From Candidatus Eiseniibacteriota bacterium (GTDB lineage Bacteria; Orphanbacterota; Orphanbacteria; Orphanbacterales; Orphanbacteraceae): a stretch of 64,000 nt of DNA. The notes under the pieces were generated by a model. That model was not told the DNA's origin, did not search any database, and was given only the letters and a program-made list of their open reading frames with translations. Below, in pieces: positions 1-64,000 of the stretch. The stretch is taken from the NCBI GenBank assembly GCA_024276995.1, contig JAJRWB010000054.1, positions 48,830 through 112,829 on the forward strand, in the 5' to 3' direction. The position numbers and the translations under genes were made by a program. The number at the start of each line of letters is the position of its first letter. Position 1 is the stretch's first letter.

Positions 1-1
1 T

Positions 2-577
2 CCCTCGAACCTTGCGGCGGGGAAGTTCGGCATGGGCGACGAGACCGCCGCGGGGATGAACGAGGCGATCCGCCGGGGGCTCGAGGACGATCTCGGTCTC
101 GGCGAAGCGCTCGGCAGGGCGCTCGTCGAGGAGAAGGCGCCCCACCGCGACGTCTCCCTTCTCGCAGCGGCGTGGGAGAGCGGCGTGCCGATGACGATCC
201 ATGTCGGCGTGGGCACCGACATCACCCACATGCACCCTTCGGCGTCGGGGGGCGACATCGGGGAGGCTTCGTACCGCGATTTCCTCACCCTCGTCGCCTC
301 TTTCGAGAAGCTCACCGACGCGTCCGTCCTTCTTCACGTCGGTTCGGCGGTGATCCTTCCCGAGGTGGTGCTGAAGGCGGTCGCCATGCTGCGCAACGCA
401 GGCTCTCCCCCCGGCGACTACCTGGCGGTCAACTTCGACATGAACAGGAGCTACCGGCCGCTGCAGAATGTGCTCAGTCGCCCGGCGGGGGAGGGGATCG
501 ACCTGACGGGACACCACGAGATCATGATCCCCCTTTTCACGGCGGGTGTTCTCGCCGCGCTCGACGCATCGGAGTGA
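2..577 (+). CDS. Conserved protein of unknown function, 3' part (5' end outside window)
   Basis: The frame is open from base 2 (reading PSNLAAGKFG before the first internal ATG at 32), so the true start lies left of the window. The visible 191 residues have strand/helix-like segments such as TIHVGVGTDITHMHP, SVLLHVGSAVILPEVVLKA and GHHEIMIPLF, with several His residues that could bind metal or nucleotide. No signal peptide or membrane segment is visible in this part. It converges on rfbB with a 28-base gap. I do not recognise the family with certainty. It resembles conserved proteins found beside heptose/dTDP-sugar genes in other Gram-negatives, which is a context-based guess only. Confidence 0.7.
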   Translation, partial: PSNLAAGKFGMGDETAAGMNEAIRRGLEDDLGLGEALGRALVEEKAPHRDVSLLAAAWESGVPMTIHVGVGTDITHMHPSASGGDIGEASYRDFLTLVASFEKLTDASVLLHVGSAVILPEVVLKAVAMLRNAGSPPGDYLAVNFDMNRSYRPLQNVLSRPAGEGIDLTGHHEIMIPLFTAGVLAALDASE

Positions 578-605
578 TCGGGAGGTAAGGGGGGAGAGAG
601 GGTTT

Positions 606-1628
606 CTACTTCTTTCCGCCGGCGAGGCGATCGCCATACCACCGGTCGAAGTACTTCTTCCACGACGGACGGCTACGAATCGTCTCCCACCACTCCCGGT
701 TCTCGACGTACCACTTCACCGTCTCTTCGAGCCCCTCGGTAAAGGTGTGGCCCGGCGACCAGCCGACGTCTTTTTCCAACTTCTCGGGGTCGATCGCGTA
801 ACGCCAGTCATGGCCCGGGCGATCCTCGACGAAGCGAATGAGTGTCTCGGATCTTCCCAGGATCGCGAGGATCGCCTTCACGATCTCGAGGTTCGCCATC
901 TCCGAGCGCGCGCCGATGTTGTAGATCTCGCCCGGCTCTCCTTTTTCGAGGACCGCCTGGATCGCCTCGCAGTGATCAGCGGCGTGAATCCAGTCGCGCA
1001 CGTTCGTGCCGTCGCCGTAGACGGGGAGCGTCTTCTCCTCGAGGGCGCGGATGATCATGAGGGGTATCAGCTTTTCCGGGAACTGCCAGGCGCCGTAGTT
1101 GTTGCAGCAGCGCGTGATCAGCACCGGAAGGCCGAACGTCTTCCCGTACGACCGGACGAGGAGATCGGCCGACGTCTTGCTCGCCGCGTACGGGCTGTTC
1201 GGCCTGAGCGGACTCTCTTCGCTGAACATCCCTTCCTTGCCGAGGGAACCGTACACTTCGTCCGTCGATACCTGGAGGAAGCGGTCGATCTTCCGCCGCC
1301 GCGCCTCCTCGAGAAGAACGAGCGTCCCCTCCACGTTGGTCCGGTAGAAGAGGAGGGGATCGAGGATGCTGCGATCGACGTGCGATTCCGCCGCGAAGTG
1401 GACGACGGCGTCGCACCGGTCGAAGGCGCGCTCCACCGCCTCCCTGTCGGCCACGTCCCCCTCGATGAAGCGGTAGCGGGGATCGCTTTCGTACCGTTCG
1501 ACGTTCGCCCGGTTCGACACGTCGGTCAGCTTATCGAGGTTCACTACTTCATGGCCGGTGGCGGTCATCAGGAAGTGGACGTAGTTCGAGCCGATGAAGC
1601 CGCATCCCCCGGTGACGAGAATCCTCAC
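606..1628 (-). CDS. rfbB: dTDP-glucose 4,6-dehydratase
   Basis: Converts dTDP-glucose to dTDP-4-keto-6-deoxyglucose in the cytoplasm, the second step of dTDP-deoxysugar synthesis. It is an extended short-chain dehydrogenase/reductase. The N-terminus shows the NAD-binding GGCGFIGSNY motif, then STDEVYG (active-site region) and the catalytic Y-x-x-x-K in PYAASKTSADLL. The product of 340 residues is typical for RmlB. The frame is open for 30 more codons upstream to an ATG at 1718, but those residues do not fit the family. The GTG at 1628 starts directly with RILVTGG and overlaps the rfbA stop as GTGA, so I chose it. It is cotranscribed with rfbA. Confidence 0.95.
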   Translation of the reverse strand: MRILVTGGCGFIGSNYVHFLMTATGHEVVNLDKLTDVSNRANVERYESDPRYRFIEGDVADREAVERAFDRCDAVVHFAAESHVDRSILDPLLFYRTNVEGTLVLLEEARRRKIDRFLQVSTDEVYGSLGKEGMFSEESPLRPNSPYAASKTSADLLVRSYGKTFGLPVLITRCCNNYGAWQFPEKLIPLMIIRALEEKTLPVYGDGTNVRDWIHAADHCEAIQAVLEKGEPGEIYNIGARSEMANLEIVKAILAILGRSETLIRFVEDRPGHDWRYAIDPEKLEKDVGWSPGHTFTEGLEETVKWYVENREWWETIRSRPSWKKYFDRWYGDRLAGGKK

Positions 1629-2365
1629 GCCCGCCCCTCCCCAGCATCGCCCGCCCCGGCGGCGACGAGCCGGTTCGCGCGGAAGAGGGAAGAGAATGTA
1701 CCCGCGTCGGTCCACCACCCGTCGAGAACATCCATCTGCAAGGTACCCGCCTCGATGTAGGCGTTGTTCACGTCGGTGATCTCCAGCTCCCCGCGCCCGG
1801 AGGGGACGAGGGAGCGGACGATCCGGAAAACGTCGTTGTCGTACAGGTAGATCCCTGTAACGGCGAACGAGCTCTTCGGCGACTTCGGCTTCTCTACGAT
1901 GCGAACCACCCGATCGCCCTCGAGTTCCGCCACACCGAACCGCTCCGGGTCGGGCACTTCCTTGACGAGAATACGGGCGCCCTTCTCCTGTTCGCGAAAC
2001 GCCTCGACTGCGGGCCGGATCGATTTTTCCAGGATATTATCCCCCAAAATGACGCAGATCTTCTTTCCCGCGGCGAAGTATTCCGCCAGCGCGAGGGCGT
2101 CGGCGATCCCCCCCTGTCCCTCCTGGTACGTATAGTTCAGATGTTTCAGGCCGAATTGCTTTCCGTTCCCCAGGAGGGTGAGAAAGTCTCCCGAGTTGTT
2201 CCCTCCGGTGACGATCAGGATGTCCCGGATGCCCGCCTCCACGAGCGTCTCGATCGGGTAGTAGATCATCGGCTTGTCGTAGACGGGGAGGAGATGCTTG
2301 TTGGTCACCTTCGTGAGCGGGCGAAGCCTCGTTCCGAGACCGCCGGCGAGAACCACGCCTTTCAT
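1625..2365 (-). CDS. rfbA: Glucose-1-phosphate thymidylyltransferase, short form
   Basis: Makes dTDP-glucose from dTTP and glucose-1-phosphate, the first step of dTDP-deoxysugar synthesis. The N-terminal signature MKGVVLAGGLGTRLRPLT and the following KHLLPVYDKPMIYYP are diagnostic of RmlA-type nucleotidyltransferases. At 246 residues it lacks the C-terminal extension of the roughly 290-residue RmlA and matches the shorter forms. The ATG at 2365 is preceded by GGGAG at a good distance. An upstream in-frame extension to 3067 runs antisense-like through metH and is spurious. A sigma-70-like promoter lies just upstream (2418-2446). It is followed by rfbB with a 4-base GTGA overlap. Confidence 0.95.
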   Translation of the reverse strand: MKGVVLAGGLGTRLRPLTKVTNKHLLPVYDKPMIYYPIETLVEAGIRDILIVTGGNNSGDFLTLLGNGKQFGLKHLNYTYQEGQGGIADALALAEYFAAGKKICVILGDNILEKSIRPAVEAFREQEKGARILVKEVPDPERFGVAELEGDRVVRIVEKPKSPKSSFAVTGIYLYDNDVFRIVRSLVPSGRGELEITDVNNAYIEAGTLQMDVLDGWWTDAGTFSSLFRANRLVAAGAGDAGEGRA

Positions 2366-2417
2366 GTTTTTCGCTCTCCCTTTCGATAGATCCGGCACCT
2401 GGCGAAGCGACGGTTTG

Positions 2418-2446
2418 ATCATACCGTTTCGCGGGCCCGTCGTCCA
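2418..2446 (-). promoter_or_regulatory. Predicted sigma-70 promoter for rfbA-rfbB
   Basis: On the minus strand TGGACG (-35, bases 2446-2441) and TATGAT (-10, bases 2423-2418) are separated by exactly 17 bp, placing a start site near 2411, about 45 bases before the rfbA ATG. This would let rfbAB be transcribed apart from the upstream metH block. Seen by motif matching only. Confidence 0.6.
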
Positions 2447-2487
2447 GAAGGGGAGATCGGCTGCATGGCGATCGCGCCGCCGTTCCG

Positions 2488-5400
2488 TCAGACAGAAAAA
2501 TAGCGGGCCTGAGGGTGGTGAAACACCATCGCGGAGACGGAAGCCTCCGGGCTCATCATGTCGAGATCGGTGAGGCGGACGCCGATCTCCCCCGGCTCGA
2601 GAAGCTCGAAAAGAAGTCGCTGGCCGGCGAGATCGGGGCATGCGCCATAGCCGAAGCTGTAACGCTTTCCCCTGTAATGCCCGGCGAGGATCTCTTCGAG
2701 TGAAGTATCGGGAGGATCGGCGATTCCCCAGCGCGCGCGTATCTTCGCATGGAGCCACTCGGCCGCCGCCTCCGCCGTTTCGAGCGCCAGCGACGCGACG
2801 ATATGGCTCTTCAGGTACTCGCCGCGCTTCTTCCATTTCTCCGCCGCCTCGCGAACCGACCCGTCGGCGCCGGTCACGAAGAGCGCGAGGTGATCGTTCT
2901 CCATGATGTAGTCGGCGATACATAGGCCGTCCGGTCCCGCCTTCCGGGGGAACTCCCATTCGCCGGCCGGCGCGCCGCCCGCATCGAAAAGAACGATTCG
3001 GTTCCCCTCGGCCCGAACCGGGAAGAACCTCCACACCCCGCGCACCGTCCAGCCGTTCTTCTTCCACTCCTTCTTAACCGCATTCACCTCCGCCTCGAGC
3101 TTCGCGTAGCGCTCATCGTTCGCGGCGGCGAGGCGGGCGACGCCCCCCTTGAGACCGAGGTGCTTTCCATAGAGCATCTGGCGATTCACGAAGCGCCACG
3201 CTTCTTCCGGGTCGATCTCCTCGATGTGCCGGTCGAGATCGGGAGGGGAGGGGACATCGACTTCGGTGGAAACCGTGCCGCTTCGGATGGCCGCCACGAC
3301 CGCCGTCTCCGCGCCGTCTTCCGTCCCGGTCGCCGATACGCGCGCGGCGAGAGAAGCGGACTCCTCTTCGAGCGCCTCGCGCTCGGCCGGATCGAGAAGG
3401 CGCTCGACGAGAGAAAGGCCTGTCATCGCATCCTTCGCATATGCGCAGACTCCGCCGTACACCGGCGCGATCTTCCCGTGGGTGAAGCGGAGCGAGAGCA
3501 CCGCCCCGCCGACGAGGAGGGGAACATCGATCCCGGCCGCCGCGAGATCCTTCGCGGTGTGCACCATCTGCCGCGCGCTCCTGACGAGCAGCCCCGACAG
3601 GCCGATCACGTCGGGACCGTGCTCCTTCGCCGCCCGAACGATCCTCTCGCCGGGCACTTTGATACCAAGGTCGATCACGCGATACCCATTATTACTTAAG
3701 ATGATTTCCACCAGATTCTTGCCGATATCGTGAACATCCCCCTTCACCGTGGCGAGAATCACCGTCCCCCGGTTCGCCGCGGCGGACGATTCCATCCGCT
3801 CTTCAAGACGACCGACGGCGGCTTTCATCACCTCGGCGCTCTGGAGAACCTCGGCGACGATCAGTTCGTTCGCCGCGAAGAGTTTCCCCACCTCTCCCAT
3901 TCCGGTGAGGAGGGGGCCGTTGACGATATCGAGCGGTGTTTTCCAGCGGTCGTCGGCGAGGGCCTCGTCGAGCATTTCGTCGAGCCCTTCCTTGCTCCCC
4001 TCGATTACCGCGCGGGCGAGGCGCTCCTCGAGGGGGAGGTCTTTCGGGGCGATCGGCGTGGCCTTTTTTCTCAGGCGAAAAGCCTCGGTAAAGAAACGCA
4101 CCGCCTCGTCCCCCCCTGCGGTGTCGCCCGCCTTCAAGAAGAGAAGCGACTCGGCGAGTTTCCTCTCCTTCTCCGGGAGATCGGCGTAGCGCGCGAGACG
4201 CTCGGTGTTCACGATCGCCGCGTCGAGACCGGCGAGCGTACAATGATGGAGAAAAACCGAGTTGAGCACTTCCCTGCCGGCGGGGGGGAGGCCGAAGCTG
4301 ACGTTCGACACGCCGAGGATCGTCCGGCTGTCGGGGAAATGCGCCTTGAGCGCCCGTACCCCCTCGATCGTCGCCGCCGCCGAACCGAGGTACGCCGCGT
4401 CGCCGGTACCGCACGGAAAGACGAGGGCGTCGAAGAAGATATCCTCGGGGGGAAAACCGAACTCCTCGGTGAGCAACCGGTAGCTCCTCCGGGCGATCTC
4501 GAGCTTCCTCTCCACGGTGACCGCCATCCCCTGCACAGGATCCTCGTCGATCAGTCCCACGACCAGGGCCGCCCCGTACCGTTTCGCCAGGGGGACCACC
4601 CTTTCGAAACGGGAGAGACCGTCCTCGAGGTTGATCGAGTTGAGAACCCCTTTCCCCTGGCAGAGCGTGAGGGCGAGTTCCATCACGTCGGCGTCGGTCG
4701 TGTCGATCATCAGCGGCGTGCGCACCAGGCGGCAGAGCTTGACGAGAAGTCTCTCCATATCCGCCGCCTCGTCGCGATCGGGATTCTGCATGCAAACGTC
4801 GAGAACTTGGGCGCCCCGCTTCGCCTGTGCACGGCCCACCTCGGCGGCCGCCTCGTATTCGCCCCGGCCGATAAGGTCGCGAAACTTCCGGCTGCCGAGA
4901 ACATTCGTCCTTTCGCCGATGAGAAGGGGACGGTTGTCGTCGGTGAGTTCCACCGCTTCGATGCCCGAAAGGAGGGTGCGGCCGTGGCGCACCGGACGCC
5001 GCGGGACGCGCCCCCGGACGAGCCGCGCGAGAGCGGCCACATGTTCCGCCGTCGTGCCGCAGCAGCCGCCGACGAGGTTGATCCATCCCTCGCCGATGAA
5101 GCGGTTCATCCACTCCGCCATCTCCTCGGGGGAAAGCCGGTAGATCCCCTCTTCGTCGGGAAGGCCGGCGTTCGGCACGCAGGCCACACGGGTGCGGCAA
5201 AGATCGGAGAGGGTGCGAAGGGAGTCGGCCATCCGGTCGGGACCGCTTCCGCAGTTCATGCCGACGTAGAGAAGGTCGGCATGGAGGAGCGAGACGGCGA
5301 GCGCTTCGGCGTCCTGGCCGGCGAGCATCGTTCCGTTCGTTTCGATGGTGACCGAAACCGCCACCGGAACGGAAGCGCCCTGTTCGTCGAACGCCTCTTC

Positions 5401-5973
5401 GATACCGATCAGCCCCGCCTTGATGTTCGCCGTGTCCTGGCATGTCTCGAGAAGGAGGTAGTCAACTCCCCCCTCGACGAGACCGAGAGCCTGCTCCCGG
5501 AACGATGCCGCCAGCTCGTCGAAGGTGATCCCCCCGGTGACGGAGAGCGCTCTCGTCGTCGGCCCCATCGAGCCGCAGACGAAACGGATCGCGCCCGGTT
5601 CGTCGAACGGCGCGCACGCTTCACGGGCGAGGCGCGCCCCGAGGCGACACAACTCCCTGGCGCGGCCGGCGATGCCGTACTCGGCGAGCACCACCGGCGT
5701 GCCGCCGAAGGTGTTCGTCTCGACGATGTCGGCACCGGCGCGAAGATAGGTTTCGTGGAGCTTCCGTACCACCCCCGGCGACGCGGCGTTGAGGATCTCG
5801 TTGCATCCGTCGAACTCATCGCCCCCGAAATCGGCCGATGTCAGCCCCGCCGCCTGCAACCCGGTACCGGTGGCACCGTCCATGACGAGAATCCGCTCAT
5901 CGAACGCCTCGAGAAGGGCGGCGCGCCGTTCGTCACGCCCGGTACGCCCGTCGCCACCGGCGCCGGCGCTCAT
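2488..5973 (-). CDS. metH: Cobalamin-dependent methionine synthase
   Basis: Transfers the methyl group of 5-methyltetrahydrofolate to homocysteine through methylcobalamin. All classic modules are seen in the 1161 residues: homocysteine-binding domain (about 1-325, zinc ligands in NLVGGCCGTTAEH near residue 303), pterin-binding domain (about 345-610, starting near LLIGERTNVLGSRKF), cobalamin cap and Rossmann domain (about 640-880, with the cobalt-ligand motif DVHDIG near residue 748), and the AdoMet-binding reactivation domain at the C-terminus (YSFGYGACPD). The ATG at 5973 overlaps the stop of the upstream gene as ATGA; the longer frame to 6330 is spurious. It is coupled to a bifunctional homocysteine methyltransferase/MTHFR, so the two together cover folate-to-methionine methyl transfer. 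Confidence 0.96.
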   Translation of the reverse strand: MSAGAGGDGRTGRDERRAALLEAFDERILVMDGATGTGLQAAGLTSADFGGDEFDGCNEILNAASPGVVRKLHETYLRAGADIVETNTFGGTPVVLAEYGIAGRARELCRLGARLAREACAPFDEPGAIRFVCGSMGPTTRALSVTGGITFDELAASFREQALGLVEGGVDYLLLETCQDTANIKAGLIGIEEAFDEQGASVPVAVSVTIETNGTMLAGQDAEALAVSLLHADLLYVGMNCGSGPDRMADSLRTLSDLCRTRVACVPNAGLPDEEGIYRLSPEEMAEWMNRFIGEGWINLVGGCCGTTAEHVAALARLVRGRVPRRPVRHGRTLLSGIEAVELTDDNRPLLIGERTNVLGSRKFRDLIGRGEYEAAAEVGRAQAKRGAQVLDVCMQNPDRDEAADMERLLVKLCRLVRTPLMIDTTDADVMELALTLCQGKGVLNSINLEDGLSRFERVVPLAKRYGAALVVGLIDEDPVQGMAVTVERKLEIARRSYRLLTEEFGFPPEDIFFDALVFPCGTGDAAYLGSAAATIEGVRALKAHFPDSRTILGVSNVSFGLPPAGREVLNSVFLHHCTLAGLDAAIVNTERLARYADLPEKERKLAESLLFLKAGDTAGGDEAVRFFTEAFRLRKKATPIAPKDLPLEERLARAVIEGSKEGLDEMLDEALADDRWKTPLDIVNGPLLTGMGEVGKLFAANELIVAEVLQSAEVMKAAVGRLEERMESSAAANRGTVILATVKGDVHDIGKNLVEIILSNNGYRVIDLGIKVPGERIVRAAKEHGPDVIGLSGLLVRSARQMVHTAKDLAAAGIDVPLLVGGAVLSLRFTHGKIAPVYGGVCAYAKDAMTGLSLVERLLDPAEREALEEESASLAARVSATGTEDGAETAVVAAIRSGTVSTEVDVPSPPDLDRHIEEIDPEEAWRFVNRQMLYGKHLGLKGGVARLAAANDERYAKLEAEVNAVKKEWKKNGWTVRGVWRFFPVRAEGNRIVLFDAGGAPAGEWEFPRKAGPDGLCIADYIMENDHLALFVTGADGSVREAAEKWKKRGEYLKSHIVASLALETAEAAAEWLHAKIRARWGIADPPDTSLEEILAGHYRGKRYSFGYGACPDLAGQRLLFELLEPGEIGVRLTDLDMMSPEASVSAMVFHHPQARYFSV

Positions 5974-7808
5974 CCGATCTCCTCGAGAATCGCCTCCGCC
6001 GCCCGGACACGGCCGAAGGGTGCCGCGATCTGGATCCCTTGCACGAGGCCGCGAAGGCGACGGAACGTCTCGATGCTCATCCGGATCCCCTCGTCCCGCG
6101 CCTCCTCCCTCGTCGGGCACCGGCGAAGGCGCTCGACCATCTCGTCCGGCACGCGGCACCCGGGGATCTCGTTGTTCAAGAACTCGGCGTTCCGAAGCGA
6201 CTGGAGAGGCCAGAGTCCGGCGACGACGGGTACGCCGAACGATTCCACCCTCCCGACGAACGCCTCGAGCACGGCCACGTCGAATACAGGCTGGGTGATG
6301 ACGTATTCGGCACCCGCCTCGATTTTCCATTGGAGCCGTTTCAGCTCTTCCTCCAGGTCGGGCGCACCGGGGTTCGCACCGACGCCGATGCAGTATCCCG
6401 ACGGTTCGCCGATCGGGTTCGATGCGATGTCACGCCCGTGGTTGAGAAGGTTCAAGATGTTCGTCAGGCCGATCGAATCGACGTCGAACACCGCCGTGGC
6501 GTCGGGGTAGTTTCCCAGCTTCGGCGGATCGCCGGTGACGGCGAGAATGTTGCGGATCCCCAGGGCCCATGCGCCGAGAAGATCGCTCTGCATGCCGATC
6601 ACGTTCCTGTCGCGGCACGTGTAGTGGAGCACCGCCTCGATCCCCACGTCCCTTTGGATCTGAAGCGCCAGGGCGAGAGCGCTCATGCGCGCCATCGCCC
6701 GCGGTCCGTCGGGGATGTTGATGCCGTCGACGCCGAGCACGTGCATCCTCCGCGCCGCCTCGATCTCCTTCGCCGCCGATACGCCCCGGGGAGAGACGAG
6801 TTCCACAAGCGAGACGAACCGTCCCTTCGCCAGCTTCCCCCCCAGTCGGCTCTTCTCCTCGAGGCGGCGGGGCGTCACGTCGAACGCCTTCTTCACCGGC
6901 GCGATCGTCGGCCGCGCGGTCGTGCTCATCGCCCGGGCGGCGCGAAATGCGCGGGACATCGCCTTCAGGTGGGCCGGCGACACGCCGCAGCACCCTCCCA
7001 CGAGCGAGGCGCCCGCCTCGAGAAAGCGCTTCGTGAAGTTCGCGAGATACTCGGGCGTGGAGAGATAGATATTTCTTCCGTCGATGTCGCGCGGCTTTCC
7101 CGCGTTCGGCATGACCGAGAGCGGAAGGGGGGAGAGGCCCTTCACCATTTCGAGCCACTCGAGCATCACATGGGGACCGACGGTGCAGTTCACCCCCACC
7201 GCATCGGCCCTCGCGAGGAGAAGGTCGTTCAGCACCTGCTCCGGCGGCGCGCCGGTGAGCGACCCGGCATCGTCGGCGATGGTGAGATGGGCGACCACCG
7301 GCAACTCGCCCGCCGCGTCGCGGCACGCCTTCACCGCCTCGGCGAGTTCCGAATGATAGATGAAAGTTTCACATATGAATAGATCGACACCCCCTTCGAC
7401 GAGCGCTTCGGTCTGCTCGCGAAAGAGGGCGCGCGCCTCGCCGAGACTCAAGGGACCGAGAGGCTCCACCCGCACGCCGAGAGGGCCGATGGCGCCCGCC
7501 ACGTACCGGTCTTCCCCTGCGGCGGCGCGCGCGACACGCGCGCCTTCCACATTGATGGCCCGGCACTGATCGGCGAGACCGTACCCGGCGAGTTTCTCCG
7601 GGTTCGCGCCGAAGGTGTTCGTCTCGATCACCTCGGCACCGGCGGCGAGAAAATCGTCGTGCACCGAGCGAACGAGGCCGGGATCGGTCAGCGTCGTCTG
7701 ATCGAAGTTCCTGTTGATGAAAACGCCCCGCTCGTAGAGCGTCGTCCCCATCCCCCCGTCGAGGAGGATCGGTTCGCCGGCGAGCCGCTCCTTGAAAGGA
7801 CGTCGCAT
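5970..7808 (-). CDS. Bifunctional homocysteine S-methyltransferase / 5,10-methylenetetrahydrofolate reductase
   Basis: A YitJ-type fusion of 612 residues. Residues 1 to about 300 form a homocysteine S-methyltransferase domain (ILLDGGMGTTLYERG at the start, TNTFGAN, and the zinc-binding GGCCGVSP near residue 272). Residues about 320-612 form the MTHFR TIM barrel (FVSLVELVSPRG, GVDGINIPDGPR, NILAVTGDPP, GANPGAPDLEEE), which reduces methylene-THF to methyl-THF using FAD and NAD(P)H. It supplies methyl-THF for MetH, encoded immediately downstream with an ATGA overlap. It follows rfbC after 19 bases, so it is probably in the same transcript. Whether its methyltransferase half uses methyl-THF, S-methylmethionine or AdoMet cannot be told from sequence. 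Confidence 0.93.
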   Translation of the reverse strand: MRRPFKERLAGEPILLDGGMGTTLYERGVFINRNFDQTTLTDPGLVRSVHDDFLAAGAEVIETNTFGANPEKLAGYGLADQCRAINVEGARVARAAAGEDRYVAGAIGPLGVRVEPLGPLSLGEARALFREQTEALVEGGVDLFICETFIYHSELAEAVKACRDAAGELPVVAHLTIADDAGSLTGAPPEQVLNDLLLARADAVGVNCTVGPHVMLEWLEMVKGLSPLPLSVMPNAGKPRDIDGRNIYLSTPEYLANFTKRFLEAGASLVGGCCGVSPAHLKAMSRAFRAARAMSTTARPTIAPVKKAFDVTPRRLEEKSRLGGKLAKGRFVSLVELVSPRGVSAAKEIEAARRMHVLGVDGINIPDGPRAMARMSALALALQIQRDVGIEAVLHYTCRDRNVIGMQSDLLGAWALGIRNILAVTGDPPKLGNYPDATAVFDVDSIGLTNILNLLNHGRDIASNPIGEPSGYCIGVGANPGAPDLEEELKRLQWKIEAGAEYVITQPVFDVAVLEAFVGRVESFGVPVVAGLWPLQSLRNAEFLNNEIPGCRVPDEMVERLRRCPTREEARDEGIRMSIETFRRLRGLVQGIQIAAPFGRVRAAEAILEEIG

Positions 7809-7827
7809 CGTTCCTCCCCACGTCGCC

Positions 7828-8364
7828 TCAGCGGTTCTCGATTCCCCACCACGTGAAGCCGACGCCCGGATCGTCCCACGGGACCCTGTATTCGTCGGAC
7901 GGATTGTAGATGCGGTTCGTATAGTAGACCATGACCAGGTCGTCCCCGGGCATCACCTCGTAACCGTGCGCCACGCCGGCGGGGATCCGGACCGCCTTTG
8001 GATAGAGCGCGCCGGCGAAGATCGAATTCGCGAAGCCCTTCGTCGGGGAGCCGGTCCGGAAATCGACGAGGGCGATGCGCGCCGTGCCCGAAACGGGGAG
8101 GAAGATGTCGTCTTGTTCGAGATGGTAGTGGAACGCCTTGATCACGCCGGCGCGCGTCGCGGTGAGCGACGTCTGGGCGAAATCGAACCGCTCCGCCACC
8201 GGGTCGGTGACGCGAAACACTTCGGCGAAGTGGCCCCGGTCGTCGGGAAGGAGCGTGAGGGGCCGCACCGTCACGCCGTCGATCAACCCTTCCGTCCCAT
8301 CCGATGCCTGCTGAATGATCTCGTGCCGCGTTACGCGGACATGTTCCACCTGCTCCCGTTTCAT
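7828..8364 (-). CDS. rfbC: dTDP-4-dehydrorhamnose 3,5-epimerase family protein
   Basis: A cupin-fold RmlC-type epimerase acting on dTDP-4-keto-6-deoxyglucose, the product of RfbB. In the 178 residues I see GVIKAFHYH (catalytic His region), ALVDFRTGSPT, VRIPAGVAHGY and the C-terminal WDDPGVGFTW, all characteristic of RmlC. The ATG at 8364 has GGGGGAG upstream. It is the first gene after a divergent promoter and is followed by the MTHFR fusion. rmlA and rmlB lie beyond the two methionine genes, and rmlD (the final reductase) is not in the window. An RmlC paralogue with altered product specificity is possible. Confidence 0.88.
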   Translation of the reverse strand: MKREQVEHVRVTRHEIIQQASDGTEGLIDGVTVRPLTLLPDDRGHFAEVFRVTDPVAERFDFAQTSLTATRAGVIKAFHYHLEQDDIFLPVSGTARIALVDFRTGSPTKGFANSIFAGALYPKAVRIPAGVAHGYEVMPGDDLVMVYYTNRIYNPSDEYRVPWDDPGVGFTWWGIENR

Positions 8365-8454
8365 CGGTCTCCCCCCGCCTCCGGCGCGCCCGACCGAGCG
8401 GCCGTCTTGAAGAAGTCGAACGGTGCGGCCGCTCCGGGGCGCACCCTGTGCGCT

Positions 8455-8483
8455 AGTTTAGCCCCGGCGGGACGCGATGTCCA
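8455..8483 (-). promoter_or_regulatory. Predicted sigma-70 promoter for rfbC and the methionine genes
   Basis: Reading leftward, TGGACA (8483-8478) and TAAACT (8460-8455) are spaced by 17 bp, giving a start site near 8448 and a leader of about 84 bases before rfbC. It lies 39 bp from the plus-strand promoter, so a regulator binding between them could affect both operons. Confidence 0.6.
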
Positions 8484-8522
8484 GATCTGACGGTTTCAGT
8501 TGTACTTAGGCGGTCATCTTCA

Positions 8523-8551
8523 TTGACGGAAGACGCCGATTCTGCTATCAT
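8523..8551 (+). promoter_or_regulatory. Predicted sigma-70 promoter of the exopolysaccharide operon
   Basis: TTGACG (8523-8528) and TATCAT (8546-8551) have an ideal 17-bp spacer. It is the only strong promoter-like element upstream of the long plus-strand polysaccharide cluster. Confidence 0.62.
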
Positions 8552-8930
8552 TCCGCGTGGTGGCACCGGGTGGACGAATGGCGTCCGCCTCCATGCCTCC
8601 TGTTGAACCCGCTCCCACGCTACTCGAGAAAGGAGTCGCCCACGCTTCTTGCTAACGGGAATTCGACGTCGAGACCGGGCATCCCGGTCGCGTTGAAAAA
8701 CATGGAGAAGTGCGCCCCCGACGGAACCGTTCCCTCGAACTGAGGCCGGCCCCGATCGGATGTGGCTGTTCTTTCCGTGGTATCTGTCGAAAAACTGAAA
8801 GCGGGAGCGACCGGTGAGCGACCCGATCCCCCAACAGGGCGGCCGGCACTGTTCGGCAATCGGTCCGCGACAGAATCCGCCGCGCCCGGGTATTCTGTTG
8901 CCTGCACTCCACGTTCCGGCGGAGAAACGC

Positions 8931-9557
8931 ATGACCGGTGGTACGCCTCGGAGCCGCATCTATCGCCGCGTGAAGAGGGGGATCGATTTTCTCGTGGCGG
9001 CGGTGCTGCTTATCGTCTTCCTGCCGCTCCTCGTGGTGATCGCCGTCCTGATACGCATCGACTCGCCGGGGGAGGTGCTGTTCAGGCAGGCGAGGGTGGG
9101 AAAAGGAGGCAAAACGTTCAACTTTTACAAGTTTCGGTCGATGATCAGGGATGCGGAGAGACAAAAGGAGAAACTCCGGGATCTGAACGAGGCAGAGGAG
9201 CCTCTCTTCAAGATCAGGGCGGACCCGAGGATAACCCGATTCGGGAAAATCCTTAGGAGAACGAGTCTCGACGAGCTTCCGCAGCTGATCAACGTGCTGA
9301 AGGGAGAACTCTCCCTCGTCGGTCCGCGCCCACACCTCCCCGAGGAGGTGGCGATGTACTCGGAGGAACAGATGGAACGACTTTCGGTGACACCCGGAAT
9401 CACCTGCCAGTGGCAGGCGGACAACCGGCTCTCGACGAAGTTCGACGCCTGGATCGAGTCGGATCTCGAATATATCCGCAACAGGTCGTTCGGCGTTGAT
9501 ATGGGAATACTGCTCAAGACGGTGCACACGGTCTTTTCGCGGAGGAACGCATCTTGA
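8931..9557 (+). CDS. Short polyprenyl-phosphate sugar-1-phosphate transferase
   Basis: A bacterial sugar transferase of the minimal (monotopic) type, 208 residues, expected to start a repeat unit by moving sugar-1-phosphate from a UDP-sugar to undecaprenyl phosphate. The N-terminus has one hydrophobic re-entrant helix (LVAAVLLIVFLPLLVVIAV) after RRVKRGIDF. It is followed by [39 protein letters not shown] and SLVGPRPHLPEEV, the family core. The ATG at 8931 has GGAG 7 bases upstream; an open extension to 8814 lacks family resemblance. It overlaps the export lipoprotein gene as TTGA. A second, longer enzyme of the same family lies at 25943. Confidence 0.93.
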   Translation: MTGGTPRSRIYRRVKRGIDFLVAAVLLIVFLPLLVVIAVLIRIDSPGEVLFRQARVGKGGKTFNFYKFRSMIRDAERQKEKLRDLNEAEEPLFKIRADPRITRFGKILRRTSLDELPQLINVLKGELSLVGPRPHLPEEVAMYSEEQMERLSVTPGITCQWQADNRLSTKFDAWIESDLEYIRNRSFGVDMGILLKTVHTVFSRRNAS

Positions 9558-10423
9558 AACGGATCGCGCCGGCCGTGATCTTCACGGCCCTGACGACACT
9601 CTTCTTTCTCGCCCCCGGTTGCGGCTCACGGCCCGGATTCGAGGAGGACTTCGCGCACATGGAGCAGCCCGACGCTCCGGAAGCGGGTCTCACCGACGAA
9701 CAGATCGAAGAGCTTCATGCCGAGCAACGCCGGGAACGGCTGCAAAAGCTGAAGGAACTTCGCAAGGAGGAATTCGACCTGTACGTCCGGTCCGACGAGC
9801 AGCTCGATCCCTTAGAGTCTCCCGAACCGTATACGCTCAGCGCCGGCGACAAGATCCGGGTTCGATTCACGCCCCAAAGCGAGATGACCGCGCTGTTCGT
9901 GGTGAGACCCGACGGGATGGTTTCCTTCGACCTGATCGGGGAGATACCGGTGGTCGGGCTGACCCCGCTCGAACTGGGCGAAACCCTCGAGGAGCTGTAC
10001 GCCGTTTATCTCCGCTCGCCGTCGATCAACGTATCGGTGGAGGAGTTCGCCTCCCAGAGGATCTACGTGCTCGGCGAGGTGGTAAGGCCGGGAATGTACC
10101 CGCTTATCAACACGACGACGCTCACCCAGGTGATCGGACAAGCGGGCGGGTGGAGGGGAACGGCCCGCATGGAGGATGTGATGATCATCCGCAAAGGTGA
10201 GGACCAGATGCCCTTCGCCTTCCGGGTGAACGTGAAGGATATGCTGAAGAACGACGAGATGCACTCCGACATCGCCATTAGGAATCTCGATATCGTCTAC
10301 GTGCCGAAGGGAAAACTCGCCTCGGCGGCGGACTTCACCGGTCGATTCTTCGATATCGTCCTTCCCCCCATCGACGCGGGATGGAAGCTATTCCTGATGA
10401 ACGATTATGCGCGAAGATTCTAG
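9554..10423 (+). CDS. Polysaccharide export outer-membrane lipoprotein (Wza/OPX-like)
   Basis: Predicted outer-membrane export channel component. It has an N-terminal lipoprotein signal ending in LAPGC (lipidated Cys23) and a charged linker rich in Glu/Lys. The polysaccharide export domain begins at YTLSAGDKIRVRF, and a SLBB-like domain follows (IYVLGEVVRPGMYPL, TTTLTQVIGQAGGW). There are 289 residues. The start is TTG at 9554, overlapping the previous stop by 4 bases; the signal peptide fits this start. It stands before a Wzz-like copolymerase and a tyrosine-kinase-like ATPase, the standard order in Wzx/Wzy export loci. Confidence 0.92.
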   Translation: MKRIAPAVIFTALTTLFFLAPGCGSRPGFEEDFAHMEQPDAPEAGLTDEQIEELHAEQRRERLQKLKELRKEEFDLYVRSDEQLDPLESPEPYTLSAGDKIRVRFTPQSEMTALFVVRPDGMVSFDLIGEIPVVGLTPLELGETLEELYAVYLRSPSINVSVEEFASQRIYVLGEVVRPGMYPLINTTTLTQVIGQAGGWRGTARMEDVMIIRKGEDQMPFAFRVNVKDMLKNDEMHSDIAIRNLDIVYVPKGKLASAADFTGRFFDIVLPPIDAGWKLFLMNDYARRF

Positions 10424-10435
10424 AGGTGGGAACGA

Positions 10436-11848
10436 ATGACTGAAAGCCAGACGACTGCCTACGCATCGAGGGAGACCGCCGGCGATCGCGAAGCGACCCA
10501 GCTGACGGGACGAGATGTTTTCAAGGTGCTCTTCCGGAGGAAATGGATCATCCTGATCCTCTTCGTCACGACCGCCGTGTTCGTCGTCTGGAAGGCGAGC
10601 CGGATTCCCACCGAGTACAGGGCCACCGCCGAGGTGCTGATCAACCGCGGCCAGCGGAAGAGCGCCCTCGATAGGAACGTCTCCCTTCTCACGTGGGACG
10701 AGACGGTGGCCACCGAGCTTCAGATCGCCGAGAGCCGCCCGGTGATCGACGCCGCCCAGAAGGCGCTCGACGAACAGGCCGGGCGCGACGGCACCGAACC
10801 GATCGTCATCGCGCCCGCCGGGGTGTATTCGAGGCTCCTTGGCGAGTCGAACGTCGTCGGCATCGAGTACCGGTCCCTGGTGGAATCGGAAGTGCAGCCC
10901 GTGGCGAACGCCCTTGCCGATGCGTACATCAAGTATCATAAGAAACTTTTCGCCCTGCCCGACGCCACGGAGTTCTTCGATACCCGCGTGGTGGAGGCCG
11001 AAAAACATCTGAAGGATCTCACCTACCAAAGACAGGCGGTCCAGGAGAAGGGCGAGATCATTCGGCTCACGACGCAGCAGGACAACCTGATCACCGAGAT
11101 TCGTGGGATCCGCGACCTTCTCCTCCGAGAGGAATCGGAATACGCCGCCCTCGAGATGGAAGTGATCGAGGCGAAGCGCCTCATTTCCGAGGAGGGTGTC
11201 GATATTCCCTTCGACGCGAGAACGAACATCGGCGGCGTAGGTCCGCTCCAGGTTCTTTACCAGGAAAAGAACAAGAAACTCGCCCTCGAACGGAAAAAGG
11301 CCGAGCTTCTCGCGCGGTACACGGAGCAGCACCCCGACGTGGTGGCGGTGGAAAACGAGATCCGGAGCATCGAGGACGACATCGCCCGCGAAACGGAGCA
11401 GATCGTTACGGTGAAGGAGACGTACCTCGCCGTGGAGCGCGCGAAGATCAACGACATGAGACAAAAGCTCGCGGATCTGATGAACCAACTCCACGCCATC
11501 CCCGAAGTGGAGCGGAATCTACAGGATCTCGACCGCTCGATCAAGCTGGCGAACGACGCGTACGCCGAGCTGCTCGAGAACCAGGTACGCATCCAGGTGG
11601 CGGAGGTGAGTTCCCGCGACTTCACCCTCTCCCTTCTGTCGAAGGCGGACGAACCGACGGCATCGAACCCGAGAGACCCGATCCGCCTCGCCCTCGTCCC
11701 GGCGTTCAGCCTGCTCGTCGGCATCAGCCTGGCGTTCTTCATCGAAACAATGGACCATTCGCTGAAGGGACGGGAAGACGCGGAGCACCACTTGGCGCTC
11801 AGCGTTCTCGCGTCCATTCCGAACCGGAAGAAACCGCTCACCAGCTGA
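10436..11848 (+). CDS. Wzz-type polysaccharide copolymerase / chain-length determinant
   Basis: Inner-membrane protein of 470 residues that controls chain length and links the polymerase to the export channel. It has a cytoplasmic N-terminus, TM1 near residues 35-55 (WIILILFVTTAVFVVW), a long periplasmic region with coiled-coil stretches (about 180-380, rich in E, K, L, including the KAELLARYTEQHPDVVAVE type motif typical of this family), and TM2 near 422-440 (LALVPAFSLLVGISLAFF). A short cytoplasmic tail ends in IPNRKKPLTS. The GNVR-like segment ends just before TM2. The ATG has AGGTGGG upstream. The kinase domain is not fused; it is the next gene. Confidence 0.92.
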   Translation: MTESQTTAYASRETAGDREATQLTGRDVFKVLFRRKWIILILFVTTAVFVVWKASRIPTEYRATAEVLINRGQRKSALDRNVSLLTWDETVATELQIAESRPVIDAAQKALDEQAGRDGTEPIVIAPAGVYSRLLGESNVVGIEYRSLVESEVQPVANALADAYIKYHKKLFALPDATEFFDTRVVEAEKHLKDLTYQRQAVQEKGEIIRLTTQQDNLITEIRGIRDLLLREESEYAALEMEVIEAKRLISEEGVDIPFDARTNIGGVGPLQVLYQEKNKKLALERKKAELLARYTEQHPDVVAVENEIRSIEDDIARETEQIVTVKETYLAVERAKINDMRQKLADLMNQLHAIPEVERNLQDLDRSIKLANDAYAELLENQVRIQVAEVSSRDFTLSLLSKADEPTASNPRDPIRLALVPAFSLLVGISLAFFIETMDHSLKGREDAEHHLALSVLASIPNRKKPLTS

Positions 11849-11864
11849 GAGGGATCGTGAAGAG

Positions 11865-12602
11865 ATGAGCAAGATCTATGAAGCACTCAACCGCGCGAAG
11901 GAGGGCGGGGGCGATGACGGCCCCGGAGGGGGAGCGCCCGTCGGCGTCGATCCGACCTCGCTGAGCGATGAACTGCGCGAGGTGTGGTCGTACTACGAGG
12001 AGTTACACAGCAGCATCGACAAGTCGCTCGGCGCCGTGACGGGCTACTCGATCCTTTTCGCCGCCTCGGTGGCGGGAGAGGGAGCGACCACGGTTGCGGT
12101 GGAATACGCGAGCACCCTCGGCCGCACCATCCCCCGCGGCTGCCTCCTGGTGGACGCCGACCTGCGGTCTCCGTCGCTCCACTCGATCTTCGACATTCCG
12201 AACGAGAACGGCCTTTCCGACATTCTCGCGGGGCGGTGCGATCTGAAGAGCGCTGTCGTCGACGTGGCGGAAGGTACACTATCGATCCTTGTCGCCGGCA
12301 CGCTCAACTCGTCCCCCAGCACGCTGATCAATACGGCGACGGTCTCCCGATTCCTCTCGGAGTCGAAGGAGATGTTCGGCGCCGTGCTCGTCGACGGACC
12401 GCCGGTGATCTCCTGCGCCGAGGCGACCCACATCGCCGCCGCGGCGGACGGTGTCGTGCTCGTGGTGGAATCGGATCGTACGAAGCGCGAGATCGTCATC
12501 CGCGCCCGTGACGCGCTGATCAAGGGAAAAGCGAACATTCTCGGAATCGTTCTGAACAGGAGGCGGTACGTCATCCCCGAGTTCCTCTATCGACAGCTTT
12601 GA
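11865..12602 (+). CDS. CpsD/CapB-family BY-kinase-like P-loop ATPase with altered Walker A
   Basis: Partner of the preceding Wzz-like protein. The N-terminal MSKIYEALNRAKEG is typical of cytoplasmic bacterial tyrosine autokinases. Walker A' (CLLVDADLRSP, residues 93-103) and Walker B (AVLVDGPP, 173-180) are intact. The Walker A loop, however, reads AGEGATTV at residues 70-77, with Ala74 (codon GCG at 12084) where the P-loop lysine normally sits. The C-terminus has only two tyrosines (RYVIPEFLYRQL) instead of a Tyr-rich tail. ATP binding or phosphorylation may therefore be weak or absent, and the protein could act as a structural regulator. 245 residues, complete. Confidence 0.88.
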   Translation: MSKIYEALNRAKEGGGDDGPGGGAPVGVDPTSLSDELREVWSYYEELHSSIDKSLGAVTGYSILFAASVAGEGATTVAVEYASTLGRTIPRGCLLVDADLRSPSLHSIFDIPNENGLSDILAGRCDLKSAVVDVAEGTLSILVAGTLNSSPSTLINTATVSRFLSESKEMFGAVLVDGPPVISCAEATHIAAAADGVVLVVESDRTKREIVIRARDALIKGKANILGIVLNRRRYVIPEFLYRQL

Positions 12603-12617
12603 CCGGAGTTCACTCCC

Positions 12618-13898
12618 ATGGATGACCGGAGTGGTCCTCTCGATATCGCCCTTTCCCCGGACGACGAAACGGCGCGGTGCTACAGGACGATTCTCCGGAG
12701 AATCGTCGATCGGTTCGAGGAGGAGAAGCGCGGTGCAAGCGGGGGCGCCGCTCTCGTATTGAGCGGGAGTCTCGCCCTCGGCGAGGGGGCTTCCTTTCGT
12801 GACGAGGAAGGGGTGGTTCAGCCGGCGAGCGACGTCGACCTGTACATCGTCGTTCCCGAGAAGGAACTTCCCCGGTGGAAAGCGCGTCTGGGCGATATTC
12901 GCGGGAAGATGATCGACGAATCGGGTGTCCGCCGGCTCGTCATCGACCTGGGCGTCACGTCGCCCGAGCGGCTGGAAAGGCTCACGCCGGGTATCGCGAA
13001 CTGCGTCCTTTCCATCGGGGGGAAGGTGATCGCGGGCGACGATCGCCTCTTCGCCCGACGCCGCGTGATCCGGTGCGATGCGATCGAACCGTGGGACGGT
13101 CTGCTCCTCCTGTTCAACAGGACGGTCGAGGAGCTCTCGGAAATGAACCTCGCCCCCGATGAGGGAAGGGAGACGAGGGAATGCTGGTACCGCCACGGCA
13201 AGACGATCCGAGATCTCGGCGCGAGCGCCCTCGCCGCGGCGGGTCGATTCACGCTGCAACCGGGCGAGAGAGAGGAGCGGCTCGGCCGCTTGATCGAGAA
13301 AACGTCGCTCGGACGGAAGATCCCCCGGTTTCTCGAGGAATACCGATTCTGGTGCGATCGCAAGGAACGGGGCGCGATCGACGAGAGCGCCGGGTGGCCG
13401 ATCGGAATGGAGGACGATACCCCCGCCCGGGCGAGGCGGAGGAAGTCGCGGTACGTGGAGGCGTTCTGGCTGTGGGAGACGGAAACGATCTTTCCCGGAC
13501 GAAGGACGCGGCAACACGGAGCGCCTTTTCGCGGACCGGAGCGGTTTCGGAGGCGCGCGGCGGAGTGGGTCCGCTTCACGGCGCGGCGAAGAGGCGGTGG
13601 GTGGGCCGCCCTCGCATCCCGGGCGGCAACGGGTTTTCCGGTCACTCCCGCGACGGCGAACTACATCGCCGCCGTGTGGCTCCTTCTCTCGTGGGCGCCT
13701 CTCGACGGGGGGGAGCCTTCGCAGCGGGAAGAGACCCTTCTCCGGCGCGCCTGGAGCCTGGCGCCGCGGCGTGGGCGAGCGGGGAAGGACGCCGGCTATT
13801 TCGAGAAATGGTGCTCTCTCCGGCGGACGGTGTGCGAGTTCTGGAATGCGGAGATCATCGGCGGCGGCCGCGCCGCCACCGAGCTGAGGAAGACGTGA
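12618..13898 (+). CDS. Pol-beta-fold nucleotidyltransferase domain protein of unknown role
   Basis: A 426-residue soluble protein. Residues about 20-115 carry the nucleotidyltransferase signature: LSGS (Gly50-Ser51), then SDVDLYIVV (Asp72, Asp74), and a possible third carboxylate in RRLVIDLGV (Asp110). The remaining 300 residues look helical and Arg-rich with no family I can name. There is no signal peptide and no obvious membrane segment. It sits between the kinase-like ATPase and a phosphatase-superfamily gene, to which it is coupled by a GTGA overlap. That suggests the pair modify a sugar-phosphate or lipid-linked intermediate (inference). Aminoglycoside-adenylyltransferase-like or MNT-like chemistry (nucleotidylation of a small molecule or protein) are alternatives. 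Confidence 0.75.
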   Translation: MDDRSGPLDIALSPDDETARCYRTILRRIVDRFEEEKRGASGGAALVLSGSLALGEGASFRDEEGVVQPASDVDLYIVVPEKELPRWKARLGDIRGKMIDESGVRRLVIDLGVTSPERLERLTPGIANCVLSIGGKVIAGDDRLFARRRVIRCDAIEPWDGLLLLFNRTVEELSEMNLAPDEGRETRECWYRHGKTIRDLGASALAAAGRFTLQPGEREERLGRLIEKTSLGRKIPRFLEEYRFWCDRKERGAIDESAGWPIGMEDDTPARARRRKSRYVEAFWLWETETIFPGRRTRQHGAPFRGPERFRRRAAEWVRFTARRRGGGWAALASRAATGFPVTPATANYIAAVWLLLSWAPLDGGEPSQREETLLRRAWSLAPRRGRAGKDAGYFEKWCSLRRTVCEFWNAEIIGGGRAATELRKT

Positions 13899-15064
13899 AA
13901 CGGGTCACCCTGGTTTTCTTGATCGATGCGTTCGGGTACGATCTTCTCGCCCGGTACGATTTCCTGCCCGAACTCTCCGTGCGACGCGCGCTGCGCACCG
14001 TCGCCGGTTTCAGCAGCGCCGCCATTCCGACGCTTCTCACCGGCCGGTGGCCCGACGAGCATGGGCGGTGGTTCCTCTACAGCCACGACCCGGTGAATAC
14101 TCCTTTCGGCTTCGCCCGCTTTCTCGCCCCGCTGAGCCGTCTCCCCTTTCTCGGCCGGCGGCTTCGCCCTCTTTACGGCGAGCTTTTCTCCCATTTCTCG
14201 GGTATCGGCGAGTACTACCATCTTTACAATATCCCTCTCCGCCTCCTCGGCCGATTCGATCTTCCCGGGCGCCGTTCGATCTACGAGCCGGGCGCCGTCG
14301 ACGGCGTACCGAACGTATTCGATCGCCTCGTGAAAGCGAACATCCCTTACGAATCGTGGGACTGGAAGACGCCGGAGGAGGAAAACTTCCGCTCATTCGC
14401 CCGCGCGACTGAGGCGGGCGAAAAACCGTTTCTATTTCTTTACGCGCCGCGGCTCGACGGGGTGATGCACGCCTCGGGGGTCGACTCGGGCGAGACGGCC
14501 TCGTGTATCGAGGATCTCGATGGCAAGATCCGCGATCTCATCGCCCGCGCTCGAAAGGCGTACGACGACGTGTCGGTGTACGTCTGCTCCGACCACGGCA
14601 TGGTGAATGTGGAGCAGGTGATCGACGTGATGGCCCACGTTCGGGAACTCCCTTTCCGCGAGGGGATCGACTATCTCCCTTTCTACGATTCCACTTTCGC
14701 GCGTTTCTGGTTTTTCGCCCCCGGCGTGGAAAAGGCGATCCGCGACGCTCTTTCCACCGTGGAAGGGGGGAGGTTTCTTTCGCCCACCGAGCTCGCTTCG
14801 CAACATGTCGACTTTCCCGGCGGGGAGTACGGCGATGCCGTCTTCCTCGCCTCGGCCGGAACGGTGATCGCACCCTCGTTCATGGGCGACGCGCCGCCGG
14901 CGGCGATGCACGGCTACCACCCGGACGACGCCGGTTCGAGCGGCATGCTGCTTTCCAATCGACCGGTCGGTTCCGACATAAACCATATTCGCCGGATGGC
15001 GTCTCTCCTCGAAGAGGCCGCACTCCGCGCGGCGGGGAGAGAAACCGTTGAGGCGAATCGTTGA
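13895..15064 (+). CDS. Alkaline-phosphatase-superfamily phosphodiesterase/sulfatase-like protein
   Basis: A 389-residue protein of the type I phosphodiesterase/nucleotide pyrophosphatase group. Likely metal ligands are Asp11 in VFLIDAFGYD, the pair in YVCSDHGMVN, and the late His residues in AMHGYHPDD. The nucleophile is probably a Ser/Thr in GFSSAAIPTLLTG. No signal peptide is visible with the GTG start at 13895, so it may be cytoplasmic. The GTGA overlap with the upstream nucleotidyltransferase and TTGA overlap with the downstream flippase tie it to polymer synthesis. The substrate is unknown; removal or transfer of a phosphorylated decoration is one possibility. Confidence 0.85.
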   Translation: MKRVTLVFLIDAFGYDLLARYDFLPELSVRRALRTVAGFSSAAIPTLLTGRWPDEHGRWFLYSHDPVNTPFGFARFLAPLSRLPFLGRRLRPLYGELFSHFSGIGEYYHLYNIPLRLLGRFDLPGRRSIYEPGAVDGVPNVFDRLVKANIPYESWDWKTPEEENFRSFARATEAGEKPFLFLYAPRLDGVMHASGVDSGETASCIEDLDGKIRDLIARARKAYDDVSVYVCSDHGMVNVEQVIDVMAHVRELPFREGIDYLPFYDSTFARFWFFAPGVEKAIRDALSTVEGGRFLSPTELASQHVDFPGGEYGDAVFLASAGTVIAPSFMGDAPPAAMHGYHPDDAGSSGMLLSNRPVGSDINHIRRMASLLEEAALRAAGRETVEANR

Positions 15065-16560
15065 GCACCATCGGGAAGGTCTCCGCGGCGGCCCCCTGGA
15101 GTCTCGCCGCGAAAGGGACGAGGTTCTTCTTCTCTCTCGTAACCTCCATGATCGTGGTGCGCCTCCTCTCGGCGCACGACTACGGCATCCTGGCGATTGT
15201 GCGCACGTCGATCGCCTTCGTCGCGGCACTCGCCGGCTTCGGCATGGGAAACGCGCTCATTCGATACCTCCCGGAAAGGGAGACCCTCGGCGCCGGTTCG
15301 AAAAGCCTCTTCCGGTTCTGCGCGTCGGTGCAAGGGGCGGGGTGGGCGATCTTCCTGATCGTAGTATTTCTCTGCCGCCGGCCGATCGACGAGCTGTACG
15401 GAAGCGCCGTGGGAACGCCCCTCGTGGCGGGCGCCGCTTTCCTTTCGGGAAACATGGTCTTCACCCTTTTGCAATGCGCTTACACCGCCACGTTCCGCAC
15501 GAAGACCCTTGCCTTTCTCCAGACCGGACTGAGCATCGCGATTCTCGCCGCATCGTGGGGGGCCCTGCGGGCGGGTTGGGGCGTGATCGGCGTCCTCGGC
15601 GCGGCCTCGCTGCCCTACCTCGCGGTCGCCGTGTTCGCCGCGCCGCGCCTTTTTCGATCCTTGAAGGGGGGAAGGGATCGCCTCGACCGGTCGAGGCTCT
15701 TCCGCTACGCCCTTCCCCTGGCCGCCGTAGAGATCCTCAACCTGATCACGTGGCGCCAGTCGGAAACGCTTCTTCTCGGCCACTTCGCGACGCCGGAGGC
15801 GGCGGGCACGTTCGACATCGCCTACCGGCTCCCGCAGCTCCTGGTGGAGTTCGTGCCCGAAACGATCTGGCCCCTCGTTCTCGCCGCGTTCGCCGAGATC
15901 TACACACGGAAGAAGGAGCGCCTCGGCGAGTTGATCGGTCACTACTTCCGCATCCTCTTTCTCCTCGTCACGCCGATCACCGTGTTCGGCGCCCTCTTCG
16001 GAGACGTGCTGATCGAAGCGCTTTACGGCGCCGAGCGGGCGACGGCGGGAATGTATTCGCGCTTCTTCTTCGTGATCTTTCATATCTCGTTTTTCGGAAC
16101 GCCCTTTTCCATGGCGATCTACCTGCTCGAAAAGACGTGGGTCAATCTTCTGCTCTCCCTCGTGTTCGCCGCGGTGAACATCGGCCTCGACCTGCTGCTC
16201 ATCCCGCGCTACGGCCTGGCGGGCGCCGTGCCTCCCGTGGCGATCGCCGTCGCCCTGTCGCCCCTTCTGCGCGCCGCCGCGTTGCGACGGATTCACGGCG
16301 CGATCTCCGTGCCGTGGCACTTCCTGGGGAAGTGCTATCTCGCGTCGGCGCCGCTGGTGCTTCTTCTGCCGCTGCGCACCATCGCTCCGCCGGCGGTCGC
16401 CCTCGTCGTGCTGGCGATCTCCTCGGCGCTCCTCCTCGTCGCGGCCTTCAGGCTCGTCCGTCCCATCGGCCCGGACGAGAGGATTCTGATCGAAAACTCC
16501 GGCCTTCCCGGAAAGGAGAAGTGGATTCAATGGTTCGGATCGAAATCGTCAAGAAACTGA
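15061..16560 (+). CDS. Wzx-type oligosaccharide flippase
   Basis: Integral membrane protein of 499 residues with about 14 hydrophobic segments, of the MATE/MOP polysaccharide transporter superfamily. It should flip undecaprenyl-diphosphate-linked repeat units across the inner membrane. The N-terminal WSLAAKGTRFFFSLVTSMIV and RLLSAHDYGILAIVRT match Wzx starts. The middle has SETLLLGHFATPEAAG, also typical. The start is TTG at 15061, overlapping the previous stop as TTGA; no better upstream start is seen. Confidence 0.92.
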   Translation: MSTIGKVSAAAPWSLAAKGTRFFFSLVTSMIVVRLLSAHDYGILAIVRTSIAFVAALAGFGMGNALIRYLPERETLGAGSKSLFRFCASVQGAGWAIFLIVVFLCRRPIDELYGSAVGTPLVAGAAFLSGNMVFTLLQCAYTATFRTKTLAFLQTGLSIAILAASWGALRAGWGVIGVLGAASLPYLAVAVFAAPRLFRSLKGGRDRLDRSRLFRYALPLAAVEILNLITWRQSETLLLGHFATPEAAGTFDIAYRLPQLLVEFVPETIWPLVLAAFAEIYTRKKERLGELIGHYFRILFLLVTPITVFGALFGDVLIEALYGAERATAGMYSRFFFVIFHISFFGTPFSMAIYLLEKTWVNLLLSLVFAAVNIGLDLLLIPRYGLAGAVPPVAIAVALSPLLRAAALRRIHGAISVPWHFLGKCYLASAPLVLLLPLRTIAPPAVALVVLAISSALLLVAAFRLVRPIGPDERILIENSGLPGKEKWIQWFGSKSSRN

Positions 16561-16581
16561 CGGTCATACAGGAGATCATCC

Positions 16582-17256
16582 ATGTATAGAAACAAGACCG
16601 TTTCCGCGGTGATCCCCTGCTACAACGAGGAAGACGGGATCCGGTACGTCATCGAGAAGATGCCCTCTTTCGTCGATGAAATCGTCGTGGTGGACAACAA
16701 CTCCACCGACCGGACGGGGGAGGTGGCGTCCTCCCTCGGCGCCCGGGTGGTGCTCGAGAAGAGGAAGGGTTACGGCCGGGCCTACAAGACCGGCATCCCC
16801 GCCGCCTCGTCCGAACTGGTGGTCACCCTCGACGGTGACGGGAGCTACCCCCTCGAGGAGATCCGGCCTCTCCTCGACCACCTCATCGACAACGATCTCG
16901 ACTTCGTCTCGGGGAGTCGTTTCCCGCTCAAGAACAAAGGTTCGATGCGCTTCATGAACCAGGTGGGAAACATGGCGCTCACCGTGGCGATGTTCATTTT
17001 CTATTTCAAGGGTATCCGCGACTCCCAGTCGGGTATGTGGGCGTTCAAGTCGTCGGTCTATCCGAAATTCAAGATGACCTCCGACGGGATGCCCTTATCG
17101 GAGGAGCTGAAGATCGAGGCGATCCTCGCGCCGGGCGTGAAGTTCGACGAGTACCACATCGACTACCACGAGCGGATCGGCGAGGTGAAACTGAACATGT
17201 GGGAGGACGGTCTCAGGAACCTCCTCTTCTTCGCGAAGAAGCGGTTCTTCCGCTAG
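16582..17256 (+). CDS. Family 2 glycosyltransferase (dolichol-phosphate mannosyltransferase-like)
   Basis: Cytoplasmic GT-A fold enzyme, 224 residues. It shows SAVIPCYNEEDGI, EIVVVDNNSTDRTGE (nucleotide-sugar binding), KRKGYGRAYKTG and TLDGDGSYP (DxD-like metal site), then SGSRF and DSQSGMWAF, the signature set of DPM1/GtrB-like enzymes that glycosylate polyprenyl phosphate or lipid-linked intermediates. One hydrophobic stretch (MALTVAMFIFYF) may dip into the membrane. AGGAG lies before the ATG. The acceptor is unknown. Confidence 0.9.
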   Translation: MYRNKTVSAVIPCYNEEDGIRYVIEKMPSFVDEIVVVDNNSTDRTGEVASSLGARVVLEKRKGYGRAYKTGIPAASSELVVTLDGDGSYPLEEIRPLLDHLIDNDLDFVSGSRFPLKNKGSMRFMNQVGNMALTVAMFIFYFKGIRDSQSGMWAFKSSVYPKFKMTSDGMPLSEELKIEAILAPGVKFDEYHIDYHERIGEVKLNMWEDGLRNLLFFAKKRFFR

Positions 17257-17269
17257 GGAAAGAGGGCCG

Positions 17270-19669
17270 ATGACCCGAACCGTGATACGCCGGATCGCGA
17301 TGCTCGCTCTCCTGTGGGGAGCGGCGGCGACGGCGCGCTTCGCGCCGCACTGGGCGACGGCGCCCGGCTTCTGCGCCGCGGCCGGCGCGCTCTTTCTTCC
17401 CGGCATCTTCCTGGCAAGGCGGCTCGGCGGGGGGGGGACCTTTTCCCGGCGCGTGACGCTCGGCTTCGCGACGACCCACGGTGCCCTCGCCCTTCTCGTC
17501 CTGGCCGGCCACTTCGCCGGCGCATCCCTCGGCGTCCTTCTCGCGACGCTGGCCGTCCTCTCCCTCGCGGCCGCATTCCTCCCGCCCGGCACGAAAAGCG
17601 GCGGTTCGAGCGCCGCCGAAGGTCCGATCCTTCTCGCCGGCACGCTTCTCCTGGTGATGATCTCCGGCGCGCGGATCGGTTACCGCACCGACGCGTGGGA
17701 TCATATCGGCTCCGTGCGCAACATGGAGGCGCGGGGAGATCTCCTCGCGGGAGAGTACTTCCATGCCGACAGGGCGACCGAACTCGATCCGAGAAAAGGG
17801 ACGAACCATACGCTCTTCGCACTGAGCTGTCGACTCACCGGAATCGATCCCCTCCGCGGCTGGAACGCCTTCCGCGCCGTCCACGTCTTCTTCTTTCTTT
17901 GTGCGTTCTTATGGTTCTCCCGCGCCGTTCTCGGCGGCGGCCCCGGCGCCTGGGCCGGCGCGACGCTTCTCGCCCTCTTCGGCCGATTCGGACCCGCCGG
18001 CGATCGGCTCGCCGCCGCCGGCTATCCCGGGACGGCGGGATACATTCTATTCCTCGCCGGGGTGGCGCTCGCACTCGACGCCTTCCGTCGAGGCGACCGG
18101 AATGCGGCGCCCTTCCTCGCGGGCGCCGGCGCGGCGGGCATCCACATCTTCTATCCCGTTCTGGCGGGAGCGGCTTTCGCGGTCTTCCTCCTCCTACCCC
18201 GATCGCTCGTTTCCCGCTTCGGATCGCGCGCCACTTTCGGTCGCGCCGCCGCGCTCTTCCTCGCAGGCGCGGCACCGTTCTTCCTTTTCCGTCTCGCCGT
18301 GTCGTACCATACCGCGAACCCGCTGCACCTTCACACCCAAGGCGTGCTCCTCCTCCCCTTCGGCCTCTCGATTCTCGATCACAGGGGACTGGCGCAGGTG
18401 TTCGGACCTGCGGGCTGGCTATCGCTCCTCCTTCTCCCGTTCCTCCGCCTTCCCGGCCGGCCGTGGGAGGCGGGAGAGCTTTTCCTCGCCGCCACCTGGG
18501 CGGCCACGCTTCTCATTCTCGTGAACCCCTTTCTCTTCCCGGTTCTTGAAAACCGGCTCGGTTATCTCACGAGGCGATTCGCCCTCCTCGCGCCGTGGCC
18601 CCTCGTGCTCGGGGCGATTCTCACGAGACCGCTCGGCGGGCCGAGGACGGCACGCACCGTGATCCCCGCCCTGTTCGCCGCCGGGGCGGTGCTTCTATCG
18701 TTCTCGCCCTCCTCCGCGCTCCGGGGCGGTCCCGTCCGCACGGGCGGGAACGCAGTGGCGGACGGCGCCGACATGGCGAAGGCGATCGACACGGTCGGCG
18801 AAATGCTCCCGCCGCGTTCGACGCTGCTCACCGACCCGGTGACCGGATACGTCCTGTACGGAAGAACGCTTCTCCTGCCCACGGCGGTGATCGATCAGCA
18901 TTCGTCGCCGAACGACGCGCTGGCGGCGCAAAGAATCGCCGATACCCAAAGGGCCCTCCACCCCCGATGGGACGAACGCTCCACCGGCGAGATCGTCGAC
19001 CGTCTCGGAGCGGACTACGTCCTGGTGAACGAAATGTTCAAGACCGGTTTTCACACATGGAACGTCTTCATCGATCCGGCCAATGTCGCCGCCGCACGGC
19101 GGAAATTCGACGCCCGGCCCGATCGCTACCGTCCCCTCGATGCACCGGAAGATTTCCATCTCTACCGGGTGGAACGGTCGGGTGAAGGAGATTCGGCCGG
19201 CGGAAAGGAGACGGCACGTCCGGCGGCGACGGAGTCGCGCGGGTGGGAGACGGCGGGAAGACCGACGCTCCTCGGCGCATCGGTAGAACCCGCAACGGCG
19301 GCGGCGGGGGAACTCGTCCATCTCACCGCGTCGTGGCTTGCCCCGGAGGAGGGAGCGGGGCCGCTGCCGATGAACCTCTACGTGCGGGCCGTGCCGGAGG
19401 GGGAGAGTGTCCGACGTCGGGTAAAACCGTGGGCGGTCCGCAGGCTCGGCGGCGACGCCGACCCGTATCTTCTCTGGGAGGGGAACTACCGCGCCGTCAC
19501 CGAGGACGGCATCCGTATCCCCGCGGGAACACGGCCCGGCCGCTACCGCTTCGAGATCGCGCTCAGGCCGTTCCCCTTCTTCCCGGTGGACGATCTTCGT
19601 AGGCTCAACTCGCCGCGTGGCGGAGCGTCGCCCTGGGCGAACGCCGGAACGGTGGAGGTGACACGATGA
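17270..19669 (+). CDS. Large membrane protein with GT-C-like N-terminus and exported C-terminal domain (paralogue A)
   Basis: 799 residues. The first about 500 residues contain ten or more hydrophobic segments. A conserved-looking acidic loop GYRTDAWDHIGSVRN follows the first TM group, reminiscent of the metal/substrate loop of GT-C glycosyltransferases. After the membrane part comes a soluble segment with DPVTGYVLYGR and IDQHSSPNDALAAQR. A C-terminal beta-rich domain follows (about 660-799) with LPMNLYVRAVPEGE. The same layout and motifs recur in the gene at 21086, so the two are paralogues flanking the polymerase. I do not know the function; a glycosyltransferase or polymer-modifying role is inferred from context. 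The last 4 bases overlap the next gene (ATGA). Confidence 0.82.
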   Translation: MTRTVIRRIAMLALLWGAAATARFAPHWATAPGFCAAAGALFLPGIFLARRLGGGGTFSRRVTLGFATTHGALALLVLAGHFAGASLGVLLATLAVLSLAAAFLPPGTKSGGSSAAEGPILLAGTLLLVMISGARIGYRTDAWDHIGSVRNMEARGDLLAGEYFHADRATELDPRKGTNHTLFALSCRLTGIDPLRGWNAFRAVHVFFFLCAFLWFSRAVLGGGPGAWAGATLLALFGRFGPAGDRLAAAGYPGTAGYILFLAGVALALDAFRRGDRNAAPFLAGAGAAGIHIFYPVLAGAAFAVFLLLPRSLVSRFGSRATFGRAAALFLAGAAPFFLFRLAVSYHTANPLHLHTQGVLLLPFGLSILDHRGLAQVFGPAGWLSLLLLPFLRLPGRPWEAGELFLAATWAATLLILVNPFLFPVLENRLGYLTRRFALLAPWPLVLGAILTRPLGGPRTARTVIPALFAAGAVLLSFSPSSALRGGPVRTGGNAVADGADMAKAIDTVGEMLPPRSTLLTDPVTGYVLYGRTLLLPTAVIDQHSSPNDALAAQRIADTQRALHPRWDERSTGEIVDRLGADYVLVNEMFKTGFHTWNVFIDPANVAAARRKFDARPDRYRPLDAPEDFHLYRVERSGEGDSAGGKETARPAATESRGWETAGRPTLLGASVEPATAAAGELVHLTASWLAPEEGAGPLPMNLYVRAVPEGESVRRRVKPWAVRRLGGDADPYLLWEGNYRAVTEDGIRIPAGTRPGRYRFEIALRPFPFFPVDDLRRLNSPRGGASPWANAGTVEVTR

Positions 19670-21114
19670 GAGGGGCACCCGCGCTCAGGCCGCACACCGT
19701 CGGCTTCGTCCTTTCGCTTCTCATCGCGGCGGTCGTCGGATTCGTGCTCGCCGGACAGATCATCACTCCGAACAAGAGGGTGATCGAGGTGGCCATGGGA
19801 CTCGCTGTCCTCGTCGCCGCGTTCCTCCTGCCGAACCGCTACGCCGTGGCGTTCATGCTGTTCATCATCCCCTTCCCGCAGCGGACCACCATGGGGAGCA
19901 CCACGGTGATCTTCGCGTATCTGATCTTCGCCTTCTGGCTCCTCAAGGTCGCGCTCGGCGTGGAACGGCGCCCGATCCGGAGCGGCCTCGAGGTGCCGAT
20001 CATAATCATGTTCCTCCTCTATTTCCTTTCATTCCAGAACGTGCAGCCGGAGCACATGCGCTTCGCCATCGCGAACTTCCGGACGTTGATCTCGTCTGTG
20101 CTGATCTTCTATCTCGTGGTCAACCTGATCCGCACCGAGCGGGATATCCAATTCACGTTGAATGCGCTGATCCTTTCCTTCGGCTTCGTCGGCGTGATCG
20201 CCATGATCGAGCTGTGGATTCCCGGCTTCGCTCCGTACCTGAAAGTCCTCCACGTTTCCACCGTGAAGGAGATGAGCTTCGAGGGGGTGCGCGTCGGATC
20301 GGTATTCGGCGATTACGAGATGTTCGCCGAGTACCTCGCCATTTTTATACCGATCCTGATGATCCGAATTCTCAGCGAAAAGGTGTTTCTCCGACAGCTG
20401 ATCTGGATCCCCTTCATGATGATGGCGGTGATGCTCCTGCTCGGAACCGCCACGCGGGGCGCCTTCTTCAGCCTCATCGCCGGCGTGATCTACCTCGTCT
20501 GGATCTCGAGGAAGATTCTCAACCTGCAAAAGTTCCTCCCCCTGGTGATCCTCGCGGCGGTGGTGTTCTACGTCTCGTCGATCGCGCTGAACCAGTACAC
20601 CGAGTCGGCGTCTCTCTTCGCCCGGCTCGGTAAGACGAAACTCGTGAGCGGCATGCCGGATACCCGGGCGAGAGTGTGGACCGAGTCGTGGGCGAAGGTG
20701 CTCGAACGCCCCTGGATCGGCCACGGACCCCACTACGTCCTCGGCTGGGACGAGAAGCACATGAGGCGCCACTACCCGCACAGCCTCTTTCTCTTCCTTT
20801 CTTATCTCATCGGAATCCCGGGCGCGCTCGTCTTCTACTATCTGCTGTTCAAAGCGCTCCGTTTCAGCCTGAAAGCGGCGAAGAGGTACGCCACCCAAAG
20901 GACCGAGTTCGCCTACACGGTGGTGCTTCTTTCGAGCTGCCTCGTCATCTTTCTTGTGGATGAAATCAAGATCTGCTTTCTCCGCTACGATCAGACACAG
21001 CAGTTCACATGGACCATGCTGGGAATCCTCGTCTCCGCGAGCCGCCTCGCCATCATGCTGGCCGATAGAAGGGAGAGTGAACACGATGCGAAGCGTATCG
21101 CCGCGCATCGCTGA
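19666..21114 (+). CDS. O-antigen polymerase/ligase family protein (Wzy-like)
   Basis: Integral membrane protein of 482 residues with about 10-12 hydrophobic segments. The Wzy_C-type region includes GSVFGDYEMFAEYLAIFIPI, LLLGTATRGAFFSLIAG, and late on HYPHSLFLFLSYLIGIPGA, the usual large periplasmic loop and following helix of O-antigen polymerases and ligases. With Wzx and Wzz homologues in the same operon the polymerase role is the simpler reading. It begins with an ATGA overlap and its end overlaps the next gene by 29 bases. Confidence 0.88.
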   Translation: MRGAPALRPHTVGFVLSLLIAAVVGFVLAGQIITPNKRVIEVAMGLAVLVAAFLLPNRYAVAFMLFIIPFPQRTTMGSTTVIFAYLIFAFWLLKVALGVERRPIRSGLEVPIIIMFLLYFLSFQNVQPEHMRFAIANFRTLISSVLIFYLVVNLIRTERDIQFTLNALILSFGFVGVIAMIELWIPGFAPYLKVLHVSTVKEMSFEGVRVGSVFGDYEMFAEYLAIFIPILMIRILSEKVFLRQLIWIPFMMMAVMLLLGTATRGAFFSLIAGVIYLVWISRKILNLQKFLPLVILAAVVFYVSSIALNQYTESASLFARLGKTKLVSGMPDTRARVWTESWAKVLERPWIGHGPHYVLGWDEKHMRRHYPHSLFLFLSYLIGIPGALVFYYLLFKALRFSLKAAKRYATQRTEFAYTVVLLSSCLVIFLVDEIKICFLRYDQTQQFTWTMLGILVSASRLAIMLADRRESEHDAKRIAAHR

Positions 21115-23623
21115 CCGGACGGCTGCGTTCGCACTGCTCGCCGCGCTGACCGGGGGGGCGGCCGCTCTTCTCCCGGTGGGACCGCCTGTCGTCCGGCTCG
21201 CCCTGCTCCTCGGGACGGGACTCTTCGCCCCGGGATACGTCCTCGCCCGCCATCTCCCCGGGACCGCCCGGATGGAAGAGCCGTTGCGCGTCGCTTTCGC
21301 CTTCCCCTTCTCGGCGGCTCTCTTCGGAGCGATCGGTTTCATCGCCCAGCTCGCCGGCTTCGGAAACGATCCCGTCCGCGCGGCATTCGTGCCTCTCCTC
21401 GTCCTCTCCGCCGCGGTGCTTCTTCCCTCCGTCAGCAGGAGGAAAGACCCGAAACACGCCTTTCCCCCCGCGGTGGCGCTCGTCACGCTGATCCTCCTCC
21501 CGATCGGCCTCGCCCGGGGGGGAGAGATCACCCTGCGGGACGACTCGCTCGACCATATCGCCTACCTGAGGGAGATCCAGGAAACAGGAGCCAATTTCCC
21601 TGTTACATCGTATTTCGATCCATCAACGGATGAAGGTTACGACATCCGCAAGGGATACCTCCAGCCGGTCTTCGCGGCGGCCGCCTCGCTGACCAGCGCC
21701 GATGCTTTCGACATCTGGAACGTCCTGCCGGGACTCGCCATGGCTTTCTTCTCGGTCGCCTTCTTCGCCCTCGCCTCGGAATCGACCACCACGCCCCGCC
21801 GTGCGTCGATCGCCTGGATCGGGGCGCTTCTCCTCTTCGATCACGGCTTCGCGGGAAACTGGTTCGCCCGGGCGGGAACACCGTTCCTCTTCGCCGGCCC
21901 GCTCATCTGGTGCGCCCTTTTGCTGGTGCTCCGCTCCTCGCACACCGGAAGGAGCGCGCCCGCCGCCGCGCTCGTCCTCGGCTTCGCCCTGATGGCATGT
22001 CATCTTTTCGCCGCCGTCACCGCCGCCGTGCTCGGTTCGCTCTTCATCGGACTGCTCCTGATCGCCCGGCGACGGCGGGCGCGATGGGGCGGGCCGCTGG
22101 CGACGATGGCGTTCCTGTGCGCCGGTTTCCTCCCCGTGGGGATCTGGAGGGCGATCACCAGCTATCCCCCGGTCGATCCGATCCATACTCATCTCCAGGA
22201 CGTCGTGTTCGTCGGGAAGGGCCTATACATGTGCGACCCCTTCCTCGCCGCCGGAAGGACGGCCCTCGCCGGGCTGGCGGCCATACCTCTCTCGGCGCTT
22301 CTTCTTCCCGGCGCGACGCGCTCGAACCGGAAGCTCTTTCTCCTGGCGATCACCCTCGTTCCGATCTTCATCCTGTTCAACCCTCTCGTCGTTCCCCTCG
22401 TCGTTCCGGTGCTCGGCTACCTCGTGACCCGGATCGCGTGGTTCGGCGGAAACTACATCGTCCTCGGCGAACTCGCCGGCGCGTGGTGGACGTCGGTCCA
22501 TTCCGGCAGGGGACGGGTGAGGCGGGCGGCCGCCGCCGGGGCGCTCCTCGGCATGGCGGTGCTCTCGGCGACATCGCTCTACGCCGGCGACCGGCAGGAT
22601 CGCTGGAAGAGTCTCACATTCCACAGGACGCCCGGTTCCGGGGCGATCGAACCGGCCGGCTGGACCGATCTGTTCGACCAGGTCCGCCGGAGCGTTCCTC
22701 CGCGCGCGACGATCGCTTCCGATCCGGTCACCGGCTACCTTCTTCCCGCGTTCACGGGAAGGAAGAGCGTGGCCATTCTCGCGCAGCATTCGTCCCCCGC
22801 CGATCGGCGGGCGCCGGCGCGCCTCAAGGACGCCGTGCGCCTCATGAGCCCGTACATCGATTCCGCCGAGACCGCCCGGATCCTCGAACGATACGGTGCG
22901 AAGTACGTGGTGCTGAACTTCCGCTTTCCCGGGGCGATCACCCTCGACTACGGAGCCGTCGATCCGAAGCTCTACGCCGCCACGCTCGAAAAGTTCCGCC
23001 GTGAGCCCGATCGGTACGTGGAGATGTATCACCACGACAAGGTCCACCTCTTCCGCGTGACCGACCATCCTCCCTCGGATTCGCCTCCCGTCCTGAAAGG
23101 GACCGTCGCGTCGATCCCCGCCGGCGCCGGGCCGGTGGGCGAGCTTTTTCCCGACGGCGTACGCCTCGTCGCCGCTTCGGTCTCCCCGCTCGACGGCGGC
23201 GTCCATGGGGGAATCCGGATCGAGTCGTACTGGCGGAAGGAGCATGAAACCTCCGATCCTCTCCCGTACAGGCTCTACGTCCGCCTCGACAGGGAGGGGG
23301 AACGGCCGGGGGACGGCCCGTTCGGCAAGATCGCCCGAAAGCTCGCCCAGGCGGCGCAGGGAAAGCTTTACCGGTGCCGGACGAGCACGAATCTCATGCG
23401 GGGAGCGTATCCTCCCTTCGCGTGGACGGTCGGCGAAACGGTGGCGGACCGTTTCGACTATTACTTCCCCGGGAAACTCGCCCCGGGCCGGTACAGGGTG
23501 GAGATGCTCCTCCGGCGAAAAACGCATATGCAGACCTACGACATCGGCGATTTCTTCTCCGAGCGGGATTCCTTCTCCGGCGTGGCCGTGGGCTATGTGA
23601 TGGTGGGAGGCGACGATGCGTAG
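21086..23623 (+). CDS. Large membrane protein with GT-C-like N-terminus and exported C-terminal domain (paralogue B)
   Basis: 845 residues counted from ATG 21086, which has GGGAG 10 bases upstream; an open extension to 20954 lies inside the polymerase gene and reads as non-protein. About 500 N-terminal residues are membrane-spanning, with an acidic loop LRDDSLDHIAYLRE. Then come DPVTGYLLPAF and LAQHSSPADRRAPARLK, matching DPVTGYVL and DQHSSPND in the gene at 17270. A C-terminal beta-rich domain (about 700-845) contains LPYRLYVRLDREGE. The family is unrecognised; duplicates around Wzy suggest a shared or sequential role in polymer assembly (inference). Confidence 0.82.
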   Translation: MRSVSPRIADRTAAFALLAALTGGAAALLPVGPPVVRLALLLGTGLFAPGYVLARHLPGTARMEEPLRVAFAFPFSAALFGAIGFIAQLAGFGNDPVRAAFVPLLVLSAAVLLPSVSRRKDPKHAFPPAVALVTLILLPIGLARGGEITLRDDSLDHIAYLREIQETGANFPVTSYFDPSTDEGYDIRKGYLQPVFAAAASLTSADAFDIWNVLPGLAMAFFSVAFFALASESTTTPRRASIAWIGALLLFDHGFAGNWFARAGTPFLFAGPLIWCALLLVLRSSHTGRSAPAAALVLGFALMACHLFAAVTAAVLGSLFIGLLLIARRRRARWGGPLATMAFLCAGFLPVGIWRAITSYPPVDPIHTHLQDVVFVGKGLYMCDPFLAAGRTALAGLAAIPLSALLLPGATRSNRKLFLLAITLVPIFILFNPLVVPLVVPVLGYLVTRIAWFGGNYIVLGELAGAWWTSVHSGRGRVRRAAAAGALLGMAVLSATSLYAGDRQDRWKSLTFHRTPGSGAIEPAGWTDLFDQVRRSVPPRATIASDPVTGYLLPAFTGRKSVAILAQHSSPADRRAPARLKDAVRLMSPYIDSAETARILERYGAKYVVLNFRFPGAITLDYGAVDPKLYAATLEKFRREPDRYVEMYHHDKVHLFRVTDHPPSDSPPVLKGTVASIPAGAGPVGELFPDGVRLVAASVSPLDGGVHGGIRIESYWRKEHETSDPLPYRLYVRLDREGERPGDGPFGKIARKLAQAAQGKLYRCRTSTNLMRGAYPPFAWTVGETVADRFDYYFPGKLAPGRYRVEMLLRRKTHMQTYDIGDFFSERDSFSGVAVGYVMVGGDDA

Positions 23624-24797
23624 ACGGTGCGCCATTGTAACCCACTCCTATTACCCCGCCGATCCACGTCCCCGCCGCCATGCCGCCGCCCTCGCCGACC
23701 GAGGCTGGGACGTGGAATGCATCGCCCTGCGCGCTCCGGGTCAGAAACGGAAGGAGACCATTTCGGGGGTCCGCGTGCTCCGCCTTCCCGTGCGCCATAT
23801 CCGGAGGAACATGAGGCGTTACATGTTCGAATATGCGTCTTTCTTCCTCCTCGCCTTCATCACCCTCGCCGGCCGCTGCATCGGCCGCCGGTACGACGTG
23901 GTGCAGGTGCACACGCTCCCCGATTTCCTCGTCTTCTCCGCCCTCGTTCCGAGGCTTTTCGGCGCCCGCATCGTTCTCGACTTGCGCCAACCGAGTCCGG
24001 AGTTCTTCGCCGCCCACTTCCGAAGGCCGCTCCGCTCCGCCTCGTGCCATGCGGTGATCCTGGTGGAGCGGTTGAGCGCCCGATTCGCCCACCACATCCT
24101 GGTGAGCAGCGAAGCGGCGCTCGCCGCCTTCCGCAAAAGAGGCCTCGACGGCGGGAAGATGACCGTGGTGACGAACGCGTGCGACGAGACGTTCTTCCGT
24201 CCCTCCGCGAACGGGAAGACGAACGGCGCCGGCGACAGACCCGACACGATCCGGCTGATCTACCACGGCACGCTGATCCGGCGCTACGGCGTCGAAACCG
24301 CCATACGCGCCGTCTCCCTCCTGCGCGACTCTAGAGAAGACGTGCGCTTCGACATCTACGGAGAGGGGGAGCAAGCCGGCGCGCTGAGGGAGCTGGTTCG
24401 CTCTTTGGGACTCGAAGAGACGGTGAAGCTGCACGGCTTCGTGCCGGCAGAACAGCTCCCCGCGATCATCGGTGCCGCCGATATCGGATTGATCCCGTAC
24501 GAGAGGGACATTTTCATCGACATGATGCTGCCGAACAAGCTTTTCGAATACGTGGCGATGAAGAAACCGTTCGTGGTTTCTCCCATACCCGCCGTGTTGA
24601 ATCACTATCCGCCGTCGCTCCTTTACACGTTCGAAAGGGAAAGCCCCTATCATCTCGCCCGCGAGGTGATTCGGATCCACGAGAACGGAGACGAGGCCGC
24701 GGCGCGGGCGGAGAAACTTTACGACCTTTTCCTGGAGGAATCGTGGGGCGCCGCCCGGCGGACCTACCTGGAAGCGATCGGAGACCGATCGAATTGA
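23616..24797 (+). CDS. Family 4 glycosyltransferase
   Basis: GT-B fold enzyme, 393 residues. The N-terminal half contains CAIVTHSYYPADPRPRR (acceptor side) and VVQVHTLPDFLVF. The C-terminal half has TVVTNACDETFF, LIYHGTLIRRYGVETAI and the GT4 donor-site segment GLIPYERDIFIDMMLPNKLFEY ending in the conserved acidic position. The start at 23616 overlaps the previous gene by 8 bases and has GGGAGG upstream. It adds a sugar to the growing repeat unit; the donor is unknown. Confidence 0.9.
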   Translation: MRRRCAIVTHSYYPADPRPRRHAAALADRGWDVECIALRAPGQKRKETISGVRVLRLPVRHIRRNMRRYMFEYASFFLLAFITLAGRCIGRRYDVVQVHTLPDFLVFSALVPRLFGARIVLDLRQPSPEFFAAHFRRPLRSASCHAVILVERLSARFAHHILVSSEAALAAFRKRGLDGGKMTVVTNACDETFFRPSANGKTNGAGDRPDTIRLIYHGTLIRRYGVETAIRAVSLLRDSREDVRFDIYGEGEQAGALRELVRSLGLEETVKLHGFVPAEQLPAIIGAADIGLIPYERDIFIDMMLPNKLFEYVAMKKPFVVSPIPAVLNHYPPSLLYTFERESPYHLAREVIRIHENGDEAAARAEKLYDLFLEESWGAARRTYLEAIGDRSN

Positions 24798-24807
24798 AGG
24801 AGCACCG

Positions 24808-25908
24808 ATGAACGTACCATTTGTCGATCTTAAGGCGCAGTACAGTACGATTCGCGACGAAATCCACGATGCCATGGAGAATATCCTGGAAAACACGGCA
24901 TTCATCGGGGGGAAGCCGGTGGCAGATTTCGAGAAGGCATTCGCCGCCTATTGCGGCACATCCTTCTGCGTCGGCACCAGCTCCGGTACGTCGGCGCTTC
25001 ATGTGGCGCTCAGCGCGTGCGGCGTCGGTGAAGGGGACGAGGTGATCACCGTGCCGAACACGTTCATCGCGACCGCCGAGGCGATCGAGCACTCGGGCGC
25101 CGCCTTCCGTTTCGTCGATGTCGACGAGGCCACGTCGAATATCGATCCCGCGCTCATCGAGGAAGCGATCACGCCGAAGACGAAGGCGATCATGCCGGTC
25201 CACCTCTACGGGCGCCCGGCGCCGATCGACGAGATCCTCGGCATCGCTGAAAAGCACGGTCTCATGGTGATCGCCGATTCGGCGCAGGCCCACGGCGCCG
25301 TGTGCAACGGCAAGAAGATGGGGGAAGGGGTCCGCGCGGCGGGTTTCAGCTTCTATCCCGGCAAGAATCTCGGCGCCTACGGCGACGCGGGCGCCCTCGT
25401 GACGAACGACGAAAAGGTGGCGGAGAAGGCGCGCAGCCTGATCGACCATGGCAGGAAGGACAAGTTCGCACACTCGTCGTCGGGCTTCAATTACAGGCTC
25501 GACGCAATGCAGGCGGCGATACTCGATGTCAAGCTCCGGCACCTCGACGAGTGGATCGAAAACCGCCGGCGCGTCGCCGCGCGCTACCGCGAACTCCTCG
25601 CCCCGCTCGACATCGAAGTGGCGCGGCATGACGCCGATTGCGAGAGCGTGTATCATATCTTTCCTGTGTGGCACGACGACAGGGACCGTCTCCGCGAGCG
25701 CCTCGGCGAGAGGGGGATCGCCTGCGGGATCCATTATCCGATCCCGCTGCACCTCCAGGAGGCGTACGCCCGTCTCGGGCTCGGCGAGGGCGATTTTCCC
25801 GTCGCCGAACGGCTCGCGCGGAGGGAATTGTCGCTGCCGGTCTACCCCGAAATGACCGATGAACAGATCGAGTATGTCGCCGGCGCGCTGGCGGAGGAAC
25901 TCGCCTGA
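24808..25908 (+). CDS. DegT/DnrJ/EryC1/StrS-family sugar aminotransferase
   Basis: PLP-dependent enzyme, 366 residues, that converts a keto-sugar nucleotide to an amino sugar. Hallmarks are VPFVDLKAQY at the N-terminus, GTSSGTSALHVAL (cofactor phosphate binding), VITVPNTFIATAEAI, IMPVHLYGRPAP, VIADSAQAHGA and the Schiff-base lysine in FSFYPGKNLGAYGDAG. The C-terminus has GIHYPIPLHLQEAY. GGAG lies before the ATG. Its substrate may be a 3-keto sugar made by the Gfo/Idh oxidoreductase at 27449 or the RfbB product; sequence alone does not decide. Confidence 0.93.
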   Translation: MNVPFVDLKAQYSTIRDEIHDAMENILENTAFIGGKPVADFEKAFAAYCGTSFCVGTSSGTSALHVALSACGVGEGDEVITVPNTFIATAEAIEHSGAAFRFVDVDEATSNIDPALIEEAITPKTKAIMPVHLYGRPAPIDEILGIAEKHGLMVIADSAQAHGAVCNGKKMGEGVRAAGFSFYPGKNLGAYGDAGALVTNDEKVAEKARSLIDHGRKDKFAHSSSGFNYRLDAMQAAILDVKLRHLDEWIENRRRVAARYRELLAPLDIEVARHDADCESVYHIFPVWHDDRDRLRERLGERGIACGIHYPIPLHLQEAYARLGLGEGDFPVAERLARRELSLPVYPEMTDEQIEYVAGALAEELA

Positions 25909-25942
25909 TCCGCGGCGCGCGGCGAAGGAGAAGGAGAGAATC

Positions 25943-27424
25943 GTGAAGGGGAACCTGGCCGAGCTGAGAGTGAAGAGGGCGCGCCGTCGCGTGCTCCTCC
26001 TTCTCGCAGCCGACATGGTGTGCATCGGCGCCAGCTTCCTCTCGGCTTATTGGTTCCGTCTCCTCTCCGGATTCTTCACGCGCAGCATACCGATCGAGCG
26101 TTCTCACTACATCACCCTCGCGGCGGTGTGCGTCATGTGGGCGGTCATCCTGAGCGCCCACGGCCTCTACCGGCGTCAAGTCTACCTGTCGGTTTTCGAC
26201 CAGATGGTGGCGGTGTTCAACTCGGTCAACCTCGGCGTGCTTCTCCTCCTCGCCCTGGCGTTCGTCTTCAAATTCGAGTACTTCCTCGAACGGAGGCTCG
26301 TTCTCCTCGCGGCCTGGGCGCTGGCGATCCTGCTGCTCATCTTCGTCCGGGTCGTGATCATCCGGGGAATCCTCCTGAGAAGGATCCACCGCGATCCGTT
26401 CCGGAGAAGGATCCTCGTGGTCGGCGCCGGCGAATCGGGAAGGCAGTTCGTCAACCTGGTGAAGCACACGAGGAACCACGTCTTCGAGATCGTCGGTTAT
26501 CTCGACGATGACCCGGAAAAGCAGAAGAAGGAATACGAAGGGTTCCGGGTGCTCGGCACGGTGGACGATGTGCGCGAGGTGGTGGAGAGGCTGAACGTCG
26601 AGCGGGTGTTCGTGGCGATCCACAAGCTTCACCAGGAGGAGATGATCGACCTGATCTCCCGGTGCATGAAATGCCACGTTCCGGTGAAGATGATCTCCGA
26701 CCAGTTCCACATGTTCACCTCCGGCGGCACGATCGAACGGATCGACGGCGTTCCCACGCTTCACGTCAGCGATAACACGATGCGGGGGGCGGCGTACGTG
26801 ATGAAACGCACCTTCGACGTGGTCACCGCGGCGATGCTCCTGGTGGTGCTCTCACCGCTGTTCGCGCTCATCGCGCTGATCATCAAGGTCGCCGGGGGGA
26901 AGGGTCCCGTCTTCTTCCGCCAGAGCCGCGCGGGACACGGCGGAAAGCCGTTCAACTTCTACAAGTTACGCACCATGCGCACCGACGCGGACGACCAGGT
27001 GCACAGGGAGTACGCGAGGGATTTCGTCGCCGGCGAAGATCTGAAGCTGTCGAAGAACCCGTCGACGCCGGTCTACAAAATGAAGCGCGACCCGAGGGTC
27101 ACGCCGATCGGGCAGCTCCTGAGAAAAACGAGCCTCGACGAGCTGCCCCAGCTCTTCAACGTGCTGCGCGGCGAAATGAGCCTCGTCGGGCCCCGCCCGC
27201 CGATCCTTTACGAGCTACAGTACTACCGGGAGTGGCACAAGCGACGGCTCGATGCGAAACCGGGCCTCACCGGCCTGTGGCAGGTGAGCGGAAGGAGCAG
27301 CGTTCCGTTCAACGAAATGGTATTATTGGATCTGTATTATATCGATCACTGGTCGCTGAAGCTGGATTTCGAAATCCTCCTCCGTACCGTTCCGGTGATT
27401 CTTTTCGGCAAGGGAGCTTACTGA
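25943..27424 (+). CDS. Long polyprenyl-phosphate glycosylphosphotransferase (WbaP/WcaJ type)
   Basis: 493 residues. Four N-terminal TM segments (about residues 15-130) are followed by a Rossmann-like CoA-binding-type domain ([31 protein letters not shown]), another hydrophobic re-entrant helix ([20 protein letters not shown]) and the catalytic core ([61 protein letters not shown]). The GTG at 25943 with AAGGAG 6 bases upstream was preferred to an in-frame ATG at 25859 lying inside the aminotransferase gene. It is the second initiating transferase in this operon. Confidence 0.92.
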
Positions 27425-27448
27425 CCGGCACGCAGAGAAAGGGGAATC

Positions 27449-28459
27449 ATGAAGCGCATCGCTGTGATCGGCTGCGGATACTGGGGGCCGAATTTCGTCC
27501 GAATCTTCACCAACCTTCCCGAATCGGAAGTGAAATACTGCTGCGACTTGAGCGAGAAACGCCTGGAGCAGATGAAGCTCCTCTACCCCCACATCCACAT
27601 GACCACGAACCTCGACGAAGTCGCCGCCGACCCGGAAGTGGACGGCGTGGTGGTGGCCACCCCGGTGCGTTCCCACTATCCAGTGGCGAAAAAGATGATC
27701 GAGGCGGGGAAGCACTGTCTCATCGAAAAACCGCTGTGCGCTTCCTCCGCCGAGGGGGAGGATCTCCTCGCCCTGGCACGCAAGCACGGCGTATCGGTCA
27801 TGGTGGGCCATACGTTCCTGTTCACCGCCGCGGTGAACAAGGTGAAGGATCTTCTCGACGCCGGCGAGCTGGGGGAGATCTACTACGTCAACTCCACGAG
27901 GGTGAACCTGGGGATCTTCCAGGAAGACATCAACGTCGTATGGGATCTCGCGCCCCACGATATTTCGATACTGAATTACGTGTTCGGCGCCGACCCGATC
28001 TCGGTGAGCGCCCGCGGCCGGTCGTACATCCGCGACGGCGTAGAGGACATGGCGTTCATCACCCTCGAATACCCCGAAGGGAAGATGGCCCATGTCCACG
28101 TGAGCTGGCTCGACCCGAACAAGATCCGGCGCACCACTTTCGTGGGAAGCCAGAAGATGGTGGTCTACGACGACGTGCAGCAGCTCGAGAAGATACGGAT
28201 CTTCGACAAGGGCGTCGACAAGCAGCCCCATTACGAGACGTTCGGCGAGTTCCATCTCGCCTATCGTTTCGGCGACATCTTCACGCCGAAACTCGACGAC
28301 CGCGAACCGCTCAAGGCGGAGGCGAGCCATTTCATCGAAACGATGGAAGGGGGGAAGTCGACCAAGGCGACGGGCGGCGAGGGCCTCACCGTGGTCCGCA
28401 TTCTCGAGGCGGCGTGCGATTCGCTCCGGAAGAAGGGCGCCCTCGTGCAGCTTGCCTAG
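27449..28459 (+). CDS. Gfo/Idh/MocA-family sugar-nucleotide oxidoreductase
   Basis: NAD(P)-dependent dehydrogenase, 336 residues. The Rossmann motif is IAVIGCGYWGPNFVR, the conserved lysine is in GKHCLIEKPLC, and the second domain has LAPHDISILNYVFG and THVSWLDPNK-like strands (actual AHVHVSWLDPNK). It resembles WlbA-type enzymes that oxidise C3 of UDP-GlcNAc-derived uronates. With the DegT aminotransferase in the operon, a 3-amino sugar is a plausible product, though no partnering hexapeptide acetyltransferase is seen. GGGG lies before the ATG. Confidence 0.9.
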   Translation: MKRIAVIGCGYWGPNFVRIFTNLPESEVKYCCDLSEKRLEQMKLLYPHIHMTTNLDEVAADPEVDGVVVATPVRSHYPVAKKMIEAGKHCLIEKPLCASSAEGEDLLALARKHGVSVMVGHTFLFTAAVNKVKDLLDAGELGEIYYVNSTRVNLGIFQEDINVVWDLAPHDISILNYVFGADPISVSARGRSYIRDGVEDMAFITLEYPEGKMAHVHVSWLDPNKIRRTTFVGSQKMVVYDDVQQLEKIRIFDKGVDKQPHYETFGEFHLAYRFGDIFTPKLDDREPLKAEASHFIETMEGGKSTKATGGEGLTVVRILEAACDSLRKKGALVQLA

Positions 28460-28475
28460 CGGCGCCGGGACTCGG

Positions 28476-29573
28476 ATGAAGGGAAAGAGGATCCAGTTCA
28501 TCGACACCGGGCGCTCCTTCGGAGGCGCGGAAAGGGTCACTCTCGCCCTCGCCTCGGCGTTCCTCGCCGAAGGGGCGGACGTGGAGTGCCTCGTCGACCG
28601 ACACGCCTTCCCATTCGTGGAGGAACTGTCCGGGGCGGGGATCCCGGCACGCGCGGTCGACGAGACCGACCGGCCGGGCCGGATCGGCGCCCTTGGAGCC
28701 GAAGTCCGCCGCTTCGATCCGCATATCGTTCACCTGCAAAGGACGTGGCCTCTTTCCGATCGGTACGCTTCCATCGCCGTCCGCCGCGCCTCGAAGGCGA
28801 GGTTCGTGGCCACCGAACATGTCCGCTTCGAAGGATGCGGCCTCCGGGACCGCCTGGCGAAGGGGATCCTCTGCCGGTTCGATCACCGACTCGTCGCCGT
28901 ATCGCGCGCCGTGGGGGAGAGCCTCGAACGGTTCTGGAAGGTCCCGGCATCGAAGATCGCGGTGATCCCGAACGGTATCGACGTCGGTCGATTCCGCCGC
29001 GGCGGCGGGGAGGGTCGGCGAGGCGGACTTTTTCCCGAACGGTGCACCTTTCGCATCGGCGCGGTCGGACGGCTCGAGTAGCAGAAGGGTTTCTCCGTTC
29101 TTCTTCGCGCCATGGGCGCACTCCTCGCGGAAGAACCGCGCGCGGTGCTCGTCATCGCCGGCACGGGCTCGCTGCGCGAACGGCTCCGCGCCGAGGCTGA
29201 AAACGCGGGGATCGGTCGATCGGTCGTCTTCGCCGGCGCGGTGGAGGACATCGCGTCGTTTCTCGGCGAACTCGACCTGTTCGTCCTCCCCTCGCTCTGG
29301 GAGGGGCTGCCGCTGACCATTCTCGAGGCAATGGCGGCTTCCGTCCCGATCGTGGCGACGGCGGTCGACGGCACCGCCGAGGCGGTACGCCATGAACGAG
29401 AGGCGCTCCTCGTCCCGCCGGGGGACGCACCCGCCCTCGCCGCGGCGTGCCTCGCGGCGAGGAACGACCGGGAAGGACGGATGAAGCGTGCCGCCGCCGC
29501 CGCCGAGCGCGTGGCGCGGTCGTTCTCCCTCGAAACGATGATCGATCGCTACCGGGAGGTGTACGCGCCGTGA
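28476..29573 (+). pseudogene. Family 4 glycosyltransferase interrupted by an in-frame TAG
   Basis: The frame reads as one normal GT4 protein of about 365 residues apart from a single TAG at 29079-29081. The N-terminal part (28476-29078, 201 codons) has IDTGRSFGGAERVTLALA, IVHLQRTWPLS, VAVSRAVGES and IAVIPNGIDVGRF, ending at IGAVGRLE. The frame continues after the stop without shift: QKGFSVLLRAMGALL, AVLVIAGTGSLRERL and LPSLWEGLPLTILEAMA (the GT4 E-x7-E donor site). The stop falls in the GRL-x-QKG loop that opens the donor domain. The C-terminal piece could restart at 29112. The final stop still overlaps the next gene as GTGA, so the lesion is recent or a sequence error. Confidence 0.85.
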
Positions 29574-30733
29574 AGAGGATCATCGGTTTCTCATCGATCC
29601 CGGTCGATCGCGCCGCGAGCGGCGGAGCGGAGCGGATCGCCGAACTTTATCGCCACCTGCCGGCCGACCGCTTCGACACGACCTTGGTGACGCTCACCGG
29701 GATGAGGGATCGCCGCGGAACGGTCGAGCTCCCCGGAAAGGTGCGCAACGAGAAAATCCCGTCGCCGGCGCAGTCCCTCTTTCATCACCTCGGCACGGCG
29801 CGCCTCGTGCCGTTCTTCCAGGTCCACCGTTTCCACGATGCCTTCCCCCTCGGCGCGGAGGCGTTTCTCCGGGAAGGGGCGGACATCGTCCAGTTCGATT
29901 CCCTCTGACTCACCCCGTGGGCGCGCCGCGTTCCGACCGGAACACCCGTGATCTATGCCAGCCATAATTTCGAGACCGAGTGGTACCAGGGTCAGCTGCG
30001 CCGCTACCCCTTTCGCGCCTTCCACGAACGCTCCCTTTTCGAACTCGAGAAAAGAGCGGTCGATCGCGCCGATCACGTGATCGCCGTCACGCCGGAAGAC
30101 AAAGAGAAGATGATCTCCCGCCTCGGCGCGGACGGCGACAAGATCACGGTGATCCCGAACGGCTACGACGACACGACGATCACGCCGGTTCGACGCGAAG
30201 AAAGAATCGCCGTCCGGCGCGCACTCGGCCTTCCCGAGAGAGGGACGATCGCCCTTTTCTGCGGATCGGCGGTGCCGCCCAACATGGACGCGGCCGAGTC
30301 GATCACCGGCGTGATCGCCCGCCGGGCGCCGAAGGGGGTCACCTTTCTCATCGCCGGCGGCGTGGGGGAGGCGATGCCGTCGAAAATGCCGGATAACTGC
30401 GTGGTCACCGGAAGAGTGCGTCGGATGACGCCCTTCCTGCGCGCGGCGGACATCGGTCTCAATCCGGTCCGCCTCGGTTCCGGTTCGAACATCAAGGTTC
30501 TCCAGTACATCGGAAGCGGTCTGCCGGTTCTGTCCACGCCGTTCGGCATGCGCGGCTTCGAAGATCTCGCGCCGTTCGTCACGATCAAACGGATCGATCT
30601 CTTTCACAGGCATCTCACGGAGCGCTCCCTCGCGCCGGAGGCGGTGGAACTCGTGCAGCACCGGTACGCATGGCGACGGGCGGCGCTCCGGCTCGCCACG
30701 CTCTACGATCGACTTCTGGAAAAGGGGCGGTGA
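29570..30733 (+). pseudogene. Glycosyltransferase (GT4-like) interrupted by an in-frame TGA
   Basis: The frame spans 387 codons with one TGA at 29906-29908. Before it (112 codons) are IGFSSIPVDRAASGGAERI and ADIVQFDSL. After it in the same frame are LTPWARRVPTGTPVIYASHN, FETEWYQGQL, ADHVIAVTPEDKEKM, ITVIPNGYDD, IALFCGSAVPPNMDA and the donor-site region GSGSNIKVLQYIGSGLPVLS. The order of motifs is that of a complete glycosyltransferase, so a single substitution (TGG to TGA would restore SLWLTPW) explains the break. The downstream part could restart at 29948 or so. It starts with GTG, overlapping the previous, also broken, gene. Selenocysteine is not expected here. Confidence 0.85.
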
Positions 30734-30741
30734 GAAAGCGG

Positions 30742-30770
30742 TTGCCCCGGTCGGGGAGCCGTGGAATGAT
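30742..30770 (+). promoter_or_regulatory. Possible sigma-70 promoter before the membrane phosphodiesterase-like gene
   Basis: TTGCCC (30742-30747) and AATGAT (30765-30770) with a 17-bp spacer, each 4 of 6 to consensus, lie about 30 bases before the start codon at 30803. Weak but correctly placed in the gap after the polysaccharide operon. Confidence 0.35.
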
Positions 30771-30802
30771 CGCATCAGGATGCGAGCAGGGAGAATGACA
30801 TC

Positions 30803-32815
30803 ATGAGCGGACGGTTCGGCAGATCGGTATTCCTCGCCCTTTACGGCGCGTTTCTCCTTTCCCTCGCGGCGGCGTTCGCCGCACTCGCGCTCAACGACCG
30901 GTTTCTCGACTCGGTGAAGGACGGCTACATCGTTTTTCTCGCCGTTCCTCTCGCGGCGACGATTCCCGGGACGTTGATCGCGCTGATCACCGGCGCGGCG
31001 GCGGGCGGCGACGGCGTCCGGCAAGGCAAGATCTTCCTTGCGCTCGTGTGCGCCGCCGCGGTGCTCCCTCCGGGGATCTACCTGATCCACCACTCCTTGG
31101 CGGCGATCCTCTCCGGGTCGACCGGCCTTGCCGGGGTGATCCTCGCCGGAAGCGCCCTTTTCCTTCTCGCCGGCGCCGTCCGGGTCGGTACGCTCGTCGC
31201 CGCCGTCGCCGCACCGGGGGGGAAGCCTCGGTGGTGGTTCGCCGCCGTGCTGTTCGTCATTCTCGTCCTCCTCCCCCCGGTCGGCAGCCGCCTTTCCGCC
31301 CGGCCGGTCGCCCTCGACGGCAAGGGGCTCACCCTCTTCTTTTGCATGGACGGGGCGAAGTGGGACATTATCGATCCGATGGTCGAGCGGGGGGAACTCC
31401 CCGCGTTCCGGAAACTCGAAGACGAGGGGGTCCGCTATGACCTCGAGTCGACGGGCCCGCTCATGTCGCCTATTCTCTGGACCACCATCGCTACCGGCGT
31501 CCCAAGCACCGAACACAAGGTGAACACGTTCTACGCGACTTCATCGACGTGCGCTTCACCGAGAATCTGGGACATGGTGGAGGAGAACGGCGGAACCGTC
31601 GGCATCCTGGGGTGGCCGGTCACGTGGCCGCCGCGCCGGGTCAACGGCTTTCTCATCCCCTCCCTCTTCGCGCGGGGCCCGGAGACGTGGCCGGAGGAAC
31701 TCAGCTTCATCCGGGAGATCGCCATGCGCGAGAAGGGGAAGAGGAGCCGTGATTTCGGAAGCTACCTCGTTTACGGCATCCGCTCGATCGAGTACGGCGT
31801 CCGTCTCTCGACGCTCCGCGCCGCGGCGGACGTCCTGCGGGGGGGAGACGACTTCTACATGACGATGAGCGCCAAGCGTTTCCTGAAGCTGAAAATGCAC
31901 TCCGACATCTTCATCGAACTGCTCGAACGCTACAGGCCCGATTTCGCGGCGTTCTACAACAACAGCGCCGATGTGACGAGCCATTACTTCTGGAAATTCT
32001 TTGAACCAGGAAGTTTCTCCGACGTGACGCCCGAGGACGCGGCGAAGTACGGCGGCACGATCCCGGAGGCGTATCGCCGCTACGACGCGGCGATGGGACG
32101 GATCGAGGGATGTCTCCCATCGAACACGAACATCGTGGTCGTTTCCGACCACGGGCTGCAGGCGACCGAGACGCAGGGGGGAGGGACGATCCGTCTCATC
32201 CTGACGGAGAAGTTTCTCGACGCCCTCGGCCTCGCCGGGACGGTGCAGGGAATCAACCTCGCCTCCCGTGTCTACCTCAGACCGATCGGCAACACAGGGA
32301 CGATTCCCGGGGAACTCGGCGAGCTGGTTCGGGACGTGACGATCGCCGGCACCGGCGAGCCGGTGTTCGACACGAGAACGGACGACTTCGGAAACCTGAT
32401 CGTCGAGGTGAACCGGAAGGTGGACCTCGACGGGAAGAGCCTCCGGATCCCGGGGCGTTCCGGCGCCGTTCCCGCAGCCGACATCATCGAGGAGACCCAC
32501 GCGAAGATCTCGGGCGAGCACTCGCCGAAGGCGATCCTGCTGATCCGCGGCGAGAGGATCCGCCGGGGAGTGAAGGGGGGAACAGCGCGAATCATGGACG
32601 TGGCGCCCACGGCGCTCTACATGATGGGCTACCCGGTCCATAGCGCCATGAAAGGGAAGATCCTCGAGAACGCTTTCATCGAAGGATGGGTGCGGAATCA
32701 TCCGGCGAAGAGCCGCACATACGACCTCGCGGACGCCCCGCCGGAAGAGGCCGCGTCCGCCGGCGATGAGAACCTGAAGGAGGTTCTCAAGTCGCTCGGC
32801 TATCTGAACGACTGA
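30803..32815 (+). CDS. Membrane-anchored alkaline-phosphatase-superfamily (type I phosphodiesterase) protein
   Basis: 670 residues. Five or so N-terminal TM segments (residues about 8-165) precede a large catalytic domain probably in the periplasm. Catalytic features are LTLFFCMDGAKWDII (metal Asp), MSPILWTTIATGVPSTEHKV (nucleophile Thr in the WTTIATG loop), FAAFYNNSADVTSHYFW (Asp and His ligands) and NIVVVSDHGLQ. These match nucleotide pyrophosphatase/phosphodiesterase-type enzymes. The C-terminus has APTALYMMGYPV, common in this group. It lies after the polysaccharide operon with its own possible promoter. Phospholipid, lipid-linked sugar or nucleotide-sugar hydrolysis or transfer are possible roles. 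Confidence 0.87.
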   Translation: MSGRFGRSVFLALYGAFLLSLAAAFAALALNDRFLDSVKDGYIVFLAVPLAATIPGTLIALITGAAAGGDGVRQGKIFLALVCAAAVLPPGIYLIHHSLAAILSGSTGLAGVILAGSALFLLAGAVRVGTLVAAVAAPGGKPRWWFAAVLFVILVLLPPVGSRLSARPVALDGKGLTLFFCMDGAKWDIIDPMVERGELPAFRKLEDEGVRYDLESTGPLMSPILWTTIATGVPSTEHKVNTFYATSSTCASPRIWDMVEENGGTVGILGWPVTWPPRRVNGFLIPSLFARGPETWPEELSFIREIAMREKGKRSRDFGSYLVYGIRSIEYGVRLSTLRAAADVLRGGDDFYMTMSAKRFLKLKMHSDIFIELLERYRPDFAAFYNNSADVTSHYFWKFFEPGSFSDVTPEDAAKYGGTIPEAYRRYDAAMGRIEGCLPSNTNIVVVSDHGLQATETQGGGTIRLILTEKFLDALGLAGTVQGINLASRVYLRPIGNTGTIPGELGELVRDVTIAGTGEPVFDTRTDDFGNLIVEVNRKVDLDGKSLRIPGRSGAVPAADIIEETHAKISGEHSPKAILLIRGERIRRGVKGGTARIMDVAPTALYMMGYPVHSAMKGKILENAFIEGWVRNHPAKSRTYDLADAPPEEAASAGDENLKEVLKSLGYLND

Positions 32816-32844
32816 CCCGGGCCCGACAGGCGGCGGGGAAACGG

Positions 32845-32874
32845 TTGATCCCCCGGGGGCGGCTCGGCTAGAAT
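32845..32874 (+). promoter_or_regulatory. Predicted sigma-70 promoter for the SPOR lipoprotein gene
   Basis: TTGATC (32845-32850), 18-bp spacer, TAGAAT (32869-32874). Start site near 32881, about 18 bases before the ATG, with GGGGGTG as ribosome-binding site in between. Confidence 0.55.
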
Positions 32875-32898
32875 GGATCGGTACCAGGGGGTGATGAA

Positions 32899-33552
32899 AT
32901 GCGCAATGCCGTCGTGATGTGGCTCGCAGCGACGCTTCTTCTCGGTGCGGGGTGCGGAAGCTTGACCCGCCGGAGCGGCGCCGTTCCGAGCCCCGATCTG
33001 GAAACACTCGATACCATGGTCGGTGAGAGGAGGATGCCGGTGGCGCCGGCGGCCGCCCCGGATTCGAACGTCACCGGGACGGCGGCGGTGGAGGAGGCAC
33101 CGGTCACCGTGGCCGCCGTGCCGGAAGAAGCGCCGGAAGAGACCGCGACCGGCGCCGAGAGACTGGCGGCGGAGGAGCCTGCCGCACCGGCGGAGGCGGC
33201 CGAAGGGGGGACCGAGGCGCTCGACGCGGAGGAGACCCTTCCCGAGCCGGAACCGCCGGCCGAAACGGCGGCGGCCTACAGGAGCGTCTATCTTTCCGGT
33301 TACAGGGTCCAATTGATGGCCACCACCGAGCCCGACCGGGCGCGCGACTTCGCCGAGTCGGTCCGACCCCTCTTCGGTGATAATGTGAACGTCTACGTCG
33401 AGTATCTCGCGCCCTACTACAAGGTCCGCGTCGGCGACTGCACGACCCGCTCGGAAGCGGTGCTCCTGCTGAACCGTGCACGCAAGAACGGCTTCTCCGA
33501 ATCGTGGATCACGGCGACACAGATCATCGACTGGACAAAAGGGAATCGTTGA
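32899..33552 (+). CDS. SPOR-domain lipoprotein
   Basis: Envelope lipoprotein of 217 residues. The signal ends in LLLGAGC (lipidated Cys19). Residues about 40-130 are a low-complexity Ala/Glu/Pro linker. The C-terminal SPOR domain starts at SGYRVQLMATTEPDRARDFA and includes VYVEYLAPYYKVRVGD, the family pattern for binding denuded peptidoglycan glycan strands at division sites. It shares a TTGA overlap with the downstream glycosyltransferase gene. Confidence 0.88.
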   Translation: MRNAVVMWLAATLLLGAGCGSLTRRSGAVPSPDLETLDTMVGERRMPVAPAAAPDSNVTGTAAVEEAPVTVAAVPEEAPEETATGAERLAAEEPAAPAEAAEGGTEALDAEETLPEPEPPAETAAAYRSVYLSGYRVQLMATTEPDRARDFAESVRPLFGDNVNVYVEYLAPYYKVRVGDCTTRSEAVLLLNRARKNGFSESWITATQIIDWTKGNR

Positions 33553-34379
33553 CTTCCGGTCTTTCCAGGGAACTCGGCGCCGGGGAGGGCACGGATCTTC
33601 CCGGCGACGCCCCCTGCGTGACATTCGTTATCCCCGCGTATAATGAGGAAGCGGTGATCCGCTCCACCCTCGAGACGGCGCACCGCTGGTTCATCGCCTC
33701 GGGTCGCACCTTCGAGATCGTCCCGATCGATGACGGGAGCGACGACAACACCTTTCGGATCGCCGAGGAGTTCGCCCGCGCCCACCCCACCTGCCGCCCC
33801 CTGAGGAACGGGATCAACCGGGGGAAGGGGTTCACCGTACGCCGGGGAATCGAGGAGGCCCGCGGTGAGTTCGTCCTATTCAGCGACGCCGATCTCTCGA
33901 CGCCGATCGAGGAGGCGGAAAAGCTCCTGGGTCGCCTGGAAGAGGGATTCGACATCGTCATCGGATCGAGGGATCTTCCCGATTCGGATGTCCGCGTCCG
34001 CCAGCCGTGGTACCGCGAGACGATGGGAAAGATCTTCAACCGGATCGTCCGGCTCCTCGTGGTGGGGGGCTTCCATGACACGCAGTGCGGTTTCAAGGCG
34101 TTCCGGAAGGCGAAAATGAGCGGCGTCACCCGTGTGCTGCGGATCGACACGTTCAGCTTCGACGTGGAGATCATCTTCGTGGCGCGGCGGTTCGGCCTTC
34201 GGATCGTCGAGGAGCCGGTCATCTGGCTGAATAACCCCGATACCCGCGTGAACGCCCTTACCGACGCGGTCAGAATGTTTATTGACCTTTTCCTAATCCG
34301 ATATTATTCTTTCAAAGGCTGTTATGGAAAACCGGCCCGGGGCTCGGCGCCCGTTCGTAACGGGAAGGTTACCCGGTGA
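33549..34379 (+). CDS. Family 2 glycosyltransferase, dolichyl-phosphate glucosyltransferase (ALG5)-like
   Basis: 276 residues from TTG 33549, which overlaps the preceding stop as TTGA; an in-frame ATG at 33504 lies inside the SPOR gene. Motifs: CVTFVIPAYNEEAVIRSTLE, FEIVPIDDGSDDNTF, GINRGKGFTVRRGI, VLFSDADLSTP (DxD), IGSRDLPDSDV, HDTQCGFKAFRK, and SFDVEIIFVARR. These are the signature of polyprenyl-phosphate glucose/mannose synthases. No C-terminal TM pair is visible. The role is probably making a lipid-linked sugar for envelope glycosylation. Confidence 0.9.
   Translation: MTSGLSRELGAGEGTDLPGDAPCVTFVIPAYNEEAVIRSTLETAHRWFIASGRTFEIVPIDDGSDDNTFRIAEEFARAHPTCRPLRNGINRGKGFTVRRGIEEARGEFVLFSDADLSTPIEEAEKLLGRLEEGFDIVIGSRDLPDSDVRVRQPWYRETMGKIFNRIVRLLVVGGFHDTQCGFKAFRKAKMSGVTRVLRIDTFSFDVEIIFVARRFGLRIVEEPVIWLNNPDTRVNALTDAVRMFIDLFLIRYYSFKGCYGKPARGSAPVRNGKVTR
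34282..34310 (+). promoter_or_regulatory. Possible promoter of the Gly-Cys-Leu tRNA cluster
   Basis: TTGACC (34282-34287), 17-bp spacer, TATTCT (34305-34310), located inside the 3' end of the GT2 gene and about 80 bases before tRNA-Gly. The local AT content is raised compared with the surrounding coding sequence. Confidence 0.45.
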
Positions 34380-34396
34380 GTCGAAACCGAATATGA

Positions 34397-34471
34397 GCGG
34401 GAATAGCTCAGTGGTAGAGCGCCACCTTGCCAAGGTGGATGTCGCGAGTTCAAATCTCGTTTCCCGCTCCA
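34397..34471 (+). tRNA. tRNA-Gly (anticodon GCC)
   Basis: Full cloverleaf: acceptor GCGGGAA pairs with TTCCCGC, D-arm AGCTCAGTGGTAGAGC, anticodon arm CCACC-TTGCCAA-GGTGG with GCC, T-arm with GAGTTCAAATCTC. The 3' CCA is encoded (34469-34471). Confidence 0.97.
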
Positions 34472-34505
34472 TTCTCATTTTTTGGGGCTCTTTTGGATCG
34501 CAGCA

Positions 34506-34577
34506 GGCGGCATAGCCAAGTGGCTAAGGCAGAGGACTGCAAATCCTTTATCCCCGGTTCGAATCCGGGTGCCGCCT
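34506..34577 (+). tRNA. tRNA-Cys (anticodon GCA)
   Basis: Acceptor GGCGGCA pairs with TGCCGCC. The anticodon loop reads CTGCAAA between AGGA and TCCT. The T-arm is CCGGTTCGAATCCGG. CCA is not encoded; the discriminator T is followed by CTT. Confidence 0.96.
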
Positions 34578-34633
34578 CTTCTTCCTCCTTCTGCGATCGC
34601 CCGATTTCCTTCCTTGTCGATCCGGACGATGCC

Positions 34634-34717
34634 GCCGGGGTGGCGGAACAGGTAGACGCCGCGGACTTAAAATCCGCTGAAGCTCGCTTCGTGCCGGTTC
34701 GAGTCCGGCCCCCGGCA
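34634..34717 (+). tRNA. tRNA-Leu (anticodon TAA)
   Basis: A class II tRNA of 84 bases with a variable arm (GAAGCTCGCTTCGT region). Acceptor GCCGGGG pairs with CCCCGGC, the anticodon loop is CTTAAAA between GCGGA and TCCGC, and the T-arm is CCGGTTCGAGTCCGG. CCA is not encoded in register (A followed by CCCCA). Confidence 0.95.
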
Positions 34718-34746
34718 CCCCATTCCGCAAGACGAGAGCCACTCCG

Positions 34747-35979
34747 TTGAACCGCGCATCTTCACCGATCCGCTTTATCGAGGAGCGCACCGACGCCTCG
34801 TGGCGCGGCTTCCTCGCCGGCCGGCCGATGAGGAGCGCCCTGTTCGGCGCCTTCACCTTCGAGGAGCGGTGGAACGCCTTCGCCGCGTCCCTCGCCCCGA
34901 ACACCGTACCGGACGGTTTTCTTCTGGTCGTATCGAGCCGTGCGATCCCGTCGGCGAGATTCGCCGGCCACATTCGAAACGCCGGATCGACGGAACGTGC
35001 ATGGATCGACCCGAACGGCTCGTTCGCCGCCGCCCTCATCGAGGAGGGGAAGATCGACGGGAAAGCCCCCTGCCCTCCCGGCGCCGAAATCGTCGCCGCC
35101 CTCGGAGGAAACGAGTGCGACGCCGTCGCCGTTCCCACCGCCCCGTGGGATCTCGTCTCGGGCAACGGCGGGAGAATCACCGCCGATCTCACCGGTCCCG
35201 GCGCGGCCGAGGGGAAGAGGAACCTCTCCGCCGGCGACGCGCCGGAAGGGGCGATCTTCTTCGAGGGAGACTTCCCCGTCACCACGAGAGAGGACGTCCG
35301 CCTGGAGCCGTTCGTCTTTTTCGACGCCCGCGAGGGACCGATCGATCTCGGTGCGCGCGTGACGGTGGAGTCGAACACGATTCTGCGCGGGCCGCTCGTG
35401 ATCCGTAACGACGCGGTGATCCGCGGCGGCGCGAAGGTGGGGGAGGGGACCACTATCGGCGAGGGGAGCCGCGTGGGGGGCGAGGTCGAATGCACCGTTT
35501 TCGGTGCCTTCTCCAACAAACAGCACGACGGTTTTCTCGGCCACGCCGTGGTGGGAGAGTGGGTGAATCTCGGCACGGCGACCAACAATTCGGATCTAAA
35601 AAATAATTACGGAACGGTGCGCGTCGATTTCGGGGAGGGGCCGGTCGATACGGGAGAGACGAAGGTCGGCTGCTTCCTCGCCGACCATGTGAAAAGCGCC
35701 ATCGGCACGCGTATCGGCACGGGGACGGTGGCGGGAACGTGTGCCAACCTGTTCGGCCGTCACGGCATCGTCACCGGTTTCGTCCCCCCCTTCACGTGGG
35801 GCGAGGAGGGGCGGCTCTATGAATTCGATAAAGCGGTCGAAACGATGGAGGAGATGCGCCGCCGGCGCGCGGCGCTCCTCGAGCGTAGCGGCAGACCGTG
35901 CTCCCTCCCCCGGGAGGCCCGTGATGCGCTCCGGACGCTCTGGGAGCACGAAAAGACAAAAAGGGGAGGTACGCATTGA
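34747..35979 (+). CDS. GlmU-like putative sugar nucleotidyltransferase (NTP_transf_4 plus left-handed beta-helix)
   Basis: 410 residues. The N-terminal third (IRFIEERTDASWRGFLAG then MRSALFGAFTFEERWNAF) resembles the divergent sugar nucleotidyltransferase domain PF13562 and lacks the classic LAAGxGTRM loop. From about residue 190 hexapeptide repeats form a left-handed beta-helix (DLGARVTVESNTILRGPLV, GGAKVGEGTTIGEGSRVGG, GTRIGTGTVAGTCANLFG). The conserved NSDLKNNYGTVRV is characteristic of this GlmU-like group. Known GlmU relatives make UDP-GlcNAc, but the substrate here is uncertain. The start is TTG, 30 bases after tRNA-Leu. Confidence 0.83.
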   Translation: MNRASSPIRFIEERTDASWRGFLAGRPMRSALFGAFTFEERWNAFAASLAPNTVPDGFLLVVSSRAIPSARFAGHIRNAGSTERAWIDPNGSFAAALIEEGKIDGKAPCPPGAEIVAALGGNECDAVAVPTAPWDLVSGNGGRITADLTGPGAAEGKRNLSAGDAPEGAIFFEGDFPVTTREDVRLEPFVFFDAREGPIDLGARVTVESNTILRGPLVIRNDAVIRGGAKVGEGTTIGEGSRVGGEVECTVFGAFSNKQHDGFLGHAVVGEWVNLGTATNNSDLKNNYGTVRVDFGEGPVDTGETKVGCFLADHVKSAIGTRIGTGTVAGTCANLFGRHGIVTGFVPPFTWGEEGRLYEFDKAVETMEEMRRRRAALLERSGRPCSLPREARDALRTLWEHEKTKRGGTH

Positions 35980-36004
35980 CCGGGGGGCGAAAATCGGCTA
36001 AAAT
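35976..36004 (+). promoter_or_regulatory. Predicted sigma-70 promoter for the PorV-like gene
   Basis: TTGACC (35976-35981), 17-bp spacer, TAAAAT (35999-36004). The -35 element overlaps the stop codon of the GlmU-like gene. It gives a leader of about 90 bases before ATG 36101. Confidence 0.65.
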
Positions 36005-36010
36005 AGCTGT

Positions 36011-36100
36011 TGGTGGCTACTGCATTGAGATTCCCCCAGTTCGTGAAGCCATGCCCCCGGCGGGGCTTACGAAACCCCTTGAGGAAAGTCAGGTAATTCT
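36011..36100 (+). promoter_or_regulatory. Structured 5' leader of the PorV-like gene
   Basis: The leader contains GCCCC (36053-36057) and GGGGC (36062-36066) able to form a 5-bp stem with a CGGC loop. The same GGGG (36062-36065) can instead pair with CCCC (36075-36078). AAGCC (36046-36050) can also pair with GGCTT (36064-36068). Alternative pairing of this kind is compatible with an attenuator or RNA-level switch, but no known riboswitch consensus is recognised. Confidence 0.35.
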
Positions 36101-37093
36101 ATGAAAATCAGCCGATTGGCTCTTTTCGGCTTTCTTTTGCTTATCCTTCCCGAACTCTCCCACGCCGCGGGAGCGAAATATGCGGGCGAATTCCTCTCCA
36201 CCGGAATCGGTGCGCGCGCACTCGGTATGGGAGGCGCCTTCGTCTCGGTCGCCGATGACGCATCGGCGAGTTATTGGAACCCGGCGGGGATGATCTTCGT
36301 CCGTAGACGGGAAGTGGTGATGATGCACTCGGAGCGGTTCGGCGACCTGGTGAATTACGACACCGGCAGCTATGTGCAGCAGCTCGGCACGGACAACGAG
36401 CATCGCGCCGCTTTCGGATTCTCCTTCCTGCGCGTCGGCGTCGACGACATCCCCTACACCCGCCTCGTGGTGGACAACAACGGCGTGACCCGTCCCGGCA
36501 TCGACAGGCTCGTCTCGGAGGCGGACTGGGGTTTCTATCTCTCGTACGCGCGGCTGATGAACCGCACTCTTTCGCTCGGCGGCAACGTAAAGGTGATCCG
36601 CAAGAGCGTGGGGGACGACTCCGCCCTCGGTTTCGGCTTCGACGTAGCGGCGCTCTACAAGCCGTGGCGGCGACTCTCCCTGGGACTGAACCTCCAGGAC
36701 GCCACCTCCACATTCCTCATCTGGAACGCCGAAACGGAGACGATCCTCCCGATGGCGAGGGTCGGGCTCTCCTACCCGTTCCTCTTCCCGTCGCTCAAGG
36801 GGAAGCTGACCGTGGCGACCGGACTCGACATCCGTTTCGAGGGAAGGAAAACCGCCACCGCCTACTGGATCGGCGAGGCGAGCGCCGACGTCCGCCTCGG
36901 CCTCGAGTACTGGTACGACGATATCGTGGCGATCCGTCTCGGCCAGGAGCGGAGCGAAGAGGCCGATTTCATGGCGGGCGCGGGATTGCGCCTCCCGTTC
37001 AGCGGCAACACGCTCGGTCTCGACTACGCTTTCCTGAGCAACGGCTTCGACCTCGACGATACCCACAGGGTCTCCGCGTCGCTCATCTTCTGA
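36101..37093 (+). CDS. PorV/PorQ-family outer-membrane beta-barrel protein
   Basis: 330 residues with a cleavable signal peptide (LALFGFLLLILPELSHA, cut about residue 22). The mature N-terminus AGEFLSTGIGARALGMGGAF and VADDASASYWNPAG are the hallmark of PorV/PorQ (FadL-related) barrels in FCB bacteria. Amphipathic strands continue to the C-terminal VSASLIF, ending in an aromatic residue as in outer-membrane barrels. PorV is the shuttle of the type IX secretion system, and such a role would fit the C-terminal sorting-like domain at 61042, but related proteins have other functions. Confidence 0.85.
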   Translation: MKISRLALFGFLLLILPELSHAAGAKYAGEFLSTGIGARALGMGGAFVSVADDASASYWNPAGMIFVRRREVVMMHSERFGDLVNYDTGSYVQQLGTDNEHRAAFGFSFLRVGVDDIPYTRLVVDNNGVTRPGIDRLVSEADWGFYLSYARLMNRTLSLGGNVKVIRKSVGDDSALGFGFDVAALYKPWRRLSLGLNLQDATSTFLIWNAETETILPMARVGLSYPFLFPSLKGKLTVATGLDIRFEGRKTATAYWIGEASADVRLGLEYWYDDIVAIRLGQERSEEADFMAGAGLRLPFSGNTLGLDYAFLSNGFDLDDTHRVSASLIF

Positions 37094-37114
37094 GCTTTCC
37101 CGTCCCGATCGCGG

Positions 37115-37143
37115 TTGACAGGGGCCGCACCGCAACCTACAAT
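37115..37143 (+). promoter_or_regulatory. Near-consensus sigma-70 promoter for lapA-lapB-mutSL operon
   Basis: TTGACA (37115-37120), 17-bp spacer, TACAAT (37138-37143). It is the strongest promoter match in the window, starting near 37150. This argues against the upstream in-frame GTG at 37158 as start of the next gene. Confidence 0.72.
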
Positions 37144-37187
37144 CCCATGGTCCGTTCGTGCGCGGTGTTCACGCTTACAAAGGACAC

Positions 37188-37535
37188 ATGGCGATGGCTA
37201 GAATGTTCGGTTATTTCCTGCTCCTCGTCCTCGTTCTGATGATCGTCACCGTGGCGATCCGGAACCCGGCGACCACGGTGGACGTGGACCTTTACTTCGG
37301 GAAATTCATCGACGTGCCGCTCGTGCAGGCGCTCTTCGTCGCCTTCCTGCTCGGTTCGCTCATGACGTTTCTCTCCCTCGTGGGAAATACCATACGGCTG
37401 AAATTTTCGATCCGAAAACTCACCGGCAGGATACGGGAGTACGAGCAGGAACTCACCGCCATACGCAATATTCCCGTCGAAGAGTCCGCGCGGCGGGAAG
37501 AGGAATCGTCCCCCGCGGTCGCCGGTCCCGAATAG
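37188..37535 (+). CDS. lapA: LapA-family membrane protein
   Basis: Small inner-membrane protein of 115 residues. It has two TM segments (FGYFLLLVLVLMIVTVAI and VQALFVAFLLGSLMTFL) separated by the conserved RNPATTVDVDLYFGKFIDVPL loop of DUF1049/LapA, then a short helical tail. ATG 37188 follows AAAGGA; ATG 37194 is an equally possible start. A GTG at 37158 is probably too close to the transcription start. In E. coli, LapA and LapB act together on LPS assembly, and the lapB homologue follows after 9 bases. Confidence 0.85.
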   Translation: MAMARMFGYFLLLVLVLMIVTVAIRNPATTVDVDLYFGKFIDVPLVQALFVAFLLGSLMTFLSLVGNTIRLKFSIRKLTGRIREYEQELTAIRNIPVEESARREEESSPAVAGPE

Positions 37536-37544
37536 GCGCCGCCC

Positions 37545-38750
37545 ATGAGCAAGCTTTCCGGCTGGGACGGGCTCTTCCTCTACATCGCCGTCGCGGTGAC
37601 CGCCGCGATCCTCTTTCTTCTTCTGAGAAGGCTTTTCCGGAAGAAACCGGCCGAAGGCCGGTACGTGGAAGCGCTCAGCGCTCTTCTCGCCGGCGACGAG
37701 GAGAAGGCCCTCGCCGACCTGAGACAGACGGTGCAGGCGGAGCAATCGAATGTCGACGCCTACCTCCGCCTGGGGAATCTCCTTCGGAAGCGGGGAGCGG
37801 TCAACCGCGCCCTCAGGATCCACCGCGATCTCGATGTGGGGACTTTCTTCCGGAGGAAACTGACGGCATCGGAGAAGTGCCGCATCCGCGAAGCGATCGC
37901 CGACGACCTTCTCGCCGCCCGCCGGCCCGACGAGGCGCTCGCCGTGCTCGACGAACTCCTCCGCAGAGACAGGACGAACCGGCGGATCCGGCTGAAGATG
38001 GTGGCGATTCACGAGCGACGTTCCGACTGGGAACGCGCCTTCGAACTCTACCGGGAAAGTTTCCGCGTGCGAAAGGAGAACGTCCCCGACCGGATCGCCC
38101 GTTACCGCGCCTTCTGCGGCGCATCGCTTCTCGCGGCGGGCGAGAAGAAGCGCGCCGTCCGGGCGTTCCAGGACGCCCTCAAGATCGACCCGTCGTCACC
38201 CGAGGCGCTCTACCGCCTCGGCGCCCTTCGCCTCGAGGAGGGGAATGCCGGCGACGCGGTCGGCCTGTGGAAGCGATTTCACCAGGCGAATCCATCCCAA
38301 GCCTGGCTCACCTTCGAACGCCTGGAGAGCGCCCTTTTCGAAACAGGGGACCTCAACCAGGTGGAGGGAATCTACAAGGCGATTCTCGAGGACGAACCGG
38401 ACGACGAGAAAACGATGATCGCGCTCTCATCATTCTATATGAGAAAAGGTGACTCGGAAGAGGCGCTCCGTCTCGGTCGGCGGGCCGCCGAAAGGCATCC
38501 CCTCTCCCTGGACGCCCAGGAACACTACCTCCTCCTTCTCGCGCGACTTGTCGAGGGGGGGGACGGAGCGGACAAGATCCGCGAATACCTCGAGGGTCGA
38601 ACGCGCGGCGTGACGGACCACGTATGCTCCCGGTGCGGTCACACCTCGTCCGAGCCCTTCTGGAGATGTCCGAAATGCCTCGACTGGTACACGTCGAAAC
38701 CGGCCCGCGGAAAACCGAGAAAAGGAGCGGTGCCCGCTGCGCGTGGTTGA
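37545..38750 (+). CDS. lapB: LapB-like TPR protein with rubredoxin-type zinc/iron site
   Basis: 401 residues: one N-terminal TM segment (LFLYIAVAVTAAILFLLL), then tetratricopeptide repeats from about residue 40 to 345. A C-terminal metal site follows with Cys361, Cys364, Cys375 and Cys378 (CSRCGH and CPKC). This is the architecture of LapB/YciM, which in E. coli tethers FtsH to LpxC to set LPS synthesis. The pair with LapA supports the call. The end overlaps the next gene's likely TTG start as TTGA. The FtsH and LpxC genes are not in the window. Confidence 0.9.
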   Translation: MSKLSGWDGLFLYIAVAVTAAILFLLLRRLFRKKPAEGRYVEALSALLAGDEEKALADLRQTVQAEQSNVDAYLRLGNLLRKRGAVNRALRIHRDLDVGTFFRRKLTASEKCRIREAIADDLLAARRPDEALAVLDELLRRDRTNRRIRLKMVAIHERRSDWERAFELYRESFRVRKENVPDRIARYRAFCGASLLAAGEKKRAVRAFQDALKIDPSSPEALYRLGALRLEEGNAGDAVGLWKRFHQANPSQAWLTFERLESALFETGDLNQVEGIYKAILEDEPDDEKTMIALSSFYMRKGDSEEALRLGRRAAERHPLSLDAQEHYLLLLARLVEGGDGADKIREYLEGRTRGVTDHVCSRCGHTSSEPFWRCPKCLDWYTSKPARGKPRKGAVPAARG

Positions 38751-39799
38751 TCGCCTTCTTCCTCCTCGCGCTCGCGCCCGGTCGCGCCGCCCGCGGGGAA
38801 GACGGGCCGCTCGCAAAGGCGGAAGAATGGATCCGCCTCGGACGGCTCGATAAGGCGCGCGCCGAGCTCCGCCGCGTGGCGAAGGAAAACGCGTCGAGCG
38901 CCGTGGCGATCGACGCCGCCCTTCGGGAAATCGATCTCGAGGTGGACGGTGCCGTATGCCTCGCCGACCTCGAGGCGCTCGCCCACTCGACGGGGAGCGG
39001 GAAGGTCCGATTCGCCCTGGGAAAATACCGCTACGCCGTGGGCGCCTACGCCGCCGCGGCGTCGGACTTCGCCGCCGCGGCGCACGGATTCGACGGGGTG
39101 GACCGCTTGGAGGCGCGCTTCTGGGAGGGGGCGAGTCTCCTGGCGGCCGGGGAGTCCCGCGAAGGTCTCGATCGCCTTGCGGCTCTCGCCGGGTCGGCCG
39201 CCGGCGAGAGCGTTCCGTCGGACAGGGCGCGCTTCCTCGCCGCACAGATCTACGGAGCGCGGGGGGAGCCGAAGGAGTGCCTCGCCCTGATCGCTCCCCT
39301 CGCCGAAGGGAAGGGAGACTTCGCCCTTCCATCTCTCCTTCTCGAGGCGCGCTCCCGGATCGCCCTGGGCGATACGGCGTTGGGACGGGAGAAACTCGAC
39401 GAACTCATCACCCTGTCGCCCAGGAGCGCCGAAGCGGCCGCCGCCAGGGAGGAACGGCTCGCCCTTCTCGCATCGGAGGCAACGCCCCGCGACGCGGGAG
39501 AGGGTTGGTACGTCCAGATCGGCCTTTTCACCGGTGTCGAGAACGCGAAGCGCTTCCTCGCTCTCCGGCGCCGGGAGGGTGTCGGCGCCATCGAGATCTA
39601 CCGGGAAAACCGCGACGGAACGGACGTCTTTCCCGTGCGGATCGGCCCCTTCCGGGAGGAGAATCAGGCGCGCGCCGCCGTGGAGAACCTCGCGCGCCGG
39701 GGGATCGAAGGGACGCCGGTCCACGTCGGATCGCCGGAAGAGGGCGCCGGCGACGCGAAGGCGCGTTTAACCGGGCCGGTGGGGGAGAGTGAAGCGACG
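38747..39799 (+). CDS. Exported TPR/SPOR-domain protein whose frame runs into mutS without a stop
   Basis: About 351 residues before mutS. The N-terminus has a hydrophobic signal-like stretch (LIAFFLLALAPGRAARG), then helical repeats resembling TPRs (about 20-240). A SPOR domain (GWYVQIGLFTGVENAKRFLA, VFPVRIGPFREENQARAAVE) ends near residue 335. The likely start is TTG 38747, overlapping the lapB stop; ATG 38675, with a charged n-region, is an alternative. No stop codon separates this frame from the mutS start at 39800. A TGA at 39790-39792 exists in another frame, so a one-base indel in the tail may have removed a normal end. Export of a fused MutS would make no sense. Confidence 0.75.
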
Positions 39800-42397
39800 A
39801 TGGCTCCGAAAACCCCGATGATGCGACAGTACCGGGAGATCAAGGCGAAGCACCCCGACGCGATCCTCTTCTTCCGGCTCGGCGACTTCTACGAGATGTT
39901 CTTCGACGATGCCGTCACCGCCTCGCGGGTGCTTGGCCTCACGCTCACCTCACGGGGAAAGGACGGCGGCGAACCGATCCCCCTTGCCGGCGTGCCGTGG
40001 CACAAGGCGGAGCATTATGTCGACCGTCTCCTGAAGGCGGGCTACCGCGTGGCGGTTTGCGATCAGATGGAGGATCCCCGCAAGGCGAAAGGTCTCGTGA
40101 AACGGGAGGTGACCGAGGTGGTTACCCCCGGCACCGCCCTCGGCGGTGCTACGCTGGAAAACAAAGAGGCGAACTACCTCCTCGCCCTCCGGGTGAACGG
40201 TGAACGCGCCGGGCTCGCCGCGATCGACGTGACCACAGGCGATTTCCGCCTCGGCGAATTTCCCATCGACGAGCTGGCGGAGGAGGTTTCGCGATTCTGC
40301 CCGGCGGAAGTGATCGTACCGCGCGGCGTCTGCGACAACACGCTTTTCGAACACCTCGACAAGGTCCCGGCGCTCACCGAACTGGAGGAATGGCGGTTCG
40401 ATCCGGAAGAGGGGGAGCGTCTTCTCAAGACGCACTTCCGCGTCGAAACCCTCGACGGTTTCGGCTGCTCCGCCTTCCCTCTCGGCATCGCCGCGGCGGG
40501 CGTCCTCCTCGGGTACCTCCGCGACCTCGGGCGGGACGACCTGAGCCACGTCGACCGCCTTTCTCTCATCGACAACGAGAAGCATCTCGTCCTCGACGAG
40601 ACGACCCGGAGAAATCTGGAACTCTTCCGTCCCTTGAGAGAGGGGCCGGTGAAGACGACACTCCTTTCGGTGATCGACGAGACGGTTACCGCCATGGGGG
40701 GGAGGCTCCTGAGGGAGTGGATGATGCGCCCGTTGCGCGTCGTGATGGAGATCGACGATCGACTCGACGCCGTGGGGGAAGCAGCGGAGCGGGGCGCGTG
40801 GCGCGCGGAGTGTCGTGAAAACCTCGCCCGCTTCGCCGATATCGAACGGCTCGCCGGGAAGCTCGTTCTCGGACGGGGAAGCCCGCGCGATCTCACGGCG
40901 TTGAAAGAGACGCTCCGCCTCGTGCCCGACCTGGCCGGGAGGACCGCCGGCGCGCGCAGCCGTCTTTTCGCCCGCCTTGCCGCCGGCATCGACCCCCTCA
41001 CGCCGCTCGCCGATCTGATCCACGAGGCGATCGTCGACTCTCCCCCCGCCATGGTGCGCGACGGCGGGGTGATCCGCCCCGGGTATCACGAGGAACTCGA
41101 CGAGCTGAGAGGCATCGGGAACAGCGGCCAGGAGTGGATCATCGAGTTCCAGCGGCGCGAACGGGAACGGACCGGTATCCCCACGCTGAAGGTGGCGTTC
41201 AACAAGGTGTTCGGTTACTACATCGAGATCTCCAGGGCGAAATCGAAGGATGTTCCGCCGACCTATGTGAGGAAACAGACCCTCGTCAACGCGGAACGAT
41301 TCATCACGCCGGAACTGAAGGAACAGGAAGACCGGATCCTCGGCGCCGAGGAAAGAATCCGGGAGATGGAGGAGGAACTCTTCCTCGAGGTGCGCCGTGC
41401 GGCGGCATCCGAGGCGGTCCGCCTGAGGCGCACCGGGGAGAATGCGGCGGCGATCGACGTCCTCTTCGCCCTGGGCGAGGCGGCGGCGAAGAGGAGATAC
41501 TGCCGCCCGAAGGTGAACGACGGAACACGAACGGTGATCCGCGGCGGTCGCCATCCGGTGGTCGAGACGATTCTCCCCCCGGGCAACTTCATCCCCAACG
41601 ACACGCGGATCGACTGCGACGAAAGCCAGATCCACCTGATCACCGGGCCGAACATGGCGGGGAAATCGACGTATCTCCGCCAGGTGGCACTCATCCAGTA
41701 CCTCGCCCAACTCGGCTCGTGGGTGAGCGCCGATTCGGCCGAGCTCGGTGTGGCCGACCGCATCTTCACCCGGGTCGGCGCCTCGGACGATCTTGCGCGC
41801 GGGCAGAGCACGTTCCTCGTGGAGATGACCGAGACGGCGAACATTCTCCACAACGCCACGAACCGCTCGCTGATCCTGCTCGACGAGATCGGGAGGGGAA
41901 CGTCGACGTTAGACGGCGTCTCCATCGCGTGGGCGGTGGTGGAGTTCCTTCACAAGGAAAGCTCCATCGCCGCGAGAACCCTCTTCGCCACCCATTACCA
42001 CGAACTCGCCGATCTCGCCGACCGGCTCGAGAGGGTGCGCAACTTCTCGGTGCGCGTGAAGGAGTGGAACGACAAGGTGGTCTTCCTGAGGCGGATCGTT
42101 CCCGGCTCGGTCGACCGGAGCTACGGCATCCAGGTCGCGCGTCTCGCCGGGCTGCCGAACGAAGTGATCCGGCGGGCGAAACAGGTGCTCCGCCACCTGG
42201 AGAAGGAGCACGGCAACGCGCCGCTTCGCATTTCGTCCGTCGGCGACACGCCGCAGATCGACATGTTCCAGAGGGAACGCGAGGAGATTCTCGAGGAGAT
42301 CGTGAACTTGGTACCAGAAGAATTGACCCCTCTCGAGGCGCTCCGGAAACTGACCGAACTGAAGCGGCGCATCGCCGGCACCGACGAGGGGAGGTAA
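39800..42397 (+). CDS. mutS: DNA mismatch repair protein MutS
   Basis: Recognises mismatches and recruits MutL. 865 residues from ATG 39800, the usual MutS length. The mismatch-reading Phe-x-Glu is in FFRLGDFYEMFFDDA near the N-terminus. The ATPase domain has Walker A GPNMAGKSTYLRQ, the segment GQSTFLVEMTE, Walker B LILLDEIGRGTSTLDG and the signature ATHYHEL. The helix-turn-helix end region is present. GGGGGAG lies 13 or so bases upstream. The same frame is open back into the SPOR/TPR gene. mutL follows after 3 bases. Confidence 0.95.
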   Translation: MAPKTPMMRQYREIKAKHPDAILFFRLGDFYEMFFDDAVTASRVLGLTLTSRGKDGGEPIPLAGVPWHKAEHYVDRLLKAGYRVAVCDQMEDPRKAKGLVKREVTEVVTPGTALGGATLENKEANYLLALRVNGERAGLAAIDVTTGDFRLGEFPIDELAEEVSRFCPAEVIVPRGVCDNTLFEHLDKVPALTELEEWRFDPEEGERLLKTHFRVETLDGFGCSAFPLGIAAAGVLLGYLRDLGRDDLSHVDRLSLIDNEKHLVLDETTRRNLELFRPLREGPVKTTLLSVIDETVTAMGGRLLREWMMRPLRVVMEIDDRLDAVGEAAERGAWRAECRENLARFADIERLAGKLVLGRGSPRDLTALKETLRLVPDLAGRTAGARSRLFARLAAGIDPLTPLADLIHEAIVDSPPAMVRDGGVIRPGYHEELDELRGIGNSGQEWIIEFQRRERERTGIPTLKVAFNKVFGYYIEISRAKSKDVPPTYVRKQTLVNAERFITPELKEQEDRILGAEERIREMEEELFLEVRRAAASEAVRLRRTGENAAAIDVLFALGEAAAKRRYCRPKVNDGTRTVIRGGRHPVVETILPPGNFIPNDTRIDCDESQIHLITGPNMAGKSTYLRQVALIQYLAQLGSWVSADSAELGVADRIFTRVGASDDLARGQSTFLVEMTETANILHNATNRSLILLDEIGRGTSTLDGVSIAWAVVEFLHKESSIAARTLFATHYHELADLADRLERVRNFSVRVKEWNDKVVFLRRIVPGSVDRSYGIQVARLAGLPNEVIRRAKQVLRHLEKEHGNAPLRISSVGDTPQIDMFQREREEILEEIVNLVPEELTPLEALRKLTELKRRIAGTDEGR

Positions 42398-42400
42398 CCG

Positions 42401-44194
42401 GTGGCGCAACCGGTAATCCACGTCCTCCCGGAGCTGGTGGCGAGCCGGATCGCGGCGGGCGAAGTGGTGGAACGGCCCGCGTCGGTGGTGAAGGAGTTGA
42501 TCGAAAACGCTCTCGACGCCGGCGCGACGCAGATCGAAATCGCCGTGGAGGAGAGCGGCATCCGCGCGATCCGTGTCGCCGACGACGGCTGCGGCATGGG
42601 CGCGGAAGATGCCCGGCTCGCCTTCGAACGCCACGCCACGAGTAAGATCGAAAGCGCGGAGCAGCTCGAATCGCTCGGTACCTTCGGTTTTCGCGGCGAG
42701 GCGCTCCCGAGTATCGCGTCGGTTTCCGACGTCACCCTCCTCACATCGGACGGACGAGGCGAAGGGATGGAGATCACCCTGCGGGGAGGAAACTTCGAAT
42801 CGGAAGGGATGCGGAGCCGGACGAGGGGCACCACCATCGAGGTGCGGAATCTTTTTCACAACACCCCGGCGCGGCGGAAATTCCTCAAGAGCGAACAGGC
42901 GGAGGAGCGGCAGATCCGAAGGGCGGTGATGGCCCACGCGTTCGCCCAGGTGAAGGTGGCGTTCCGCTACGTGAAGGACGGCGACGAGCTCTTCCGCCTG
43001 CCGGCGACGGACGACCTGAAAGCGAGGATCGCCGCGCTTTATGGGCATGATTTCGCCGCCACCCTCGTCCCCGTGGCGGGAAGCGAGAAAGGGCCGGTGA
43101 TCTCGGGGTACGTATCGAACATCGACGCCCATCACGGCAACAGGGCCCGGCAGTTCTTCACGGTGAACGCCAGGCCGGTGCAACAGCCACTCCTCGCCCA
43201 GGCGGTGACCGTCGCCTTCCGCGACGTCCTTCCGCCGAAGCGTTTCCCGGCGCTCTTCCTATCGGTTCGGATCGACCCGTCGTACGTCGACGTCAACATC
43301 CATCCGACGAAGCGGGAGGTCCGCTTCTCTCCCGAAAGGACGGTCTTCTCCGCCGTCCAGTCGGCCGTGGGAAGGGCGATCCGCTCGGAAGGGAGCGTGC
43401 CGTCGTTCTGGCGTGAAACGCGTCCGGCCGGCCGGCACGCAGACCGGACGTCGCACCTCCCCACCGCCACCGGGCCGGCGCTCCCCCTCGGCGGGGAAGG
43501 GGAGGGATCGGCGGCGTGGACCTACCATCCCCGCACCGACGCCGACCGCCGTGACGGGATCCGCGCACAGAACGTCGCCGCGCCCGGCACCGCGCCGGGG
43601 GAAGGGGAGCGCTGGATCGACCGGCTCGACTTGGGAAACATCCTGCAGGTGGGACTCACCTTCCTCGTCGCCGCCGGACCGCGGGGGATCGTGGTGGTCG
43701 ACCAGCACACCGCCCATGAAAGGATTCTTTTCGAAGAGGTGCGCCGCGCCATCGCCGGCTCGAGCGGCGCGTCGCAACAGCTCCTTCTCCCCGAGACGAT
43801 CGAAACCGATCCCGAGACGATCACCGTGGTGGAGGAGTACGCCGAGACGATCGCCGCCGCCGGGTTCGCCTTGCGCCCCGCCGGACCGAGGTCGGTTCTT
43901 CTCGAGGCGGTTCCCGCCGGGATCCGCGACGCCGGGCCCTCCGTCTTCCTGCGTGATTTCCTCGAAGGGCTCCGGGAAGAGGGGAAGGGGGATCGGTCGA
44001 AGAGCCGCCATGTGGCGGCCACCGTGGCGTGTCACGGTGCCGTGCGGGCCGGAGACTCCCTATCCCCCGCCGAGCGGGCCGGCCTGTTCCGGCGCCTCGC
44101 ACGGTGCGAACAGCCGCTCCGCTGTCCCCACGGGAGGCCGACGTTTCTCAACCTCACGCTCGGCGAGCTGGCGAGGCGCTTTCAACGCGAATGA
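42401..44194 (+). CDS. mutL: DNA mismatch repair protein MutL, endonuclease-type
   Basis: GHKL ATPase of 597 residues acting after MutS. N-terminal motifs are ELIENALDAGATQIE, RVADDGCGMG and TFGFRGEALPSIASVS. The C-terminal dimerisation domain keeps the metal-dependent nicking motif as DQHTAHERILFEE (residues 434 onward; consensus DQHA-x2-E-x4-E, with Ala replaced by Thr), together with ACHGAVRAGD-like (VACHGAVRAGDSL) and CPHGRP motifs. This predicts a nicking MutL of the kind found in bacteria lacking MutH. GTG start at 42401. Confidence 0.95.
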   Translation: MAQPVIHVLPELVASRIAAGEVVERPASVVKELIENALDAGATQIEIAVEESGIRAIRVADDGCGMGAEDARLAFERHATSKIESAEQLESLGTFGFRGEALPSIASVSDVTLLTSDGRGEGMEITLRGGNFESEGMRSRTRGTTIEVRNLFHNTPARRKFLKSEQAEERQIRRAVMAHAFAQVKVAFRYVKDGDELFRLPATDDLKARIAALYGHDFAATLVPVAGSEKGPVISGYVSNIDAHHGNRARQFFTVNARPVQQPLLAQAVTVAFRDVLPPKRFPALFLSVRIDPSYVDVNIHPTKREVRFSPERTVFSAVQSAVGRAIRSEGSVPSFWRETRPAGRHADRTSHLPTATGPALPLGGEGEGSAAWTYHPRTDADRRDGIRAQNVAAPGTAPGEGERWIDRLDLGNILQVGLTFLVAAGPRGIVVVDQHTAHERILFEEVRRAIAGSSGASQQLLLPETIETDPETITVVEEYAETIAAAGFALRPAGPRSVLLEAVPAGIRDAGPSVFLRDFLEGLREEGKGDRSKSRHVAATVACHGAVRAGDSLSPAERAGLFRRLARCEQPLRCPHGRPTFLNLTLGELARRFQRE

Positions 44195-45135
44195 ACGCCC
44201 CCCCTCCACCGGTGCTCGCCCTGGGCGGTCCGACGGCGTGCGGCAAGACGGCCACCGCCATCGAGCTCGCCCGCCTTCTCGGCGGCGAGATCATTTCCGC
44301 CGACGCGCGGCAGATCTACCGCTATCTCGATATCGGCACGGCGAAGGCGAGCGGTCGCGAGCGGTCGATGGCGCGTCATCATCTCATCGACTTTCTCGAA
44401 CCGGACGAGCCGTACGACGCCGGCCGCTTCGCCTGCGACGCGCTTCGCGCCGTGAAGGAGATCCGCGCGCGCGACGGTCTTCCGATCGTCGCGGGAGGGA
44501 CGGGGCTGTACATACGCGCCCTCCTCCGCGGCCTCGATGTCGGCGTGGGAAGAGACGATTCGATTCGCAAGGAACTGCACGAACGGATCGAACAGGAGGG
44601 AACCGTTCCTCTTCACGCCGAGCTCGGCCGCATCGACCCGGCGGCCGCCGCGCGCATCCACCCGAACGACCCGGTGCGCATCGTCCGCGCCCTCGAAGTG
44701 TACCGGCTCACCGGGAAACCGATCTCCGCCCACCATGCCGCCGCCCGGCCGGCGCCGGTGGAAGGGCGCCTCGCCGTGCTCACCCTTCCGAAGGAGAAAC
44801 TTTATGAGCGGATCGACAGCCGGTTCGACCTGATGATGGAAGCGGGCTTCCTCGAAGAGGTGCGCTCGATTCTCGACCGGGGCTTCGACCGGTCGCTCCC
44901 GTGTTTCCGATCTCCCGGCTACCGCGAGCTGATCTCCCACCTGATCGACGGGGTTCCTCTCGACGAGGCGGTGCGCACGGCGAAGCGGGAGCATCGTCGC
45001 TATGCAAAAAGGCAGCTCACCTGGTTCCGGAAGGAGCGCGGCGCTTTTCGCGTCGATCTCGACGAGGCGGGAGGGAGTGCCGGCGCCGCGCGGCGGATCG
45101 CCGAGTGGTACAATGGAACGGGAGAAACGGGATGA
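44191..45135 (+). CDS. miaA: tRNA dimethylallyltransferase
   Basis: Adds dimethylallyl to A37 of tRNAs reading codons that begin with U. 314 residues; P-loop GGPTACGKTATAIELA, then ISADARQIYRYLDIGTAK, RHHLIDFLEPDEPYDAG and VAGGTGLYIRALLRGL, which are diagnostic. Near the C-terminus are RSPGYRELISHL and the RYAKRQLTWFRK motif. ATG 44191 overlaps the mutL stop as ATGA, and the longer frame to 44029 is spurious. The order mutS-mutL-miaA is common. The Cys and Leu tRNAs in this window are likely substrates. Confidence 0.95.
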   Translation: MNAPPPPVLALGGPTACGKTATAIELARLLGGEIISADARQIYRYLDIGTAKASGRERSMARHHLIDFLEPDEPYDAGRFACDALRAVKEIRARDGLPIVAGGTGLYIRALLRGLDVGVGRDDSIRKELHERIEQEGTVPLHAELGRIDPAAAARIHPNDPVRIVRALEVYRLTGKPISAHHAAARPAPVEGRLAVLTLPKEKLYERIDSRFDLMMEAGFLEEVRSILDRGFDRSLPCFRSPGYRELISHLIDGVPLDEAVRTAKREHRRYAKRQLTWFRKERGAFRVDLDEAGGSAGAARRIAEWYNGTGETG

Positions 45136-46115
45136 ACGGAGCGACCACCGATCCGCCGTCGCAGTGCCATGACTGTCCCCGCCGGTGCGGAGCGGACCGG
45201 CGCGCGGGCCGGTCCGGGTTCTGTCGCCTCGGCGACGAAACGCCGATCGCCTGGGCGGGCCTCCATTTCGGCGAGGAGCCGCCCATATCCGGAACGAACG
45301 GCTCGGGGACGATCTTCTTCGCTGGATGCAATCTCCGCTGCGTCTACTGCCAGAACCACGCGATCAGCACCCCCCTTTCTTTCCGCCCTTTCCGGGAGGT
45401 GACGCCGGAGGAACTCGCTTCGGAAATGCTCCGCCTCCAGGACGAGGGCGCCCATAACATCAACTTCGTCTCCCCGTCGCACGTGGTTTTTCGGATGGCC
45501 CGCGCCGTCGAGACGGCGAGGAGGAGGGGGCTGACCATCCCGGTGGTGTACAACTCCAACGGTTACGATTCGCCGGAAACACTTCGGACGATCCGTGGCC
45601 TTGTCGACATCTATCTTCCCGATATCAAGTACATGGACGATTCCATCGCGCTGCGGTTCTCCCGGGCGGTCGGCTACACAGACATGATCGGCGCGGTGCT
45701 CGCCGAGATGCTCGACCAGGTGGGCCACCTCGAGACAGACGAACGGGGTATCGCCGTGCGCGGCCTCCTGGTGCGCCACCTCGTCCTTCCCGGCCAGGTG
45801 GAGAACAGCCGAAAATGCCTCCGAGTCGTGGCCGCTCTCTCGCCGCGCACATCGGTCAGCATCCTGTCCCAGTACTCCCCCCGGCACCGGGCGTGCTCCT
45901 TTCCGCCACTCGACCGGCCGATCACCGACCGGGAGTACGATGCTGTGCTCGAAGAGGCGCTCGATCTCGGCCTCGAGAACGCATTCGTCCAGGAACTCGA
46001 CAGCCGGGAGAACTACCTCCCCGATTTCACGCGGGAGAACCCCTTCGATGCCGGCGCGGCGGCCGCGCGCCGCTCTTTCCCGCCCCGCTCCCCGACGGGG
46101 CGAGGCTCGTCTTGA
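45132..46115 (+). CDS. Radical SAM protein, PflA-like activase family
   Basis: 327 residues. The SAM-cluster motif C-x3-C-x2-C is at Cys66, Cys70, Cys73 (FFAGCNLRCVYCQN). Four more Cys near the N-terminus (12, 15, 19, 31; CHDCPRRC and GFC) are typical of the PflA-related subgroup often associated with AmmeMemo proteins. Further motifs: GAHNINFVSPSH, VVYNSNGYDSPETLR and DIYLPDIKYMDD. ATGA overlap with miaA. The substrate protein is unknown and no glycyl-radical enzyme is in the window. Confidence 0.88.
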   Translation: MNGATTDPPSQCHDCPRRCGADRRAGRSGFCRLGDETPIAWAGLHFGEEPPISGTNGSGTIFFAGCNLRCVYCQNHAISTPLSFRPFREVTPEELASEMLRLQDEGAHNINFVSPSHVVFRMARAVETARRRGLTIPVVYNSNGYDSPETLRTIRGLVDIYLPDIKYMDDSIALRFSRAVGYTDMIGAVLAEMLDQVGHLETDERGIAVRGLLVRHLVLPGQVENSRKCLRVVAALSPRTSVSILSQYSPRHRACSFPPLDRPITDREYDAVLEEALDLGLENAFVQELDSRENYLPDFTRENPFDAGAAAARRSFPPRSPTGRGSS

Positions 46116-46165
46116 CTTCCCCCCACCGCCATGAGTATCCTCGTCTTTCGGTATCCACCGCTGGT

Positions 46166-46241
46166 GCGGGAATAGCTCAGTTGGTAGAGCATCAGCTTCC
46201 CAAGCTGAGGGTCGCGGGTTCGAGTCCCGTTTCCCGCTCCA
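46166..46241 (+). tRNA. tRNA-Gly (anticodon CCC)
   Basis: Acceptor GCGGGAA pairs with TTCCCGC; anticodon arm TCAGC-TTCCCAA-GCTGA gives CCC; T-arm CGGGTTCGAGTCCCG. CCA is encoded (46239-46241). It is the second glycine tRNA in the window, with the same acceptor stem as the GCC isoacceptor. Confidence 0.96.
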
Positions 46242-46308
46242 TTTTGCATCATCGGTAACACTCCGCGACGGCCCGAACGGCCTCGGCGAAGCTAACTCTC
46301 GTTTTTCG

Positions 46309-46336
46309 TTGACATTATCCCTTCTCCCGTTATAGT
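46309..46336 (+). promoter_or_regulatory. Predicted sigma-70 promoter for der-plsY-gpsA
   Basis: TTGACA (46309-46314), 16-bp spacer, TATAGT (46331-46336), about 35 bases before the ATG at 46371, in an AT-rich pocket. AGGAG follows as ribosome-binding site. Confidence 0.65.
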
Positions 46337-46370
46337 CGGCTTTAAGTCACCTCCAGGAGATTCCAGCTCG

Positions 46371-47675
46371 ATGTCCATGCCCATGATCGCCATTGTCGGC
46401 CGGCCGAACGTAGGGAAGTCGACCCTCTTCAACCGCCTGATCGGAGAGCGCCGTGCCGTCGTCTCGGGGACGGAGAAAACGACCCGCGACAGGAACTACG
46501 GCGAGGCGGAGTGGAACGGGCGAAAGTTCTTTCTCGTCGACACGGGCGGCTTCCTCCCCCTGAGGGAGGCGGACCGGATCGACCGCCTCGTGGTGGACCA
46601 GGTCCGGTCGGCGATCGCCGAAGCCGACCTGATTCTCTTCCTCGTCGACGGCGCCGCCGGGCCGGTTCCTCTCGACGCCGAGACGGCGAAGGAGCTGCGC
46701 CGCGAGATGGGCCGCGCCCTCCTCGTGGCGAACAAGGTGGACAACGATTCGATGGCGAACGAACTGTACGAGTTTCTCCAGCTCGGTCTCGGCGAGCCGA
46801 TGCCGATCTCGGCGGTCCACGGGACGGGGATCGCCGACCTTCTCGACCGCTCGGTGGAGGCTCTCCCGCGCAAGGGGAAGCGAAAGGGGAGCGAAGGGCT
46901 TCGCATCGGCATCATCGGGAGGCCGAACGTCGGGAAATCGTCCCTGGTGAACGCCTATCTCGGCAAGGAGCAGATGATCGTGAGCGATATGCCGGGCACC
47001 ACACGCGACGCGGTCGACACGGCGATCCGGTGGCGGAAGGAGCCGGTCGTTCTCGTCGATACGGCGGGCCTCAAGAGACGATCGAAAATCCGCGGCGATA
47101 TCGATTACTACGCCTCCCTTCGCGCATTGAAAACGATCGAGCGGAGCGACGTGATCTTCCTCGTCCTCGACGGCGCCGAACCGGTGTCGGTCCAGGACGT
47201 CAAGATCGGCGCCATGGCGGAACAGGCGGGGAAGGGGGTGGTGGTGCTTCTCAACAAGACCGACCTCGAATTGGAGCCGTCGATCGAGGAACTCCGTACC
47301 CGCGTGGGGGAGAAGATGCCCTTCCTCCGGTTCGCCCCGGTGGTCTCGGTGTCGGCGATCACGAAGAAGGGGATCGGCAAGGCGCTCGACAAGGCATTCG
47401 AAGTGGAGAAGACGAGGCGCGAGGAGATCCCCACGGCGAAACTGAACCGGATCGTCGAGAACGCCCTCCGGCGGAACCCTCCTCCCGTGGGGCGGGGGAA
47501 GAACCAGATCTATTACGGCGTCCAGACCGGCGTGGCGCCCCCGACGTTCCTCTTCTTCACGAAAGAGCCGGGGGCGATCACCCCGGCCTACCGGCGCTAT
47601 CTCGCGCGATCGATCCGCGAAAAGTATCCCTATGAAGGGACGCCGGTCTGGATTCACGTGAGGGGAAAGAAGTGA
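46371..47675 (+). CDS. der: Ribosome biogenesis GTPase Der (EngA)
   Basis: Double-GTPase required for 50S maturation; 434 residues. Two G domains each start with GRPNVGKS (IVGRPNVGKSTLFNRL at residue 8 or so and IIGRPNVGKSSLVNAY at about 185). They have G3 sites DTGGF and DTAGL and G4 sites ANKVDN and LNKTDL. The C-terminal KH-like domain ends in YPYEGTPVWIHVRGKK, matching the family. It overlaps plsY as GTGA. Confidence 0.96.
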   Translation: MSMPMIAIVGRPNVGKSTLFNRLIGERRAVVSGTEKTTRDRNYGEAEWNGRKFFLVDTGGFLPLREADRIDRLVVDQVRSAIAEADLILFLVDGAAGPVPLDAETAKELRREMGRALLVANKVDNDSMANELYEFLQLGLGEPMPISAVHGTGIADLLDRSVEALPRKGKRKGSEGLRIGIIGRPNVGKSSLVNAYLGKEQMIVSDMPGTTRDAVDTAIRWRKEPVVLVDTAGLKRRSKIRGDIDYYASLRALKTIERSDVIFLVLDGAEPVSVQDVKIGAMAEQAGKGVVVLLNKTDLELEPSIEELRTRVGEKMPFLRFAPVVSVSAITKKGIGKALDKAFEVEKTRREEIPTAKLNRIVENALRRNPPPVGRGKNQIYYGVQTGVAPPTFLFFTKEPGAITPAYRRYLARSIREKYPYEGTPVWIHVRGKK

Positions 47676-48298
47676 TTCCTTCCATGATCGCGACCACCAT
47701 CGCCGCCTACCTGCTCGGTTCGATCTCCTTCGCCTGGCTCGCCGGACGAGCCGCCGGGATCGAGATTCGTGACGTGGGGAGCGGCAACGCGGGGGCGTCG
47801 AATGTCTATCGCGCCGTCGGCCCGGCGGCGGGCGTGCTCGTCCTCCTCGCCGACATCGGCAAGGGCGCCGCAGCCGTCTGGATTGCGAAACGGTGGGGAC
47901 CGCCGGGCGACTGGCCCCTCCTCGTCGCCGGGTTGGCGGCGGTGGCGGGCCACACGTGGACCATCTTCCTCCGTTTCCGCGGAGGCAAGGGGGTCGCCAC
48001 CGCGGCGGGGGTTCTCCTCAGCCTCGCGCCGCTCGCGACGCTGATCTGTATCGCCATCTTCGTGGTCTCCGTGGCGGCGGGGAGAATGATCTCCCTCGGC
48101 TCGATCGTCGCCGCCGTCTCTCTCCCCCTCGTACTCCTCTCCACCGACCGCGCGGCGGGCGGGCCGGGTCGCCCCGCCGTCGTCGTCTTTTCCATCGCCA
48201 TCGCCCTTCTCGTCGTCTGGCGTCACCGGTCGAATATCGCCCGAATCGCCTCCGGCACGGAGGCGCGCTTCTCCTTCCGGAAAGGAGGAGAGCGGTGA
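47672..48298 (+). CDS. plsY: Glycerol-3-phosphate acyltransferase PlsY
   Basis: Transfers acyl from acyl-phosphate to glycerol-3-phosphate, first step of phospholipid synthesis in the inner membrane. 208 residues with five TM segments. Conserved loops are GSISFAWLAGR, DVGSGNAGASNVYRAVG, GHTWTIFLRFRGGKGVAT and WRHRSNIARI. GTG 47672 overlaps the der stop; ATG 47684 is an alternative start. gpsA, which makes its substrate, follows with a GTGA overlap. Confidence 0.94.
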   Translation: MIPSMIATTIAAYLLGSISFAWLAGRAAGIEIRDVGSGNAGASNVYRAVGPAAGVLVLLADIGKGAAAVWIAKRWGPPGDWPLLVAGLAAVAGHTWTIFLRFRGGKGVATAAGVLLSLAPLATLICIAIFVVSVAAGRMISLGSIVAAVSLPLVLLSTDRAAGGPGRPAVVVFSIAIALLVVWRHRSNIARIASGTEARFSFRKGGER

Positions 48299-49290
48299 GG
48301 GTCGCCGTCCTGGGGAGCGGCAGCTGGGGCACCGCCCTCGCCCTCACGCTGCGAAGGGGGGGCGCCGCCGTTCACCTGTGGGGACGGGACGGGGAGAAGA
48401 TCGACGCAATCGACCGGGAACGGGTGAACGAACCGTACCTCCCGGGCGTCGCGATCCCCGGGGAGATCGTCGTCGGAAACGACCTCGACCGTGCGCTCTG
48501 CGGTGCGGACGCGGTGGTGGTGGCGGTCCCCTCCACGGCGACGATCCCGGTGGTGGAAGCCGTCGCCGGTCGCGAGCCGTCGTCGGGCGCGCTGGTGGTG
48601 CTCACGGCGAAGGGGTTCGAACCTCAAAGCGGCAGGCGTCTTTCCGAAGGCGCCGCCGAGCGGATCGCACCGGAACGGATCGCCGTCCTCGCCGGGCCGA
48701 GCCACGCCGAGGAGGTCGCCCGCGGCGTACCGACGACGGTGGTCGCCGCGGGTATCGAACCGCACGCCGCACGGGAAGCCCAGCGCCTCTTCTCCACCGA
48801 GCGGTTTCGTGTGTACACGAACGGCGACTTGACCGGAGTGGAGATCGCCACGGCGCTCAAGAACATCATCGCCCTCGCCGCGGGCATCAGCGACGGCCTC
48901 GGTTTCGGCGACAACACCAAGGGCGCCCTCCTCACGAGAGGGCTCGCCGAGATCACCCGTCTCGGTATCGCCATGGGGGCGAAGGAGAACACCTTCGCCG
49001 GCCTCGCCGGTATGGGCGACCTGATCACCACGTGCATCAGCCGCCACAGCAGGAACCGCCGCTTCGGCGAGGAGATCGCCCGGGGGAAAAGCGTCGAGCA
49101 GATTCGAAAGGAGATGGTCATGGTCGCCGAAGGGGTGGGCACCACGAGCATGGCGTCGCGCCTGGCGAAACGCCACGGCGTGGAAATGCCGATTACACTT
49201 CAAATGGAAAGGGTTCTCTTCCATCGCAAACCGCCTCTCGAAGCGATGGCCGACCTGATGAAGCGCGACTTGAAAGCGGAAGTGTGGTAA
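48295..49290 (+). CDS. gpsA: NAD(P)-dependent glycerol-3-phosphate dehydrogenase
   Basis: Reduces dihydroxyacetone phosphate to sn-glycerol-3-phosphate for PlsY. 331 residues. Motifs: VAVLGSGSWGTALA (Rossmann), VVVAVPSTA, VLAGPSHAEEVARG, ATALKNIIALAAG (catalytic Lys region), GDNTKGALLTRGL and GLAGMGDLITTC. GTG 48295 preceded by AAAGGAGGAG and overlapping plsY is the start; a longer frame to 47893 is spurious. Confidence 0.95.
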   Translation: MRVAVLGSGSWGTALALTLRRGGAAVHLWGRDGEKIDAIDRERVNEPYLPGVAIPGEIVVGNDLDRALCGADAVVVAVPSTATIPVVEAVAGREPSSGALVVLTAKGFEPQSGRRLSEGAAERIAPERIAVLAGPSHAEEVARGVPTTVVAAGIEPHAAREAQRLFSTERFRVYTNGDLTGVEIATALKNIIALAAGISDGLGFGDNTKGALLTRGLAEITRLGIAMGAKENTFAGLAGMGDLITTCISRHSRNRRFGEEIARGKSVEQIRKEMVMVAEGVGTTSMASRLAKRHGVEMPITLQMERVLFHRKPPLEAMADLMKRDLKAEVW

Positions 49291-49315
49291 GTGCGCAAGA
49301 GAAGGAGATCGAATC

Positions 49316-49666
49316 ATGAAGAAACTGCCTGAAGGGAAGATTTACTATTCGATCACCGAGATCGCCGACCAGACGAGGGTGAAGCCGCACGTTCTGCGCT
49401 ACTGGGAATCGGAATTCCCCTGCCTGTCGCCGAAGAAGAACCGCGCGGGAAACCGCGTCTACCAGGCTCGGGATATCAAAATGATCTACCTGATCAAGCA
49501 GCTTCTCTATGAAGACGGCTTCACGATCGCCGGGGCGAAGAAACGGCTGAGCCGGAAGGGCGCTCTCGACGATCCGAACCTCGTGCCGTCGTCCGATCCC
49601 GATCGATCGAAGCTGGTGAAGTCGCTGAAATCAGACCTCGAGAATCTTCTCAAGATCCTCGACTGA
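49316..49666 (+). CDS. MerR-family transcriptional regulator
   Basis: 116 residues. The N-terminal winged helix-turn-helix reads IYYSITEIADQTRVKPHVLR then YWESEF, followed by NRAGNRVYQARDIKMIYLIK. The short C-terminal helical part has no metal-binding Cys motif. AAGGAG lies before the ATG. It closes the der-plsY-gpsA group. Effector and targets are unknown; small MerR proteins in this gene position are common in FCB and deltaproteobacterial genomes (recollection, not checked). Confidence 0.87.
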   Translation: MKKLPEGKIYYSITEIADQTRVKPHVLRYWESEFPCLSPKKNRAGNRVYQARDIKMIYLIKQLLYEDGFTIAGAKKRLSRKGALDDPNLVPSSDPDRSKLVKSLKSDLENLLKILD

Positions 49667-49669
49667 TTG

Positions 49670-49698
49670 TTGTTGCCGCCCCATGGTCATGCTATACT
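49670..49698 (+). promoter_or_regulatory. Predicted promoter for tRNA-Pro(GGG) and downstream genes
   Basis: TTGTTG (49670-49675), 17-bp spacer, TATACT (49693-49698), just after the merR stop and about 58 bases before the tRNA. Confidence 0.55.
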
Positions 49699-49756
49699 GC
49701 GCCCTCGCACCCGGTCCGATCGGCCGGGCGTGAAGGAGGAAGACGATTCTCGTGGT

Positions 49757-49833
<77 letters not shown>

Positions 49834-49864
49834 GATTTCTCCCCCTCTTCCACCCATCCCGGCG

Positions 49865-50539
49865 ATGAGGATGCTCGTCGTCGTTCCCGCGTTCAACCTT
49901 GCCGGCACGATCGGTCCGCTCCTGGAGAGAATCGTCCGCCGGGCGCCCGAAGGGGACGTTCTTCTCGTCGACGACGGATCGACGGACGACACGGCGAAGC
50001 GGGCGGGGGAGGTCGCAGGCGTCCGCGTCGTCCGGCACGGGACGAACCGGGGGAAGGGGGCGGCGCTCCGGAGCGGCTTCGCCGCGGCGATCGAGGAGGG
50101 GTACGACGGCGTGATCACCCTCGACGGCGACGGCCAGCACCCGCCCGAGGCGATTTCCCTCCTTACGGCGCGCCGTGAGAAGACCGGCGCCGACCTGATC
50201 GTGGGGGCGCGCCGCAGGCGGCGCACGAAGATGCCGCTCCACAGGAGGCTGTCGAACACCATAACCTCTTCGATCGCGTCGCGCCTCGCGGGGAGGAAAC
50301 TTCCCGACAGCCAGTCGGGCTGCCGGTGGATCGGCGTGAACGTGCTCGAGCGGGTCGAGTTGGTCACGGGGCACTACGAAATGGAAACCGAACTTCTCAT
50401 CAAGGCGGCGCGCGCGGGGTTCCGGCTCGACTCTGTGGAGATCCCCACGGTGTACGCGGGCGAGGCGAGTCACATCCACCCGGTTCGCGACACCGTCCGG
50501 TTTCTCCGTCTCGTCCACGCGCTCCGAAAGGAGGATTGA
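49865..50539 (+). CDS. Family 2 glycosyltransferase, DPM1/GtrB-like
   Basis: 224 residues from ATG 49865 (an upstream frame to 49667 runs through the tRNA). Motifs: LVVVPAFNLAGTIGPLLE, DVLLVDDGSTDDTAKR, GTNRGKGAALRSGF, ITLDGDGQHPPEAI, VGARRR, DSQSGCRWIG and GHYEMETELLIKAA. Probably a polyprenyl-phosphate sugar synthase. It lies 31 bases after tRNA-Pro and 7 before surE. Confidence 0.9.
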   Translation: MRMLVVVPAFNLAGTIGPLLERIVRRAPEGDVLLVDDGSTDDTAKRAGEVAGVRVVRHGTNRGKGAALRSGFAAAIEEGYDGVITLDGDGQHPPEAISLLTARREKTGADLIVGARRRRRTKMPLHRRLSNTITSSIASRLAGRKLPDSQSGCRWIGVNVLERVELVTGHYEMETELLIKAARAGFRLDSVEIPTVYAGEASHIHPVRDTVRFLRLVHALRKED

Positions 50540-50546
50540 CCGGGCG

Positions 50547-51311
50547 ATGAGGATCCTGGTGACCAACGACGACGGCGTCCGCGCGGAGGGAATCGCGATT
50601 CTCGCCGAGATCGCGGCCTCCTTCGGAGAGGTGACGGTGGTGGCGCCCGCCGACCAGCAGAGCGCCACGAGCCACGCGATCACCCTTCACAACCCGCTTC
50701 GCGTCGACGAGGTGGAGCCGCGCCGTCACGCCGTGAGCGGCACACCGACCGACTGCGTCCTCCTCGCGGTGAAGGGGCTTCTTCCCGATCCGCCCGACAT
50801 CGTTCTTTCCGGTGTGAACCATGGTCCGAACATGGGTGCCGACGTGACGTACTCGGGCACGGTGGCCGCCGCCATCGAGGGAACCCTCCTCGGCGTGCCG
50901 TCGGCGGCGTTCTCGATCGCCGGAAGATCGAAGCTCCATTTCGACACGGTCCGCCGCTTCCTCCCCGCACTGCTGAAGAAATTTCTCGACAACCGGCCGC
51001 CGGCGCTCACCTACTGGAATGTCAACTTCCCGAATCTTCCCCCCGAGAAGATCCGGGGCGTCCAGGTGAGTCACCTCGGCCACAGGATCTACCAAGACAC
51101 GGTGGTGCGAAAGATCGATCCCCGCGGAAAACCGTACTACTGGATCGGCGGCGACGAGCCGACCGCCGATCTCGACCCCGGCACCGACTTCCGCGCCCTC
51201 GACGACGGCTGTTTATCGGTCACGCCGCTCCACCTGGAGCTGAACGACTTCGAGAGCATCGCGCGGATGCGAACATGGGAATGGGAGATCGACGAAGGGA
51301 ACCGGCCTTGA
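50547..51311 (+). CDS. surE: 5'/3'-nucleotidase SurE
   Basis: Metal-dependent phosphatase for nucleoside monophosphates and short polyphosphates; 254 residues. N-terminal RILVTNDDGVRAEGI (Asp-Asp metal site), VVAPADQQSATSHAIT, GTPTDCVLLA and SGVNHGPNMGADVTYSGTVA are all diagnostic. It overlaps pcm as TTGA, the classic surE-pcm arrangement linked to stress survival. Confidence 0.96.
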   Translation: MRILVTNDDGVRAEGIAILAEIAASFGEVTVVAPADQQSATSHAITLHNPLRVDEVEPRRHAVSGTPTDCVLLAVKGLLPDPPDIVLSGVNHGPNMGADVTYSGTVAAAIEGTLLGVPSAAFSIAGRSKLHFDTVRRFLPALLKKFLDNRPPALTYWNVNFPNLPPEKIRGVQVSHLGHRIYQDTVVRKIDPRGKPYYWIGGDEPTADLDPGTDFRALDDGCLSVTPLHLELNDFESIARMRTWEWEIDEGNRP

Positions 51312-51970
51312 GCACTCTCCCGGGAACGGAGGAGTTCCGCTCCGCCCGGCGCCGAATGGTGGCGGACGAGGTGGAGGCGAAGGGAATCGGGTCGCGCGAG
51401 GTGCTGCGGGCGCTTCTGGAGGTGCCCCGCCATCTCTTCGCCGACGACGCGCTCCGGTTCCAGGCGTACGGCGGCCATGCGCTGCCGATCGGGTGGGGCC
51501 AGACGCTCTCCCAGCCTTACGTGGTCGGCGCCATGACCGAGGCGCTCGAGTTGACGGGAGAGGAGAAGGTGCTCGAGGTGGGCACCGGCTCCGGCTACCA
51601 GGCGGCCGTCCTCTCGCGCCTCGCCCGGGAGGTGCGCACCGTCGAGCGGATCGGCGAGTTGGCACGTCGCGCCCGGTCGGTTCTTTCCCGGCTGAAGATA
51701 CGCAACGTCCATGTCGCCTGTCGGGACGGGTCGAACGGCTGGGGGGAACACGCCCCCTACGATCGGATCCTCTTCACCGCCGGGGCGGAGTCGATTCCCG
51801 CCGAGGTTCTCGACCAGCTCGCCGACCCGGGCATTCTCGTCGCGCCGGTGGGCGGCGCGACCCAGAGGATCGTCGTTCTCCGGCGCGAAGGCGGCGTGGA
51901 CCGCACCGAGGATCTCGGGGCGTGCGAATTCGTTCCATTCATCACGAGCGGCGAAGGGAGGATCGGCTGA
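51308..51970 (+). CDS. pcm: Protein-L-isoaspartate O-methyltransferase
   Basis: Repairs isoaspartyl damage by SAM-dependent methylation. 220 residues from TTG 51308, coupled to surE; an in-frame ATG at 51275 lies within surE. Motifs: EVPRHLFADDALRFQAYGG, LPIGWGQTLSQPYVV (substrate loop), VLEVGTGSGYQAAVLSRLA (SAM motif I), and PYDRILFTAGAESIPAEVLD. Confidence 0.94.
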   Translation: MSTLPGTEEFRSARRRMVADEVEAKGIGSREVLRALLEVPRHLFADDALRFQAYGGHALPIGWGQTLSQPYVVGAMTEALELTGEEKVLEVGTGSGYQAAVLSRLAREVRTVERIGELARRARSVLSRLKIRNVHVACRDGSNGWGEHAPYDRILFTAGAESIPAEVLDQLADPGILVAPVGGATQRIVVLRREGGVDRTEDLGACEFVPFITSGEGRIG

Positions 51971-51971
51971 A

Positions 51972-53015
51972 GTGACACCGGTGGAGAAACGAGGCGGCGA
52001 AAAGACCGCCCGGCGCGGCGACGGCGTGGCGACGACCTTTATCAAGGGAGGGCTCATCGGCATCGCCAACATCATTCCCGGCGTCTCGGGGGGAACGTTC
52101 GCCCTCATTCTCGGCATCTTCGACAGGCTGATCGGCGCGCTCAACAACATCGGACCCCACACCATCGCCGCGTTCCTCCGTCTCGTGACATCGCGTTTCT
52201 CCGCCGACGCGAGACGCGAAGCCGCCCGCGAACTGAAGCGGATCGACGCGCCCTTTCTCGCGATCCTCCTTACCGGAAGCGTCGTCGTGATCCTCGCTTC
52301 CTCCTTTCTCATCGAGTATCTCCTCAAGGAGCGGTACTCGCCCACACTGGCATTCTTCATCGGGCTGATCCTCCCGTCGGTTCTCGTGCCGTACCGGATG
52401 ATGGGAAGGCGCGGCGCGCGACTCCTCTGGGCGGTCCCCGGCGCGCTTCTCACGGTGGCCGTCTCCCTCGCCGTGCCGGACAACGCGGCCGGGGCGGACA
52501 ACCTCCTCGTCGCCCTCGGCACCGGGGCGATCGCCATCAGCGCCATGATCCTCCCCGGGATCAGCGGTTCGTTCGTCATGCTCGTGCTCGGCCAATACCA
52601 GAACGTGATCGGCAAGCTCACGTCACTTCAGCTCGGTCTCGTGGACGGGCGGATCGAACTCGGCGCGCTCTTCTGGCTCACGGCGCTCGCCGCCGGCATG
52701 GCGGTGGGCATCCTCGCTTTTGCCCGGCTGCTCAACTTCCTCCTCGAACGCTTTCGGTCGGCCACCATGGCGTTCCTCATCGGCCTCCTCCTCGGGAGCC
52801 TCTGGGTGCTCTGGCCGTTCAAGGAGATCTCCGCCGGCACCGAGGTGACCGGCCGCTCGGGAGAAGTGAAGCAGGAGGTGCGGATCGCCACCGCGCCGAA
52901 TCGCCTTCCCGAAAACGGCCGCGAAGCGCTCATCGCCCTGGCCGCCGCCGCGGCGGGTCTCGCCGGTTCGGCGGGGCTGATGCTTCTCTGCGGGAAGGAG
53001 AAGGAGGGGAAGTGA
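51972..53015 (+). CDS. DUF368 membrane protein, probable undecaprenyl-phosphate translocase (PopT family)
   Basis: 347 residues, about 8-10 TM segments. The N-terminal FIKGGLIGIANIIPGVSGGTF and the matching half-repeat GAIAISAMILPGISGSFVML are the DUF368 signature. The duplicated PGxSG motif indicates an inverted-repeat transporter. DUF368 proteins have been reported as undecaprenyl-phosphate flippases that recycle the lipid carrier for wall and surface polymers. GTG 51972 starts 1 base after the pcm stop. The link to surE-pcm may be only transcriptional. Confidence 0.87.
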   Translation: MTPVEKRGGEKTARRGDGVATTFIKGGLIGIANIIPGVSGGTFALILGIFDRLIGALNNIGPHTIAAFLRLVTSRFSADARREAARELKRIDAPFLAILLTGSVVVILASSFLIEYLLKERYSPTLAFFIGLILPSVLVPYRMMGRRGARLLWAVPGALLTVAVSLAVPDNAAGADNLLVALGTGAIAISAMILPGISGSFVMLVLGQYQNVIGKLTSLQLGLVDGRIELGALFWLTALAAGMAVGILAFARLLNFLLERFRSATMAFLIGLLLGSLWVLWPFKEISAGTEVTGRSGEVKQEVRIATAPNRLPENGREALIALAAAAAGLAGSAGLMLLCGKEKEGK

Positions 53016-53061
53016 TGGAAAAAAAAGACGGTTCCCCTTTCCTATTTAGCCCGCTTCCCCT

Positions 53062-53067
53062 TATAAT
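53062..53067 (+). promoter_or_regulatory. Possible -10 element for tRNA-Pro(CGG)
   Basis: A perfect TATAAT lies 78 bases before the tRNA in an otherwise GC-rich gap. No good -35 is found at 16-18 bp upstream (best TTCCTA), so the promoter assignment is tentative. Confidence 0.35.
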
Positions 53068-53144
53068 CCCCCTGTGAGTGCCGATTCCATTCCGCCCGCC
53101 GAGCCGGCCCTGTTCCGGTGCGCCGGTGCGGATTTCGTGATGGT

Positions 53145-53218
53145 CGGGGCGTAGCGCAGCCCGGTAGCGCGCCTGCTTCGGGTGCAGGAGGCCGGAGGTT
53201 CGAATCCTCTCGCCCCGA
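53145..53218 (+). tRNA. tRNA-Pro (anticodon CGG)
   Basis: Acceptor CGGGGCG pairs with CGCCCCG; anticodon arm CCTGC-TTCGGGT-GCAGG gives CGG; T-arm GAGGTTCGAATCCTC. CCA is not encoded (A followed by CTCA). Its 5' half is nearly identical to the GGG isoacceptor at 49757. Confidence 0.95.
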
Positions 53219-53286
53219 CTCATATTCGCGGCAGCGGAAGAGATCGCTTTTCTTTCCCCACCTTCCCCGGCGGAGCGCGACGCGGC

Positions 53287-53766
53287 ATGTCACCACACTC
53301 CTCGAAAAGAAACCGCATCCAGATCGGTGTCATCGGGGCGGGTGAGTGCAGCGGAGCGCTTTCCGAAATGGCGGAAATCGTCGGATGCGAGATCGCCGCG
53401 CGGGGGGCGACGCTTCTTTGCGGCGGCCTCGCCGGCGTGATGGAGGGGGCGGCGAAAGGCGCCCGCTCGGCCGGGGGCACGGTGATCGGCATCCTCCCCG
53501 GCGATGATCCGCACGGCGGCAATGAGTATCTTAGCGCGGCCGTGGCCACCGGCTTCGGCCACGGCAGAAACGTGCTGATCCCCCGTTCCTCCGACGGCGT
53601 GATCGCCATTGCCGGCGGGAACGGCACCCTCTCGGAGATCGGCTTCGCGCTGAAAATGGGAATCCCCCTGATCGGTTTGTCGACGTGGGATCTCGGTGGG
53701 ACGTTCCCCTCGTTGGACGATCCGGTCGAGGCGGTCGACCTTCTCTTCGAAAGGATGAAATGCTGA
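53287..53766 (+). CDS. TIGR00725/LOG-like nucleotide-binding Rossmann protein
   Basis: 159 residues from ATG 53287 (longer frame runs through the tRNA). Motifs: [28 protein letters not shown] and the phosphate-binding [19 protein letters not shown]. These place it in the LOG/lysine-decarboxylase-like superfamily (TIGR00725 subgroup). The PGGxGTxxE catalytic motif of cytokinin phosphoribohydrolases appears as AGGNGTLSE, so a nucleotide phosphoribohydrolase activity is possible but unproven. It overlaps acyP by 7 bases. Confidence 0.85.
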
Positions 53767-54044
53767 ACCGTGAAATCCGTCTCCGTGTGATCGTGATCGG
53801 CCGCGTGCAGGGCGTCGGATTCCGCTACTTCACGCAACGTTCCACCGATCGTCTCCGGGTGACCGGTTTTGTGCGCAACCTTCCCGACGGTTCTGTCGAG
53901 GCGCAGGTGCAAGGGAGCGAAGAGGAGGTGGAGCGATTTCTCGAGAGCGTCCGTGTCGGACCGCACGGGTCGCGCGTCGACGAAGTGAGAACATCGGCGA
54001 TTTCGGTGCAGCCGGGAGAGGACGGGTTCGAGATCCGTGGGTGA
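53760..54044 (+). CDS. acyP: Acylphosphatase
   Basis: Hydrolyses acyl phosphates; 94 residues, normal length. The active-site loop [11 protein letters not shown] (phosphate-binding Arg) and [16 protein letters not shown] (catalytic Asn) are intact. ATG 53760 overlaps the previous gene; an upstream frame to 53685 is spurious. The end overlaps the sigma-factor gene by 8 bases. Confidence 0.94.
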
Positions 54045-55101
54045 CAACGACCTGCTACAAGCACCCCTCGACGACGAGGTGATCGACTCCCTCTCCCCGC
54101 CGAGTCGCGAGCTTCTGCGTGCCGGCACGCGACGCGGTTTTCTCCGCGAAGAGGAGATCGACCGCCTCGGATCGGGCGGCACCGTCCCTGTGAAGGAGAT
54201 GGAGATCCTCCTCGGCGCCGCCGAGTATCTCGCCCTTCCGATCCGACCGCCCCGCGCCGGGATCGCCCCGGCCGGGAAGGAGCCTCACAGCACCGAGGCT
54301 CTCCGGCAGTACCTCGACGAGATCGGCAGGATCGACCGTCTGACGCCGGAAGAGGAAGTGGAGCTTTCCGACAGGATCCAGGCGGGCGACGAGGCGGCGC
54401 GCCGGAAGATGATCCTCGCGAACCTCCGCCTCGTCGTGACGATCGCCCGAGCCTACCGGAGGCGGGGCGTACCGTTCCTCGATCTCATCGAAGAGGGGAA
54501 CCTCGGACTCATCCGCGCCGTCGACCGCTTCCTCGGCTCGAAAGGGTGCCGCTTCAGCACGTACGCGGGCTGGTGGATCCGCCAGGGGATCACCCGGGTG
54601 ATCGCCAACCGGGGCCGCATCGTTCGCATCCCGATCTACGTGATCCAACTGGTGAGCCGCTACGAACGCGCCCGGCGGAAGCTGCGGAACGATCTCGACC
54701 GCGATCCGAGTATCGCCGAAATCGCATCGTACCTGGATCTTTCAGAAAAGAAATGCCGTCTCGCCGAGTCGCTGGTGAGGAATATCCGCAATCTCGACTC
54801 GATGGCGAGCGTCGACGTGGCGGACAGGATCGTACGGGAGATCCCCGACCGGCACACCCTTTCGCCCGAGTCGATCGTCGAGTTGCAGCTCGAGCACGAG
54901 CGTCTCGATCGGCTCTTGAGGAAGCTGACGGAAAGGGAGGAGGCGATCTTGAGAATCCGCTTCGGCTTCGACGACGGTACGCCCCGCTCCCTCGCCGAGA
55001 CGGGGAGCGCCTTCGGTCTCAGCCGCGAACGGATCCGCCAGATCGAGGGTCGTGCCCTCGAGAAGCTCCGCCGGCTCCTCGGAAGAGGCGGCGGACGGTA
55101 A
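54037..55101 (+). CDS. Sigma-70-family RNA polymerase sigma factor (RpoD/RpoS-like, compact)
   Basis: 354 residues. The N-terminal 75 residues ([35 protein letters not shown]) resemble a region 1.1. Region 1.2 is [20 protein letters not shown]. Region 2 is [36 protein letters not shown] and [17 protein letters not shown]. Region 4 ends in [20 protein letters not shown]. It lacks the long non-conserved insert of proteobacterial RpoD. It could be the primary sigma factor or a stress-type group 2 factor. No rpsU or dnaG neighbours are present, which leans toward group 2. GTG start at 54037. Confidence 0.9.
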
Positions 55102-55179
55102 GGGTGTTGCCCTGATTCCCGCCGCGATGGTACGGTTCCTTGCGAGTCCTTTCCCGTCACGTCCGGAGGTTTTTTCCCG

Positions 55180-55701
55180 ATGAACTTGGCCGAACAGATA
55201 CGCGACATCGTCGACTTCCCGAAGAAGGGAATCGTCTTCAAAGATATCACCACGCTCATGGCGAGGCCGGAGGCGCTGCGCGAAGCGGTGGACGCGCTGT
55301 GCGCTCCGTTCAGGGATCAAAGAATCGACAAGATCGCCTGCATGGAGTCACGGGGATTCATCTTCGGCGCCCCGATGGCGATCGAACTCGGCGCGGGTAT
55401 GGTGCCCCTTCGAAAACCGGGGAAACTTCCCGCCGAAACGGTCTCCGCGAGCTACGAACTCGAGTACGGTACCGACTCCCTCGAGATGCACGTCGACGCG
55501 GTAAGCGAAGGGGAGACCGTCCTCATCGTGGACGACCTTCTCGCCACCGGAGGAACCGCCTCGGCGGCGATCGAGCTGGTGGAGACGCGCGGCGGGATCG
55601 TCGAGGCGCTCGTCTTCCTCGTGGAACTCGCCTTCCTCGACGGCCGCGCGAAGCTGGGCGACCGGATGGTGCACTCGGTGATCCGCTACGGGGAGGAGTG
55701 A
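55180..55701 (+). CDS. apt: Adenine phosphoribosyltransferase
   Basis: Salvages adenine with PRPP to AMP; 173 residues, typical. Motifs: IVDFPKKGIVFKDITTLMA, KIACMESRGFIFGAPMA, VPLRKPGKLPAET and the PRPP site VLIVDDLLATGGTASA. CGGAGG lies upstream. Its last 16 bases overlap the convergent gene at 55686. Confidence 0.95.
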   Translation: MNLAEQIRDIVDFPKKGIVFKDITTLMARPEALREAVDALCAPFRDQRIDKIACMESRGFIFGAPMAIELGAGMVPLRKPGKLPAETVSASYELEYGTDSLEMHVDAVSEGETVLIVDDLLATGGTASAAIELVETRGGIVEALVFLVELAFLDGRAKLGDRMVHSVIRYGEE

Positions 55702-57638
55702 CCGGCCGGCGTTCCCTCCAGGCGTTCCAGCAGCTTTCGTGCGTCCTTTCGGGTCGGATTCGCTTCGAGTGAACGCTTCACGAATGCCACCGCCTCGCCC
55801 CGTTTCCCCTCGGCGGCACACGTCGTTGCGAGCCAGAAGTTCAGATCCCCGTCGGCGGGGAGGACGGCGCGCGCCGCCTTGAGCCATCTCTCCGCCTCCG
55901 CCCACTCCTTCTTCCACATGAGAATCCTTCCGAGGTAACTCGCCGCCGACGGATTGCCGGGAGACTCCTCCAGGAACCGCCGGAAGAGCTTCTCGCCAAG
56001 GTCGCCCTTTCGAAGGTGAAAGTACGTCGTCGCGAGATAGTAGAGGGGAGGGGCGAGGTCGGGATCGAGTTCGATCGCCTTCTCGAGATGGCCTTGCGCG
56101 TCCTCGTACCGCCCCCCCTTCCAGTAGAGCATCCCGAGGTTCGCCTGGATGATCCTCGAATCGCCCCGGCGGCCCGCCGCCTGTTCGAAGAGGTTGTATG
56201 CGGTCTTCCGGTCGCCCCGCTCCCACATGAGAGAGGCGAGTCCCGCGATCTTCGGGTCGGCGCCGATCCAGTGGTGCGGATCGGGGAGGGAGAGCCGCGC
56301 CGTTCGTTCCGCCGCGCGCGACCGGTCGGCATTTCCTTCGATCCAGGGGAAGAGAAGGAACGCGCCGAGTCCGGCGGCGAGGGCGGCGGTGGCGGCGAGC
56401 CGTTTCGCATCGACCGTCCGAAGAAGAACGACCGACGCCCAGAGCGCCGCGCAAGGGGCGAAGAAGGAGAAGAGATCCCAGTCGCGCGGGCCGAGGTAGG
56501 GACGCATCACGAAAGCGAACGCGACGAACGAAAGGGCGGCGATGCCGGCGAAGTGTTCGATCCGCCCGGCGGTTCGATCGTTCCGATCGCCGGCCGATGC
56601 GCGGCGCACGAAGAGAACCACCGCCGGCAACGGGGCGAGCAGGAGAACCAGGTTCAAGACGAAAAGGAGGTGAGATGCGCTGAAGAAGCCGTACGGCGCG
56701 TTCGTCCCCGCACCGACCCACGGCACGAACATCCCGTGGATCGAAAGCTGGGAGACCGTCGGAGGCACGACGAAGAGAAAGAGAACGAGAAGCGCGACAA
56801 TGGGGAGCCGGCGCAGCGAAGCGGGGACGAGATCGAGGGTGACGGCGAGATAGACGACCGCGGGAAAGGCGATCACCGCCCCCCAGTGAAACGCCGCGGC
56901 GAGAAGGAAGAGAATGAACGGGAGCGGCCGCGCCCTTTCCTCGAGGAGCGCGCGGCTTCCCTCGACGAGAAACGCGAGGAGGAGGAGGTGAACGATCGTG
57001 TAGTTCTCCACGTAGCCGAAGAAGAGCTGTACCTCGGCGGTGGCGAGAAGGGGGATCGCCATGAGGGCGGTCACCACGCGACCGCGAAGATCCGGGAACA
57101 CCCGGCGATGAATCGCCGCGCCCCGGAAGACGAGAAAGACGTACGCCACGCCTGCGAGGGAGGAAACGACGGCGAACGAGGTGACGCCGGGGGACGCGAT
57201 CCCGCCGGCGCGCAGCAACCGGAATACGATCCTGTGCAGCATGAGCGTTCCCCATCCGGGACGGATCGGAAGGGGGGCGGCATCGTTCTCGAGAATCGTC
57301 GTGAGAAGGTAGCCGTCGCCGAGATAGAGATTCCTCGAACGGAAAAGGTAGAAGAGCATGAAGAGGAGCGGTGCGGCCGCCGCCCGGAGGGAAAGGGCGG
57401 CGAGCGGTGGAAGGGGCCGACTCTTCCGTTCGTCCCGCCTCTTCTCCGCGGGGGGAAAGAGGGGATAGAGGAAGATGAGAATCGTCCCCGCACCGATCCA
57501 GATCGCCCGGAGGGAAAGGGGAAGGTCGGTGCCGAGCGAGAGCGCCCAGAGCGCGTCGGACGGTTTGAAGGCGAGATACGATGCGGCTGTGAGAAGGACG
57601 CCGGCCGCGAGAAGGAGGGTGAACGGAGGGCGCTTCAC
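55686..57638 (-). CDS. Polytopic membrane protein with C-terminal TPR repeats
   Basis: 650 residues from GTG 57638, overlapping the methyltransferase stop as GTGA. About 11-12 TM segments fill residues 1-420, with a loop LYLGDGYLLTTILEN after the first TM group and an FFGYVENYTIVHLLLLAF segment, reminiscent of GT-C/oligosaccharyltransferase-like proteins. From about 440 onward are TPRs (AYNLFEQAAGRRGDSRIIQA, YEDAQGHLEKAIELDPDLAP, GEKLFRRFLEESPGNPSAAS). I do not know the function. A membrane glycosyltransferase with a TPR tail, as in eukaryotic TMTC proteins, is one possibility. Confidence 0.8.
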   Translation of the reverse strand: MKRPPFTLLLAAGVLLTAASYLAFKPSDALWALSLGTDLPLSLRAIWIGAGTILIFLYPLFPPAEKRRDERKSRPLPPLAALSLRAAAAPLLFMLFYLFRSRNLYLGDGYLLTTILENDAAPLPIRPGWGTLMLHRIVFRLLRAGGIASPGVTSFAVVSSLAGVAYVFLVFRGAAIHRRVFPDLRGRVVTALMAIPLLATAEVQLFFGYVENYTIVHLLLLAFLVEGSRALLEERARPLPFILFLLAAAFHWGAVIAFPAVVYLAVTLDLVPASLRRLPIVALLVLFLFVVPPTVSQLSIHGMFVPWVGAGTNAPYGFFSASHLLFVLNLVLLLAPLPAVVLFVRRASAGDRNDRTAGRIEHFAGIAALSFVAFAFVMRPYLGPRDWDLFSFFAPCAALWASVVLLRTVDAKRLAATAALAAGLGAFLLFPWIEGNADRSRAAERTARLSLPDPHHWIGADPKIAGLASLMWERGDRKTAYNLFEQAAGRRGDSRIIQANLGMLYWKGGRYEDAQGHLEKAIELDPDLAPPLYYLATTYFHLRKGDLGEKLFRRFLEESPGNPSAASYLGRILMWKKEWAEAERWLKAARAVLPADGDLNFWLATTCAAEGKRGEAVAFVKRSLEANPTRKDARKLLERLEGTPAGHSSP

Positions 57639-58459
57639 CGATCCTCTCCCCGCACGGGAGAAGTGCCCTCCTTCGCCAGCAGCGTCGCCGTGTACCAGCC
57701 GGTGCGGTACTCGCCCCCCTTCCCCGATCGCCGCTCGAGCACGCCGAACGTCCGGAGAAGGAAGCGATCGGCGAAACCGAGCCGAAGCGCGCGGAGTGCG
57801 CGAAAGAGCGCCGTCGCCACAAGGCGCGGAACGTGGTAGACGGCGCGCTGATCGAGCACGGTAAGACCGAATTCTCCCGCCATGCATGCCGCCTCCGCCG
57901 CCGTGAGTGTTTCACCGAGAAGAAAAGGGATCTTTCCCTTCTTGCCGAGCCACCGGACCGCCGGATAGAAGAGGGATCGGGGATTGTCGAGGAGGAGAAC
58001 GAGACGCCCGCCTTCGCGAAGAACACGCACCGCCTCGCGAAACCCCGCGCAAAGACCCTCTTCACCGATGAAGTGATCTAGGGTGGAACAACTGAACACG
58101 ATGTCGAACGATTCATCTCGGAAGGGGAGATGCCGTGCGTCGCAGACGAGCACGTCGATCCTCCTGTTCGAAGCGGTGAGGCGATCCCGCGCGCCGGTGC
58201 AGATCCTCCGGGAGATATCGATGCCGCAAAGCCGCGCCGGTGCATCTTCCTCCGGCCAACCGGTGAGGACCTCGTCGCCGCCGAGCGCCTCTTCGAACAG
58301 ATCGGTCTTCAGAATCCGTCCGGCCGGGGAGGCGCCGCACCACGAGCGGAGAAGATCGACGTGGACACGGCGCTTTTGTTCCGCCATCACGGGATCGAGA
58401 TGATAGCTTTTCGCCATGGCACCGGCCACGTCGTCCCAGTATCGATCACTCCGGTCCAT
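57635..58459 (-). CDS. Class I SAM-dependent methyltransferase
   Basis: 274 residues from ATG 58459 (GGGAG upstream; frame open to 58513 is less likely). The SAM-binding fold shows RILKTDLFEEALGG (motif I variant), LCGIDISRRICTGA, VLVCDARHLPFRDESFDIVF (motif with acidic Asp) and CSTLDHF, then LREGGRLVLLLDNP. The glycine-rich loop is replaced by KTDLFEEALGG, as in some UbiE-like sugar or lipid methyltransferases. Coupled to the membrane TPR gene; substrate unknown. Confidence 0.85.
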   Translation of the reverse strand: MDRSDRYWDDVAGAMAKSYHLDPVMAEQKRRVHVDLLRSWCGASPAGRILKTDLFEEALGGDEVLTGWPEEDAPARLCGIDISRRICTGARDRLTASNRRIDVLVCDARHLPFRDESFDIVFSCSTLDHFIGEEGLCAGFREAVRVLREGGRLVLLLDNPRSLFYPAVRWLGKKGKIPFLLGETLTAAEAACMAGEFGLTVLDQRAVYHVPRLVATALFRALRALRLGFADRFLLRTFGVLERRSGKGGEYRTGWYTATLLAKEGTSPVRGEDR

Positions 58460-58627
58460 CGTTTCTCCCAGCGCACCGTCGCGGCGTTTCGCGCGGCGGA
58501 AGTACGGCCACACAATAGACCACCGCCGCGGCGCGCATATTCCTGTTGCCCCGGCGGGGCGCGTCCCTTACCTTCACTTGAGCATAGGCCCTGATCCTCC
58601 CGGGCGAAAGATGAAATGGGAGCGCCG

Positions 58628-59695
58628 ATGATCTCCGTCATTATTCCGACATACAATTCCGCCGGCACGCTCGAGAAACTCCTCTCGTCGTTCGGAGATT
58701 CCGATTTCTCCGACCATGAAGTGATCGTCGTGGACGACGGCTCGAACGACGAAACGGCGCGCCTTCTAAAGCGCTTCCCGGTTCGCGCGCTCAAAACCCC
58801 GAACAACGGCGGCCCTTCACTCGCCCGGAACGTCGGCGCCCGGGCCGCCCGGGGGGACATTCTCCTCTTTCTCGATTCCGATGTCGTTCTTCGCGCCGAC
58901 ACCCTGGAAGAAGTAAGGCGTTTCTTCGAAAACCACCCCGGCCGGTCGGTGATGGTCGGCATCTACGACTCGACGCCGGCGAACCGGGGTGTCTGGCCTC
59001 TCTACAAGGCGCTCCAGTGCCGCAGCTACCGCCGCGGTTTCCCCGCCGTGCGCCGTGTGAGTCTCCTCTGGGCCGCGGTGGCGGCGTTCCGGAAAGATGT
59101 GTATCTTCGCTCGGGGGGGTTCGATACGCGGTTCGACCGCCCGAGCATGGAAGATCTCGAACTGGGAAGGCGCATCTCGAAGAACCACCCGATCTACCTG
59201 AACCGGAATGTCGTGGTAAGGCACCACTTTCCCGCCACCTTGCGGCGGAATGCGGCCGATCACTTCCATCGCGGTTTCCTCTGGGTGAAGCTGTTTTTTC
59301 GATATAAACGATTCGACGATTATCTCTCAACGCCTCGTCGCGCCATCGGCCGTCTGGGAGCTTTCGTCACGCTGCCCGCCCTCGCGGCGGCGCTGTTCGC
59401 CGCCCTTCCCGCCCCGGTCGCCGCGGCGCCGTTCGCGGTCTACTTGGCCTGCAACTACGATCTATGGGCGGTGACGGCGAAACGTTCCCTACTCTTCCTT
59501 CCGGTGGTGCTCGCCATCGATTTCCTCCTCGGCATCGTGCTCGGCGCCGCTCTTTGCGCCGCCCTTTTCGATGAAGCCGTTTTGCGCCTCAAGCGCCTCT
59601 TCCACCGGCGAAAGAAGATCGCCGCTGTGGTGGTGCCCGACCCTCTCCCGTCGGAGAGAGTGATCGATCGTGCCGCTCCCGGTTCGAAAGAATAA
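58628..59695 (+). CDS. Family 2 glycosyltransferase with C-terminal membrane segments
   Basis: 355 residues from ATG 58628, which has GGGAG 5 bases upstream; ATG 58616 in the same frame is possible but lacks a good site. Motifs: ISVIIPTYNSAGTLEKLLSS, VIVVDDGSNDETARLL, NNGGPSLARNVGARAA, LLFLDSDVVL (DxD) and MEDLELGRRI. Hydrophobic segments from about 245 (LGAFVTLPALAAALFAALPA) and 295-325 anchor the C-terminus. It is divergent from the methyltransferase. Likely envelope glycan synthesis. Confidence 0.88.
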   Translation: MISVIIPTYNSAGTLEKLLSSFGDSDFSDHEVIVVDDGSNDETARLLKRFPVRALKTPNNGGPSLARNVGARAARGDILLFLDSDVVLRADTLEEVRRFFENHPGRSVMVGIYDSTPANRGVWPLYKALQCRSYRRGFPAVRRVSLLWAAVAAFRKDVYLRSGGFDTRFDRPSMEDLELGRRISKNHPIYLNRNVVVRHHFPATLRRNAADHFHRGFLWVKLFFRYKRFDDYLSTPRRAIGRLGAFVTLPALAAALFAALPAPVAAAPFAVYLACNYDLWAVTAKRSLLFLPVVLAIDFLLGIVLGAALCAALFDEAVLRLKRLFHRRKKIAAVVVPDPLPSERVIDRAAPGSKE

Positions 59696-59701
59696 AGTCG
59701 C

Positions 59702-60922
59702 TCAGATCGTCCCTCGCCTTACCGGACGGCCGAAAGATGCGGCCGCCCTCCGCGTGCGAACGACGAAGGCGCGTGCGAACAGGCGCGTCATCGCGCCGGG
59801 GACGAGCCCCCGGCGATGGAGGGCGAGACCGAGCAGGAAGAGGGGGGACGTGCGTGAAGCGCGCATCCCCTCGAACCGCGAGAGCGCCGCTTCTACGCCG
59901 AGATCATAGACGCTTCCCCCGGAACGGTCCGCCGTGCGAAGGAGGGAGTCGATCGCCGCGCCGATGATCGGCTCAACCAGGGACGGCACGACGCGGGGGT
60001 CCACTCCGCCGTGGGCGATCGCTCCGCCGAGGACGCCTCCCGCGTTGGTGACAAAATCGGGAAGTACCGCGATCCCGGCGCGTTCCGCCGCTTCTCTCGC
60101 GTCGCTTGAAAGGGGGTTGTTCGCTCCCGCCACGATCAGCTTTGTGCCGAGCCGGCTCGCATCGGCGGGCGTCACCGTGTGGTGCCGGGCGCAGGGGATG
60201 AAGGCGCTCACCCGGCGCGATAGGAACTCGCCACGGTCCAGTCGTTCGGCGCCCGGGAAAGAACCGACGGCGCTCTCCCCGTGCTCTTCGATGAACGAAA
60301 CCCATCGCGCGGGATCGATACCCTCTTCCACGCCGATCGCTCCATGGCGGGTGGCCACGGCGGTGATGCGGACGCCCTGGGCGGCGAGCCGCCGGGCGAC
60401 GTTCAACCCGACCGCCCCGAGCCCCTCGATCGACGCGGTTCGTCCCGCGGCGGGTATTCCGAGCCACCGGGCCGATCGCCCGAACGACTCCACGACGCCG
60501 GCGGCGGTGAAGTCTCCCTGGAGCGAGAAGGGCCAGAGCGCCCCGGCACGAATCGTCGCGCCGCTCTCTTCGAGGAGGTAGCGGAGCCGGCCGTTATCTA
60601 CACCCATATCGGGACCGGGCATGTACCGCCCCGATTCGATGAGCGGTCGGATCGCCCGGCCGAACCGGCAAAGCACCGACTTCACTTCGACCGGATCGCC
60701 TTCCGGGTCGAACCGGATTCCTCCCTTGGCGCCTCCCTTCGGCATGCCGAGAAAGCCGTATTTCAGCGTCATCGTTCGAGCCAGGAGGGCCAGTTCCGCG
60801 CCGGTCACATCGGGGCGCATCCGGAGTCCTCCCGACGCCATGCCGCGTACCACGCTGTCGACGGCGACGAATCCGAGGAGACCGGATGTGTCGCGGATCG
60901 GTATCGTCTCCGGAGCGGTCAT
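59702..60922 (-). CDS. Glu/Leu/Phe/Val dehydrogenase family protein
   Basis: NAD(P)-dependent oxidative deaminase, 406 residues. The substrate/catalytic region includes ASGGLRMRPDVTGAELALLA, then FLGMPKGGAKGGIRFDP (catalytic Lys in GGxKGG) and YMPGPDMGVDN (Asp). The Rossmann site is ASIEGLGAVGLNVARRLA. Later motifs are LIVAGANNPL and PDFVTNAGGVLGGAI. Substrate choice among Glu, Leu, Phe or Val cannot be told from sequence. It stands alone, convergent with the GT2 gene 6 bases away. Confidence 0.9.
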   Translation of the reverse strand: MTAPETIPIRDTSGLLGFVAVDSVVRGMASGGLRMRPDVTGAELALLARTMTLKYGFLGMPKGGAKGGIRFDPEGDPVEVKSVLCRFGRAIRPLIESGRYMPGPDMGVDNGRLRYLLEESGATIRAGALWPFSLQGDFTAAGVVESFGRSARWLGIPAAGRTASIEGLGAVGLNVARRLAAQGVRITAVATRHGAIGVEEGIDPARWVSFIEEHGESAVGSFPGAERLDRGEFLSRRVSAFIPCARHHTVTPADASRLGTKLIVAGANNPLSSDAREAAERAGIAVLPDFVTNAGGVLGGAIAHGGVDPRVVPSLVEPIIGAAIDSLLRTADRSGGSVYDLGVEAALSRFEGMRASRTSPLFLLGLALHRRGLVPGAMTRLFARAFVVRTRRAAASFGRPVRRGTI

Positions 60923-60993
60923 GGCACTTCACACAGGCAATCGCCCTGTTCAGGATTCAGTCCTCCCACCGATCGATCCGCTGCATATTGCTA

Positions 60994-61013
60994 GGAAGGT
61001 CGGCAATCCTTCC
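60994..61013 (-). terminator. Weak hairpin downstream of the secreted-protein gene
   Basis: GGAAGG and CCTTCC are separated by 8 bases, 29 bases past the stop codon at 61042 on the minus strand. There is no U-run, so factor-independent termination is doubtful. Confidence 0.25.
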
Positions 61014-61041
61014 AGAACTGCACGGATACTACATGGAACGA

Positions 61042-63756
61042 CTATCGAACTAGATTCAGTTTTCCCGTGAAAGAAGACTTATCTGTCTTTACTCTGTAAA
61101 AGAACACTCCGCTCGCGACCTCGTTTCCGTCCATGGAAGTCCCGTCCCAGATAACTTCATGGGCGCCTGCCCCGAGGAATCCGTCAACAACCTGTGCAAT
61201 GGATCTCCCTGTCGTGTCATAGATAATAATGGAAACCCAGTTGTCGCTCGGCAGAGAATAACGGATTGTCGTAGACGGATTAAAGGGATTCGGGATGGCG
61301 ATCGCCCATAATGCAGGCGAAGGAGGCGGCTCATCAGCCCCATCACTATGATCGTATCCGTCGACACTGATCTTCTCTGGTCTCCCATCAGCCGTGATGA
61401 AGATGCCGCCCGCAAGACTTACTGAAGAATCGTTTCCACCCGGACGACGAGCCAGAACGACCCGAGCGAGAGTCCGTCGTCCGGCTGGAATCGTTTCCGA
61501 AAAATCAAGGCGTTTTACTTGGCCAATACGGATGCTTTCGCCGTCTTCGACTGCCCGCCCGGAGGCGAAATCAAAATCACCCGAGTTCACCGACTGGAGC
61601 TCCAGACTCTCGCCGGGGATCGCCAAGCTATATTCAAGCGCGAGAATAGGAATGCCGGACTCGAGTAGAACCGGAATCTCTACAAGCTCTGCCGACCAAT
61701 CGGCCGGATCACCGAGGGCAAGATGAACCAGGCCCTCTTCTTCTTGCCTGGCCGCCACAGCCTGCGCTGGAAAGGGAGCGCAACTCATGCAAAGGGGGTG
61801 GCAATCACACCCGAGTGAATCATAGGTCATGTCGTAGCCACACTCTGGGTATGGAGCCGCGGGAGGCGCTCCCGATTCATAAGGGTAGTTCAGCTCCAAG
61901 AACACATCCGAGATTGTTATCACACCGTTGTCGTCGTAGTCGGCCGCGTCCTTGCAGGAGATACTGTGTCTCCCATACTGGTGGGACAACCCGAGAAAGA
62001 CATCATAGATATCGGCGATCCCGTCGCCACTGAGATCTCCCCTGACAAAGGTGCCATATCTTACCTCCAAGAGAAGCGTATCAAGCCTCGCCCGTCTGTC
62101 GATTCCATCGCACGATGTCATCCTGCTTCGAGCGTCCGGAAGATCCACGATTCGGATCGCTGTCGGACCTGCCGGCGCGTCGGCTTTTACGCGGAACCTG
62201 AGCTTCATGTAGGGATGATTTCCGCTTTCGATCTGTGGCGGACATCCGAAGCTTCGGATGATTCCTACCTGGAACGAACTGTCGGTGCTGAATCCCAGGT
62301 TGATTCTAGCACCGGACGCAACCGTGCCGACGGTGTCAATGGCGGGTTCCTCGAGGGCGAATACGAGCGGATCAAATGCAAGCGCAATCGAATAAGCTGA
62401 GATCGGCCCGTCATTGTGACCATCGACCTCCAGGATGAAAACGCTGTCGCGACTCAGCGGATTGCTCTCTTGAAGAGAATATGAGAAGCTTGATCGAATT
62501 TGGACCCGACCCGGGCTGGTGCCGGGCGGAGAAAAACCACATTTATTCCCCGCAGCTATTGCGAAATCATAGATTCCGGCCGGTAATGTATCGGTGAGCG
62601 ATGTTATGGCAGACGACACGGTAAAGAGCAATGCGTTGTTCCGGTAAACTCGAAAGCTGTCGGTGAATGTGGGTAACGTCCAGTCAACACGAACGAACGA
62701 GAAGGAAGAATCGCTTGCAGTTACAATCGGGGGAGAAGGAATCGGCACACCGAAACCGATGGCGGCGACCGAATCCGATGCACCGCACGAAGTGATTCCT
62801 TCGACTCCATAGAGATACGGACCACCTGAGATAGGATCGATATACACATCGACTCCAGACGACACATCCCCGATTGGTACGCCTGATCGGTAGATCCGCT
62901 GGAAATCGGCCGCAACCGATGGGATCCAGCTCAATTGAACTTCTCCGCATACGGAATCAGTTGCCACGAGTCCTTGGGGGCGCGTCGGCATACATACGCC
63001 GGCAATCCCTGTGTCGATGGCGGACAATCCAAAACATGGCTCTGTAGCTGTCAGTTTAACTAGACCTGGGTTCGAACAGGTTCCTCCGGCGGGAATTACC
63101 GCCCTCGCCGTGAGAATCGTGGAATCACCCGTGGCGAGGAGAACACCTGAAGGGGCCGGCACTCCCTGCCAGCCGGGGGTAATGAACTCGGTTATCACAT
63201 TCAGCGTATCCCCGCAAAAACAGCCGTTCCGCAGCATGAAGGAAACGTCGATCGTGTCTCCGGGAAAGCCACATTCGGAAGTCTCGAGCGAAGAAAGGGT
63301 GATTCCCGCATCGCAGATGACGTCGATTTGACAAGAGCGGGATGCGGACAGACCCAATCCATCCACCACGGTGACGGTAAATGCGAATGTTCCCACGGAC
63401 GAAGGAGTACCGCCCACGAAACCCTCGACTCCATCGGTGCCTCCGGTAGTAATCGTAAGCCCGAGAGGTAGCCCCACCTGTGACCAATTAAACGGAGGAG
63501 TACCGCCCGACACGCTGAAGACGGCAATCATCGAATTGTCGACCCCTACCTCAACGGAAGGCAACGGACACGTGGGGGAGGATAAGTCCACTTCGATCGG
63601 CCGATGATTGATACACTGGCAGTTCGGATCGGGATCGCCCGCCACGAGGGCGCACGACCCGGAGGTGAAGCCGGTAGCGAACCAGCAGGAATGGGCGCCG
63701 TCGATGTGGAACCCGAGATTCCCATTCTTCGCCACATTGAATGAGAACGTGCCGTA
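61042..63756 (-). CDS. Secreted multi-domain protein with dockerin repeat and T9SS/FlgD-like C-terminal domain (part after an in-frame TAA)
   Basis: About 904 residues follow a TAA at 63757-63759 (first Met at 63735). They contain an Ig-like putative domain (SVSGGTPPFNWSQVGLPLG), other beta-sandwich and fibronectin-like segments, a cohesin-like beta domain (SVFILEVDGHNDGPISAYSI), and a dockerin pair with calcium loops (GDLSGDGIADIYDVFLGLS and DYDDNGVITISDVFLEL). At the C-terminus is a sorting-like domain beginning WAIAIPNPFNPSTTIRYSLP and ending GVFFYRVKTDKSSFTGKLNL. Such ends are typical of proteins exported by T9SS-like systems in FCB-group bacteria. Many Cys residues occur. GC is visibly lower than in neighbouring genes. 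Confidence 0.82.
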   Translation of the reverse strand, partial: YGTFSFNVAKNGNLGFHIDGAHSCWFATGFTSGSCALVAGDPDPNCQCINHRPIEVDLSSPTCPLPSVEVGVDNSMIAVFSVSGGTPPFNWSQVGLPLGLTITTGGTDGVEGFVGGTPSSVGTFAFTVTVVDGLGLSASRSCQIDVICDAGITLSSLETSECGFPGDTIDVSFMLRNGCFCGDTLNVITEFITPGWQGVPAPSGVLLATGDSTILTARAVIPAGGTCSNPGLVKLTATEPCFGLSAIDTGIAGVCMPTRPQGLVATDSVCGEVQLSWIPSVAADFQRIYRSGVPIGDVSSGVDVYIDPISGGPYLYGVEGITSCGASDSVAAIGFGVPIPSPPIVTASDSSFSFVRVDWTLPTFTDSFRVYRNNALLFTVSSAITSLTDTLPAGIYDFAIAAGNKCGFSPPGTSPGRVQIRSSFSYSLQESNPLSRDSVFILEVDGHNDGPISAYSIALAFDPLVFALEEPAIDTVGTVASGARINLGFSTDSSFQVGIIRSFGCPPQIESGNHPYMKLRFRVKADAPAGPTAIRIVDLPDARSRMTSCDGIDRRARLDTLLLEVRYGTFVRGDLSGDGIADIYDVFLGLSHQYGRHSISCKDAADYDDNGVITISDVFLELNYPYESGAPPAAPYPECGYDMTYDSLGCDCHPLCMSCAPFPAQAVAARQEEEGLVHLALGDPADWSAELVEIPVLLESGIPILALEYSLAIPGESLELQSVNSGDFDFASGRAVEDGESIRIGQVKRLDFSETIPAGRRTLARVVLARRPGGNDSSVSLAGGIFITADGRPEKISVDGYDHSDGADEPPPSPALWAIAIPNPFNPSTTIRYSLPSDNWVSIIIYDTTGRSIAQVVDGFLGAGAHEVIWDGTSMDGNEVASGVFFYRVKTDKSSFTGKLNLVR

Positions 63757-64000
63757 TTAATGTTTTCCGGCGCCGATAGCGGCAGCGAACGTGAAGTCGG
63801 TCGCCTGGGCGAGCCAGCATCTGTAAGAAGGGTACGCCGTCTTGATCCAGTCCGAAACTCCGACGCTGGCGGAATTGTCGACGGAGTTCTGAAGACCGGT
63901 CACCGTCCACGCCGCATCCGTAATCTCCTGGCCGGGCGTCCACAGCTCGCTCGCCACATCCACCATGGTCGAATCTTCCACGCAGAACGTGCAGTTGAAC
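63757..64000 (-). pseudogene. 5'-proximal visible part of the same secreted-protein gene, ending in an in-frame TAA
   Basis: The frame enters from beyond the window edge (FNCTFCVEDSTMVDVASELW) and reaches AAIGAGKH, then TAA at 63757-63759. It resumes in the same frame with YGTFSFNVAKNGNLGFHIDG. Both sides have similar Cys-rich, beta-strand-like composition, so they are one protein broken by a substitution. The true N-terminus and signal peptide lie outside the window. Confidence 0.65.

Follow-up and report, generated by a model that had tools for sequence, protein, structure and literature searches.

In-frame stops in two adjacent glycosyltransferase genes of a Candidatus Eiseniibacteriota assembly are part of a genome-wide excess of point-substitution stops, probably caused by consensus errors

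Surface genes vary frequently, and in phase-variable surface polysaccharide genes the variation is tied to a repeat tract or an invertible element; to our knowledge, point stops do not serve as a reversible switch. Nonsense codons that interrupt conserved genes are also found among the pseudogenes of decaying bacterial genomes. They are normally purged by selection from genes of this kind, and real decay brings insertions and deletions as well. Mutators with a defective MutM/MutY/MutT system for oxidised guanine form a third comparison and base errors in the consensus of metagenome-assembled genomes a fourth.

The window, which is the whole stretch of 64,000 nucleotides that was analysed, is part of contig C36 in an assembly of 3.76 Mb (81 contigs, 96% complete). 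Two adjacent GT4 glycosyltransferase genes, here called gene A and gene B, follow a series of surface-polysaccharide genes located 5' of the pair (flippase-type, GT2, O-antigen ligase-type, GT4, DegT aminotransferase, initiating sugar transferase and Gfo/Idh). The features referred to below are:

25859 to 27424, + strand: initiating sugar transferase (Bac_transf) gene, open, in the same cluster
27449 to 28459, + strand: Gfo/Idh/MocA oxidoreductase gene, open, upstream in the same cluster
28476 to 29573, + strand: gene A, coding for a GT4 glycosyltransferase and broken by a single in-frame stop (from translation; Pfam PF13439, PF13692, PF00534)
29079 to 29081, + strand: in-frame TAG of gene A, in the C-terminal domain, where the aligned column varies among relatives
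29570 to 29573, + strand: GTGA overlap, formed by the start of gene B and the stop of gene A
29570 to 30733, + strand: gene B, coding for a GT4 glycosyltransferase and broken by a single in-frame stop (from translation; Pfam PF13439, PF13579, PF13692)
29906 to 29908, + strand: in-frame TGA of gene B, in the N-terminal domain; the column is conserved and holds no cysteine in relatives

Both interruptions had been described in a first-pass annotation and both are present in the letters: in the frame that starts at ATG 28476 the TAG separates GRLE from QKGF, and in the frame that starts at GTG 29570 the TGA separates FDSL from LTPWA. The frame and the family motifs were said to continue past each stop, and both read-through frames carry the N-terminal GT4 domain and the C-terminal group-1 domain of GT4 enzymes above the Pfam cut-off. 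The GTGA that couples the two genes is intact, as had been noted. Neither stop falls at the joint between the two domains. The E-x7-E motif of the C-terminal domain is found as EGLPLTILE in gene A; in gene B (window 30400-30530) its place is taken by LGSGSNIKVLQYI, with both glutamates absent. A codon-usage scan of the window flagged both stops, and the other stops that it flagged resemble ordinary gene junctions or antisense frames.

A comparison with close relatives had been proposed as a check, and it shows no stop at either codon in six same-family genomes. The best homologues of gene A and of gene B in these six genomes are free of stops and align across the stop positions, one gene A homologue being truncated at a contig end. 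The two genes lie side by side in five of the six relatives (G001, G002, G003, G004 and G006), and in G005 the best matches are on separate contigs, with the gene A match running to the contig end.

The interruptions are not confined to this locus. A codon-usage scan gave many stops flanked by coding signal on both sides, some of them clearly within conserved proteins. For a quantitative comparison, samples were taken from this assembly (1.23 Mb, about a third of the genome), G001 (0.80 Mb) and G004 (0.40 Mb), likely genes were trimmed to their coding part, and the DNA of each genome was searched with proteins from the other genomes. Stops within alignments numbered 30 in this assembly, 16 in G001 and 14 in G004, and those with coding signal on both sides numbered 22, 4 and 5 respectively. 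Curation by eye, which was not blind, removed antisense or otherwise non-coding frames and kept 18 of the 22. This corresponds to 18 in-frame stops per 175,524 aligned codons, the two glycosyltransferase stops included, compared with 0 per 137,460 codons in G001 and at most 1 per 102,714 in G004 (Fisher p ~2e-6 with one stop counted in the controls). The excess persists when the glycosyltransferase stops are left out (16 versus at most 1), and the uncurated counts point in the same direction but more weakly. Stop counts per contig fit a single rate, and the excess is spread over the genome, beyond any one locus or function. Extrapolation from the sample suggests that the genome in total would hold about a hundred nonsense codons.

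The genes broken elsewhere, named through the intact copies in relatives, are of diverse kinds. Stops were found, among others, in the genes for Lon, a sigma-54 activator, a BatD-like protein, a thymidine kinase, an aldehyde dehydrogenase and a phosphohexomutase, and further in those for an M28 peptidase, a GT9 transferase and the flagellar proteins FlgK and FliP (one in-frame TAG each, at L131:16329 and L148:3045 respectively). A LarE-like protein with a stop was named by its sequence alone, with no Pfam match at the threshold used. A gene for a McsB-like ATP:guanido phosphotransferase, located on contig C36 upstream of the window and whole in G001, is interrupted twice by an in-frame TAG, with 546 bases between the two positions (L048:17928 and L048:18474). 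The close spacing of the paired stops in this gene and in the glycosyltransferases may amount to a mild clustering, which would fit locally thin coverage. In a whole-genome search for ABC_tran domains, one internal stop was seen in this genome and none in G001-G004 among the matches listed. A set of essential-type proteins from E. coli gave one stop, in a glmM-like gene, among 67 genes and 18,917 codons, where about 1.9 would be expected; with so few codons the count speaks neither for nor against consensus error.

As a separate observation, the best match to ribosomal protein L3 in the part of the assembly covered is at L042:7453-8079 on contig C80, and the rest of the ribosomal operon is found on L179, contig C26.

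The 18 stops consist of 11 TAG, 5 TAA and 2 TGA. Their placement along the genes is compatible with a uniform distribution (KS p 0.46). Codons at the stops are as similar to the relative's protein as aligned codons in general, with no difference in identity (p 0.89). No frameshift in the sampled alignments of this assembly passed the filter, which recovered 42 of 80 simulated single-base deletions (sensitivity 0.53); at that sensitivity about 9 frameshifts would be expected if they were as common as the nonsense codons. Substitution-only stops that are blind to conservation and to position make up the pattern that is expected of consensus errors.

The two glycosyltransferase stops are therefore best seen as two of about a hundred scattered nonsense codons that arose by point substitution, and base-level error in the consensus is, in our judgement, their probable cause. 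A wrong base might have become fixed in the assembled consensus where coverage was locally thin, or through damage to the DNA or errors in the library. The origin of the nonsense codons would accordingly be technical and not biological, as we infer, and in the living organism genes A and B would be unbroken and would encode GT4 enzymes, coupled in translation, within a conserved surface-polysaccharide cluster. Very recent loss, phase-like variation and consensus errors had all been offered as readings by the first-pass annotation; the last of these has the strongest support, given that stops of this kind are found assembly-wide and hardly at all in the relatives. Against it stands the implied substitution rate. 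At ~1.2e-3 per base, if uniform, this rate is high where contigs exceed 100 kb, and real genome-wide mutation is for this reason still given a minor but appreciable probability.

Real mutation would mean that selection is relaxed over the whole genome or that the substitution rate is raised, for example by weak repair of oxidised guanine, and that many genes are truly broken. We regard this as possible but doubtful. A change compatible with G:C to T:A was found in 10 of the 12 stops for which a relative's residue permits an inference, against 52% expected (nominal p 0.03), and such a lean would fit oxidised guanine from library preparation and a mutator alike. The lean is weak because the stop at 29906, when all six relatives are considered, adds one of another substitution class. 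Guanine oxidised during library preparation is a known source of error, at far lower rates in the study concerned (PMC8748355). The search for MutM (fpg) gave no match in this genome, G002 or G003 and weak matches in G001, G004 and G005; G002 and G003, however, have no stop in ABC_tran domains among the matches listed. A broken MutY was also considered and rejected, as the gene is present here and intact. The ribosomal-protein and cell-wall genes that were sampled showed no stop, which speaks for real mutation, but strongly conserved genes are broken as often as others and the lack of detected frameshifts is unlike ordinary gene decay. The fullest form of this explanation, a deep uncultured lineage with a raised mutation rate and about a hundred real, substitution-only nonsense mutations in conserved genes, the two glycosyltransferases being among the casualties, appears improbable.

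It is likewise unlikely that the surface polymer is altered by a recent loss, or a reversible switch, directed at this polysaccharide operon. The location of the stops, in two adjoining and coupled genes of a class that often varies, speaks for such an explanation, but unrelated genes carry similar stops at a matching rate and contig C36 has 5 stops where 3.0 are expected, in line with the genome-wide rate. The locus has only short imperfect repeats, with no long or perfect repeat and no invertible element, and thus the part of the earlier reading that concerned loss or switching directed at the operon is not supported. The first-pass annotation had also called both glycosyltransferases terminal; as the sequence does not give the order in which sugars are added, this is a supposition.

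Read-through or recoding of the stops, for example with TGA as selenocysteine, is very improbable, since none of the six relatives has a cysteine at the TGA column, all three stop codons also terminate ordinary genes, and no stop-reading tRNA other than tRNA-Sec was found in 1.55 Mb of this assembly. A tRNA-Sec gene above the Rfam cut-off is present at L064:2962-3059 (G000:C75:142962-143055), and a candidate hairpin, considered without a shuffled control, can form 3' of the TGA. Given the tRNA-Sec gene, the lineage probably makes selenoproteins. As a reading of the TGA in gene B, selenocysteine was rejected on the missing cysteine homologues, and it would leave the TAG and TAA codons unexplained.

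The preferred reading, consensus error, warns against concluding from a single assembled genome that a pair of genes was lost or that the surface varies. Pseudogene calls in this genome need support from reads because conserved genes are broken at a similar rate throughout the assembly.

Compared with the systems introduced at the outset, genes A and B resemble phase-variable surface polysaccharide genes in belonging to a surface-polysaccharide cluster, but the locus lacks a repeat tract or invertible element and the breakage is genome-wide. They resemble the pseudogenes of decaying genomes in that nonsense codons interrupt conserved genes, but here 0 frameshifts were detected and strongly conserved genes were not spared. 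The weak G:C to T:A lean and the absence of a MutM match recall an oxidised-guanine mutator of the MutM/MutY/MutT type; on the other hand, MutY is intact here and the relatives without a MutM match are free of stops in the domains listed. The comparison with base errors in metagenome-assembled consensus sequences differs in the rate, which is high for such long contigs, and shares the following: substitution stops in otherwise whole genes, present in one assembly only and blind to both conservation and position.
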